Below, in pieces: positions 1 to 42,021 of a stretch of DNA of 42,021 bases; the first letter of the stretch is position 1, and every line of letters starts with the position of its first letter. A model generated the notes under the pieces. The model was not told the origin of the DNA. It did no database searches and worked only from the letters and a program-made list of their open reading frames with translations. The stretch spans positions 1 to 42,021 of the IMG/VR virus record IMGVR_UViG_3300032058_000001, one strand, 5' to 3'. The translations under genes and the position numbers were made by a program. The DNA comes from a virus.

Positions 1-41
1 CCGAGAGAGAGAGCCGAGAGAGAGAGCCGAGAGAGAGAGAG
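1..41. repeat. GA-rich 13-bp tandem repeat at window edge
   Basis: Three consecutive units of the form CCGAGAGAGAGAG (1-13, 14-26, and a 15-base version at 27-41) are followed by GCGAGAGGCGAATAATAAT. It is a low-complexity run with no coding potential. It may mark the place where the assembly was cut or could not be extended, or a genuine terminal or intergenic microsatellite like those at 636-706, 1455-1495 and 2618-2692. Confidence 0.8.
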
Positions 42-50
42 GCGAGAGGC

Positions 51-85
51 GAATAATAATAGGCAGGCGAGGCTATTCGCCTGCC
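51..85 (-). terminator. Possible terminator after the last left-arm gene
   Basis: A perfect 9-bp stem (62-70 with 77-85, loop 71-76) lies about 35 bases downstream of the leftward gene ending at 120. In the leftward RNA it is followed by TATTATTATT, a T-rich but not uniform tail. Imperfect CCTG-type tandem repeats lie between the gene and the stem (80-116). Placement and shape fit an intrinsic terminator of modest strength. Confidence 0.5.
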
Positions 86-119
86 TGCCTGCTATGCTTG
101 CCTGCCTGCCTATGCTATG

Positions 120-563
120 TTATTTCACAGGCAGGAAGGATATTTCTACAGGAACACTTTCTACTAATTCCTGCAGGAAAGGAACCGCCTTGCCATCCTG
201 TACCGCTGTGATTATATGTTCGCCATCAGCGGTATAACCGCCTGCATAGCGCAGGCATATTTCGCGGTTCAGAGGCAAGTCTTTCAGCAGGAACACTTTA
301 CCTTGCGCATTAGGATTAGGTTCTAAGGCAAGTATGCATTCCTGCTGAAAGGTTCGCGCAATTTCTAAGGCGGTATCCTTATTCAGATACGCCTGTGCTA
401 AGTCAAGGTGTACCTTGCCGTCGCTATCTACCCATCCACCTTGAAGTGGCAAGGCATTTGTTTCAATAGGCGCGGACGCTATATAGGCAGGAATTCCTGC
501 CTTCAGCAGGCGGTATACGCCTGCAATCGTCAAGTATCCTAACTGCTGAGTATTGTTTCCCAT
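120..563 (-). CDS. Left-arm family A protein, second copy (A')
   Basis: Unknown function; 147 residues. It is clearly a paralogue of the protein at 2751-3191: both share the pattern AG(I/L)P(A/V)YIASAP, then ALPL(Q/R)GGW, then YL(N/S)KDTAL(E/Q)(I/V)AR, NPNA/NPEA-TGRVYLL-like and LRY-G-Y-ADG segments, in the same order and spacing. The ATG at 563 is chosen because the alignment to the paralogue begins there and a TATAAT box lies only six bases upstream (570-575). The reading frame stays open further upstream but runs through a GT/CA microsatellite and through the promoter. No Shine-Dalgarno site precedes this start, so the mRNA is probably leaderless, unlike all its siblings. No signal peptide or membrane segment. 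Small early phage proteins with individual strong promoters are often host-takeover factors; that role is only inferred here. Confidence 0.75.
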   Translation of the reverse strand: MGNNTQQLGYLTIAGVYRLLKAGIPAYIASAPIETNALPLQGGWVDSDGKVHLDLAQAYLNKDTALEIARTFQQECILALEPNPNAQGKVFLLKDLPLNREICLRYAGGYTADGEHIITAVQDGKAVPFLQELVESVPVEISFLPVK

Positions 564-598
564 ACTGAGATTATACCCACATTCACAGCGTTTTTGAA
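564..598 (-). promoter_or_regulatory. Promoter pA' (sigma70 type, leaderless)
   Basis: Leftward -10 TATAAT at 575-570 and -35-like TTCAAA at 598-593 with a 17-base spacer. The upstream element CGTATTTCTAACAGTT (about 612-597) is shared with the sibling promoters. Only six bases separate the -10 from the ATG at 563, so transcription should begin at or next to the start codon. Confidence 0.7.
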
Positions 599-635
599 CT
601 GTTAGAAATACGGGTTTTTGAGAGTATCCTATATA

Positions 636-706
636 GCGCACACGCACACGCACACGCGCACGCGCGTATATACCCGTATTTGTATGTGTGTGTATGTGAG
701 AGAGAG
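636..706. repeat. CA/CG and GT microsatellite spacer
   Basis: Alternating purine-pyrimidine runs: ACACGCACACGCACACGCGC, then GCGCGTATATAC, then TGTATGTGTGTGTATGTG and GAGAGAG. The spacer separates the DUF7178-like gene from A'. Such runs can adopt left-handed DNA and are prone to slippage. Frames that stay open through it give low-complexity THTHT/RVRVR strings, which argues against coding. Confidence 0.8.
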
Positions 707-732
707 GCGAGGGACGCGCTTGCGTCCCTCGC
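707..732 (-). terminator. Strong hairpin after the DUF7178-like gene
   Basis: A perfect 11-bp stem (707-717 with 722-732, four-base loop) begins six bases past the stop codon at 738. In the leftward RNA it is followed by CTCTCTCTC, not a T-run. It could be an intrinsic terminator of low efficiency, a 3'-end stabiliser or a processing site. Confidence 0.5.
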
Positions 733-737
733 AATTA

Positions 738-1322
738 TCAGAGGAAAGGCGTGTGGGTAGGGACGGGTGAGTATACTCGCCTTGCATAATCCCACAGCAC
801 AGCCTGTATTTGATACGGAGGAACAGCAGGTTCTAATTCGCGAATGGCAGGATATATCCTGCTATGCCATTCGGCATAGTGCTGAAACAGGTGATTTAGG
901 GATGGGATAGGGAAGTAGTCTCGCAGGATACGGCACATAATCGCGTCTAATGTAATGACACCTGTGTCTAATAACAGGTTCCGAGCGAATGCTCGCACCT
1001 TAGTCAGCGGTTCCCCGTATAAGTAGCAGTGTACCTGTTCCTCAGAGAGTGTGAGAGCCTGCTGTGCTGACTGCCAATTAGCCGATAGCACGCCATTAGG
1101 CTTAGGCTTGCCATCTAATAATAGCACGAATGCCTTGAGATTGAGGCTGACAGATGTACGGGGGGACAGTCGCGCGAATGCTATGCAAGCATTCGCGAAA
1201 GGGACGCTATACAAGTCGCAATAGCGTCCGATGAGACGGCTGTGAGCCTCGTAAAATTGTCCGCTTGCCCGTGCTTTATTATTGCGCACGGCTTCCGAGT
1301 ATACGGCTTGCAGTCCAATCAT
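738..1322 (-). CDS. DUF7178-like phage protein
   Basis: 194 residues. The segment FARLSPRTSVSLNLKAF, followed later by KVRAFARNLLLDTGVITLDA, resembles the phage family annotated as DUF7178. That family's members carry an 'A-LSP-T-W--N' stretch and a 'K-RAF-RNI-G---VT-D-W--R' stretch. This assignment is from memory of the family pattern, not a search. The biochemical function of the family is not known to me; the second stretch resembles the helix-hairpin-helix region of some DNA-binding proteins, but that is speculation. The start at 1322 is preceded by AGAGGTGAAACACT and a TATAAT box 20 bases away. It is the one gene of the second left-arm cassette without a partner in the first, so it looks inserted between B' and A'. 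Confidence 0.65.
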   Translation of the reverse strand: MIGLQAVYSEAVRNNKARASGQFYEAHSRLIGRYCDLYSVPFANACIAFARLSPRTSVSLNLKAFVLLLDGKPKPNGVLSANWQSAQQALTLSEEQVHCYLYGEPLTKVRAFARNLLLDTGVITLDAIMCRILRDYFPIPSLNHLFQHYAEWHSRIYPAIRELEPAVPPYQIQAVLWDYARRVYSPVPTHTPFL

Positions 1323-1371
1323 AGTGTTTCACCTCTGAAGGAATTATACCTTACCTCGCGCCTGCTTGCAC
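1323..1371 (-). promoter_or_regulatory. Promoter of the DUF7178-like gene
   Basis: Leftward -10 TATAAT at 1348-1343, 20 bases from the ATG, with a weak -35 (GTGCAA, 17-base spacer). A diverged copy of the shared upstream element reads TCTCGCACAATTAGCAGT. The leader carries the AGAGGTGA ribosome site. Confidence 0.65.
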
Positions 1372-1439
1372 ACTGCTAATTGTGCGAGATTTCGGACTTT
1401 CGGATAGGAAGTAGCAGGTGCAGGCGGAGCCTGTAGGAA

Positions 1440-1523
1440 TTACAAGGGGGGCACTGCGTGCCTGTGTATGTGTGTGTGTGTAGGTGTGTGTGCGAAAGCC
1501 CCCCGCCGAGTGGCGAGGGGCGC
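1440..1523. repeat. GT microsatellite and hairpin spacer
   Basis: The spacer between B' and the DUF7178-like gene holds TGTGTATGTGTGTGTGTGT and GGTGTGTGTGCG (about 1463-1493). Next, toward the B' stop, is a C/G-rich inverted repeat (about 1500-1520: CCCCGCC, four-base loop, GGCGAGGGG with one bulged A). In leftward RNA the stem is followed by GGGGCTTTC, a trailer shared with the 2700-2740 spacer. Together these look like a weak terminator plus a simple-sequence tract. Confidence 0.6.
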
Positions 1524-1534
1524 GGTAGGAGAGG

Positions 1535-1891
1535 TTAGCGGTTAGCAGGGGCAGGCAGTTTGTATGCCCCCGTGCGCGGTTTCGGCTCGCGGCGTTTGAT
1601 GGCGTAGATGGTGTCTACGCCGAAGGGAGCCTGTATAGACTTCGCGGTGTCGCTGAACGGGCGCAGGTATAGCACATCCCCGTATAGGGTATACAGGTCG
1701 CGCGGTAGGTGTGCCTTATGCAGGGGTATGGCGATGAATTTTTCAGGGTGATTGAGGATATATCGCAACCCCACGACAGGTACACAGCCGACTACCGTCA
1801 GGGCGTCGGCGAGTTCAATAAGGCTCGGCAGTAAGACCACGAAGTGGTCGTCCGACAGTCGCTCGCACTGCTCGCGTATAAAGTTCAGCAT
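1535..1891 (-). CDS. Left-arm family B protein, second copy (B')
   Basis: Unknown function; 118 residues. Paralogue of the protein at 3212-3541: common features are ADAL near the N-terminus, V-PV-GL--(I/L)LN-P, and near the C-terminus D(V/E)(L/V)YLRPF followed by APFG(V/A)DTIY(A/V)IK. Start at 1891 is supported by AGAGGTGAACACT directly upstream, by a TATAAT box 19 bases away and by agreement with the paralogue. It sits 81 bases downstream of C', with its own promoter in the gap. No membrane segment, no recognised catalytic motif. Confidence 0.75.
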   Translation of the reverse strand: MLNFIREQCERLSDDHFVVLLPSLIELADALTVVGCVPVVGLRYILNHPEKFIAIPLHKAHLPRDLYTLYGDVLYLRPFSDTAKSIQAPFGVDTIYAIKRREPKPRTGAYKLPAPANR

Positions 1892-1955
1892 AGTGTTCAC
1901 CTCTGATTGTATTATACCCCATCTCGCGCAATTTTTCAACTGTTAGAGATACGGG
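1892..1955 (-). promoter_or_regulatory. Promoter pB' (sigma70 type)
   Basis: Leftward TTGAAA at 1939-1934, 17-base spacer, TATAAT at 1916-1911, then 19 bases to the ATG carrying AGAGGTGA. The upstream element CGTATCTCTAACAGTT abuts the -35. This is the cleanest of the six left-arm promoters. Confidence 0.8.
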
Positions 1956-1972
1956 ATTTACCCCGCCCCCGC

Positions 1973-2530
1973 TTAGCGCAGGGGCAGGGTGAATTCGGGG
2001 TAGTACCCCACAAGGTTCGTATAGCGGATAAGACCTTCCTCTGAGAAGCAGGTAATAGTAAGGGCTTCGGTAGCGTGTTCGCACGGATACGGCACGACAG
2101 GCGGTTCCTCAGAGATGAGTAGCCCTTCCACTGCCCCCGCTTTTTCGTAGGCTACCCACCGATAGTTCGGAATGTGTTTCACTACTTTCGGCAGGCGGTC
2201 GGACTTGCGGTTCGGGTAGGTTCGGACGCACATAATGCGCCGATAGGGATAGCCGTGTTCGGTGTCGCGCAGGATGGGGTACACTTCAACATACGGCAGG
2301 CTCCCCCACCCGATAAAGATACGGTAGGCGTCGTCTCGGCTGATAGGCGAGGTCAGGAAGTAGAGATGTCGGCGCGTGTTGATTAGCGTTAGCGTAGTCG
2401 CCTCTGCAACAGGCGGTTGCAGGTTGCGGAAGATATGCCGTGCATAGGTGTTTTCGTCTGTGCGCACAGCCCACTGCTTGCGCACCCGTATCAGATACTG
2501 CTTGCCCTGCGGAAAGATTTGGGTCTGCAT
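1973..2530 (-). CDS. Left-arm family C protein, second copy (C')
   Basis: Unknown function; 185 residues, paralogue of the protein at 3555-4157. Shared landmarks are Y(L/V)IR(V/I), R-(I/L)(F/L)RNL, V-(I/L)YPI--D-E-G-PYR, then CVRTY-NRKS-RLP(K/R)V-K, YRWV-YEK and LLISEEP, with a C-terminal FT(L/I)PL. The ATG at 2530 is chosen over longer in-frame starts because it follows GAGGTGAAAACT, has a TATAAT box 19 bases upstream and matches the paralogue; the upstream frame crosses a microsatellite. First gene of the second cassette copy. The basic central stretch NRKS-RLP might contact nucleic acid; nothing else hints at a role. Confidence 0.75.
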   Translation of the reverse strand: MQTQIFPQGKQYLIRVRKQWAVRTDENTYARHIFRNLQPPVAEATTLTLINTRRHLYFLTSPISRDDAYRIFIGWGSLPYVEVYPILRDTEHGYPYRRIMCVRTYPNRKSDRLPKVVKHIPNYRWVAYEKAGAVEGLLISEEPPVVPYPCEHATEALTITCFSEEGLIRYTNLVGYYPEFTLPLR

Positions 2531-2596
2531 AGTTTTCACCTCTGCTGAGATTATACCCCATCTGCGCCCGCTTTTCAACTGCCAAAGATACGGGAT
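2531..2596 (-). promoter_or_regulatory. Promoter pC' (sigma70 type)
   Basis: Leftward TTGAAA, 17-base spacer, TATAAT at 2555-2550, 19 bases to the ATG. The upstream element CGTATCTTTGGCAGTT matches its siblings. Leader contains AGAGGTGA. Confidence 0.78.
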
Positions 2597-2617
2597 TTGA
2601 TAGGCGTCGCCTGCATA

Positions 2618-2735
2618 AGGAACGCGCACGCGCAGGCGCACGCACGCGCGTAGGCGCGTAGGTAGACAGTGCGTGTGTGTGTGTGTGTAAGAGGTGAAAG
2701 CCCCGCCCCGCTGACGGCGAGGCGAGGCAGGGCAA
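2618..2735. repeat. CG/CA and GT microsatellite plus hairpin
   Basis: The spacer between gene A and C' has ACGCGCACGCGCAGGCGCAC and further CG-rich alternation, then a GTGTGTGTGTGTGTG tract (about 2671-2686). Close to the A stop is a G/C-rich stem (about 2703-2724) with the GGGGCTTTC trailer in leftward RNA. Same layout as the other two left-arm spacers. Confidence 0.65.
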
Positions 2736-2750
2736 AGAGCAGGGGGAGAG

Positions 2751-3191
2751 TTAGTCGGTAGAGGGGAAGGTGATGTCCGCAGGCAGGGACTGCACTTCCC
2801 CGATAGGCTCAAAGCGCAGTTCCCCGTCGGCTTTGGTGAGGAGATGTGTACCGTCGGCGACATAGAGACCCTCATAGCGCAGGGATAGTACCTTGTTGCG
2901 CATAGTATCCTGCAGTAGGTACACCCGCCCCGTCGCTTCGGGGTTCGGGGTGATAGAGATGATGAATTTCTGCCCGAAGGCGCGTGCTACCTGCAGGGCT
3001 GTGTCCTTTGACAGGTAGACGCAGAACACTTCGTAGGGTAGATTGCCCTCATCATCTTTCCACCCCCCGCGCAGGGGTAAAGCCCCGCCCACTTCGGGGG
3101 CAGAGGCGATGTAAACAGGAAGCCCTGCCCGCAGAATAGTGAGAGCGTCGGAGACGCTCAGAAAACCCATCTGTTCAGCCGTTAGTGTCAT
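2751..3191 (-). CDS. Left-arm family A protein, first copy
   Basis: Unknown function; 146 residues, paralogue of A' at 120-563 along its whole length. Contains SDAL--LRAGLPVYIASAP, ALPLRGGW, YLSKDTALQVARAF, ATGRVYLLQD and LRYEGLYVADG. The ATG at 3191 follows AGAGGTGAACACT, and its -10 box lies 19 bases upstream, inside the end of gene B. No signal peptide or membrane helix. The start of the A family (a short helix, then P-V-Y/V-I/V) resembles the starts of the two proteins at 6842-7487 and of family B, so these may all be one distant fold; that is an inference. Confidence 0.78.
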   Translation of the reverse strand: MTLTAEQMGFLSVSDALTILRAGLPVYIASAPEVGGALPLRGGWKDDEGNLPYEVFCVYLSKDTALQVARAFGQKFIISITPNPEATGRVYLLQDTMRNKVLSLRYEGLYVADGTHLLTKADGELRFEPIGEVQSLPADITFPSTD

Positions 3192-3240
3192 AGTGTTCAC
3201 CTCTACTCTCATTATACCACACCTCGCCCGCGCTTTGCGC
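3192..3240 (-). promoter_or_regulatory. Promoter pA overlapping the end of gene B
   Basis: Leftward TATAAT at 3216-3211, extended by TGTGG upstream. A weak -35 (CGCAAA) is partly compensated by the shared CGTACATCTAACAG element. The TAA stop of gene B (3214-3212) lies inside the -10 hexamer, so B and the A promoter are fused with no spare base. Confidence 0.7.
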
Positions 3241-3541
3241 TGTTAGATGTACGAGGTTTGATAACATAGATGGTGTCCGCCCCGAAAGGGGCGTTCAGGG
3301 CATAGGCGACATTTATGAACGGACGCAGATAGACCTCATCTGAGGGCAGGGGCTTGGGAAGGTCGTTGGATAGGATGGCGGTCGCCTCATACTTAGGGTC
3401 ATTCAACAGAGACTGTAGTCCCTGCACAGGGTAGACCCCCTGCTCGGTAAGGAGCAGGGCGTCGGCGTTGCGTATGTCGGACGGCTTCAGCGTCATAACT
3501 ACTTCCCGTGCGTCGGCTGTGAATAGTTCAATTGCTCTCAT
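3212..3541 (-). CDS. Left-arm family B protein, first copy
   Basis: Unknown function; 109 residues, paralogue of B' at 1535-1891 (ADAL, V-PVQGLQSLLNDP, DEVYLRPF, NAPFGADTIYVIKPR). The start at 3541 follows TGAGGTGAAACT and lies 13 bases downstream of the stop of C, so it is probably co-transcribed with D and C. There is no separate promoter in that gap, in contrast to B'. A second in-frame ATG at residue 16 (3496) would align better with the start of B', but it has a poorer ribosome site. Confidence 0.75.
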   Translation of the reverse strand: MRAIELFTADAREVVMTLKPSDIRNADALLLTEQGVYPVQGLQSLLNDPKYEATAILSNDLPKPLPSDEVYLRPFINVAYALNAPFGADTIYVIKPRTSNSAKRGRGVV

Positions 3542-3554
3542 AGTTTCACCTCAC

Positions 3555-4157
3555 TTAGAGACAGGCATAGAAGAGAGGAATGGTGAAGTTAGCGTGATAG
3601 CCCGTAAGGTCGGCATAGCAGATACTATCCTCTTCATCAGAGGCAGTGATAAGGTAGGCGTCAGAAGTAAGGTCGGCGGTGTAGATAGCGTTGGGTTCCT
3701 CAGAGATTAGTATACCGTGCTTCTCGCCCCCTACCTTCTCATACACCACCCAACGGTAGTGGTTCAGATACTTCGCCACTCTCGGCAGGCGCGTAGACTT
3801 GCGGTTGGAGTAAGTGCGGACGCAGAAGGTTCCCCGATAGGGGTTGCCCCGCTCCACATCCTCTACGATGGGGTAAATCTCCACATCAGGGAACACACTG
3901 AAGGCGTTGCGGATGGCGTCGGCGTCTATAGGGCGAATGTGAGAGGTGAAGAGTAGCAGGGCGCGAGGCGTATTGACCTGCACGATAGAGGTCTCCTCTA
4001 ACCCTGTCCACCGCAGGTTGCGCAGGATATAGCGTGAGTAGTATTCGGTAGACAGGCGAGTAAGCCCCTCGCGCTTGGCTATCCGAATGACATAGCGACT
4101 GCCCCGCTCAACGGGCTGTGCCTGCGTCTGTGCTTCAGTCTCAATCATCAGTTCCAT
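3555..4157 (-). CDS. Left-arm family C protein, first copy
   Basis: Unknown function; 200 residues, paralogue of C' at 1973-2530, with an extra N-terminal segment rich in T, Q and E and an extra tail (FYACL). Shared landmarks include YVIRIAK, ILRNL, VEIYPIVED-ERGNPYRGTF, CVRTYSNRKSTRLP, YRWVVYEK and ILISEEP. Start at 4157 is supported by TGAGGTGAACACT; another ATG three codons further on (4148) is possible. It lies 64 bases downstream of gene D, with a hairpin in between and no recognisable promoter, so expression probably comes from read-through of pD. Confidence 0.75.
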   Translation of the reverse strand: MELMIETEAQTQAQPVERGSRYVIRIAKREGLTRLSTEYYSRYILRNLRWTGLEETSIVQVNTPRALLLFTSHIRPIDADAIRNAFSVFPDVEIYPIVEDVERGNPYRGTFCVRTYSNRKSTRLPRVAKYLNHYRWVVYEKVGGEKHGILISEEPNAIYTADLTSDAYLITASDEEDSICYADLTGYHANFTIPLFYACL

Positions 4158-4190
4158 AGTGTTCACCTCACATCTCTGAATACGGTTGGT

Positions 4191-4213
4191 GGGGCAGGGG
4201 AGTTCCCTGCCCC
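4191..4213 (-). terminator. Hairpin between D and C
   Basis: A perfect 9-bp G/C stem (4191-4199 with 4205-4213, five-base loop) lies nine bases after the D stop. No T-run follows in the leftward RNA. It may be a partial terminator that lowers expression of C and B relative to D, or an RNA stability element. Confidence 0.4.
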
Positions 4214-4221
4214 TGCTCATC

Positions 4222-4782
4222 TTACTGTGCAAGCACCCACTCAAGGAAGTCAACAAGGGGGTGAAACACGGCGAAGAACGGCGCGTCGGTTTTCACGGTC
4301 AACATAGCGTCGCCGTCGGCAAGCAGGGGGCGGATGGTGGCAACCCCGCCTTCGTTGTTGACCTTGAAGATTTCCCACACGGCTTCCTTCGTCGCGCCCG
4401 CTTTGGTCTCCCACTCCTTCAGGCGTAGGTCGCCTTCCACGAGGTAGAAGTTCAGGGGGGCAGAGGGGGCTTCGCGCTCCACCTTGCCCATAATCCCGCC
4501 GTAGAACAGCGCACAGTATTCGCACTGTGGCAGAGGCTCAGGGCTGAAGTATAGGAAGTAGGGGCGGAATTTGTCGTCGCGGATAAAGCGGAGTTCCTTG
4601 ACCCGCCACCGCTCATACTTCTCGCCCTTCGGCGCACCCACCGCAAGGGTGCGGTTGGGTAAGACGATGAGGTAGAAGTCAGCAATCGGGTTGCTCCGCA
4701 ACAGGTCAGTCAGGTAAACGGCGATGTCGCCTGCGTCCGTCGTACTGAATGGGCTTTTGTACCGTACACTCACAGTTCGCAT
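4222..4782 (-). CDS. Left-arm protein D, unknown
   Basis: I do not recognise this 186-residue protein. It has alternating hydrophobic strands (IADFYLIVLPNRTLAVGA, RPYFLYFSP, NFYLVEGDLRL), a pair of cysteines in QCEYC, and a C-terminal hydrophobic end (FFAVFHPLVDFLEWVLAQ). The ATG at 4782 follows GGTGGAGGTGCGAACT and is 19 bases from a TATAAT box; a GTG five codons earlier overlaps the SD and is unlikely. It is the first gene of the left-arm strip and has no duplicate. The promoter is the same type as those of the duplicated genes, so it belongs to the same expression class. Confidence 0.7.
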   Translation of the reverse strand: MRTVSVRYKSPFSTTDAGDIAVYLTDLLRSNPIADFYLIVLPNRTLAVGAPKGEKYERWRVKELRFIRDDKFRPYFLYFSPEPLPQCEYCALFYGGIMGKVEREAPSAPLNFYLVEGDLRLKEWETKAGATKEAVWEIFKVNNEGGVATIRPLLADGDAMLTVKTDAPFFAVFHPLVDFLEWVLAQ

Positions 4783-4856
4783 AGTTCGCACCTCCACCTA
4801 CATTATACCCCATCCTGCGCCAAAAGTAAACTGCCAAAAGTGCGAGTTTTCGCACT
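4783..4856 (-). promoter_or_regulatory. Promoter pD
   Basis: Leftward TTTACT at 4830-4825, 17-base spacer, TATAAT at 4807-4802, 19 bases to the ATG. The upstream sequence CGCACTTTTGGCAGTTT resembles the shared left-arm element. Just upstream the pair AGTGCGA and TCGCACT (about 4838-4856) makes a small inverted repeat that could be an operator. Confidence 0.72.
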
Positions 4857-4931
4857 TTGGGGGTTAGCAGGGGAAACGCAGAGGTGTGCGAAAGTGTGCG
4901 ATAAGTCCCCCGCTTTGAACCTACTCTACAT

Positions 4932-4979
4932 TTGATATGCTGTTGATAAGTGTTTGATATGTCGTTGATATGTCCGATA
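4932..4979. repeat. Four 11-bp direct repeats (iteron-like)
   Basis: Units start exactly every 11 bases at 4932, 4943, 4954 and 4965: TTGATATGCTG, TTGATAAGTGT, TTGATATGTCG, TTGATATGTCC, with a partial GATAA at 4976. An 11-base period places each unit on nearly the same face of the helix. The reverse strand of the second unit contains TTATCAACA, one base off the DnaA box consensus TTATCCACA. The array lies between the terminator of the recombination operon and promoter pD, so it may be an operator for the left-arm genes or an origin element. Confidence 0.8.
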
Positions 4980-5007
4980 AAAAGAGGGGGGCAGTCCGTT
5001 GCCCCCC
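4976..5007 (-). terminator. Intrinsic terminator of the recombination operon
   Basis: In leftward RNA a perfect 8-bp G/C stem (5007-5000 with 4993-4986, six-base loop) is followed directly by TCTTTTTATC. It lies 24 bases downstream of the RuvC-like stop. This is the most canonical rho-independent terminator in the window. Confidence 0.85.
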
Positions 5008-5030
5008 GTCTATGTTCGCCCCCGCTCATC

Positions 5031-5615
5031 TCACCAATTCTGAAAGAGCGACAGGCGAAAGTTGGGAAGTGGCAGATTATAGGTGTTTCGTAGGTAGGCG
5101 AAGGCTATCCCTACGGCGTCGCAAGCGTGTTGGAAGTGCCCTTCGCCATCGGTTCCGCCATAAGCGAAGTTGAAGATATTGAAAGAGTGGGCTATGACTG
5201 AGCGTTTCTCAGCAGGGGGCGACTGCTTGTAGACCTTCGCCTTCGCGTTGGGGTGTATCAGGGCAGGGGTGATACCCCGTGCAAAGGCTAAGCCTGTATA
5301 CACCCCTGCTCGGTACACTGCCTCAGCGGAAGGGCAGAACCCACTCTCTATGCACACCGTCGCCTGCTTCGGAAGGCGTCGGAACAGGGTCTTAGCGAAA
5401 GCGAAATCCTCATCTTTCGCTTCCAACACTACGCCCCAAGCAGGGGTAAACAGGGCTACGCCCGTAGTCTGCCCTGCGTCTATGGCGCAAAGCAGGGGAA
5501 GGGGTAGGTCTATGGCGTCCTTCGGCGGTCGCCCTCGCCGTCGGTGATACACTTGACACCGTTGAACGGTGGGTTCCTCAAGTAGGTTGCTGACCCAAGC
5601 AGGCAGTCCCCTCAC
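5031..5615 (-). CDS. RuvC-like Holliday junction resolvase
   Basis: 194 residues with the RNase H-like resolvase signature. The first strand CAIDAGQTTGVALF carries a catalytic Asp (about D46), ATVCIESG carries the Glu (about E90), and HACDAVGIAFAY carries the final His/Asp pair (about H163, D166). This matches phage and poxviral RuvC-type nucleases, which cut branched DNA before packaging or during recombination. About 40 residues of basic sequence (RRRGRPPK) precede the fold. The proposed start is GTG at 5615, overlapping by one base the TAG of the upstream gene, with GGTGAGGGGTA as ribosome site; no nearby ATG fits better. It is the last gene of an operon with a Rad52-like protein, which suggests recombination-dependent replication. 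The terminator follows. Confidence 0.85.
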   Translation of the reverse strand: MRGLPAWVSNLLEEPTVQRCQVYHRRRGRPPKDAIDLPLPLLCAIDAGQTTGVALFTPAWGVVLEAKDEDFAFAKTLFRRLPKQATVCIESGFCPSAEAVYRAGVYTGLAFARGITPALIHPNAKAKVYKQSPPAEKRSVIAHSFNIFNFAYGGTDGEGHFQHACDAVGIAFAYLRNTYNLPLPNFRLSLFQNW

Positions 5616-5932
5616 TACCCCTCACCCCCTTGCGCAGGTGTGTGGTATGGCTCAAAGTAGCCGTCAAAGTGGGCAGGCAGATGTGCAAGGTGTTCGTCCC
5701 TGATGAGGATACGCCCGTGCTTTTCGCGCAAGGCGTGGAGCAGGGCTATGAAGGTGTCAAAGTAATCGTCAACAGTAGACAGATTGAGCGTTGCGATTTC
5801 GCCCTTCGCCCCGACTATCTGCAGTCGCTTCCCGTTCAGGAAGTAAAGCAGGGCGTGGAGCGGTTCAGGCTCAGACATCGGTTCCGCCTCTAAGTGTAGC
5901 AGATTGTAGGGCTTCATCATACTCATAGCCAT
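5615..5932 (-). CDS. Unknown protein between Rad52-like and RuvC-like genes
   Basis: I do not recognise this 105-residue protein. It is mixed alpha/beta: a hydrophobic strand-helix LHALLYFLNGKRLQIVGAKG, then DDYFDTFIALLHALREKHGR, and an aromatic/His-rich end (HFDGYFEPYHTPAQ). Several ATGs cluster at the start; 5932 is chosen because GAGGTG lies six bases upstream, the same GGTGATGAAGATG arrangement seen at the start of the gene at 6842-7225. A later ATG (MSEPEP) is also possible. It is translationally coupled to the resolvase by a one-base overlap, so it may be a partner of the recombination proteins. Confidence 0.65.
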   Translation of the reverse strand: MAMSMMKPYNLLHLEAEPMSEPEPLHALLYFLNGKRLQIVGAKGEIATLNLSTVDDYFDTFIALLHALREKHGRILIRDEHLAHLPAHFDGYFEPYHTPAQGGEG

Positions 5933-5957
5933 CTTCATCACCTCGCAGTGAAAGGTT

Positions 5958-5980
5958 GCCCCCCGCTGTTAGCAGGGGGC
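5958..5980 (-). terminator. G/C hairpin after the Rad52-like gene
   Basis: C-run and G-run (5959-5964 and 5975-5979) pair around a GCTGTTAGC centre with one mismatch, nine bases past the stop at 5989. There is no T-run in leftward RNA. It is probably an attenuator or mRNA 3'-end element rather than a full terminator. Confidence 0.35.
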
Positions 5981-5988
5981 GGTTGTGC

Positions 5989-6828
5989 TTAGCCGAAGAG
6001 TTCGTCTTCGTCTTCGCCGTCGGCGTCGTAGTCGTAGTAATCCTGCCAATCTTCCTTGTTCTTGAAGCGTTGGATGGCAGTGCTGACAAGTTCGCTGACC
6101 AATTGGCGGACTTCGCTGTCGTCGTCTACAACCACTACACGGTCGCAGAATTCCTCTACCAAGTCAGGGTAGTAGACAAGGGAGTTCGCCTGCTTCGCAG
6201 AGGCATACTTGCGCAGGTAGGCGTAGCCCTTCTCAAAGGTGATGAGTTCGTCGGACATACCCCGCTGAAAGGCGCGGACTACGGCTTCCTTCAGTTCGTC
6301 GGACAGGCTCGGCAGTTCGCCTGCAGTAGCAGGGGCAGGCTTCGCCTTACCGTTGCTGTTGCGCTTAGCGGTCTCCTTGCTACCGCCGTTGCCGTTGCCG
6401 ACTTCGGTCAGTCCCTTCTCATAGAGGAACGCCCCGATACCCAAGTAGCGACAGGCGCGTTTCACGGCGTCGGTCTCGGCGGACTTGATAGCGGTCTCCA
6501 CATCGCCGTTGCGGATAGGCGCAGTGCCGTAGCCCTCTACTCGCGTATCCCCTGCTACCACTACCGCCCGCACTGCTACGGTGTTCTCATAGAAAGTCGG
6601 CGGTGCGAAGCCGATAGAGTAGTTCATACCGAATACTTCCTGTAGACGGCGAAGCACTTGGGGCAACTCAATATAGTCGCCGTAGATAACGGTATCCCCG
6701 CGCTTCGCAATCACGCGCTGTTTGGTAGGCATTTCAGCCCACAGTCGGTCAACAGGGTTCGCAATAGCAGTCTCGGTGTTCACCTGAGACACTTCAGCGT
6801 CAATCATCGGGTGCTTCATCTTAGGCAT
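5989..6828 (-). CDS. Rad52/DdrA-type single-strand annealing protein
   Basis: 279 residues. The segment from about 48 to 138 has the Rad52/22 family pattern: YGDYIELPQVLRRLQEVFG, a strand pair with VAVRAVVVAG---VEGYGTA, then AIKSAETDAVKRACRYLGIG near 113-132. These proteins form rings that anneal complementary single strands during phage recombination and repair. After the core comes a low-complexity linker rich in G, N, K and A (about 144-170), a helical region, and a very acidic end (WQDYYDYDADGEDEDELFG). That tail resembles the acidic, hydrophobic-tipped tails of SSB proteins, which recruit partner enzymes, though the resemblance is only by composition. The ATG at 6828 follows AGGAGGTCTACT. 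It lies 13 bases after the gene at 6842 and in the operon of the RuvC-like resolvase. Confidence 0.88.
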   Translation of the reverse strand: MPKMKHPMIDAEVSQVNTETAIANPVDRLWAEMPTKQRVIAKRGDTVIYGDYIELPQVLRRLQEVFGMNYSIGFAPPTFYENTVAVRAVVVAGDTRVEGYGTAPIRNGDVETAIKSAETDAVKRACRYLGIGAFLYEKGLTEVGNGNGGSKETAKRNSNGKAKPAPATAGELPSLSDELKEAVVRAFQRGMSDELITFEKGYAYLRKYASAKQANSLVYYPDLVEEFCDRVVVVDDDSEVRQLVSELVSTAIQRFKNKEDWQDYYDYDADGEDEDELFG

Positions 6829-6841
6829 AGTAGACCTCCTA

Positions 6842-7225
6842 TCAGTTAGTGTTGTTGCTCTCAGCAACCATCGTTGTTGTCTCATCAACAACCGTCTCTG
6901 CGCCACTGCTAACCCCCAATACGGCGTCAGCAGAAGAAAGGTTCCCAAGCGGTGTTATCTGCAACAGTCGGGCGATTTCGTGCTTTCGCCCCCAATTCAC
7001 AAGCAGGGCGGAGTATTTGACCACCATCGTCTGCTCATCATTCAGGTTGTTGATGATGTCTTCCATTTGCCCCGCTTCCTTCGGGTGTATAGGCAGACCC
7101 TTCCAAGTGCCCGCGAAGAAGTCTAAGTCTCCTACGACTATCGGCAAGCGGACTTCTAACAGGGACACGATAGCGTCCGCTGTCTGCATTTCCTGCAGTA
7201 GGTCAGTTATCCTCATCGTCGTCAT
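6842..7225 (-). CDS. Small paralogue of the adjacent 7203-7487 protein
   Basis: Unknown function; about 127 residues. Its first 85 residues match the neighbouring protein: ADAI--LL-VRLPIVVGDL, TWKGLPI, then NNLN-EQ--VVKYSALLVNWGRKHE. A Ser/Thr/Val-rich tail of about 40 residues follows, low in charge and probably disordered. The start is uncertain: ATG codons at 7231, 7225 and 7216 are in frame. The 7225 codon is preferred because GGGGTG lies six bases upstream, as at the 5932 gene. The start overlaps the end of the preceding gene, indicating coupling. It may bind DNA or a recombination partner, since it sits in front of the Rad52-like gene, but nothing in the sequence proves this. Confidence 0.7.
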   Translation of the reverse strand: MTTMRITDLLQEMQTADAIVSLLEVRLPIVVGDLDFFAGTWKGLPIHPKEAGQMEDIINNLNDEQTMVVKYSALLVNWGRKHEIARLLQITPLGNLSSADAVLGVSSGAETVVDETTTMVAESNNTN

Positions 7226-7487
7226 CTTCATCACCCCACATCAGACGGTTGCGCTCATACTGCCGTCCCCACTGTATCAGCAGGGCGGAGTAGTTCACGA
7301 CAATCTTTTCCTGCTCGGTCAGGTTATCAGCGACTTCGGAGAGGTTTACTTCACTGAGAGGTTGCCCTCTCCAAGTGCGCTTGGACAGGTTCAGGTCGCC
7401 CACAACAACAGGCGCACGCACGGTTAGCAGAAACTGAAGCGCGTCCTCTACGCGCTGAACCTCAGACAGTTTGACACTGACAGTCAT
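7203..7487 (-). CDS. Small acidic-tailed protein, first gene of recombination operon
   Basis: Unknown function; 94 residues. Shares VRAPVVVGDL, TWRGQPL, VNYSALLIQWGRQYERNRL with the next gene, so the two are a tandem duplication. It ends in a run of acidic residues (GDEDDDDEDN). The ATG at 7487 follows GAATGAGGTGAGACCT and lies about 48 bases downstream of the predicted transcription start. An upstream ATG at 7541 falls within the -10 box and cannot be used. Confidence 0.75.
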   Translation of the reverse strand: MTVSVKLSEVQRVEDALQFLLTVRAPVVVGDLNLSKRTWRGQPLSEVNLSEVADNLTEQEKIVVNYSALLIQWGRQYERNRLMWGDEDDDDEDN

Positions 7488-7534
7488 AGGTCTCACCTCA
7501 TTCAGCAGACTTCGGAAGTAGTCGTTGAGCCTGC

Positions 7535-7571
7535 TACCCATATGATACCACACCCGCTCCCGAAATGTCAA
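7535..7571 (-). promoter_or_regulatory. Leftward promoter of the recombination operon
   Basis: TTGACA at 7571-7566, 18-base spacer ending TGTGG, TATCAT at 7547-7542. It strongly resembles the divergent rightward promoter at 8115-8144: the same TTGACA, 18-base spacer and TGTGG before the -10. The two are probably recognised alike. Confidence 0.8.
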
Positions 7572-7694
7572 GCCCTGACGCAGGTAAAAATAACAGTTTC
7601 GGGGGCGTTCAGGTAAAAAGCAGGGCAACCCCCCGCTCACTCTGCTTCCCTTCCATCCCCCCTTTACCGCATAACTAATGTTTTCACGGAGCGC

Positions 7695-7724
7695 GGGGGA
7701 GAGGGGGGTAGGGGGGTGAGGGGG
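7695..7724 (+). other. Predicted G-quadruplex, + strand
   Basis: Four G-runs of 5, 6, 6 and 5 bases (7695-7699, 7703-7708, 7711-7716, 7720-7724) separated by loops of 3, 2 and 3 bases. Long runs and short loops are the strongest class of quadruplex motif. It lies upstream of the leftward promoter. Confidence 0.8.
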
Positions 7725-7793
7725 TTCTCTTCAACAGCACTGCCCCCTGCTCACTGAAAGTTGAAGCACTACTCTCAGTTCCCCCCTAAAAAC

Positions 7794-7825
7794 CCCCCTA
7801 TAGAGTATATATACTCTATAGGGGG
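7794..7825. repeat. 32-bp perfect palindrome
   Basis: The two halves CCCCCTATAGAGTATA and its exact complement meet at 7809/7810 with no spacer. The AT-rich centre flanked by C and G runs could extrude as a cruciform or bind a dimeric or tetrameric protein. Confidence 0.85.
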
Positions 7826-7844
7826 TTATATATATCTATCAATA

Positions 7845-7889
7845 GCACTCTCTATGAGAAGCAAAGATATTGCTTCTCATAGAGAGTGC
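7845..7889. repeat. 20-bp inverted repeat with 5-base loop
   Basis: Perfect complementarity between 7845-7864 and 7870-7889, loop AGATA. The long exact stem without a T-run suggests an operator or replication-initiation hairpin rather than a terminator. Confidence 0.85.
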
Positions 7890-7921
7890 AGATAGGAGAT
7901 AGAGACATACTGTCTACCGAA

Positions 7922-7945
7922 AGAAAAGAGAATACTCTCTTTTCT
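7922..7945. repeat. 10-bp AT-rich inverted repeat
   Basis: AGAAAAGAGA, four-base loop ATAC, TCTCTTTTCT. A smaller 5-bp inverted repeat (AGACA/TGTCT) sits at 7903-7915. They are the third and fourth members of the palindrome cluster. Confidence 0.75.
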
Positions 7946-8060
7946 AAAATAGCAGGGTTAGAAATATCAACATACACCTTGCTATCGCAGGGGTGAGAAG
8001 GCAAGCAGGGGTTGCCCTGCCTGTCCTTTGTTTGCCCCCTGCTCGGTTTGTGTTTGTGTG

Positions 8061-8086
8061 CCCCCACCCCCCTTGCCCCCTCCCCC
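8061..8086 (-). other. Predicted G-quadruplex, - strand
   Basis: C-runs of 5, 6, 5 and 5 bases on the + strand (8061-8065, 8067-8072, 8076-8080, 8082-8086) give four G-runs on the - strand with loops of 1, 3 and 1 bases. It lies upstream of the rightward promoter, mirroring the tract at 7695. Confidence 0.8.
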
Positions 8087-8114
8087 GCAAAAATACAAGT
8101 TTTGGTGGGGGGAC

Positions 8115-8151
8115 TTGACAAAGCCGTCGCCGATGTGGTATGATGTTTGCG
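8115..8151 (+). promoter_or_regulatory. Rightward promoter of the replication operon
   Basis: TTGACA at 8115-8120, 18-base spacer ending TGTGG, TATGAT at 8139-8144. A leader of roughly 46 bases includes a small GGGAA/TTCCC hairpin and the GATGAGGTGAG ribosome site before the ATG at 8198. Confidence 0.8.
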
Positions 8152-8197
8152 GGAACTTTCCCGACGCGAGTTTCGTAAACACCGATGAGGTGAGCAG

Positions 8198-11100
8198 ATG
8201 AGACCGACAATCGCTAATGGAAGCATTCGGACTGAACGCAAACCGCGCCGTGCTGAAGAAGTCCTTCAGCAGGGTATCGTGAGGGCTTTGTATGGGTGCG
8301 GGGAGAACAAAGCCCCTCAGCCGAGCAAGTGGAACACGCTAACGGGTGTTCACCCTACGGCTCATACTGCTCAGTTTGTGGGCGGTGTTGTAGCCGATGG
8401 GGTCATCGTCATAGATATTGAAGGGCGACGGAAGCAGGGCTACTATCAACATCTGTCTGACGCTGAGTGGGCGGAGATGATGGAGCAGGTGCGCCTGCTA
8501 ATGGAAGGGCAACCTTATGTTGTCTACACCGCCTCTACGCCGTCAGGGGGACTACACATCGCTATCAGGGTAGACGACCGCTTGCGCTTTGACCGTTCCG
8601 TCCGTAAGACAAACGCCCTGTGTCTTACCTTTGACCTGCTCCCTGCGGGCAACAACATCGTCATAGCAGGCGACGGACGGCAGATACACCTACTTCGCCC
8701 TGTCGCCAACGCGACCCCCTTTGACCCTACTGAGGAACTTGTCCCCCTGCTGTTGAGGGAAATTCCCCAAGCAGGGTTTGAAGATAGCGAACTGTTCCGC
8801 CCCAACCCCTTCGCAGAGGGCGGGCGTAATGAGAACCTCTACCGCTTCCTTCGTGCCCTGAAAGCGCGGGGCGTTTTCGGGAACCCCCTGAGCGACGAAG
8901 TGTCGGACTTAGACTTAGAGTTGGTGGAAGCGGTGCTACCTTACCGTTGTAAGCCCTACTACGATGAGCCGTTCCCCACGCACGCGCTAACGCAGGCGCA
9001 CACCTTAGACTTTGAGGAACAGTTGGAGCGGTTATCCGACCTGTCCGTTTTTGACCACAACCGACGCCTGCTAAGGAAGTATGTGGTCTCCTACAACGGC
9101 GAGCGGTTGCGGTGGGAGAAACAGCGCAAGGAACCTACCCCTACCCCTGCTATGGATGAGGATACCGACTTCGGCGGGTGGATGACTATACTGCCTGCAA
9201 CCGAAGTGAAGCGGATGGTCATCCCTGATGATACCGATTTGTTCTCCTTCCTGCGCAGGGAACACATCACCCTACTGCACGCGCCTGCTAAGACGGGGAA
9301 AAGCACCTTCGCTTATCAGTTAGCCGAAAGCCTTGCTTGGGGTATCCCCTTCGCGCCGTTGGGCGAACAACCGACTGTGCCCTGCAAGGTGCTTTACATA
9401 GACTTAGAGAACGACTATCGGCACATTCAGAACAAACTGTGGCTACCGTCCCCGAACCTGCAAATAGCACGGGTCAATCCGCAACAGTTGATGTTGCTCA
9501 CTGCCGACAACCTTTACCACCTGCTGAGACATCATCTTACAGGGGGCGACTACGATGTAGTCATCTTTGACAACATCTTCCGTGTTGCGGGGGTAGACCT
9601 CAACAAGGCTGAGGATGTATCTCGGCTGATGATGATGTTTGAGGGTGTGGCGCGGGAATTCGGTTGTGCGATGTTCCTCATCCACCACAGCCGAGAGGAT
9701 AATATGGGTACATTCAAAGCCTTCGGTAGTGTCGTCTTTCAGAACATCCCTGCTTTCCTGTTGGAACTGCGCCGTGTGCCCGATACATCGCAGGCAAAAC
9801 TGAAAGTGCGCGGGCGCGGAGACGGCGATATGGAAGTGCGGTTGGACTTCCGCGACGGACGCTACTTCCCCTGCCGAACCGAAGTGCTGTCGTCGGTAGA
9901 ACGGCAGTTATTGCAGAGCCTGAACCGCGACGGCGAAATGAGGTTAGACGACCTGCTGTTGCTCTACACTCGCCCCACTGTGCGCAGGCTTGTGGAGAAG
10001 GGCTTAGTGCGGAAGGTGGGCGACAGGGTGAAACTGACACAGGCGGGTAAGGAAGCCCTGCTTCCCGATGAGGGACATCCCGTGTGGAACCTCTATGCTA
10101 CTCTGCGACACCTACCTGAACTGCCTGTGCCTTACAACAACCCACCTTTCGTCTTTTGGTTCTTCAGTGAGTTTGAGGAACTACCGACAGCAGACGACTA
10201 TGAGCAGTTTGCGCCGACCTTCACAGAGGAGCAGGCGGACGCCCCTGAGCAGGAACTGTTCCCCGACCCTGCCACGCCTGCCCCCCTCTGTGAAGATGAT
10301 GATGGCGACGACGACCCCGACGGCTCTCCTTCGGGAACCTTTTCGGACGAAACTTCGTATGTAGAAGAGGAGACGCCGATGGATGAGATAGAAACGCTGT
10401 TGGACATATTGCCCGAAGACTTTCATCACGCACACCTCATAGGCGATGGGGCAGAAGACGAACTTTCCTCTTCTGCCCACTCTTTCCCCCTTGAGGAGCC
10501 TGAGCAGGTAGCCCCCGCTGATGAACCTGCTAAGACCGCTGTATGGCACATCTTGGAAGATACTAAAAGGCGGGTGGTCTACTTGAACGGTGTGCGGAAG
10601 CACGCTACCTTCCGCGTCTTAGAGAAGCGGGGCGAGGTAATGAAGGTAGTGGAGCGGGGCGAGGGGTTCAAGTATGATGAGAAACGGCACTTCATCTGTC
10701 CGCAGTCTGTGCTTGGCGGACGCTTCTTTGACAAGTATGAGCCTATCGCCTTTGACGACCTTATCGTTGGCACTTTAGATGTGGAGACGCCGACGCTTCA
10801 GTCGGGCGACGACGCGGAGATATTGGTAGTCGGAGCGGGCGTCCGCTACCCTGACGGTAGCGTAGAGGACGCCTACTTTGACGACATCTACACAGCCCTG
10901 CTGTGGCTGAAGCAGAGGGGCATACACATCCTTGTCGGGCACAACCTTTTCGGCTACGATATGAGGCTCCGACCGTCCGAGTGGGAGCGTGCGGGCGGAC
11001 TGTTGCGGAAGGCGTCCTTCCGTCAGGAACAGAACGAATACAAAGAGTATGCCTACTACGCCTTTCCCGAATTCGCTGTTGTGGACACCTTCCTGCTGTC

Positions 11101-12490
11101 CTTCAAGGCGGAGCAGATGGGTATCTTCAAACCCGAAGAACGGGGTTTACACAACCTCGCACGCCTGCTTGGTGTTGCAGAGCGTGAGGAAAAGGCGGAG
11201 TGGGGCGAGATACACACCGACATAGAGAAGGTCAAAGAGCGACTGCGGGGCGACCTACTTGAAGCGATAGCCGTGTTCCGCACGATATGGCGGAACCTGC
11301 ACCCTATCCTGCTTTTCGTTCCTGTCAGCATTCAGGACTTGTTCCTGAAAAGCACGGGTAGTTTGGTCTGCTACATCCTCATCAACGAAGCCCTGCGAGC
11401 GGGCGAGCCTATCCCTGCGCCGAAGGAGAAGGAGCGGTATGAGGGCGCGTTAGTCTACGCGACCGACGCGGGGGTCTACTACAACATCATCACCGCTGAT
11501 GTCGCCTCTCTGTACCCCTCCATAATGTTGCAGGAAGAGGGTTGCTCTCATCCCCTTGCACGGGCGAAACTGAAGGAACTGACTGAACTACGCCTGCACT
11601 ACAAACGCCTTGCGAAGCAGGGCGACGCTGAGGCGAACGCACTGCAGAACGCCTTGAAGATACTCATAAACTCCTTCTACGGCTTCTACGGCACGGGCGG
11701 ACTGCCGTTCAACGATATGGCGGTGGCGTCCAACATCACTGCGAAGGGCAGGGAACTGTTGTCTAAGATGATGGAAAGAGCGCGGGGTGTGGTGGTGGAA
11801 GCGGACACCGACGGTATCATCGTTTCCCTGCCTGCTTTGCCGACCGCCGACGACCACCGCTTCTTTGAGGGACTACTGCGAGACGAAGGGTACACTATTG
11901 AGACGGCGCAGTATGACGCCTGCTTGTTGCGGGCGATGAAAAACTACTCTCTGTTCACTTTTGAGGATGGCGAGTGGAAGGCGAAGGTGGTGAAGGGTTC
12001 CTCGCAGAAAAGCAGGGCGCGAACGGACGCTGTGTTGGAACTGACGCGCCTGCTACTCAACGACTTCCTGACTAAGCAGTTTTCGGTAGACCGAACGGTT
12101 GCGCATATTGAGAGGCTTCTTTATGAACATCAAAAGCACATCAAGTCTGAAAAAGTCTCGGAAGTTTCTAAAAACCGCCGAGCGAGCCTGCTGTCCGACG
12201 CGGACATCTTGGGCAGTCGGTTCTACTACTACTTCACCGTCGGCACAACCAAGACAGGCAAGTATTCCTATCCACAGAAAGGGACTGCCCGTGTTAGCAG
12301 GCGCGGGGCGAAAGATGAAATGATGGCTCCGCCGAATTTGCAAAAGCACGCTGAAGATTTGCTGAATGTTGTGCAAATGTACGCAGACATCATCGGCAAA
12401 GACACCTACGGCGAAATCAAACAGCGCGTCAAAGTCCTTATACCACCTGCTGATAAGTGGGTGAGTATGTGGCAACAACGGGAGGCATAG
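8198..12490 (+). CDS. Fused primase - helicase - family B DNA polymerase
   Basis: 1430 residues that seem to carry a whole replication core. Residues about 20-170 look like an archaeo-eukaryotic primase/polymerase domain: VIVIDIEG (an acidic pair of D-x-E form, near 70-76), TPSGGLHI (near 114-121) and LTFDLL (143-148). Residues about 330-560 look like a RepA/RecA-type ATPase: Walker A PAKTGKST (363-370), Walker B DVVIFDN (453-459) and FLIHHSR (493-499). A winged helix follows (about 565-620), then an acidic, Pro-rich linker (about 660-780). Residues about 850-1430 form a family B polymerase: exonuclease motifs LDVET (860-864) and HNLFGYD (915-921), motif A DVASLYPSI (1101-1109), motif B KILINSFYG (1154-1162), motif C ADTDG (1202-1206) and a KNY element (1248-1250). 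The Exo III tyrosine is not obvious. It replaces the separate primase, helicase and polymerase genes, of which no others are seen. ATG at 8198 follows GAGGTGAG. Confidence 0.9.
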   Translation: MRPTIANGSIRTERKPRRAEEVLQQGIVRALYGCGENKAPQPSKWNTLTGVHPTAHTAQFVGGVVADGVIVIDIEGRRKQGYYQHLSDAEWAEMMEQVRLLMEGQPYVVYTASTPSGGLHIAIRVDDRLRFDRSVRKTNALCLTFDLLPAGNNIVIAGDGRQIHLLRPVANATPFDPTEELVPLLLREIPQAGFEDSELFRPNPFAEGGRNENLYRFLRALKARGVFGNPLSDEVSDLDLELVEAVLPYRCKPYYDEPFPTHALTQAHTLDFEEQLERLSDLSVFDHNRRLLRKYVVSYNGERLRWEKQRKEPTPTPAMDEDTDFGGWMTILPATEVKRMVIPDDTDLFSFLRREHITLLHAPAKTGKSTFAYQLAESLAWGIPFAPLGEQPTVPCKVLYIDLENDYRHIQNKLWLPSPNLQIARVNPQQLMLLTADNLYHLLRHHLTGGDYDVVIFDNIFRVAGVDLNKAEDVSRLMMMFEGVAREFGCAMFLIHHSREDNMGTFKAFGSVVFQNIPAFLLELRRVPDTSQAKLKVRGRGDGDMEVRLDFRDGRYFPCRTEVLSSVERQLLQSLNRDGEMRLDDLLLLYTRPTVRRLVEKGLVRKVGDRVKLTQAGKEALLPDEGHPVWNLYATLRHLPELPVPYNNPPFVFWFFSEFEELPTADDYEQFAPTFTEEQADAPEQELFPDPATPAPLCEDDDGDDDPDGSPSGTFSDETSYVEEETPMDEIETLLDILPEDFHHAHLIGDGAEDELSSSAHSFPLEEPEQVAPADEPAKTAVWHILEDTKRRVVYLNGVRKHATFRVLEKRGEVMKVVERGEGFKYDEKRHFICPQSVLGGRFFDKYEPIAFDDLIVGTLDVETPTLQSGDDAEILVVGAGVRYPDGSVEDAYFDDIYTALLWLKQRGIHILVGHNLFGYDMRLRPSEWERAGGLLRKASFRQEQNEYKEYAYYAFPEFAVVDTFLLSFKAEQMGIFKPEERGLHNLARLLGVAEREEKAEWGEIHTDIEKVKERLRGDLLEAIAVFRTIWRNLHPILLFVPVSIQDLFLKSTGSLVCYILINEALRAGEPIPAPKEKERYEGALVYATDAGVYYNIITADVASLYPSIMLQEEGCSHPLARAKLKELTELRLHYKRLAKQGDAEANALQNALKILINSFYGFYGTGGLPFNDMAVASNITAKGRELLSKMMERARGVVVEADTDGIIVSLPALPTADDHRFFEGLLRDEGYTIETAQYDACLLRAMKNYSLFTFEDGEWKAKVVKGSSQKSRARTDAVLELTRLLLNDFLTKQFSVDRTVAHIERLLYEHQKHIKSEKVSEVSKNRRASLLSDADILGSRFYYYFTVGTTKTGKYSYPQKGTARVSRRGAKDEMMAPPNLQKHAEDLLNVVQMYADIIGKDTYGEIKQRVKVLIPPADKWVSMWQQREA

Positions 12491-13381
12491 ATGGAAGTCA
12501 GAAACCCACATCTACTTGAGCGACTGAAGCAGGGAGTGTCGTATACCGTAGTGATGAACTACGGTGTATGCCAATACCGTATCTACCTGCAACTGCAGGC
12601 TCCTAAGAGCCTTGTTTTCCCTGAACAATTACGAGGGCTAATCCTTCATAAGTACCTTGAGAAGGTGATGAAGGGCGAGCCGTTGCCTCGCGTCTCTGAA
12701 GCCGTCCGCTCTGTGCTTCACTTGGAAGACCGAGCCGATGTGGTGCAGAACCGCACTACTTTCCTGTCTACGGATGAGAAGATAGAGTTTCTCCATAAAG
12801 TGAAAGAGGAACTGCCGTCTTTCATCCGCGCCTGTGAGGAGAAGAAGGCGGACTTAGAGGGAGCGGGGGTGTCCATCGTCAGTGCCGAGCGGGGCTACGA
12901 CCTTACCCTAACGCAGGAACATCCCCCTGCTACCGTCCGCATTTCCTGCCATCCCGACCTCATCTTGGCGGACAAAGACGGCTTAGTCGTCGTAGACCTG
13001 AAGACAGGTAAGACTGCAAGGAACTCACTCTACGGCGACCAATTAGTCCTCTACGCTTCCATCTTAGAGCGGTTGTTGGAGACGCCGTGCCGTAGGATAG
13101 AGATTTGGCAGTGGGACGGGAACGGTATCACTACCTACTCGCGCGACCTGACGGATTGGGAGAAGACTTCCGTGCTGTTGCGCCACGCGCACATCGGTAG
13201 TGTTATTCAGTCTAAGGTGGCGAAGTTAGAGGACGGCGCGACGCCGAGCAAACTGTTCCGCCCCAATACTCGGTCTCGGTTCTGTAATGAGCGTTCTTGC
13301 TCTTACCACCACCTTTGCCCGTTTTTTGCCGAGAAACAACGACGACAACAGGAGGTAGACACAGATGATACAGAACAGTAA
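12491..13381 (+). CDS. Cas4/AddB-like Fe-S PD-(D/E)XK nuclease
   Basis: 296 residues. The nuclease core motifs are present: an early RGLILHKYLE with the typical His (about H53), CHPDLILADKDGLVVVDLKTGK with the catalytic Asp, Asp and Lys (about D155, D169, K171), and QLVLYA (about Q184-Y188). Four cysteines are placed as in Cas4 and AddB iron-sulphur nucleases: one in the N-terminal VCQYRIYL (C27) and three in the C-terminal FCNERSCSYHHLCPFF (C265, C270, C276). It is probably an exonuclease that processes ends for the Rad52-like annealing protein or degrades host DNA. The start ATG directly abuts the stop of the polymerase gene, with GGGAGG as ribosome site. Confidence 0.85.
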   Translation: MEVRNPHLLERLKQGVSYTVVMNYGVCQYRIYLQLQAPKSLVFPEQLRGLILHKYLEKVMKGEPLPRVSEAVRSVLHLEDRADVVQNRTTFLSTDEKIEFLHKVKEELPSFIRACEEKKADLEGAGVSIVSAERGYDLTLTQEHPPATVRISCHPDLILADKDGLVVVDLKTGKTARNSLYGDQLVLYASILERLLETPCRRIEIWQWDGNGITTYSRDLTDWEKTSVLLRHAHIGSVIQSKVAKLEDGATPSKLFRPNTRSRFCNERSCSYHHLCPFFAEKQRRQQEVDTDDTEQ

Positions 13382-13943
13382 GTTAGTGATATTAGAAGGC
13401 GTAGAGGGCGTCGGTAAGACCACGCTTATAGAGCAACTGAAGTCCGAACTGTCTGATGAGATGAGGAAGGCTGTCGCTTTCATTCACGAAGCAGGCGTGC
13501 AGGGGCTTCCGTATGTTCACCGAGAGCCGACCTATTGGTTCCGCCGTCTCAGGCTCTATGTGGATGTGCCTTTCCTGCTTGGCGAGGGGATGTTCCTCAT
13601 CGCTGAGCGGTCTTGGCTCAGCGGGTGGTGTTATGAACCGCGAATGTATCAGCCTATGCTGATGAGTATCATCTATCGGGGCATAGGGGTTGCGCCTGAG
13701 AATGTCTATGTGGTTGTCATACAGCCCGAAGAGTGCCCTGCCGAAGATGACCGCGTGCGCCTTGCGTATGAACGCTACGGCGAACTGATAGCCTACGGCT
13801 CGCCGTTAGGGGAGCAGGTGGTAGGTGTGCGAACGATTGAAGAAGCGAAAGACTTCATTCTGCGCCTGCTACAACAACACATAGAGCGAGGTAAAGACGA
13901 TGAGACAGAGACGACCGACGCTAATGCCCCTGTTTCGGGATAA
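13365..13943 (+). CDS. Thymidylate-kinase-like P-loop kinase
   Basis: 192 residues. The N-terminus LVILEGVEGVGKTTLIEQL has the TMK-type P-loop (GVEGVGKTT, about 12-20). HREPTYW (about 52-58) fits the substrate-binding loop and AERSWLSGWCYEP (about 80-92) fits the DR(Y/W)--S signature with E-R in place of D-R. The usual product would be a deoxynucleoside diphosphate for phage DNA synthesis; the exact nucleotide cannot be told. It overlaps the nuclease gene by 17 bases, and GGAGGT lies inside the end of that gene. The C-terminal 25 residues are polar and probably disordered. Confidence 0.8.
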   Translation: MIQNSKLVILEGVEGVGKTTLIEQLKSELSDEMRKAVAFIHEAGVQGLPYVHREPTYWFRRLRLYVDVPFLLGEGMFLIAERSWLSGWCYEPRMYQPMLMSIIYRGIGVAPENVYVVVIQPEECPAEDDRVRLAYERYGELIAYGSPLGEQVVGVRTIEEAKDFILRLLQQHIERGKDDETETTDANAPVSG

Positions 13944-14463
13944 GGGTTGTGTGCCGTTGCAACCGCTGAGGGAGATAGAACTCAACTACACTATCTCCCC
14001 CCTTGTGGCGATACGGATACACTTGCCGTATGAAGGGGTAGACACACTACTTATGGTAGACACCGACCTTCCGATAGGCAACCTTGCCTACATCAAGGGC
14101 GTCCCCCTGCTCTGCAATAGTACGCCGTACAGGGTAATCCTCTGCAAGGATAAGGTGCGCCCAACGCCCTACTTCTTCAAAGAGCGGGGCTTCACCTTCG
14201 GGCACGAAAACATCGTAGATGTGCAGGACGCAGAGGGCGACCCCCTTATCCCCGACATCGTTATCCGCTTCGCTCACTCTAACTACCAACTGCTCATCAA
14301 CCGCAGTCCGTTTACGGTGAAAGTGCTTATAGACGGCGACGATGAAGCGGAAGCGGGGGTGGCTTACAAAGGACAGCAGATAGCGATGGAAGCCTTAGAG
14401 TGTTCCTTTTCCATAGTCGGGAACCTGTTAGTAGACCACGACGAACAGCCTTCTCTCTCTTAG
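13900..14463 (+). CDS. Unknown protein at end of replication operon
   Basis: I do not recognise this 187-residue protein. It is rich in predicted strands (ISPLVAIRIHLPY, DTLLMVDTDLP, IPDIVIRFAHSNYQLLI, TVKVLIDGD) and has two cysteines in the first half (PLLCNS, VILCKD). It overlaps the kinase gene by 44 bases; GCGAGGT lies eight bases before the ATG at 13900. Another ATG at 13924 is possible. Co-transcription with replication genes suggests a replication or nucleotide-related role, but no catalytic motif is visible. Confidence 0.65.
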   Translation: MRQRRPTLMPLFRDKGCVPLQPLREIELNYTISPLVAIRIHLPYEGVDTLLMVDTDLPIGNLAYIKGVPLLCNSTPYRVILCKDKVRPTPYFFKERGFTFGHENIVDVQDAEGDPLIPDIVIRFAHSNYQLLINRSPFTVKVLIDGDDEAEAGVAYKGQQIAMEALECSFSIVGNLLVDHDEQPSLS

Positions 14464-14464
14464 T

Positions 14465-14500
14465 GGAACCCAAAGCGCGGGGGTTATCGTCTATATGGAT
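14465..14500 (+). promoter_or_regulatory. Late promoter P1 (ECF-sigma-like)
   Basis: GGAACC (14465-14470), 17-base spacer, CGTCTA (14488-14493). The spacer AAAGCGCGGGGG-TTAT is nearly the same as in the elements at 35174 and 38912. The ATG of the next gene is 19 bases on, with AGGGTGAGAGG between. Confidence 0.6.
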
Positions 14501-14511
14501 AGGGTGAGAGG

Positions 14512-14814
14512 ATGAAGAAACCCATAAAGATACCGAAGGTGCGTCCCCGACGGGTAGGGCGGACGCGGATGGTGCGGGCGAAGGGCGTCCGTATGCCTTA
14601 TGACGCGGGGCGTCGTCCGCTTCCACAGCAGGGGCGTATGTCCTTGCCTTACTTACGACTGAAGGAACTGAAGGAGATGGAGAAAATCCTGAAAGAGTTT
14701 GGGAAGCAAATCAACCCTGCTAAAATGATGATACCGCAGAACCCCCTGCTTGGGCGAAGTTTGCAGGGGACGATAGGTGGACTAAAAGGTGTGCGGGGTT
14801 TGCCCCCGTTATAG
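14512..14814 (+). CDS. Small basic protein, first gene of late block 1
   Basis: 100 residues, very basic at the N-terminus (MKKPIKIPKVRPRRVGRTRM) with a Pro/Arg-rich start, then a helix LKELKEMEKILKEFGKQI and a Gly-rich end (LQGTIGGLKGVRGLPPL). No family recognised. Its position at the head of the virion gene block and its charge suggest a small DNA-associated virion protein; this is inference. Start fits the AGGGTGAGAGG ribosome site. Confidence 0.65.
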   Translation: MKKPIKIPKVRPRRVGRTRMVRAKGVRMPYDAGRRPLPQQGRMSLPYLRLKELKEMEKILKEFGKQINPAKMMIPQNPLLGRSLQGTIGGLKGVRGLPPL

Positions 14815-14827
14815 GACGGTGATAGAG

Positions 14828-15625
14828 ATGATGTCGTTGCTCATACTGACCGTGTTCCTCGCCCTCTTCTTGGGTATCTTTGACAAGATATTCGGACGCC
14901 GAACGCCTCGCGAAGTGTTGCGTATGCGACAGCGAAGCGGGGCGTTGAGTGATGAGGCTTGGAACTCCTTACAGGAATTTGAAAAGCAATTCGGGACGCC
15001 TATCGCGCTGATAGCCCCCGTGCTGTCTGCTTTGGACACCCGTCTTGACAGTTTCACTCGGCTTACCCCTTCTGCTTACGCTTCTCAACGCCTTGCTACT
15101 ATTGAGCAGGCGGGGGCGATGGAGCGAGACTTGCAACGGCAGGCGCAGGCTATGCAGGCTTCGGGCTTTCGGGGCAACAGCCTTGCCCGTGCTATGTTGG
15201 GCGCACGGATGGGGACGATGATGAACAAAGAGCGGATGTTGGCTGACCTTGCTATGCAAGAACAACTGTTAGACCGAAAGGAGAGAATGACTGAACAGCA
15301 ATTGCGCGAAAGCGTAGCCCAAGACCGCTTCAATCTGTTGATGTCGTTGCGAAGTGGGTTGCAGGAACAGGCGGTGAAAGGTGGGTCTTTGGCTATGCAA
15401 AGCGCACTACAAGGCGAGCAACTTGCTTCTCAACAGATGATGGGGCTTATGCAAGGCATAGGTAGTTTGGCGGGGGCGTATGCGCAGTACCGCCAAAACC
15501 AAGAAATGTTGCGCACTATGCAGGGGTTGTTCCAACAGCGGGGGGCTTCGCCTACGCCGTCTGCCCCTGCTTCTCCTCCCGTTTCTCTTCCTTTCTTCAA
15601 TCCTGCTTCCCGTATTGTGTTTTAG
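14828..15625 (+). CDS. Membrane-anchored helical virion protein (ejection-type)
   Basis: 265 residues. It begins with one strongly hydrophobic helix (MSLLILTVFLALFLGIF) and continues as Gln, Met, Ala and Arg-rich helix with little aromatic content (AMERDLQRQAQAMQASG, MLADLAMQEQLLDRKERM). It ends in a Pro/Ser-rich tail. That make-up is typical of podovirus internal or ejection proteins such as the T7 gp14 class, which form a channel across the host envelope. No specific homologue is claimed. Starts at 14828 and 14831 are equivalent; GGTGATAGAG lies upstream. Neighbours are further helical virion proteins. Confidence 0.65.
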   Translation: MMSLLILTVFLALFLGIFDKIFGRRTPREVLRMRQRSGALSDEAWNSLQEFEKQFGTPIALIAPVLSALDTRLDSFTRLTPSAYASQRLATIEQAGAMERDLQRQAQAMQASGFRGNSLARAMLGARMGTMMNKERMLADLAMQEQLLDRKERMTEQQLRESVAQDRFNLLMSLRSGLQEQAVKGGSLAMQSALQGEQLASQQMMGLMQGIGSLAGAYAQYRQNQEMLRTMQGLFQQRGASPTPSAPASPPVSLPFFNPASRIVF

Positions 15626-15646
15626 TATAACTTGGAGGTAAAACAA

Positions 15647-15943
15647 ATGGACATCGGAACGATTATAGCGGGACTGAATGCGCTTGGGGGTCTTTTCGGC
15701 GGGAACGACCCTATCTCTATGACGCCTGCTCAGGCGGAAGAGGAGAAGCCAAAGAAACAGCAACAAATGCCGATGAACCCAATTTTTATTCTGCCCAACC
15801 AAACGCCCCCGATGGGTCTCGGTGTTCCGCCTGCTTTACCGCTTGGGGGTATGCTTGCTAACAATATGCTTCCACAGCAGAACCCTGCTCCTATCTTTCC
15901 TTCTCTGTTAGACCTTTACCGCCTTTACTACGGTCTGCGCTAA
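15647..15943 (+). CDS. Small Pro/Met-rich virion-type protein
   Basis: 98 residues. A hydrophobic Gly-rich start (IGTIIAGLNALGGLFGG), a lysine/glutamine patch (EEEKPKKQQQMP), then repeated Pro-Met-Leu-Asn stretches, ending LLDLYRLYYGLR. No family recognised. The ATG at 15647 follows TTGGAGGTAAAACAA. The setting between two ejection-type genes suggests a minor structural or membrane-active component. Confidence 0.6.
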   Translation: MDIGTIIAGLNALGGLFGGNDPISMTPAQAEEEKPKKQQQMPMNPIFILPNQTPPMGLGVPPALPLGGMLANNMLPQQNPAPIFPSLLDLYRLYYGLR

Positions 15944-15962
15944 AAAGCGGGGGTGAGTGAAG

Positions 15963-17570
15963 ATGGACTTGCAAGGTTTGGGAGCGTTTCTGACGGCAAT
16001 AGGGGGCTACTTTTCCGCTCAAGCAGGGGCTTCGGCGGGCAAACTGCAGGGACTGCTGACGGGTGAGGACATCACCGAACGCCGAAAGCGTATGCAGATG
16101 GCAGAGGAAGCCCAAGAACTGCAGAAGAGATTAGCAGAGGCGGAAGAAGCACGCCGTTCTGAACTGTTCCCCTATCAGAGGGACGCTCTTGCTACGCAGA
16201 TAGACATAATGAAGTCGCAGGAAAGACGGCAAGAGGAACTATTCCCCCACCAAAAAGACGCCCTTGCTACTCAGGTAGAGACGGGCAAACTAAACTTAGA
16301 GAACACCCGTCTGTGGTCTATGTATCAGCGGGGGGTGGTTCCGTCCCAAATCAACGACCCCGTGCTAAGACAACAGTATGAGCCGTTCTTCAACTATATG
16401 AACTCCGTGCATAGTCTTGAAGCCGTGCAAAGCACAGAAGACTTAGACGCAGTGTTAGGAGCAGTGCCCGAAGAGTGGCGCGGAACCTTAGAAATTATAG
16501 GGCGAACTCGGTTATTCCGCAACCAAATGCAAAAAGAAATGCTTGAGCGACAACTTGCAGGGTTAGACCTCAACTTAGCAACGGGCGAGGTTCAACTGCG
16601 CTCTCTCCAACTCAATAACGCTCTAAGTGTCGTTCTCGGCAACATAGACAGGGAAGGTATGAATTGGGACAAACGAACGCCCGAACAGAAGATACAAGCC
16701 GTGCAGAAGTGGCTAAAAAACGCGGGCTTGGACGGTGTTGTGCCCGAAGGCTTTGCCAATATGTTTCAGCGCGTGCAGTCTACTGACGCACGGCAGTATG
16801 CGCTTCTGCAACTACAGACGGAACTACAACTGCGGGCGAGTATGAGATTGGCACAACAGCAGTTTGGGTTCAGCCGTATCCTGCAAAACGAAGCGTGGAT
16901 GAGCAACATCGTTGCGGGCGCGTTGGGACAGGGACAACAGGGAGGTTTCGGCGGTATGCCTTTTGGCGGTGGTAATGTAGCCCCTGTCGGCTTCCCTGCG
17001 CCCCCGACCATCAACATCTTCAAGGGTGCTTACGACAATAATGGAACCAACATCAACGAAAGCGGGCTGACTAACTATCTCAAAATTCCTGCAGAAATTC
17101 CTGTTCCTTTTGGGGGCGGAACCGCACCGCTGAGTGCTTTGGCGACGCGAGCAGGCGGTATCTATAGGAGACTTGGACGCTCCGACGCTACTCTTAGTGC
17201 GGAGGACATCAACACCCTGATTGCTTATGACGCGGGGCTAATAATGGGAGGGGCTATGGGAAGCCCGTTTCCAATAGATTGGAACACTGCCTTTATGATA
17301 GCAAAATCGCGCGTTATCCCCGCGCTAAAGGCAAACCGTCCGTATCAAGCAAACACTCCCAACTATCGGCAGGTTCTTGATAATTGGGAGCGGTGGTGGG
17401 AACAGAACATAGAACGGGGAACCGCGCCTGCGCCCCCAAACAACAATCCGCAAATACCGACGGGCACAATCGGGGGGCAAAACCGTCTACCTGCGCCTCA
17501 GTCTCCGACTACGCAACCGCAAGGAGGGTCTCCGCGCTACTCTTCTCAGGCGCGAAAGAAAAGAGAATAG
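15963..17570 (+). CDS. Internal virion protein with duplicated helix
   Basis: 535 residues. A hydrophobic start (LGAFLTAIGGYFSAQAGASAG) is followed by a long coiled-coil stretch (about 35-120). An internal repeat there reads ELFPYQRDALATQ and ELFPHQKDALATQ about 28 residues apart. The middle is a Gln-rich helix, then a Gly-rich patch (GQGQQGGFGGMPFGGG), then a globular end with a Pro/Gln/Asn tail. The N-terminal set-up resembles that of its neighbour at 14828. Probably a component of the ejection complex. Start ATG at 15963 has GGGGTGAG upstream. Confidence 0.65.
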   Translation: MDLQGLGAFLTAIGGYFSAQAGASAGKLQGLLTGEDITERRKRMQMAEEAQELQKRLAEAEEARRSELFPYQRDALATQIDIMKSQERRQEELFPHQKDALATQVETGKLNLENTRLWSMYQRGVVPSQINDPVLRQQYEPFFNYMNSVHSLEAVQSTEDLDAVLGAVPEEWRGTLEIIGRTRLFRNQMQKEMLERQLAGLDLNLATGEVQLRSLQLNNALSVVLGNIDREGMNWDKRTPEQKIQAVQKWLKNAGLDGVVPEGFANMFQRVQSTDARQYALLQLQTELQLRASMRLAQQQFGFSRILQNEAWMSNIVAGALGQGQQGGFGGMPFGGGNVAPVGFPAPPTINIFKGAYDNNGTNINESGLTNYLKIPAEIPVPFGGGTAPLSALATRAGGIYRRLGRSDATLSAEDINTLIAYDAGLIMGGAMGSPFPIDWNTAFMIAKSRVIPALKANRPYQANTPNYRQVLDNWERWWEQNIERGTAPAPPNNNPQIPTGTIGGQNRLPAPQSPTTQPQGGSPRYSSQARKKRE

Positions 17571-17578
17571 TTTGAAAG

Positions 17579-20494
17579 ATGGAACCAAAACTACCATATG
17601 GAAACCCCCTGCTTCAGCCTCTCAATCCTGAAGCGATGGAGTATCTGAAGCAGGTGCTGAAGGCGGACAGCATACTTTCTCTTCCTCAGAAGTTAGCGGG
17701 GCGGGTGAGTATGCGCGACTTGGCGCATTACGCGCTTGGCGAGTATCATCTTATCCCCCCTGCTCGCCGAGAGTTAGCCCGTGCGGTCTTTGAACTCTAC
17801 CGTCCGTCTCCTATGATGGTTCCCCCGATGTTTTCCGCGCCGTCGGTAGACATAAGGTTGCCAACTGCTCAGGACATAGGCACACCGCAACCGCAGGATG
17901 AAGAAGAAACAGGGTGGTGGAACGGCTTTTGGCGGACGCTCTATGCGATGACCACCACCTTAGCCTACTCTCCATTAGCCCTCGCAAAGTCCCTTGTTTT
18001 CGGGTCAGCAAGTGCAGTATTGGGCACTACGGGGTTGACCCCCGATATGCTCAAAGATATAATGCAATATCTAAACCCCAACGATGAAGAGCAGGGGTAT
18101 TACTATGCTACTGCAGAGTTTTTCTCGCGACTTTACGAGGCGGGGGGCAACCCTATTGACAACATCACATCCTTCTACCGCGACCGTCTAAAGAGTAGCA
18201 TAGGGGAAGACTTGCTACGGGCGGGGTCTATCATCGGCGCGTCCATCCCTATTGGGATAGCAGGGGCAATAGAAATGGGTGTTGCAGGCTTAGAGACTGT
18301 TTCCCAAATGCTTGGGATGGCGACAGCAGGGGAGAACCCCTTCACAAACAAAAACGCTGTCTACGCCTTTCAGCCCCTGCTTCGCTCTATGGACGCTAAT
18401 ACTCGGCTGTTCACGAAGGAAGGGAAGTATTGGGACTTGGGCACGCAACTGTTGCGCTATCAAAATGCGCGGTTCCCCATCAACGCCCCGCTTGCTACCG
18501 ACAATATGCGGGTACAAATTACGACAAAGACGGGGCAAGTGTATCAAAGAGACATACCGATAGAGAGTTTGGAAGTGGAACTTGAACGCCTGCGTGCTAC
18601 CTTCCCCGAAGTGCGGATAGTTAGCGAAGACCCCCTCAGAAGCCCCCTTGTTTTCAACCTTTTCGGTAAGACTATCAACCCCACCTACGCCTTTGGGTTG
18701 TTAGCCGAAGTCGCTTTGCCGTTCCCCACACGGGGTGTAGCAGGCGCGGTGCGATTGGCAAAGGGCGCAAGTCGCTTCTCTGACGAATTCGGCTTCTTCG
18801 CTCGCCGTGCTTTCGCTCCCCTTTCGGAAGGAGCAAGGTTGGCGCAACGGACGGAAGCCCTTGCAGAACTTATCTTCCTGCCCTCTTACACCGCAGGCGC
18901 ACTGCCTTTCGGCTTAGCAAGCAGGCTGTTAGGGAAGGCAGGGGTGCGTATGCCCCAAGTCAACATCGGAGCAGGGGGACGCTTCGCGGGGCTAATGCAT
19001 ACGCTCAACAAGGCAAACGAATTCTTCTTCGCTCAGCACTTCATCCCTTTTGACCTGAGTAGCGGGTATAATGCTACTATGCACCGCCTGTGGGACAAGG
19101 TGATGAAGGAAGCACGGGACGCGGGCATAAATGTCGTAGAGCGGGGCAAAATCAACGACGACCTTCGGCACTTCCTGAACGCGCCTGCTGAGGAAGTGAT
19201 GGCGAAGATGGCGAACGATGAGTATCACCCCCTGCTAAAGCACATCTTTCAGAAGGAAGGTATCACGGCAGAGCGAGTGCTGACAGACTTGTTTGAAGCA
19301 CGCCGTGCTATCTTCTCCAAGTATGGGGAACAAATGAGCCTCATCGCGCACAACCTACACCGAAGCGAGATGAAGTTTAGTATCGGGCGAGGGTTGGCGC
19401 GGGCGAACCTTGCAGTAGGAGACGCCGTGCAACGAATGTCAACAAAGGGGCTAACTAAATGGCTCTACCCCGCTTGGGGCTTTCAGGACACCGTTCATCA
19501 CCTAACCTCTTTTGGTACGACCCTTGCGACCGCTATGCAGGGACGGTTGCAGGTGATGGAGCGCACAGGGGCGGAGATGATACGAGGTCTAACGGGCGAC
19601 CCTGCTTTCAAACAAAGTGCCCTCTATCGGGCGCACAGGGAACTGTCGGAACTACGGGACGCTATACGGGCGCAATATGGCGACCTCAACAGCCCCCTTG
19701 CTCAAAAGTTAGCGTCCCTGCAGATAACTGACATAGATGAGGCGTTGAAGGCGGGGGAGAAGTTTATGACGCGAACGGGCATACTGCCCGACAGTCAAAT
19801 TTACGCTCGCCTTTTTGAGAAAGGCGACGACGGCGCACCCGTGCTTCAGAAGGTCTTAGATGAGTGGCAGAGGATGAATGCAGAACTTGCTCAGACAAAC
19901 AAAGCCTTGACCCCTGAGCAGGCGTGGAACGCTGTGCCAAAGGACATCAGGGATAAAACCAAACTGCTTCAGTCCGAAGCCGAAAGCCTCTACAAGTGGT
20001 TTCAGGGGACAGAACCTGCAGAGCAGATGTTGGCAGTAGGTATCTTAGGGCGCGGTGCTGATATGACCGACGACTTGGGTAAATACTTCCTAAAGACGAA
20101 AGCCCTGCGCGGTCTCGGCTTCACACCGCAGGCGTTAGATGAGTTAGTGGAACACTTCAACAAGATAGAGGGAAGTATAAACCTGACCTCCGACCAACGC
20201 CTAAAGTTTCAGGGGCTACTCTACCGAATGCTTCAGAACAAAATCTTCTCGCCTGACGAATTAGTGGAAGCCCGACGCTTCCTTCAGGACATCGGGTTCC
20301 CTGCCGACAAAATTGACGATATGCTGAGTGCCTTCCAAGCAGGGCGGTCTCTTATCAGTGCAAACGAAATTGCCTATGACTTCACCTACTTTGAAGCCAA
20401 ACGGCTCCTTGACAAGATGAAGAAAGCACGCGACAAGTGGGAAGAGGCATTCTTCAAGACGGCAACGGAAACTTTCCCCGACTGTGTTCCGTAA
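17579..20494 (+). CDS. Large internal virion / ejection protein 1
   Basis: 971 residues. Two hydrophobic stretches (about 122-150, with TLAYSPLALAKSLVFGSASA, and about 215-240, GSIIGASIPIGIAGAIEMG) could insert in a membrane. The rest is mainly helical, with a second hydrophobic zone near 375-390. No enzyme motif is recognised. Size, helical nature and placement before another giant protein fit a podovirus ejectosome protein (T7 gp15/gp16 class) by analogy only. The ribosome site is weak (TTTGAAAG), eight bases after the preceding stop, so translation is probably coupled. Confidence 0.6.
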   Translation: MEPKLPYGNPLLQPLNPEAMEYLKQVLKADSILSLPQKLAGRVSMRDLAHYALGEYHLIPPARRELARAVFELYRPSPMMVPPMFSAPSVDIRLPTAQDIGTPQPQDEEETGWWNGFWRTLYAMTTTLAYSPLALAKSLVFGSASAVLGTTGLTPDMLKDIMQYLNPNDEEQGYYYATAEFFSRLYEAGGNPIDNITSFYRDRLKSSIGEDLLRAGSIIGASIPIGIAGAIEMGVAGLETVSQMLGMATAGENPFTNKNAVYAFQPLLRSMDANTRLFTKEGKYWDLGTQLLRYQNARFPINAPLATDNMRVQITTKTGQVYQRDIPIESLEVELERLRATFPEVRIVSEDPLRSPLVFNLFGKTINPTYAFGLLAEVALPFPTRGVAGAVRLAKGASRFSDEFGFFARRAFAPLSEGARLAQRTEALAELIFLPSYTAGALPFGLASRLLGKAGVRMPQVNIGAGGRFAGLMHTLNKANEFFFAQHFIPFDLSSGYNATMHRLWDKVMKEARDAGINVVERGKINDDLRHFLNAPAEEVMAKMANDEYHPLLKHIFQKEGITAERVLTDLFEARRAIFSKYGEQMSLIAHNLHRSEMKFSIGRGLARANLAVGDAVQRMSTKGLTKWLYPAWGFQDTVHHLTSFGTTLATAMQGRLQVMERTGAEMIRGLTGDPAFKQSALYRAHRELSELRDAIRAQYGDLNSPLAQKLASLQITDIDEALKAGEKFMTRTGILPDSQIYARLFEKGDDGAPVLQKVLDEWQRMNAELAQTNKALTPEQAWNAVPKDIRDKTKLLQSEAESLYKWFQGTEPAEQMLAVGILGRGADMTDDLGKYFLKTKALRGLGFTPQALDELVEHFNKIEGSINLTSDQRLKFQGLLYRMLQNKIFSPDELVEARRFLQDIGFPADKIDDMLSAFQAGRSLISANEIAYDFTYFEAKRLLDKMKKARDKWEEAFFKTATETFPDCVP

Positions 20495-20525
20495 TGTAGT
20501 ATAGGCGAGGAACTGAGGTGAGACG

Positions 20526-23500
20526 ATGAAGATAGTGCGGTGTTTGCGGTTGCCCGATGAGTTAGACGCTATCCTGATGGATTTCGTCAGGAACAGCGAG
20601 GGACGGTTGCAACAGACCATAAAGACGGCTCCAAAAGCGGGGCAAAGTGCCGATGAGTTAGCCGAGACGCTCAACCTCAATTGGTCTGCCTTCGCGTCCA
20701 AGCAGTTTCCGAAGGAAGTGCAGGCGAAGGAAATGCCTTCGCTCTTCATCAACGCGCCGAAGACAACGCAAAAGCCAAACGGGAAGGTTGTCTACGCTTT
20801 TCGCCATCCCACTAAGGTAGACGAATTTCAGAAGTATCAGGCGGAAATGCAGGCTCAGTGGCGGGCTTTCTTCAATAAGCAGGGGGTTCAGATAGATGAG
20901 GAAGCCTTCTACCGCCTGTCGGGGATGTCGGGACTGAAGCCGATGTTGGGCGACCTGTCTGCTACTTCTGCCCCTGAGCAAGCCCTGCTGTCCGTCGTAG
21001 ACGAAATTACTGCGCGGGTAGCGAACGCGCCGAGCGGAATGGCGATGTCTGCCCTGCCCAAATTTTCCTCTGACCCTGCTACCGATATGCTTCTGAGCAA
21101 GTATGTCGCCGAAATCTACGGGAACTTTACTTCCTATCTGCGAGGGCGGTATAGCGACGCAGGCATAGAGGGCATAGACGCCATCATCTCCCTACTAAGT
21201 CAAGCGCGGGGCGAGTACCTTAGTCGCACTATGACCCACCTCACGGGCATACAATCCGTCCGACAGCCTATCGCCAATCCGTCGCAGATAACTGTCGCGG
21301 AAGTAAAAAGTTTCTTGGAGACGCAAAAGGGGCTTCCTCGCAGTGAAGTAGAGGCGTTAGCACAGCGACTAAGTGAATACTTCGGCGAGGCGGACGGGCT
21401 GTCTTCGCCCGATGTCGCCTTCCTTCAAGTGTACCTTTTAGATGTCATCAACACTGCGCCGAACTCTATGAAGGGGATAGGTCAGGCGGACGACCTAAAC
21501 CACATCCGCTCTTCTGTCTACCGCGCTTGGCGTATCCCTCAGTCTGTCCCCAATCGCAGAAAAAAAGTTAGTGCTATCATAGAAGACCTTTTCAACAAGC
21601 GCATTCCTGAAGATACCCCTGAGCCTCTCCGCCGATGGCTACAACAGCACGGGTGGACGGACGCCAAGCCGTCCGCGCCAAAGGTAGAAAGCAAGGCGGA
21701 GCCTTCTGCGCCTGCTAAGCCTCAACCTGAGCCTGCCCCTCCCCCTGAGCCTACCCCTGCTTCTGCGCCTACGGCGTTTGAAGAAGCAGTGCCTGCGGTA
21801 GAGCAGACGCCTGCGCCTACGGCGCGGATAGAGACCTTCCCGTCCTTTGATGATTGGACGCCTCAGCGGGCGAACGGCGCGATGATAGAGTTAGAGAAGA
21901 CGGTATCTTCTGTCCCCACCAACCGCGCTACCGCCGTGCTGAAGCGGGTGTTTGGTACACCCACAACCGCCAACCTTCCGTCTGACCACTTTCAGGAACT
22001 GTTAGGGAGACTGAAAGCGTCCGAGCGAATGCTTTCAAGTCCCTTCTTCAAAGAAGGCGTAGAGAGCCTGCCCCCTGAAGTCCGACAGGACATAGCCGAT
22101 TGGCTTCGGTCTCTTCGTCGCTTCGGAGAAACCGTAGAACGGGGGGTCAGTGAAGCCGACCGCGCTGAATTCATCCGTATCGTAGATGGCTACCTTTCGG
22201 CGTTTGGAGAAGCGAAGCCTGCCCCTGCTTCCGCCGTAGATGAGGCGTTAGAGCAGATAGCCGAGCCTGCGCCCGTGCGGGCGGAGCCTGAACCTGCCCC
22301 TGTTGCGCGAACAGAGGAACTCACCTCTACCCCCGTGCGGGCAGAGGAGCCTGCTTCCTCTGAGCCTGTCCCTATGCGAGCAGAGCCTGAGCCTGTGCGG
22401 ACAGAGGAACCTGCGCCTGTGCCTACAACTACTCCGCCCCCTTCGGAGCCTGCGCCTCCGCCCCCTGCTACGCCTACGACGCCTCCGCCGTCGGGAGCCA
22501 TAGACCTACCGAAGGGCATAGAGTTTGAAGAGTTTGGCGAGACCCTGCGGGCGATTATGATGGAATACGGCTTGCCGACCATACGGGGCGCGAAGCCTGA
22601 ATACGGCAAGATGGAGCAACTCATCTCCAAATACTTTGGGTCAAACGGCTCCCTTAGTAGCATACAGGACACCATTCTGACGGCTTTGAATGAGATGGTG
22701 AGCGTCAACGCGGTGAACGCTCATCGGGGGATAGGAAAGAGCCGTTTCTTCACCATCCAAGACGGGCGGGTAGTATTGAAAAAGGGGTTTCAGGATGAAC
22801 TCACCGCGCAGATAAACGCCCTTCGGCAAGCGGAACCCCTGCTACACTTCCTCAGCGACGACCAAATTGCGGGCTTCTTGGTCTTAGAGGACGCACTGAA
22901 GGCGTTAGCGCACTCGGCAGGCGATGAGGCTTTGGAAGCCTTGCCGTTCTTCCACAACTTCCTTGCTTTCCGCCTGCTCAATCCTGAGCAGGTAGACGAA
23001 CTGCCTACTATCATCTCTACCCTTGCGGGGGCGATGAAGCAGGGGGACGCGCAAACGGCAAGGAAAGCCGTAGAGGACATAGAGGTCTTTATCAAACAGC
23101 GCGTCGGCGAGCAGTGGTTCCAAGAAGTAGAAGACAAACTGAAAGACATCTTCACAACAGGTATCATCTCTCGCCTCATCACCGCCTTCTTCCGCAAGTC
23201 GCCCGTGCTATACTACGGCGACGGCAGGCTGACCGAAGGGGAGTGGTCATCGTGGGGCACTTTCGCAAAGCGACAGTTTGTAAAGACCCTGCTCACTAAA
23301 GACGAAGCGTGGGCAACTTTTCGCGCAAACTTCGCCAATCCGTTAGAGGTAGACAAACTGAAGGAAGGCATACTGACCACCCCTGTTGTTAGACACCCTT
23401 ACCTTATGCACGCGCTACTCACCTATGCGGACGAAGCAGGGTTCAATCTGCCTGCCTTAGTCGCGACTGCTGATGTGTTCCGTCGGCACATAGACGCTAT

Positions 23501-25760
23501 GCGCAACCTTTACTTCAAAAGCGGTATCCCCCCGTCTACCCTTGCCTCTATTGACGACTTCGGCGTCAGCGGGTACAGGGCTTGGCTGACAGAACTGCGG
23601 ACTGCTCTACAAAGGCAGGGCTTAGATGACGCCGACCGCGTTTTAGAGCAGGCGTTGGAAGCGGTCAAGGGTGTAGAGGACGACCTGTTGGGCTTTGAGG
23701 TGTTGAAAACCATCTTAGGGTTTACTAACGACTTAGACGGACTGCCTGCGCTGAAGCAGGCGATGAACAATCTGTCTAATGTGATGTTTGCCCTGCACGG
23801 CTTCTACAAGAAGGCAGTCGTTGCGAACATCGGCGAGGAACTGTTGCCCATCTTTCGCGCTTTTCAGGATGAGGGGCTGATAGGGGAAGTTATCGTCTCT
23901 GAGCCGAACTTCTTCAGCGGGCGCAGTCTGCGGAAGGCGTTGAAGGAAGAGTATGGCGATGTGGACGCCGACACCGCGTTCCGCTACTTTGTAGACGGGC
24001 TACCGCCGTCTGTCCGCTCCATCTACTACACAGCGCAGACGGCAGGGAAGGGGGCAGAGTTTGACCTGTTTATACCTTCCTTCGTCGCCGACCTTATTGC
24101 ACAGCCGAACTTTCTGCGGACGCGACAGGTATGGGACACCCTCAACAACATCTTCAAGTCGTCGGTTATCGTCTACAACCCCCCTGCTCTTATCCGCAAC
24201 GCCTTTACAAATACTATGCTGATGTGGTATGTCGGCGGGGGCAACATCTTCAGAAAGAGCATACGGCAACTATCACCCTATGGCGACATACCGCGCTCTT
24301 TGGAGACAGGCTTAGCCGAAGCCTTCAGCCTGCAAAGAGAAGCCATCCGAGAGATAAAGAGCGGGTCAAAGTTAGCGCGGGACTTGGAAGCCATAGACCC
24401 GTCCATCAGCCTGCTTCGCACCTATGAGCGTCTCCCTGAGTGGGAAGTTATCAACAGCACGGATAGCAGGGCAGTGCGGGGGTTCCGATGGATAAGCAAC
24501 CGCGCGTTTCTAAAAAGTGCGCACGCTTTCCAAACGATGTCCGAGACCGCCGCGAAGTACGCTTCGGTCAAGGAACTGCTACGGCGGTGGGGTAAGTTAG
24601 ACAATTACACCGTAGACGACCTTATCAAGGCGGTTGCCGAGACAAACGCTTGGCTTATCAACTACCGAGTAGTGCCCCCTGCTGTGCAGTTTATGCGCAA
24701 GTATCTTGGTCTGTTCCCCTTCATCACTTTCCAACTCAATACCCTCATCAACTTCGCTCGCCATCCTGAGCGGTTCTACACCGACCTGCTACGGGGCGGG
24801 GTCTATATGGAGCGTCTGCACAACATCTTCTACTTCCTCGCGAACGACCCCCTGACGGCGCGGTACGACATACGGGGCGAACAAAAGACCCTGTTCAAAC
24901 TCTTCCCTGAGTATATGCGCCATAATCCCCTGCTTGTTGCCGTACCTGACGACAGAGGCGATGTATGGGCGATGGACTTGACCTATTGGTTGCCCATCGG
25001 TGTCTTTGAGACGCAGTATGACCCCCATCCCCTGCTTGGCGAAATGCCTATGCTTCTACCTCAGTTAGCGACCATCGGTTGGATGACCGACTACAAAGAT
25101 TTAGTGCGATATTTCGGCGGGGCTATCCGTCCCCTTGCCGAAGCCATCCTCAACAAGAACTTGCTTACGGGGCAACCCATCTACGATGAGAACCTACCTG
25201 AGTTAGAAAAAGCGCGGGCGATAGGGGGCTTCCTTGTGGGGCAAATCCCCTTCGCGCGGTGGTTGCTTGGTATGGGCTTCGGAGCGCGGGAAGTGAACCC
25301 GATAGGGCGCACCCGAAGCACCGACACCCTGCTTCAGCGCGGGAGTGCGCTGATGGGTATCCGCGCCTACCATATGGACGCGCTTCAGGACGCGCGGATA
25401 AAGGAACTGCAGGCGAAGATGAACGACATCAACCGCACCATCATATCCCTTATGAACAACCCTACGCTTGCTCCGCAACGCAAAGCGGAACTTACTCAGA
25501 TGTACCAAGAAAAACTCTATGACCTACAACAGCAGTTAGATGAGCAACAGTTAGTATGGCTTCCGATGGTGGTACGGTTGGACGGTAAGACCCCTACCTA
25601 CATCAACACCCCTGCTGACTTCGGGGCGGTGATGGGCACTTTGCAGGCACAGCGACGCCTAAAGACGCGAGAGGACTTTTTCAACGAAGCCTACCCTCCT
25701 TATATGCCTCCACCTATGCCATACGACTTAGCAGGGGCGATGGCAGAAGAAGAGGAGTGA
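20526..25760 (+). CDS. Very large internal virion protein, 1744 residues
   Basis: Longest reading frame in the window. Residues about 379-440 and 575-660 are Pro/Ala/Glu-rich disordered linkers made of repeated EPAP, VRAEPEP and RTEEPAP units. They separate an N-terminal domain, a middle domain and a C-terminal part of over 1000 residues. The C-terminal part contains NPPALIRNAFTNTMLMWYVG, FLKSAHAFQTMSETAAKYA and a glutamine-rich coiled end (LYDLQQQLDEQQ). The order (linkers, then a long helical region with hydrophobic patches) fits a large ejection or 'polyvalent' virion protein. No lytic transglycosylase or polymerase signature was seen. GAGGTGAGACG precedes the ATG. A 31-base gap separates it from the 971-residue gene; the two may act together. 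Confidence 0.62.
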   Translation: MKIVRCLRLPDELDAILMDFVRNSEGRLQQTIKTAPKAGQSADELAETLNLNWSAFASKQFPKEVQAKEMPSLFINAPKTTQKPNGKVVYAFRHPTKVDEFQKYQAEMQAQWRAFFNKQGVQIDEEAFYRLSGMSGLKPMLGDLSATSAPEQALLSVVDEITARVANAPSGMAMSALPKFSSDPATDMLLSKYVAEIYGNFTSYLRGRYSDAGIEGIDAIISLLSQARGEYLSRTMTHLTGIQSVRQPIANPSQITVAEVKSFLETQKGLPRSEVEALAQRLSEYFGEADGLSSPDVAFLQVYLLDVINTAPNSMKGIGQADDLNHIRSSVYRAWRIPQSVPNRRKKVSAIIEDLFNKRIPEDTPEPLRRWLQQHGWTDAKPSAPKVESKAEPSAPAKPQPEPAPPPEPTPASAPTAFEEAVPAVEQTPAPTARIETFPSFDDWTPQRANGAMIELEKTVSSVPTNRATAVLKRVFGTPTTANLPSDHFQELLGRLKASERMLSSPFFKEGVESLPPEVRQDIADWLRSLRRFGETVERGVSEADRAEFIRIVDGYLSAFGEAKPAPASAVDEALEQIAEPAPVRAEPEPAPVARTEELTSTPVRAEEPASSEPVPMRAEPEPVRTEEPAPVPTTTPPPSEPAPPPPATPTTPPPSGAIDLPKGIEFEEFGETLRAIMMEYGLPTIRGAKPEYGKMEQLISKYFGSNGSLSSIQDTILTALNEMVSVNAVNAHRGIGKSRFFTIQDGRVVLKKGFQDELTAQINALRQAEPLLHFLSDDQIAGFLVLEDALKALAHSAGDEALEALPFFHNFLAFRLLNPEQVDELPTIISTLAGAMKQGDAQTARKAVEDIEVFIKQRVGEQWFQEVEDKLKDIFTTGIISRLITAFFRKSPVLYYGDGRLTEGEWSSWGTFAKRQFVKTLLTKDEAWATFRANFANPLEVDKLKEGILTTPVVRHPYLMHALLTYADEAGFNLPALVATADVFRRHIDAMRNLYFKSGIPPSTLASIDDFGVSGYRAWLTELRTALQRQGLDDADRVLEQALEAVKGVEDDLLGFEVLKTILGFTNDLDGLPALKQAMNNLSNVMFALHGFYKKAVVANIGEELLPIFRAFQDEGLIGEVIVSEPNFFSGRSLRKALKEEYGDVDADTAFRYFVDGLPPSVRSIYYTAQTAGKGAEFDLFIPSFVADLIAQPNFLRTRQVWDTLNNIFKSSVIVYNPPALIRNAFTNTMLMWYVGGGNIFRKSIRQLSPYGDIPRSLETGLAEAFSLQREAIREIKSGSKLARDLEAIDPSISLLRTYERLPEWEVINSTDSRAVRGFRWISNRAFLKSAHAFQTMSETAAKYASVKELLRRWGKLDNYTVDDLIKAVAETNAWLINYRVVPPAVQFMRKYLGLFPFITFQLNTLINFARHPERFYTDLLRGGVYMERLHNIFYFLANDPLTARYDIRGEQKTLFKLFPEYMRHNPLLVAVPDDRGDVWAMDLTYWLPIGVFETQYDPHPLLGEMPMLLPQLATIGWMTDYKDLVRYFGGAIRPLAEAILNKNLLTGQPIYDENLPELEKARAIGGFLVGQIPFARWLLGMGFGAREVNPIGRTRSTDTLLQRGSALMGIRAYHMDALQDARIKELQAKMNDINRTIISLMNNPTLAPQRKAELTQMYQEKLYDLQQQLDEQQLVWLPMVVRLDGKTPTYINTPADFGAVMGTLQAQRRLKTREDFFNEAYPPYMPPPMPYDLAGAMAEEEE

Positions 25761-25764
25761 TACT

Positions 25765-26439
25765 ATGTTCAGACGAATGGTGCGCAAGGATGAGGTAAAG
25801 GACGCCATCTTTACAGACGGGCAAAGCGAGTACGGACTGATGTGGGTACGGGAAGATAACCCCCTGCTCACTACCGATATGCTCTACCCCGCTTCGCCTC
25901 AGATGTGGCAAATGCGAACAGGATTGCTTCGGCGGTCTTACGAACTGTTGGAGCAGGCAGATTGGCTAAAGGTGAAGGCGGTGGGCGAAGATGAAGCAGG
26001 CGTCCGCACCCTTGCTCTGTTCCTTCAGTACCGCAAACTGCTGAACTACCTGTTCTCCCTGCCTGAGAAGTATGAGGCTTATTCGCAGGCACTGCAAGCG
26101 AACCATCACCCGTCAGTGTTCATACACACAGCGTTAGGGCAAGCAGACCCGTCTGCCTTCAACGACTTCCTGCCCGACAACGACACCCCCCTGCTCACTG
26201 AGGAAGAGTATGAACAGGGCATAGATTGGCTTCTCAGTGGGATACAGATGGCGCAGGCAGAAATGGAGAAGCAGGCGCAGGGAGCGCAGGCGCAGGCTAT
26301 GCCCCCGACAGAACTCATCAACGCTATGCCGAAACAGCGAGGGCAAAGCCGTACATCGGCGTCCTTCGGCTTAGGCGTTCTCAAACTCTTTGGCGACGAC
26401 AAAGGAGCAACCCCGTATGGGGGTGGGCGCAAGCGATGA
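25765..26439 (+). CDS. Unknown protein before terminase, possible small terminase
   Basis: 224 residues, mostly helical, with LLRRSYELLEQADWLKVKA, TLALFLQYRKLLNYLFSLPEKYEAYSQAL and a C-terminal Gln/Ala-rich stretch (QAEMEKQAQGAQAQAM), ending basic (GGGRKR). No clear helix-turn-helix is visible. It sits directly upstream of, and overlaps by four bases (ATGA), the large terminase. That is where a small terminase subunit would be, but this is positional inference only. Start ATG follows AGAAGAGGAGTGATACT. Confidence 0.55.
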   Translation: MFRRMVRKDEVKDAIFTDGQSEYGLMWVREDNPLLTTDMLYPASPQMWQMRTGLLRRSYELLEQADWLKVKAVGEDEAGVRTLALFLQYRKLLNYLFSLPEKYEAYSQALQANHHPSVFIHTALGQADPSAFNDFLPDNDTPLLTEEEYEQGIDWLLSGIQMAQAEMEKQAQGAQAQAMPPTELINAMPKQRGQSRTSASFGLGVLKLFGDDKGATPYGGGRKR

Positions 26440-27914
26440 CCATCAAAAGCGAGGACATCATCCTTCGCACCCCAAACGACTTTTACTTCCTCAACCGCTC
26501 TGTTTCTGACGAAGAAAGGCAAATCCTCACTAAAGGCGGAGCGGGGCACAGGGTTATAGGCGTGCCGAACGCGAAAGTGTTGGAGTTTTGGCGGAGCGGG
26601 GCAAAGGTGAAGGCACTCTTTGGGGGCAACCGCGCGGGAAAAACCGAGAGCGCGACGATAGAGGTGGCTTGGTGTCTTCTTGGCGACCATCCCTTCCGCG
26701 AACTCAAAGCCCCCACGCGCGTCCGCTACCTTATCCCCGATTACTCTATGATAGAGGGGGTCATCAAACCCAAACTACTACGCTACCTGTCCCCTGCTCA
26801 CCTCTACGGGGGTTCTTGGGAGAAGGCGTACAGCAAGCGGTTCCATCAACTACGCCTACAAAACGGCTCTCTGTTGGACTTCAAAACCCACCTGACCCCC
26901 CTACTTGGTTTAGAAGGCGTCAGCCTGCACTTAGTGGTCATAGATGAGGAATGCGACTACGAAGCGTATAAGAGCCTGCTTGTCCGAACGATGGACACAA
27001 ATGGGCAAGTCGTTATCACCGCGACCCCCCTCAAAGGGCTGACTTGGATGTGGACGGAGATAAAGGAGAAGGCGGACGGCAACCTTATCTTCGTCGCGCA
27101 CCTGACTACCGAAGAGAACCGCTTTTTGGATGAGCAGGGCGTGCAGAGAGTGGCGACGCTCATAGACGACCCTGCTCGCTTTCAGGGAGAATTCTTTGAC
27201 CAACGGGTGTTTCCCTACTGCACGGAAGCCTTGCTGATAGATGAACCGATAGCAGGGGGCACATACTATGTTGGCTTTGACTTCGGCGTCAACTGCCCCG
27301 CTGTCGCCGTTGTTGTCCGCTTTGCCGACGATGGAAAGGTCTTAGTGGAAGACCACAAGGAATGGCGGAACACAGGGCTAAGCGAAGTCTTAGACGAAGC
27401 CGTCGTATGGCTCAGACAGCAGGGGTATACTAATGCGGGCGACCTACCCATCTTCATCTATGACAGTGCCCTCAACGGCAGGGACACATCGGGCTACCCC
27501 CCTGCTTGGAAGTTTGGGGAAAAGGGCATAGCGTCCCTGCCGTCTACCAAGAAACTAATGGAGAGTATCGGGGTTCTCAACAGCCTTATGCGGGCGCACC
27601 GCCTGCTGTTCTACGACAGAAGTCTCCATCGCACTATGCGCGGGATGGCGTACAAGCACGGCAAGGAACTACCCAAGAAGGGGGACGACGCCGTAGACGC
27701 GCTCCGCTACGCCGTCTATCACCTCTATTCTACGGGGCTACTGCGCCTCAACGACGAAGCCCCTGCCCCTGCTTCTGAGGCGGAGCCTGAAGAAGAAGTC
27801 TTTCCGACGGCTTCTGCCATCATCGCCGAGCGGATAAAGCGACGGAGAGAAGGTAAGCAAGCGCAAGTAGGCTACGGGCGATGGAACCTTTTTGGCGGGG
27901 AAGAGCGTTTATGA
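26436..27914 (+). CDS. terL: Terminase large subunit
   Basis: 492 residues: DNA-packaging motor with ATPase and nuclease halves. The ATPase has Walker A FGGNRAGKTES (about 62-72), Walker B HLVVIDEE (about 165-172) and the coupling motif ITATPLKG (about 194-201). The nuclease half has GFDFG (Asp about 282), IYDSA (about 344-348) and the closing acidic pair in KGDDAVDALRYAVY (about 437-450). A Pro/Ala/Glu-rich tail follows. The ATG at 26436 is preferred over the longer upstream frame because it overlaps the TGA of the previous gene in an ATGA arrangement and the protein then has the normal family length. Confidence 0.93.
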   Translation: MTIKSEDIILRTPNDFYFLNRSVSDEERQILTKGGAGHRVIGVPNAKVLEFWRSGAKVKALFGGNRAGKTESATIEVAWCLLGDHPFRELKAPTRVRYLIPDYSMIEGVIKPKLLRYLSPAHLYGGSWEKAYSKRFHQLRLQNGSLLDFKTHLTPLLGLEGVSLHLVVIDEECDYEAYKSLLVRTMDTNGQVVITATPLKGLTWMWTEIKEKADGNLIFVAHLTTEENRFLDEQGVQRVATLIDDPARFQGEFFDQRVFPYCTEALLIDEPIAGGTYYVGFDFGVNCPAVAVVVRFADDGKVLVEDHKEWRNTGLSEVLDEAVVWLRQQGYTNAGDLPIFIYDSALNGRDTSGYPPAWKFGEKGIASLPSTKKLMESIGVLNSLMRAHRLLFYDRSLHRTMRGMAYKHGKELPKKGDDAVDALRYAVYHLYSTGLLRLNDEAPAPASEAEPEEEVFPTASAIIAERIKRRREGKQAQVGYGRWNLFGGEERL

Positions 27915-27930
27915 AGTAGAGGGTGATACT

Positions 27931-28113
27931 ATGACTTCGGGGCAGTTTCCTGACCTGCTAAAGGGGGATGGGGCTAAGCGGAAAATAGCGACCGTGATGG
28001 GAGAATATAAGCGAGGCACGCTTCGTAGCGGTAGCGGGAAGAAAGTCCGCAACCGCAAACAGGCTATCGCTATCGCGTTATCGGAAGCCTATCGGAAAGC
28101 AACGAAGAAGTAG
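27931..28113 (+). CDS. DUF6496-like small basic protein
   Basis: 60 residues. VMGEYKRGTLRSGSGKKVRN followed by RKQAIAIALSEAYRKA matches the short family I know as DUF6496, found in phages and bacteria, function not established. What is odd is the N-terminus: MTSGQFPDLL is the same ten residues as positions 6-15 of the major capsid protein at 39533, with synonymous codon differences. The ATG at 27931 follows GAGGGTGATACT. It sits between the terminase and the adaptor gene. Confidence 0.8.
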   Translation: MTSGQFPDLLKGDGAKRKIATVMGEYKRGTLRSGSGKKVRNRKQAIAIALSEAYRKATKK

Positions 28114-28122
28114 GGGGAAGAT

Positions 28123-28962
28123 ATGACGGTTTCGGGTATCATAGACGAAGTGAAGGCGGTGCTACGGACAGAGGGACTGCCCCTTACCGATGAGGAGATA
28201 GCGCGGATGGTGGGGCGGGTAGCCCAAACCTTGTCTACCCTTATCCCTCTGCTACCCATTCGCGACTACATCTCCACGACAAAGCAGGGGGAATACGCTT
28301 TGCCGAGCGACTACACCCTCATAGAGCGGGTGGTTTATAGACCGTCCGCTTCTGCGACCATCGCGGGACGGAACACTTCCGAAAATCGGTTGACGGTGTG
28401 GGAGAACCTACGGGAGCGGGGGTGGGCAGAGAATGGAATGGTGTTAGACAAAAACAACGGCGTCCGACAGCGGTATCGCCTTTTCTCAGACACAAGCATA
28501 GTCGTTGACGATGTTTCGGCGTTCAACATAGGCGATGTGATTGAAGAGGTAGCGGAAGCAATTGAACTGCCTGTGCAAGCCATCACTGCGCCGAACAGCG
28601 AAGTGCGGGGAGTAGCAGAGGACACGGCTCCGTATGCGGTAGGCGTGTACGGGCGATGGCTACGGCTGTCGCCTGATAAAAAGATGGGGAGCGAGAACCT
28701 TACCGTCTACGCCTATGTCTCTCACCCCCCTGTGGCTAATCTAACTGACGCCCTTATCCTTCCGCCTTACACGGCTCCCCACCTTGTTTATGAGACCGCC
28801 TATCGCCTGCTGTTGCAGTTTGCAGGCGAGGAAGCACCGCCGTTAGTGCAGGCGTTGAAGAAGCGGGCGGACGAAGAACTGCAGACGCTGATGATGAAGT
28901 CGGCAACCGTGCAAAATCCCCCTGCTATCACCGCCTATCGGCGCAGACGGCGAGGAGAATAA
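28123..28962 (+). CDS. Probable head-tail adaptor
   Basis: 279 residues. Helical N-terminus, then YALPSDYTLIERVVYRP (a DYxxI-VxY stretch common in podovirus adaptor/tail-tube-A proteins), a beta-rich middle, and LPPYTAPHLVYETAYRLLLQFAGEEAPPLVQALKKRADEEL at the C-terminus (Pro-Tyr entry to a long helix). Position between terminase and tail genes agrees with an adaptor joining portal to nozzle. The assignment is by pattern and position, not by a clear motif. GGGGGAAGAT precedes the ATG. Confidence 0.6.
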   Translation: MTVSGIIDEVKAVLRTEGLPLTDEEIARMVGRVAQTLSTLIPLLPIRDYISTTKQGEYALPSDYTLIERVVYRPSASATIAGRNTSENRLTVWENLRERGWAENGMVLDKNNGVRQRYRLFSDTSIVVDDVSAFNIGDVIEEVAEAIELPVQAITAPNSEVRGVAEDTAPYAVGVYGRWLRLSPDKKMGSENLTVYAYVSHPPVANLTDALILPPYTAPHLVYETAYRLLLQFAGEEAPPLVQALKKRADEELQTLMMKSATVQNPPAITAYRRRRRGE

Positions 28963-28965
28963 GCG

Positions 28966-29133
28966 ATGGAGAAGATAACGAAATTACGGCGAGAGAAGGC
29001 TCCCAAAGAAGGGTATAACTTCCTGCGCTTCTTAGAGAACTATACTATGAACGAATTAGGGCACTTGACCCTTCGTCAGTTATACGAAGCGCGGGAAGGA
29101 ACGGATGTAGCACGGCGAGAGACGCAACCGTAA
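28966..29133 (+). CDS. Small charged protein, 55 residues
   Basis: A short open frame with a good ribosome site (GAGGAGAATAAGCG) just after the adaptor stop. It begins MEKITKLRREKAPKEGYNFL and ends in DVARRETQP. It is highly charged, with a central aromatic/hydrophobic part (NFLRFLENYTMNELGHLTLRQLYEA). No family recognised. It fills the gap between two structural genes with normal spacing, which supports it being real. Confidence 0.65.
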   Translation: MEKITKLRREKAPKEGYNFLRFLENYTMNELGHLTLRQLYEAREGTDVARRETQP

Positions 29134-29143
29134 GGAGGTAGTG

Positions 29144-31180
29144 ATGAACAACCAAACGCCGAACTTGGGGATACCGATACCGTACCCCCGCTCCGCGAAT
29201 GTAGATGAACTGTTTGATTGGGAAAAGTTTCTCCACGACGCCTTTATGGTGGTGGACAACGCGGACATCCTTTTCTCTTCCCGTATCCGAGTGGCAGGGA
29301 ACCGTCCTCTTAGCACTTTGCTGTCTGAGTTAGGTAGCGCGGGCGGGGGCTTGCTTTACTTCCCCACAGGGGTTTACGAGGTCAACAGCACGCTCATCGT
29401 TCCTGCAAATGTGCGACTGATGAGCAACAACGCCGTGCTTCGTCCCACCGCGTCTTTTTACAACAGCGGGAACAACGCGATGTTCTCGGTAGCGGGGGAC
29501 GGGGTAGTCTTTGAGGGGCTGACCTTTGAGGGGCACACCTCAAACAACGATGTCCGAGTGTCAGCCATCGCAACGAACGGTTATGAGACGACGGTCATCC
29601 GCTGTCGCTTCCTGCGGATGGGCTACACCGCTGTTGACCATCGTAGCACCACACGGAACGGCTTGCTACGAATGCGAGACAGTCGGTTTGAAGACTGTTG
29701 GGGCGACTGCATACTGACGAACCTTTCGGTAGACGCTGACAGTGTTGTGTTCAGCCATCCATCTTTTTCCATCTCCACAGTCGCGGCTTTTCGGGGCTAC
29801 GGTGTCGGCATAAAGGCGGAAACGCAAGAAGAGCGGATACTGAAAATGGTTCTGCGAAATGTTGAGTTTGACCGCCTGCTCCGTACCGCCATCGTCCTTA
29901 CTGCTAATCCTGCGCACCCTGCCTATGAGGTGCGGATAAGCGGAGTGAAGGTAAAGCAAATCGGACTAAGCAGGTTTGCCAACCCTTCGGGCGAAGCCTC
30001 TGCTATCGGAAACGACGAAAGCCTGTACGGGGCACTGATATATGTCAAAAGCACGGCGGTAAACGCGGAAACAGACATAGGGACAGTTCACATCTCCGAC
30101 TTTGATGTTGACGAACCCTTCGGCTTTATTGTCCGTTTCCCTGCCAACAACGAAAAGCGACACTACCTGAGCAGGGGGCGATATAAGCAAAACAATACAG
30201 GGTGGAGCGGGTCTAACCCCTTCAACCCCATCAGCCTGCGCCTTGCCCGTGCTTTCATCTCGGATGTAGAGGGGCTCTCCCTGATACGGCACTTCACTAA
30301 GCAGTCAGACGCTTTTGGCTCTTACGATGTTGTCTTCCAAAACTGCCGTTTTGCGAGTACGGGCGACTTCGGGGGCACACTTGGCGACCAAATATGGTTC
30401 ATCAACTGCACCTTTTTAGGTACAGCCCCTGCTCCAAACGGCAAATGGTTCATCGGATGTAGTGGAGCGTCAGGGTATATTGGAAGTAATGTGATAGCCT
30501 CTGAGGGGGGTCATATCAGCAGTTCCACTATTCACTTGGGCACTTTTCAGACAGGAATGTGCTTCAAAACAACCGCAAACTTTGGTCAAAAACCACAAAT
30601 AACAGCAGTCGGGCGGTTGGCAGAGGCAAACATCCGTTCAGCCGTGCTTCTTCCCCCCAACATCTTCTATGTCGCCGAAGGGGACGAAGGCGCGACCGTT
30701 TTTCAGAACATCCATCGTCATCCGACTTACGACGAAATAGTATCAGGGTTCAACGACGGGAATAGGTTGCCCAACGGGAACCATCGCCGTCTTATCGCAA
30801 CGGTTCCCCTTCCTCGCAACTTCTATGTTCCTTCTTCTACCGAAAGTGCTTTTGCCCTAAAACTGCGAGTGTCGTTCTCCTTTTCTCAAGGACGCGCAGA
30901 CCTTATACCCATTAGAGTAAGAATAAAGTGGCGAAAACACGGGGAGACAACTCAAACCACAAAGACCATATACTCTTTCTACCCGTTGACAACTCAGCCC
31001 ATCACAGCAGACAGTATCTACAACGCAGAGTTTGTTTTGTCGCCTGCTCACCTACCGCCTTATGCCACAAACGGCGGGTGTTTGACTATAGACATAGCAC
31101 GGCGGTATGTTGCGAACGAAAGCGACATCGTGCGGGTACACGGTGTTGAACTTCTTTATCCTGCCCTACTTGAGCAATAA
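29144..31180 (+). CDS. Tailspike with beta-helix fold
   Basis: 678 residues. An N-terminal ~55-residue segment (likely particle-binding) is followed by GGGLLYFPTGVYEVNSTLIVP, the usual entry of pectate-lyase-type beta-helix tailspikes. Then come repeating strand-turn units (VFEGLTFEGHTSNNDVR, TTVIRCRFLRMG, GLLRMRDSRFEDCWGD, MVLRNVEFDRLL and similar) to about residue 470, and a C-terminal beta domain. Such spikes bind and often cut host surface polysaccharide. No catalytic pair can be named from sequence alone. Start at 29144 follows AAGGAGGTAGTG. Confidence 0.75.
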   Translation: MNNQTPNLGIPIPYPRSANVDELFDWEKFLHDAFMVVDNADILFSSRIRVAGNRPLSTLLSELGSAGGGLLYFPTGVYEVNSTLIVPANVRLMSNNAVLRPTASFYNSGNNAMFSVAGDGVVFEGLTFEGHTSNNDVRVSAIATNGYETTVIRCRFLRMGYTAVDHRSTTRNGLLRMRDSRFEDCWGDCILTNLSVDADSVVFSHPSFSISTVAAFRGYGVGIKAETQEERILKMVLRNVEFDRLLRTAIVLTANPAHPAYEVRISGVKVKQIGLSRFANPSGEASAIGNDESLYGALIYVKSTAVNAETDIGTVHISDFDVDEPFGFIVRFPANNEKRHYLSRGRYKQNNTGWSGSNPFNPISLRLARAFISDVEGLSLIRHFTKQSDAFGSYDVVFQNCRFASTGDFGGTLGDQIWFINCTFLGTAPAPNGKWFIGCSGASGYIGSNVIASEGGHISSSTIHLGTFQTGMCFKTTANFGQKPQITAVGRLAEANIRSAVLLPPNIFYVAEGDEGATVFQNIHRHPTYDEIVSGFNDGNRLPNGNHRRLIATVPLPRNFYVPSSTESAFALKLRVSFSFSQGRADLIPIRVRIKWRKHGETTQTTKTIYSFYPLTTQPITADSIYNAEFVLSPAHLPPYATNGGCLTIDIARRYVANESDIVRVHGVELLYPALLEQ

Positions 31181-31194
31181 GAGGGATAGACACT

Positions 31195-32700
31195 ATGTTA
31201 GTCTTTGGACAGATAGAGCCGATGGGGATAGGCAACCTTGTGCCTTTACCGAAGAAAACGGCGAAGGGGTTGCAGGGAGCAGTCTACAATCAGTTTGCCG
31301 AGCGGATGTACCGCCTGCTACCCCATCGCTCTATGCCCAACCCCATTCGGTTGGTCAGTTTTGAACTTGAAGCCCCTATCCGTTCCTTTTCTGCCTTCAT
31401 AAACCCTGCGGACGACGCGCTTCAGTTTACCGTCATATCAGAAGAAGGGCAGTTTCTGTCTCACACACAGCAACCGCAGTATGTCCGCTATGTCAACAAC
31501 GGTGTTGCCGAAAACCGTGAAGGGTTTGAGCAGGGGTATGTTGTAGAACACACCGTGCAACCGCAGTTTGTCGTCAACAACCCTGCCACTACACCTACCA
31601 CCATCGCCACCTTTACCCTGCCCGATGGGACAGGAACAAAGAAGGTAGTGGGCGCAGGGGCACTTGGCAACGGTAGCACGGCTACGATTACCCCCCTGAT
31701 ACAATACAAACCAAAGGTGCTAAGAGGAGCAGGCACTACGGGAGAAGTCCGCGTGCGAGAGAACACCGCACTTTCCCCCACCTTTGACCCCCCATACCGC
31801 GTGCTGTTCTGCTACTATGTAGAAACGCCAAAGGAACGGATACTGTTGCCTGCCACGCTCAGCACGGCTCGCTTTACGCGAGACGAATTCTTCGTCAAAA
31901 TCAATCAGTCCAACATTCCCGTAGAGGTGCGAGAGAATGTAGCAGGGGTAGCAGTCATCGTTTTGTGGACAAACCAAGACAGACTTATAAAGTTTATTCC
32001 TATTGACACTGCGGGAGAGACCTCTATCAGTATTGACCAAGAAATCCTTGCCAACGCTCCGCCCTTCAACTTCCATACTGCCAACCTTCCCTACAACCCC
32101 CGTGCTATAAGAACCGTCGGCAATCGCACCTTCTACCTTTACCCCAACGAAGTGCGGATAAGTGCTTTGGGGCGGATGTGGGACATTCCCGACGACCTTG
32201 CCCCTGCGGGCATAGCAGGGGGCGGGGGGATAGTAGAAGTCGGCAACGCCTTAGATGTGCTACCCTTTGGTTCTCAGTTTCTACTTCTTACTAAACAGGG
32301 GGTCTATCGGTTGTTTGAGCCAACGGAAGGAGAATGGACAGCCGTTTTGTTGCCCTACCCACCCCCTCGCCTTATGTTGCCGTCGGCGTTATTCCCCACA
32401 CCTGCTCAGACGACACCGCAGGGGGTGCTATACTACGGGGGGATGTGGTTTGAGGTGGCGGGGGCAAACGAAGCCATCGGTATCACCTATCTGCCTCTTA
32501 CCCTGTTGCCCTTGCTAAAGATAGATGGCTCCGAGCCGTCTATTGCCGTAGACATAGACGGGAAGGTATATCTCATCTTAGACCAATCGTTTTACGAGGT
32601 GGAAACAGCAGGGGGCAAAGATGTCCTTGCGTTCAACGGACGCTACTTCTATGTCAAAAACATCTCTATCTATGAGATAGACCCCTTTGCGCTTGTGTAA
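31195..32700 (+). CDS. Probable tail nozzle / tail tubular protein B-like
   Basis: 501 residues, beta-rich. The C-terminal third has propeller-like blades (TFYLYPNEVRISALGRMWD, ALDVLPFGSQFLLLTKQGVY, IAVDIDGKVYLILDQSFYEV), as in podovirus nozzle proteins of the T7 gp12 / P22 gp10 type. The N-terminus KKTAKGLQGAVYNQFAERMYRLLP is compatible with ring contacts. No enzymatic motif. Neighbours (adaptor, spike, fibre) support a tail role. It starts 14 bases after the spike, with AAGAGGGATAG upstream. Confidence 0.6.
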   Translation: MLVFGQIEPMGIGNLVPLPKKTAKGLQGAVYNQFAERMYRLLPHRSMPNPIRLVSFELEAPIRSFSAFINPADDALQFTVISEEGQFLSHTQQPQYVRYVNNGVAENREGFEQGYVVEHTVQPQFVVNNPATTPTTIATFTLPDGTGTKKVVGAGALGNGSTATITPLIQYKPKVLRGAGTTGEVRVRENTALSPTFDPPYRVLFCYYVETPKERILLPATLSTARFTRDEFFVKINQSNIPVEVRENVAGVAVIVLWTNQDRLIKFIPIDTAGETSISIDQEILANAPPFNFHTANLPYNPRAIRTVGNRTFYLYPNEVRISALGRMWDIPDDLAPAGIAGGGGIVEVGNALDVLPFGSQFLLLTKQGVYRLFEPTEGEWTAVLLPYPPPRLMLPSALFPTPAQTTPQGVLYYGGMWFEVAGANEAIGITYLPLTLLPLLKIDGSEPSIAVDIDGKVYLILDQSFYEVETAGGKDVLAFNGRYFYVKNISIYEIDPFALV

Positions 32701-32710
32701 GAGGTGAACT

Positions 32711-33100
32711 ATGCGGTTCAGTCATCCGTTCTTCTTCTCAGGCTCAGGAACAGGGAACATCCCCCTGCTTCCCCCTTCTCAAGACGGCGTGCGGACAGAG
32801 TATGAATGCCGTTTCCGTTTCCCCAACGAAGTGTTCATAGACCGTTTCCTCTTAGTCTTAGCAGGGACAGAGCAGGTCAGCGCACGGGTTATCATCAAAG
32901 ATGAGCGGAGCAACAGGGAAATCTCGGAAACTTTCATCGCACAGCAGGGGATGAACACCATCCGCTTCAGGGAGCGGTTGCGAGCGGACAGCGTGAAGGT
33001 GCAGGTGTTGATGGGTCAGGAAGACGGCGTGCTTCCCTACACTTACGACGCTTGGGTAGCCTTTGACTTGTTGGAGCGTATAGGGGGCAACAGAGGATGA
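32711..33100 (+). CDS. Small beta-rich tail protein
   Basis: 129 residues, mostly predicted strands (RTEYECRFRFPNEVFIDRFLLVL, SARVIIKDERS, MNTIRFRERLRADSVKVQVL), resembling a jelly-roll or carbohydrate-binding-like module. No family recognised. TAAGAGGTGAACT precedes the ATG, and its stop overlaps the fibre gene start in an ATGA arrangement, so the two are translated together. Perhaps a fibre base or attachment protein. Confidence 0.6.
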   Translation: MRFSHPFFFSGSGTGNIPLLPPSQDGVRTEYECRFRFPNEVFIDRFLLVLAGTEQVSARVIIKDERSNREISETFIAQQGMNTIRFRERLRADSVKVQVLMGQEDGVLPYTYDAWVAFDLLERIGGNRG

Positions 33101-35172
33101 ACAGTCTAAGCGGTTTCAACACACAGGAAATCCGACGCCTACACCCTTACCTTTCTGCCCTAATTCGGCGTGTCAAGGAGTTAGAAGACCAAGTGAGCGG
33201 AAGCGCGGGGTCAAACATCATATGGGGTACGGATGACGACATACTCCCAACAGGTAGAAACAATCTTGGGGGCACTCTCAACAAAGTCGCCCGTGCTAAC
33301 CATCAACATCTTTTTAGGTTCCCCATAGCCATCCCCCTGTCTACCCCTGACGGGAGTGCTTACTTTGATATTGTCTCCTCTGCCATCAACATCTATGTTG
33401 ACAACGCCCCGACAACGCGGGTGGTAGCAGGGGCACTGCCTGAAGATGTGTTCCCAACGGGAGGCAGAAGCGTAGGTAATGCCCCCCGCTATGCCTTTGC
33501 CGACCACTCTCACCCCACAGCCATCTACCTTCAGGACGACCCTCAACCCCCCGTTGTGAACGAAATCCGCTACAACGCGAACCACAAGATAGTCCTGTGG
33601 GACGGCGCGACTTGGCTTCCCCTGTCCGTAGAAACTTTTCAGGCACAGTGGGGCACAGACGATGATGTTCAGCCGACCAAATTCAGACAAGCAGGGGCGT
33701 CTACACTTTTTGCGCGGGCAGACCACTCACATCCTACTGCCCTGCTACCGCAAGATGACACACAGACCCCTGCGACAGACGAAATCCGCTACAACACGAA
33801 CAACAGGCTTGTCCGTTGGGATGGCAGTGATTGGGTTGAAATGTCAGGCGGAGGCGGAACAACAGAATGGGCGACGCAAAACGATGTTCAGCCTACGAAA
33901 CTGAGAAGCACGGGGACTACTACTCGCTTTGCGAGGGCTGACCACTCTCATCCCACTGCCCTGCTACCTCAATCCGACAGTCAAACCCCTGTTGCCGATG
34001 AAATACGGTACACAGGGACAAACCGTTTAGTCCGTTGGAACGGCAGTGCTTGGACAAACCTTATAAGTGCGCTTCCTGTTCCTGCCGACCCTCTTATCCT
34101 GCCTTACGACACTGAGGTTAGCAGTCCCCAAAACCGTCAGTTAGTCAATCACTCTTCTTGGGACAACATAGGCAACGCCACTGTCTTTTACCGAGACGCC
34201 AACAACGGTCAATATCGCCTTGTTTTTGCCCGACCGCTTGCTGTTGCCACAACATCTACTCCTTCGGGAAGAGATGTATGGGCAAGTCAGGCAAACGAAT
34301 TAGTGCTAAAGCAGGGCACAGGCTTTTTTAGAGGAGGCGTGTTGTGGAATAGACGGGGTGGCACTACCGAGTGGTCTCCCGTCGGTGTTCAATTATCCGA
34401 CGACGGACTTTCTTTCCCCTCAGATGTCGGCGTGCTTATCCGAAGTTCACTAACAGGCACATCGGGTAGCAGGCGATGGTTTTTGCGGGGAGTGCAAGAA
34501 GGCGGTTCCTTCCGCGCTCCGTTTGCGGGCATAGCCACCTTCACGGGGGAAAACACCCCCGCCCCTGCGGATTTGGCTACGAACCTCAACGACGGCTATG
34601 GCTACTTTATTCACGACCTTGACCGTATAGATGTTGTAAAACCAATTACGGACGGCAATAAGTACCCTACGATGTTGCCCCACCACATTATCTCCCCTGT
34701 ATGTCGCACTTTCATCACAACAAGCGACCCAAGCGGGCATTATGTAAAAGATGAAGCGTGGTTTGGGATGACGGTTGTTGCTTACTACACAACCACTTCT
34801 GCCAACACCAACCTTACAGCCTCGCTTCCACTTACTTTTGTCCCGTTAGGGATAAGAGCAGGGCGGGTAATGTTATATCTCCACAATCCGCAGTCTACGG
34901 CTATTACAACCATTTTTACAGTAGGAGCAATACAGCCAACTGCCACAGGGTTTTTAGATACTTATGTCAACAGCAACCCATTCACTATTCCTGCAGAAAC
35001 AACTATTGCACAAGACATAGGTTATCTTACTTTTACCCCGTCTACAACACCTTCTCACCACCGTTGTTTCCTCATCAATTTTAGGGTTATCCGTGTAAGG
35101 ACAGCAGAAACCTCAAATTCACACAAAATATTATGTCTTGGCTTGGCTATAGTGCCACAACGCAGTGCGTAA
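33097..35172 (+). CDS. Tail fibre with 73-residue HxH repeats
   Basis: 691 residues. A short helical N-terminus (IRRLHPYLSALIRRVKELEDQV, probably trimer-forming) leads into about four copies of a module centred on (R/F)A(R/D)-DHSHPTA. The HxH centres are at about 69-71, 137-139, 210-212 and 283-285, the last three exactly 73 residues apart. Other repeated parts are WGTDDDVQPT, DEIRYNTNNRLVRWDGS and LLPQ(D/S)D. HxH motifs in phage fibres such as T4 gp37 coordinate iron or zinc along the trimer axis. The C-terminal half is a receptor-type beta domain, AT-richer near the end of the gene, as often seen in frequently exchanged fibre tips. Confidence 0.8.
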   Translation: MNSLSGFNTQEIRRLHPYLSALIRRVKELEDQVSGSAGSNIIWGTDDDILPTGRNNLGGTLNKVARANHQHLFRFPIAIPLSTPDGSAYFDIVSSAINIYVDNAPTTRVVAGALPEDVFPTGGRSVGNAPRYAFADHSHPTAIYLQDDPQPPVVNEIRYNANHKIVLWDGATWLPLSVETFQAQWGTDDDVQPTKFRQAGASTLFARADHSHPTALLPQDDTQTPATDEIRYNTNNRLVRWDGSDWVEMSGGGGTTEWATQNDVQPTKLRSTGTTTRFARADHSHPTALLPQSDSQTPVADEIRYTGTNRLVRWNGSAWTNLISALPVPADPLILPYDTEVSSPQNRQLVNHSSWDNIGNATVFYRDANNGQYRLVFARPLAVATTSTPSGRDVWASQANELVLKQGTGFFRGGVLWNRRGGTTEWSPVGVQLSDDGLSFPSDVGVLIRSSLTGTSGSRRWFLRGVQEGGSFRAPFAGIATFTGENTPAPADLATNLNDGYGYFIHDLDRIDVVKPITDGNKYPTMLPHHIISPVCRTFITTSDPSGHYVKDEAWFGMTVVAYYTTTSANTNLTASLPLTFVPLGIRAGRVMLYLHNPQSTAITTIFTVGAIQPTATGFLDTYVNSNPFTIPAETTIAQDIGYLTFTPSTTPSHHRCFLINFRVIRVRTAETSNSHKILCLGLAIVPQRSA

Positions 35173-35173
35173 A

Positions 35174-35208
35174 GGAACTTCAAGCACGGGGAACATCGTT
35201 ATAGAATA
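35174..35208 (+). promoter_or_regulatory. Late promoter P2 (ECF-sigma-like)
   Basis: GGAACT (35174-35179), 17-base spacer (TCAAGCACGGGGAACAT), CGTTAT (35197-35202). Same layout and nearly the same spacer as P1 and P3. The endolysin ATG is about 20 bases further, with GGAGGTACAACCT as ribosome site. Confidence 0.6.
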
Positions 35209-35222
35209 TGGAGGTACAACCT

Positions 35223-35732
35223 ATGGTATTGCCAACAGGTAAGGCACGGGAGACTAAGTGGGCGTTCTATCGGATAGCACCGCCTTTTGCGCCGATAGAG
35301 AACTTGCAGGCATACTTTGACGCGCTGTCGCCCATCAGGGCTATCAATCTCATCGTCCTTCACCATACAGGCGCGGACACCTCGTTTCGGGGGGTAGACG
35401 CTTGGTATGACATAGACCGCTATCATCGGAGCAAGGGGTGGAAGGGCATAGGGTATCATTATGGTATAGACCCTATGGGGGGCATATGGTCTTTGCGCCC
35501 TGCTCGCCTTATAGGGTCTCACGCTGAGGGGCATAATGCCCTCAGCATAGGTGTTGTCGTATGGGGCAACAAAACTAAGACGGACGCACAGTATGACGCC
35601 CTGAACCGCCTGCTAAAAGTGTTGCAAAAGCGGTTCCCTTCGGCTAAGGTAGCACTACACAGCCAACTCAAAGCCACTGCCTGTCCGTCTTTGGACACGA
35701 AGCGACTGAAGGAGGTGCGATGGTACAAATGA
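35223..35732 (+). CDS. N-acetylmuramoyl-L-alanine amidase endolysin
   Basis: 169 residues, Amidase_2 / T7-lysozyme fold. LIVLHHTGA supplies the first zinc His (about H47), GIGYHYGIDPMGGIW the family's YHY-G strand, GSHAEGHNALSIGVVVWGN the central motif, and HSQLKATACPS the second His (about H146) and zinc Cys (about C154). It cuts the amide between muramic acid and the peptide of peptidoglycan to release virions. In T7 the homologue also inhibits RNA polymerase; no phage RNA polymerase is seen here. ATG at 35223 follows GGAGGTACAACCT; an earlier ATG at 35208 overlaps that site. No signal peptide, so a holin is needed. Confidence 0.9.
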   Translation: MVLPTGKARETKWAFYRIAPPFAPIENLQAYFDALSPIRAINLIVLHHTGADTSFRGVDAWYDIDRYHRSKGWKGIGYHYGIDPMGGIWSLRPARLIGSHAEGHNALSIGVVVWGNKTKTDAQYDALNRLLKVLQKRFPSAKVALHSQLKATACPSLDTKRLKEVRWYK

Positions 35733-35932
35733 AGATTGGTTGGTTGAAGCGGATACTTCTTGCTTGGCTTATTCCTGTCATCGTTGAGTTTTTCAACGAA
35801 GTGATTGAAGGACGCGAAAGCAGGCGGATTGCTGAGCAGTTAGACATACCTGATGAGAAGGTAGACGCCGTGCTACAGGCGGTAGCGCAACTGCTTATAC
35901 TGAAATTAGAGAAAGCCATCAGACGGGTGTAA
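35720..35932 (+). CDS. Small membrane protein next to endolysin, possible holin
   Basis: 70 residues. WLKRILLAWLIPVIVEFFNEVI (about 8-29) is hydrophobic enough for one membrane helix. A charged middle (EGRESRRIAEQLDIPDEKVD) is followed by a second, amphipathic helix (AVLQAVAQLLILKLEKAI). It overlaps the endolysin end by 13 bases, with GGAGGTG upstream. Position and size suit a holin or other lysis accessory. The gene at 41449 is a competing holin candidate. Confidence 0.6.
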   Translation: MVQMKIGWLKRILLAWLIPVIVEFFNEVIEGRESRRIAEQLDIPDEKVDAVLQAVAQLLILKLEKAIRRV

Positions 35933-35941
35933 GGAGACAGG

Positions 35942-37642
35942 ATGTATAAACACATCGCTTCAGCGGATGAGTTAGGCTCGGCGAAAGGCGCAGACATCTT
36001 CGCTTTGCAGAAAGCGGTGGGGTTAGACCCTAAAGACCCTGTGCTTCAGAAGTATGAGCGGTTGCGCGGGTTCTTTGAGGCAAAGACCCCCCGCTTAGAC
36101 CGCATTCAACGCTTGCGCTTTCGCTACAATATGCAGGCGCAACGGCAACCGCCGTTGGAAGGGGGTAGCAACATCGTCATTCCCATCACACGCTACATTT
36201 GTCAGTCGGTGGTAGAGCGACTGCTACTTACCCACTTTTCGTCCGAGCCGTACATCCTTGTCCGTCCCGTCCGCACAACGACAGCGACGAACGACTTAGA
36301 ACTGCTTCTTCATCACTATCAAAAGAAACAACCGATGAAGGAGTGGTACAAAGTCATCACTGACGCGGTGCTGTTAGGTACGGGGGTAGGGTATAAGATG
36401 GTGGTAAAACCCACCAACGACAACGAGGTCAGCACGCCCTACCCCTACCTCCGCTATGTGCCCTTAGAGAACTTCTTCGTCTACCCCGAACTGCCGACGC
36501 TTCACGGCGTTATCGCCGTCGGGCACAAAGAGACCGTCAGCCTGAAGTATCTGATAGACGAATACAATTTGCCCGCTGAGGTCATAGACCGCCTGTGGGC
36601 GTCCCCTGCTACTGTTCCTGACCAACACCCACTACGGGTAGAGACCCCGACAACGGGGTGGGGCATAGCCGAACTGAGCAGGGTCATCTATTACTACGAA
36701 GGGCAGTATTATCACATCCACTACCTGCCCCGCTTCAACCTCTACCTGCGCAAGGAAGAGTATCCTTTTCCTGTCTTTCCGTATGTTGTCTACAACATTA
36801 TGCCTTCTGCTACCATCTTTGGTACAGGGTTGGGGCAGATGTTGGAGCCGTTTGAGGAAGAGATAACGGAACTGCACAATCTGCGGTTAGACAACCACCT
36901 GCTTACAAATATGCCCATCTTCAAGGTACGAAAGGGTAGCACGGCGCAGAAGATAGACAACTTCAGCGCGGGGATGAAGATACCTGTTGAGACACCGCAG
37001 GATATTGATGTTTTACTTATGCCCCAACAGTTTGGGGGCATAATGCAGGAAGAGCAGGCTCTTATGCAGTTAGCGACGCAGATAAGCGGTATCAACGAAA
37101 TCCTAATGGGGCAAATGCCCCCTGCTTCCGCGACTGCCTACGCGGTTGAGACCGCGCTGTTGGAAGGCGCGGTACGCTTCAAAGCGTTCTACGCTTCGGC
37201 GAAGGAAGCCTTCCGTATAAACGCGAAGTTAGACCTACTGTTCCTAAAGAAGTATGGCGATGAGGTCTACATCAGTCAAGTCCTGAACGCTACCTCGCCT
37301 CTCATAGACTTCACGATGGAAGACATCGTGCGAGAGACCGAGTTTACGATAGAGCCGAACACGGCTTCGGTCAACAGGGAGACTGACAAACAGCGGTGGC
37401 TCATCGTCCGTCAACTGATGTATGAGCAACTGCCACCTGAAGGGAAGTGGGAAGTAGACGCGCAGATACTGCGCTTGATGGGTATCAACCGACCCGAAGC
37501 CATCATCGGCGAGAAGCCTGCTACTCCCGAAGTCCCGCCTTCTGCTCCTATGACCCATCCGTTGATGGGGCTAAGTATGCCTGACGGGATGATGGGCTTA
37601 GCAGGGGGCGACCCAACAGGTAGTTTGGGGATGATAGGATGA
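35942..37642 (+). CDS. Portal protein
   Basis: 566 residues. Typical large podovirus-type portal: N-terminal RLRFRYNMQAQRQPP and SNIVIPITRYICQSVVERLLLTHFSSEP, then DAVLLGTGVGYKMV and LRYVPLENFFVYPE (wing). These are followed by GTGLGQMLEPFEEEITELHNLRLDN and the stem helix region ASATAYAVETALLEGAVRFKAF. A Pro/Met/Gly-rich tail ends the protein. Forms the dodecameric ring through which DNA is packaged and ejected. GGAGACAGG precedes the ATG. It lies in the same block as lysis and scaffold-type genes and away from terL, an unusual order. Confidence 0.85.
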   Translation: MYKHIASADELGSAKGADIFALQKAVGLDPKDPVLQKYERLRGFFEAKTPRLDRIQRLRFRYNMQAQRQPPLEGGSNIVIPITRYICQSVVERLLLTHFSSEPYILVRPVRTTTATNDLELLLHHYQKKQPMKEWYKVITDAVLLGTGVGYKMVVKPTNDNEVSTPYPYLRYVPLENFFVYPELPTLHGVIAVGHKETVSLKYLIDEYNLPAEVIDRLWASPATVPDQHPLRVETPTTGWGIAELSRVIYYYEGQYYHIHYLPRFNLYLRKEEYPFPVFPYVVYNIMPSATIFGTGLGQMLEPFEEEITELHNLRLDNHLLTNMPIFKVRKGSTAQKIDNFSAGMKIPVETPQDIDVLLMPQQFGGIMQEEQALMQLATQISGINEILMGQMPPASATAYAVETALLEGAVRFKAFYASAKEAFRINAKLDLLFLKKYGDEVYISQVLNATSPLIDFTMEDIVRETEFTIEPNTASVNRETDKQRWLIVRQLMYEQLPPEGKWEVDAQILRLMGINRPEAIIGEKPATPEVPPSAPMTHPLMGLSMPDGMMGLAGGDPTGSLGMIG

Positions 37643-37896
37643 GAACGACTGTCCCGTTGGAGAAACTGTTGGAAGCCTACGCCGTAGTGCAGGCGATAGA
37701 GGAATTCATCGGCGAGGAGAAACAGCGGTTGTTGACCGCCCTGCTCCTTGCGGATGAGGATACTGCGTCTGTCCATCAGACAGTGCAGAAATACACACAG
37801 CAGAAGGTGCGCTATCGCACCCTGTGCGACATAGAGCGGGCGATAGAACACGCTCGCTATGAATTCACCTACTCAGTAGGAACTAAGGAGGAGTGA
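37639..37896 (+). CDS. Small helical protein after portal
   Basis: 85 residues, almost all helix (EKLLEAYAVVQAIEEFIGEEKQRLLTALLLADE, TLCDIERAIEHARYEF). ATGA overlap with the portal and a one-base overlap with the next gene place it in a tightly coupled virion operon. No family recognised; probably an assembly factor. Confidence 0.65.
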   Translation: MRTTVPLEKLLEAYAVVQAIEEFIGEEKQRLLTALLLADEDTASVHQTVQKYTQQKVRYRTLCDIERAIEHARYEFTYSVGTKEE

Positions 37897-38489
37897 TGAT
37901 GGATATGCAAGGAGTACCGACACCGCCACCGCAGGATACTGCGCCTGCGCAGGTGGAACTGTCGTTTGAGGAACTGTGGCGACAGGAAATTGAGCGTCTG
38001 TCGCAGTTAGAGGAGCAACAGCGATGGTCTCAACCCCCACAGCCGTCGCCTGCCCCTGCCCGCGCTCGCCCTGCTAATGAAGCCGACGAAGAGGGCGAGG
38101 CAGAGGAGCAACAGTCGTCTGAGTTTATCAAGATGGCGGTCAAGGTTGCTATTCAGGAAGGGCTGTCTCCACTGTTGAAGGAACATCCTGAGTTAGAGGA
38201 CTTGGGTATCGTCAACCTGACGAAGCAATACCTATCGTCCTTCCCACCGCACGCTATCACGCCTGACCTAACGAAGGCGACCGCGCTGATGTTCTATGGG
38301 CTATACTCGCTGAAGCAAAGGGAATATCAGGCGAAGAAGCAGGAAGAGCAGGCGAAGACGCAGAAGCCTTCGTTGCCTATGGATGAGACTGAGCGTTTGC
38401 GACGGTATGCAGAGGTATGGGGCTTAGACCCCGACGACCTGTATCAGAAGGTCTTAGCCGAGCGCACTAAGGAGGTGCAAGCGCGATGA
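37896..38489 (+). CDS. Probable scaffolding protein
   Basis: 197 residues. Acidic, Pro/Gln-rich N-terminal half (EADEEGEAEEQQSSEF), then a helical region (EFIKMAVKVAIQEGLSPLLKEHPEL), and a long charged helix (SLKQREYQAKKQEEQAKTQ), ending in a basic C-terminus. Low sequence complexity, helical character and location between portal and coat protein are typical of phage scaffolds; there is no protease active site. Start ATG at 37896 (or 37899) after AAGGAGGAG. Confidence 0.65.
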   Translation: MMDMQGVPTPPPQDTAPAQVELSFEELWRQEIERLSQLEEQQRWSQPPQPSPAPARARPANEADEEGEAEEQQSSEFIKMAVKVAIQEGLSPLLKEHPELEDLGIVNLTKQYLSSFPPHAITPDLTKATALMFYGLYSLKQREYQAKKQEEQAKTQKPSLPMDETERLRRYAEVWGLDPDDLYQKVLAERTKEVQAR

Positions 38490-38908
38490 AAAAGACCGAG
38501 CCGACGGCAGTAGAAAGCAAGGAGCCGATGTCCTTAGAGGAAGCGCGTGCTTTTGTCCGCGCCATCACGGAAGAAGACCCCCTTGCAGTAAGGAACCCTA
38601 AGCAGGGGTATGACTACGGATGGTTTGCCGTAGACGGCAACCACCCTCACTGCACCGATTGGGCGCAAGGACGCGGATGGGAGATAGTGAAGGAAGGAGA
38701 CGGAGAGACGAACGCCTTCGGTAAGGTGCGGTTCAGGGAACTGCAACTTATGCGCCGTCCCCGTGCTATCGGCGAAGCCTTTTTGGAGGCGCGGAAGGCG
38801 CAATTTGACGAAATGGTGCGTTCCGCCGAAAGAGCCTACTTCAACATCCAAGATGAGATGGAGAAAACGGCTACGGACGGCGTTCCTGAGCGCACTATCA
38901 TCATCTGA
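38486..38908 (+). CDS. Pre-capsid assembly-type protein, unknown
   Basis: 140 residues. It has DPLAVRNPKQGYDYGWFAVDGN, HPHCTDWAQGRGWEIVKEGD and RFRELQLMRRPRAIGEAFLEARKAQFDEMVRS. A Y-x-W motif followed by G-G/RW-E-V, then 'LMRRP', is a pattern I associate with small phage proteins found upstream of the coat gene; their function is not established. Overlaps the scaffold stop (ATGA). Last gene of late block 2. Confidence 0.6.
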   Translation: MKKTEPTAVESKEPMSLEEARAFVRAITEEDPLAVRNPKQGYDYGWFAVDGNHPHCTDWAQGRGWEIVKEGDGETNAFGKVRFRELQLMRRPRAIGEAFLEARKAQFDEMVRSAERAYFNIQDEMEKTATDGVPERTIII

Positions 38909-38911
38909 CGC

Positions 38912-38946
38912 GAAACCTAAAGCGCGGGGAACATCGTCATATATAA
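38912..38946 (+). promoter_or_regulatory. Late promoter P3 (ECF-sigma-like) for capsid block
   Basis: GAAACC (38913-38918), 17-base spacer (TAAAGCGCGGGGAACAT), CGTCAT (38936-38941). The spacer differs from that of P2 at only two of 17 positions. The next ATG is 90 bases away, giving an unusually long leader. Confidence 0.6.
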
Positions 38947-38948
38947 GT

Positions 38949-39003
38949 GGGTAGGGACGCCCCTACCCTTTGCCCTGCTCTCCTTGAAAAGGGGCAGGGC
39001 GTT
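38949..39003 (+). other. Two hairpins in the capsid-operon leader
   Basis: First stem GGGTAGGG / CCCTACCC (38949-38956 with 38961-38968). The second pairs GCCCTGC (about 38972-38978) with GCAGGGC (about 38995-39001), with an inner CCTT/AAGG. No T-run ends either, so they are more likely 5' stabilisers of a highly expressed mRNA than terminators. GGATGAGGTG follows before the ATG at 39031. Confidence 0.55.
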
Positions 39004-39030
39004 GAAAAACACAGGATGAGGTGAAAAACG

Positions 39031-39513
39031 ATGGAGGAACGCGGAGTAAAGGAGCAAGTAAACACTTCGCAGGCGTATATTTGGGAAGACGCCGTGCAGT
39101 ATGCTACCTATCCTACCGCTACAACCTACACAGATAGTCAGGTAGGCGATTTCGTAAATTTGAACGCTTCGGGGCAATTGGTGCGTAGCCCTTCAAGTGG
39201 AGCCATAAATACTTATCAAGGCGTTGTCGTAGGGATTGCCCCCGACAGTGGCGAATATCCTGCGTTTGGGGCGCACCTAAATCAGCCGTTGGTTGCCCTA
39301 CTTTCGCCCAACAAAACGGAACTGATTATGCGCCAAATCAACGCTTCGGGCAACTATGTCGCCCCGACGCTAAATGTAGGCGCGACGACGATGTTTGTCT
39401 ACAACGCTACCACAAAGCGGTGGGGAGTGCAGGCAAACGGTACTAACCCTGCTACGGGGCGAGTGGCTCAGGTGCTGAGCGACGGACGCCTGCTGATTGT
39501 CTTCGGAGGCTAA
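39031..39513 (+). CDS. Capsid decoration / cement protein
   Basis: 160 residues, beta-rich, with QVGDFVNLNASGQLVRSP, YQGVVVGIAPDSGEYP and GRVAQVLSDGRLLIVFGG. The pattern of a short N-terminal arm followed by a compact beta domain, encoded directly before the coat protein, is typical of phage head-decoration proteins. No family-defining motif is present. Strong upstream leader and its place as first gene of late block 3 imply high expression. Confidence 0.65.
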   Translation: MEERGVKEQVNTSQAYIWEDAVQYATYPTATTYTDSQVGDFVNLNASGQLVRSPSSGAINTYQGVVVGIAPDSGEYPAFGAHLNQPLVALLSPNKTELIMRQINASGNYVAPTLNVGATTMFVYNATTKRWGVQANGTNPATGRVAQVLSDGRLLIVFGG

Positions 39514-39532
39514 TAAAGGAGGGTTATGAACG

Positions 39533-40459
39533 ATGAATGCGAACATTATGACTTCAGGGCAGTTTCCCGACTTGTTGCGGGTAGGTATCCGCGAGGTGTT
39601 TCTCTCGGAGTATCAGAACTACCCCGAAATGTATAGCAAGGTCTACGATGTGCAGACCTCTAACCGCGCTTACGAAGAAGAACTGATTATAGCGGGCTTC
39701 GGGGCTGTGCCTGAGTGGAACAGCGACGGTTCTGAACTGCCGACCGACCGCGCTCTGACGGGCAACCGTGTCCTCTATGTCCACAAGGACTACGGTATGA
39801 TGTGGACGGTCAGCAAGCGACTGCTTCGCGAGGACTTGTATGCCAAGATTGGCGCGGAACTTGTCCGCGAAGCCGTCCGCGCGATGAAGCACACTACGGA
39901 GTTAGTGTCTTGGAGCGTTATCGCCAACGGCTTTAGCGGTAGCCGTCCGTTGTTTAGCAACGCTCAGCCCCTGCTCAACGGCGACACTTTTCAGAACCGC
40001 CTGACTGTCGCCTTGACGCCGACGGGGTTGGAGCAGGCTCTGACGCGCTTCCACCGTTGGCGCAACCATCGGGGCATTCCTGTTGTGATTGAGCCAAAGC
40101 AACTGATTGTCCCGCCTGAACTGAAGTATGTTGCCTACACCCTGCTTCACTCTACTTATTACCCGAACATCGCAGGGAACGGCACTACCGCGCCAAACAG
40201 CACGGGGTCTGCGTTCTATGAGAACCCCTTCAAGAATGTCGTTCCTGATGTTTTGTGCGTTCCTTACTTGACCGACCTCAACGATTGGTTTCTTTTTGCT
40301 TCGCCGAAGGTACATAAACTGCGGTTCTTTTGGCGCGAGAAGCCCGCGACGGATATGTTCACGGACTTCCGCACGAAGGGCGTTATGCACAGCATAACAG
40401 GCGCGTTCTCTGTCGGCTTCACCGACTTCTTCGGCGTGCTTGGCAGTCAGGTCTCCTAA
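39533..40459 (+). CDS. Major capsid protein, HK97 fold (Mu gpT-like)
   Basis: 308 residues. Segments NYPEMYSKVYDVQTSNRAYEE, GFGAVPEWNSDGSELPTDRA, YGMMWTVSKRLLREDLYAKI and the late GIPVVIEPKQLIVPPELKYVA and ENPFKNVVPDVLCVPYL match Mu-gpT-like coat proteins. No long N-terminal delta domain is present, in keeping with a separate scaffold. The N-terminus contains MTSGQFPDLL, also found at the start of the small protein at 27931. ATG at 39533 after AAAGGAGGGTTATGAACG; another in-frame ATG at 39548 begins exactly at that shared peptide. Confidence 0.88.
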   Translation: MNANIMTSGQFPDLLRVGIREVFLSEYQNYPEMYSKVYDVQTSNRAYEEELIIAGFGAVPEWNSDGSELPTDRALTGNRVLYVHKDYGMMWTVSKRLLREDLYAKIGAELVREAVRAMKHTTELVSWSVIANGFSGSRPLFSNAQPLLNGDTFQNRLTVALTPTGLEQALTRFHRWRNHRGIPVVIEPKQLIVPPELKYVAYTLLHSTYYPNIAGNGTTAPNSTGSAFYENPFKNVVPDVLCVPYLTDLNDWFLFASPKVHKLRFFWREKPATDMFTDFRTKGVMHSITGAFSVGFTDFFGVLGSQVS

Positions 40460-40476
40460 GCAAAAGAGAGGACAAT

Positions 40477-40734
40477 ATGCGAGGACGACAAGTGCCAAAC
40501 AGTCTGTTGACGATAGCGGACGACAACGGTGCTGTCGTCCCTCCTCCTTCTTCTGTCAATCTTTTCTCGCTCAGCGGGCAGAAGGAAATGTTGCAGTACC
40601 TCGCGCAGTATCTTATGCACCGCTTCAGTGAAGGCAAAGCAGGCGGGCGCGAGGTAGAGACTTTCCTGCGGTTGTTAGAGATGGCTCGGACACTTTCGGT
40701 TGACACGGAGCCTGTCGGTATAAAGGTGGTGTAA
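40477..40734 (+). CDS. Small protein after the capsid gene
   Basis: 85 residues. A disordered start with PPPSS, followed by helix LSGQKEMLQYLAQYLMHRF and a second helix REVETFLRLLEMARTL. GAGAGGACAAT precedes the ATG, 17 bases after the capsid stop. No family recognised. Two short helices and virion-operon location suggest a minor head or assembly protein. Confidence 0.65.
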   Translation: MRGRQVPNSLLTIADDNGAVVPPPSSVNLFSLSGQKEMLQYLAQYLMHRFSEGKAGGREVETFLRLLEMARTLSVDTEPVGIKVV

Positions 40735-40737
40735 AAG

Positions 40738-41424
40738 ATGACGAAGAAGCACCTCATAGCCTTTCTCATCGGTTGTGCCGTCGCGTCGGTAGCAAAGAGC
40801 GCACCTGTCAAAGAAATGTTGCGCTTAGTTCCACAACCGCGCTTTTCTTTCCGCGCCGTTTCTCACACCCCGCCCCGCGCTATGTTGATGGACGGCATAC
40901 TGCCTGTTTGCAGTGTAGCAGTAGAAGGCGACATCCTTTACACAGCAGGGCACTGCGTGCGGGGGAAGAAAGAAGGCGACGAAGTAGAAGTGTTGTTGCA
41001 GAAAGGGGGCGAACCCACTCGGCAAACAGTCTATCTGCGCAAAGTTTATAGCGACATCGCCATCTTGTCTTTCTCCAAAACGGCAAAAGGAGACCCCCCG
41101 ACGGGGGTAGAAGTGAAAACAGGGGCGCGGGTAGTGGTTGTGAAAGGTGTTCTGCTTTCTGATGACCCTGATGTTTACCGCGCTTCTTTGCCTTACTTTG
41201 AGCGCGAAGCCAAAGTCCTCGCCGTTTTCACGGCGAAGGAGATAGGGATGACCGACCTGCTTCCTGACATCTCTCCAACCGCCAAGTTTGCTGTGCTTGA
41301 CATCGGCAGTTTTGGGGGCAATTCGGGCAGTGGGGTCTACATCGTAGATGAGCAGGGCAAGCGACACCTGATAGGCGTTCTCTCCGCAGGCGTGTCGGAC
41401 TACACCGTCGTCGCACTCTTTTGA
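40738..41424 (+). CDS. Secreted trypsin-like serine protease
   Basis: 228 residues. It starts with a signal-peptide-like stretch (KK then LIAFLIGCAVASVA, likely cut near residue 19-22). It has the complete catalytic triad of a chymotrypsin-fold peptidase: TAGHC (His about 72), SDIAIL (Asp about 106) and GGNSGSG (Ser about 196). Cys 58 and Cys 73 bracket the His as in the conserved trypsin disulphide, which fits an extracytoplasmic location. The frame is complete and in step with its neighbours, so it is a functional gene of the late block. Not a capsid-maturation protease of the usual phage type, given its fold and export signal. Possible roles are attacking surface proteins or preparing the envelope for lysis. 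Confidence 0.8.
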   Translation: MTKKHLIAFLIGCAVASVAKSAPVKEMLRLVPQPRFSFRAVSHTPPRAMLMDGILPVCSVAVEGDILYTAGHCVRGKKEGDEVEVLLQKGGEPTRQTVYLRKVYSDIAILSFSKTAKGDPPTGVEVKTGARVVVVKGVLLSDDPDVYRASLPYFEREAKVLAVFTAKEIGMTDLLPDISPTAKFAVLDIGSFGGNSGSGVYIVDEQGKRHLIGVLSAGVSDYTVVALF

Positions 41425-41448
41425 CGACAGATAGAGGTAGAGAAGGGT

Positions 41449-41757
41449 ATGATAGAAACCATCACCTACGCCATCGCCTACGCCATCGTCTGCTTCGTCA
41501 TCTGCAAAACCTGCTTTCTCCGCGACCGACTGAAGAAAGCAGGCGAGGGAGCCATCCTGTTCATCGCACTTTTCTTCGCCTACAACACCCTTCAGCCCCT
41601 GCTCCCCAAAGAAATTGACCACCTGCTCTATACGACGATTTGGGGCGTCCTCTTTGCCTACGCCGTCCCTACCGATAAATCGTGCCAAATTAGCCACGAA
41701 AAGGACGAAGACGACAACGAAAAGGACGGCGTAGAGAAAGAGCCTAAAGAGGACTAA
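41449..41757 (+). CDS. Holin-like membrane protein
   Basis: 102 residues. Three hydrophobic segments are apparent: about 3-23 (TITYAIAYAIVCFVICKTCF), 34-50 (GAILFIALFFAYNTLQP) and 58-74 (HLLYTTIWGVLFAYAVP). A strongly acidic, polar C-terminus (EKDEDDNEKDGVEKEPKED) follows. That topology, with a charged soluble tail, is typical of phage holins, and the gene ends the late transcript. It is the better holin candidate of the two in the window, although it is distant from the endolysin. AGAAGGGT precedes the ATG. Confidence 0.65.
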   Translation: MIETITYAIAYAIVCFVICKTCFLRDRLKKAGEGAILFIALFFAYNTLQPLLPKEIDHLLYTTIWGVLFAYAVPTDKSCQISHEKDEDDNEKDGVEKEPKED

Positions 41758-41771
41758 GCCCCACCGATTTC

Positions 41772-41828
41772 TGAGTTCAACTGACCGTTTGACCGTTGTG
41801 GGGGTTTGCAAGCCCCACAGTGAACTCA
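41772..41828. repeat. Nested inverted repeat after last late gene
   Basis: An outer 8-bp stem TGAGTTCA (41772-41779) / TGAACTCA (41821-41828) encloses an inner stem TGTGGGG (41797-41803) / CCCCACA (41813-41819). Within it is a direct repeat GACCGTTT-GACCGTTG (41783-41798). Positioned where rightward late and leftward edge transcripts would meet, it may be a bidirectional terminator, though no T-run is present on either side. Confidence 0.55.
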
Positions 41829-41866
41829 AAAAGCCCGCGACGGTAGACATAAATGTTCTCATCTCA

Positions 41867-41959
41867 TCACCTCTGTCCCTGTTTTTGTTGTAGCCAAAGA
41901 AGGAAGGCTTTGAAGCCTTCTATGGCTATGCGAACCAAACCGATAAGACCTGCTATCAT
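41867..41959 (-). CDS. Leftward 30-residue amphipathic peptide
   Basis: A short leftward frame beginning MIAGLIGLVRIAIEGFKAFL and ending LLWLQQKQGQR, with an AGGTGA ribosome site and a strong promoter just upstream. The sequence is a hydrophobic/amphipathic helix, as in small membrane-active phage peptides, but no family is recognised. Its stop overlaps GAGGTGATGAG, which could start a second leftward frame at 41862 (MRTFMSTVAGFLSSLWGLQT). That second frame continues antisense across 41449-41757 and 40738-41424 and so is doubtful beyond 41758. Confidence 0.5.
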   Translation of the reverse strand: MIAGLIGLVRIAIEGFKAFLLWLQQKQGQR

Positions 41960-41970
41960 CGTATCACCTG

Positions 41971-42017
41971 CGTTGATTATACCCGATGGGGTGCGCTAAA
42001 ATCAACGGTGCGTTGAC
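41971..42017 (-). promoter_or_regulatory. Leftward promoter with operator-like repeats
   Basis: Leftward -35 TTGATT (42005-42000), 18-base spacer, -10 TATAAT (41981-41976). On the + strand CGTTGAT (41971-41977), ATCAACG (42001-42007) and CGTTGAC (42011-42017) form inverted repeats of one heptamer that overlap both the -35 and the -10. This is suggestive of a repressor site. Confidence 0.65.
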
Positions 42018-42021
42018 TTTA

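Follow-up and report, generated by a model that had tools for sequence, protein, structure and literature searches.

A primase, a RepA-like helicase and a family B DNA polymerase probably joined in one chain of a tailed phage

A single gene of a tailed phage probably encodes an intact, working primase, helicase and family B DNA polymerase (PolB) in one polypeptide. The window analysed here, that is, the whole stretch of 42,021 bases, comes from one IMG/VR record and carries the terminase, portal and HK97-type capsid protein that identify a tailed phage (Caudoviricetes). The open reading frame spans exactly positions 8198-12490 of the plus strand, starts with ATG and has no internal stops. Its codon-usage log-likelihood is positive in every 60-codon block, including those of the linker, and the score is negative in every such block of both shifted frames of the same strand; the 1430-residue frame is real and coding throughout, linker included. 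The gene has a 7-nt Shine-Dalgarno (SD) match (GAGGTGA), and the next gene begins immediately after it, at 12491. No second primase, helicase or DNA polymerase was found among the window ORFs searched against family libraries, a set that leaves some small ORFs outside, in agreement with the preliminary description of this DNA, which had been made from the sequence alone. The readings of the chain that are weighed below are not mutually exclusive. The gene, its promoter-like site and its recognisable parts are as follows.

8115..8144, plus strand: sigma-70-like promoter, TTGACA-18-TATGAT with TG before the -10 element; a consensus match only, 11/12
8198..12490, plus strand: whole gene, primase-helicase-family B polymerase fusion, 1430 aa
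8279..8707, plus strand: Prim-Pol-type archaeo-eukaryotic primase (AEP) domain, residues about 28-170, with NKAP..W at 37-45, DIE at 73-75, SGGLH at 116-120 and FDLLPAGNNIVI at 145-156
8810..9067, plus strand: PriCT-1-like helical region, residues 205-290 (EGGRNENLYRF), aligned to the PriCT-1 part of a custom profile
9200..9832, plus strand: RepA/RecA-like helicase (AAA_25), residues 335-545, with Walker A K368, Walker B D458 and HH at 496-497
9890..10057, plus strand: winged helix, residues 565-620, a sequence pattern that aligns with the C-terminal part of the related protein L146
10085..10162, plus strand: conserved W-x4-TLR...P...WF stretch, residues 630-655, common to phage primase-helicases
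10163..10537, plus strand: acidic low-complexity linker, residues 656-780, containing ATG728
10775..11254, plus strand: 3'-5' exonuclease, residues 860-1019, with D861, E863, N916, D921 and D1019 kept and the Exo III tyrosine replaced by R1015
11498..11947, plus strand: PolB palm and fingers, residues 1101-1250, with D1101, K1154, N1158, Y1161, D1203, D1205, K1248 and Y1250 all kept

The motif positions given in the preliminary description proved right to within a few residues, and its assignment of the helicase and the family B polymerase is now firm, both being certain by Pfam profile. The helicase domain matches AAA_25 (PF13481) over residues 351-502 with an E-value of 1e-19, above the Pfam cut-off and in agreement with PHROGs, and contains both Walker A (362-APAKTGKST-370) and Walker B (453-DVVIFD-458); the same region matches phage RepA helicases in tblastn and, weakly, the RepA structure 1g8y in the PDB. 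The polymerase half, which includes the exonuclease, occupies residues 781-1430 and matches DNA_pol_B (PF00136) with an E-value of 4e-15, likewise above the Pfam cut-off and supported by PHROGs. Polymerase motifs A, B and C are found at 1101-DVASLYPS, 1154-KILINSFYG and 1202-ADTDG-1206, and Exo I (860-LDVET-864) and Exo II (915-HNLFGYD-921) are complete. The Exo III motif departs from the Yx3D pattern, with its aspartate kept and its tyrosine, present in 45 of the 46 compared PolBs, replaced by Arg1015, and weak proofreading by the fusion polymerase is predicted because of this replacement.

The last recognisable piece of the primase-helicase half is the W-x4-TLR...P...WF stretch, after which the chain passes into the acidic linker, where aspartate and glutamate make up 30-33% of residues 661-780. 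The preliminary description had left open whether this linker is a tether or a cleavage site; cleavage found no support, and the tether is the simpler reading because the unfused primase-helicase of a kin phage is already acidic after its winged helix. The two enzymes might nevertheless be made as separate products of a real frame, through proteolysis in the linker or through initiation at ATG728, giving a free 703-residue PolB and a primase-helicase. The length, acidity and low complexity of the linker are compatible with this, as are the use of separate proteins by kin phages and the position of ATG728, a possible internal start with AGGAG 6 nt upstream and a product of the size of a standalone PolB. 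On the other hand, an SD of equal quality precedes 17 of the window's 242 internal in-frame ATGs, so that the start signal is near background, and Glu-rich codons by themselves resemble an SD; production of separate enzymes thus appears unlikely.

The evidence for the primase is weaker but consistent, and points to a Prim-Pol-type domain at residues about 28-170. Residues 1-328 have no match in Pfam, in the PDB or in phage tblastn searches, and Prim-Pol (PF09250) has no Pfam match anywhere in the window; two AlphaFold models of the N-terminus, built from alignments of only 2 and 4 sequences, reached pLDDT values of 35 and 38, too low for the models to serve as evidence. Nevertheless, the AEP motifs DxE, sGGxH and hD all occur in order (D73-I-E75, S116GGLH120 and F145-D146). 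A custom Prim-Pol/PriCT profile, made from 36 Prim-Pol loci and tested on a set of 1526 sequences, matches the fusion protein with an E-value of 1.2e-4, compared with 0.11 for the top unrelated decoy and 0.41 for the best of 300 shuffles, and in this alignment SGGLH, FDL and GGRN fall on the corresponding stretches of the profile. A relative, L146/L029, shows the same domain order, with Prim-Pol PF09250 (E 9.5e-7), PriCT_1 (E 7.5e-4, under the Pfam cut-off), AAA_25 and a winged-helix-like end, and aligns with residues 1-330 of the fusion protein with a z-score of 6.4 versus 0.5 for the control. The primase of the preliminary description thus stands on its motifs, this profile and this relative. 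The weak profile score and the absence of a Pfam match would also suit an N-terminal region that is a DNA-binding remnant with an inactive primase, making the protein in effect a helicase-PolB fusion; the retention of three AEP motifs in order and the lack of another primase among the window genes searched make this quite unlikely.

Two IMG/VR phages related to the window through their virion genes bear on how the fusion came about. The major capsid protein, large terminase subunit and portal are 44%, 32% and 32% identical to those of the window in G333, and 41%, 31% and 27% identical in G002. In G333, a 773-residue Prim-Pol-PriCT-RepA-winged helix protein stands alone and turns acidic past the winged helix; its gene and that of PolB lie on opposite strands, about 5 kb from each other. 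G002 has a DnaB-like helicase and an unfused PolB. Since these kin keep PolB separate, the fusion looks derived and specific to the lineage of the window. Its most likely source would be an AEP-RepA primase-helicase gene and a PolB gene of the kind that are separate in related phages. Four more distant phages (L141, L131, L139 and L142) have PolB downstream of an AEP-RepA gene that is read from the same strand; the two genes overlap in L141, their ends meet in L131 and L139, and about 1.8 kb with other frames separates them in L142. Grouping of the window PolB with the PolBs of L131, L142 and L141 (three tested) was rejected (p 0.002), so these phages are to be regarded as analogues of the ancestral state and not as the ancestor; what they do establish is that a gene order suited to a precursor occurs in phages. 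Merging of two genes of a G333-like phage by an assembly or sequencing error, which would account for the separate PolB of the virion-gene kin and for a fusion found once, in one assembly, is highly unlikely, given the codon bias unbroken in frame through the linker, the gene's own promoter-like site and SD, the next gene directly after it, and the fact that a simple mis-join of genes that are encoded on opposite strands with about 5 kb between them would not yield an in-frame fusion.

Searches for a second copy returned none. None of 50,697 phage records and 72,556 plasmids yielded a single gene matching both halves, nor did six motif and peptide scans of IMG/VR, the best 80 loci of a genome-contig scan, or 691 genomes (291 Armatimonadota and 400 Chloroflexota), and tblastn against phages and plasmids gave no match over 80% of the fusion-protein query; the IMG/VR and genome-contig scans reach only sequences that contain the chosen peptides. 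An IMG/VR scan with low-degeneracy peptides across the whole protein gave zero hits, the pattern NSFYGFYGT had no match, and a scan with the primase-helicase alignment yielded zero confirmed relatives.

The closest known parallel is a group of proteins named HelPrimPolB in 2020 (PMC7544198), to which GP55 of lactococcal phage 1706 belongs; GP55 has been proven biochemically to prime, unwind, extend and proofread as one chain (NAR 2025, PMC12205980), and 252 phage records match over at least 80% of it. The assertion in the preliminary description that no fusion with a family B polymerase had been described is therefore incorrect. Like the present protein, HelPrimPolB proteins combine an AEP-type primase, a helicase and an exonuclease-bearing PolB in one chain of about 1300-1430 residues, and serve as the main replication protein of a tailed phage. 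The order of domains differs, being helicase-primase-aHD-PolB in GP55 and primase-PriCT-RepA/RecA helicase-winged helix-PolB here, and so does the helicase, which belongs to SF3 and is N-terminal in GP55, whereas here it is RepA/RecA-like (AAA_25) and stands second in the chain. Only a short stretch around polymerase motifs A and B can be aligned between the two (E 3e-5), and in the PolB tree the fusion protein falls outside the HelPrimPolB clade, the alternative grouping being rejected by the AU test (p 0.022), although long branches call for caution here. What stays new, as judged from these comparisons, is thus the domain order, the helicase family and the PolB clade, and since an AEP-RepA kind of primase-helicase is joined to PolB here and grouping with the GP55 PolB is rejected, the fusion probably arose separately from the GP55 type.

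Each half also has relatives of its own. AEP-RepA primase-helicases of phages and plasmids are already known as the PrimQH, All3500 and InversePrim families (PMC5862659). Such proteins join an AEP domain to a RepA-type helicase, often with PriCT and a winged helix, and those of L146/L029 and L126-L129 are 25-29% identical to the fusion protein over the helicase; they end after the helicase or winged-helix part, a polymerase being present in none of those examined, and in InversePrim, unlike in the fusion protein, PriCT precedes the primase. Standalone phage PolBs (from Salinibacter, Nostoc/Anabaena and IMG/VR phages) share the motifs and about 24-37% identity and form the nearest group in the tree, corresponding to the G3-like, EpsilonN-like clade (PMC7544198), but they are unfused and retain the Exo III tyrosine. 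A 1707-residue frame of an Armatimonadota genome (L269:1854-6974) combines Toprim-like, P-loop ATPase and PolB parts; as in the fusion protein, acidic low-complexity linkers connect a primase-like and ATPase N-terminus with a PolB, and the two PolBs belong to one broad clade. It differs in that its primase-like part resembles Toprim, as judged solely from the sequence pattern, its ATPase belongs to another family and the contig is bacterial.

One further feature lies in the divergent intergenic region that precedes the fusion gene.

7794..7945, no strand assigned: three perfect stem-loops, with arms of 14, 20 and 10 bp

These stem-loops lie within 152 nt, with a folding z-score of -12.6, and there is no other such hairpin cluster in the window; Rfam finds nothing in the region at the gathering threshold. 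In the kin phage G333 (locus L286), two hairpins of 12 and 14 bp are found upstream of the primase-helicase gene (z -7.4). In plasmid RSF1010, the RepB' primase acts at ssi hairpins together with the RepA helicase, and by this analogy the hairpin region is a candidate origin or priming site; it may instead be a control region, with control of divergent transcription as the plain alternative. If the protein works as a whole, the winged helix, as a DNA- or origin-binding element, may load together with the RepA ring at the hairpin-bearing 7794-7945 region, where the AEP domain and the PriCT-1-like region would then lay a primer; the RepA/RecA-like helicase would unwind the DNA, and the tethered PolB would take over the primer and extend it, with the long acidic linker holding the primosome half to the polymerase half. 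RepA helicases are hexamers, and a hexamer of the fusion chain would therefore bear six polymerases, which counts against this explanation. GP55 itself demonstrates that all the activities can reside in one such chain (PMC12205980).

A more far-reaching proposal, tentative and rather doubtful at present, is a separately evolved all-in-one replicase, in which an RSF1010-like set of AEP primase, RepA helicase and hairpin priming sites has acquired its own polymerase. If this were true, one protein would start and copy the phage genome from the hairpin region with little help from the host. For isothermal amplification, too, a single protein that replicates DNA de novo and includes a RecA-type helicase would have practical appeal. 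The kin phages with split genes offer a before-and-after pair for asking what the fusion buys, be it primer hand-off or the coupling of unwinding to synthesis. Taken with GP55, the chain described here suggests that phages reached a primase-helicase-PolB fusion more than once, with other helicases and in another order.

Hairpins lie in the intergenic regions upstream of both the replicase gene of the window and the primase-helicase gene of its kin phage (locus L286):

Window 7794-7945: three perfect hairpins, clustered, upstream of the replicase gene
L286:14248-14355: two hairpins, upstream of the primase-helicase gene

The cluster in the window is a candidate origin. The two intergenic regions also have in common the 11-mer CAAAGCCGTCG (window about 8119-8129; L286 about 14485-14496), which may be due to chance.

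Directly adjoining the replicase stop, a gene at 12491-13381 (+) encodes a PD-(D/E)XK nuclease of the phage exonuclease family (PDDEXK_1 match, E 9e-16), and a gene at 13365-13943 (+) encodes a P-loop protein with a weak, below-cut-off likeness to thymidylate kinase (E about 1e-5). Two very long proteins of the window, of 971 aa (17579-20494, +) and 1744 aa (20526-25760, +), gave no significant family match.

The primase-helicase of the kin phage (L286:11419-13737, -) carries, beyond its acidic stretch, an extra C-terminal domain. In many related phages (loci L134, L136, L137, L143-L145 and L147), PolB is preceded upstream by a different AEP-like gene, of about 640-660 aa and with an SGxKGF motif.

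An Armatimonadota genome contig (L269) holds another fusion of a primase-like part with PolB, different from the window replicase:

L269:1854-6974, + strand: 1707-aa frame

In this frame, a Toprim-like and P-loop ATPase part is followed by acidic repeats (DEDPFADGEP) and then by the exonuclease and PolB.
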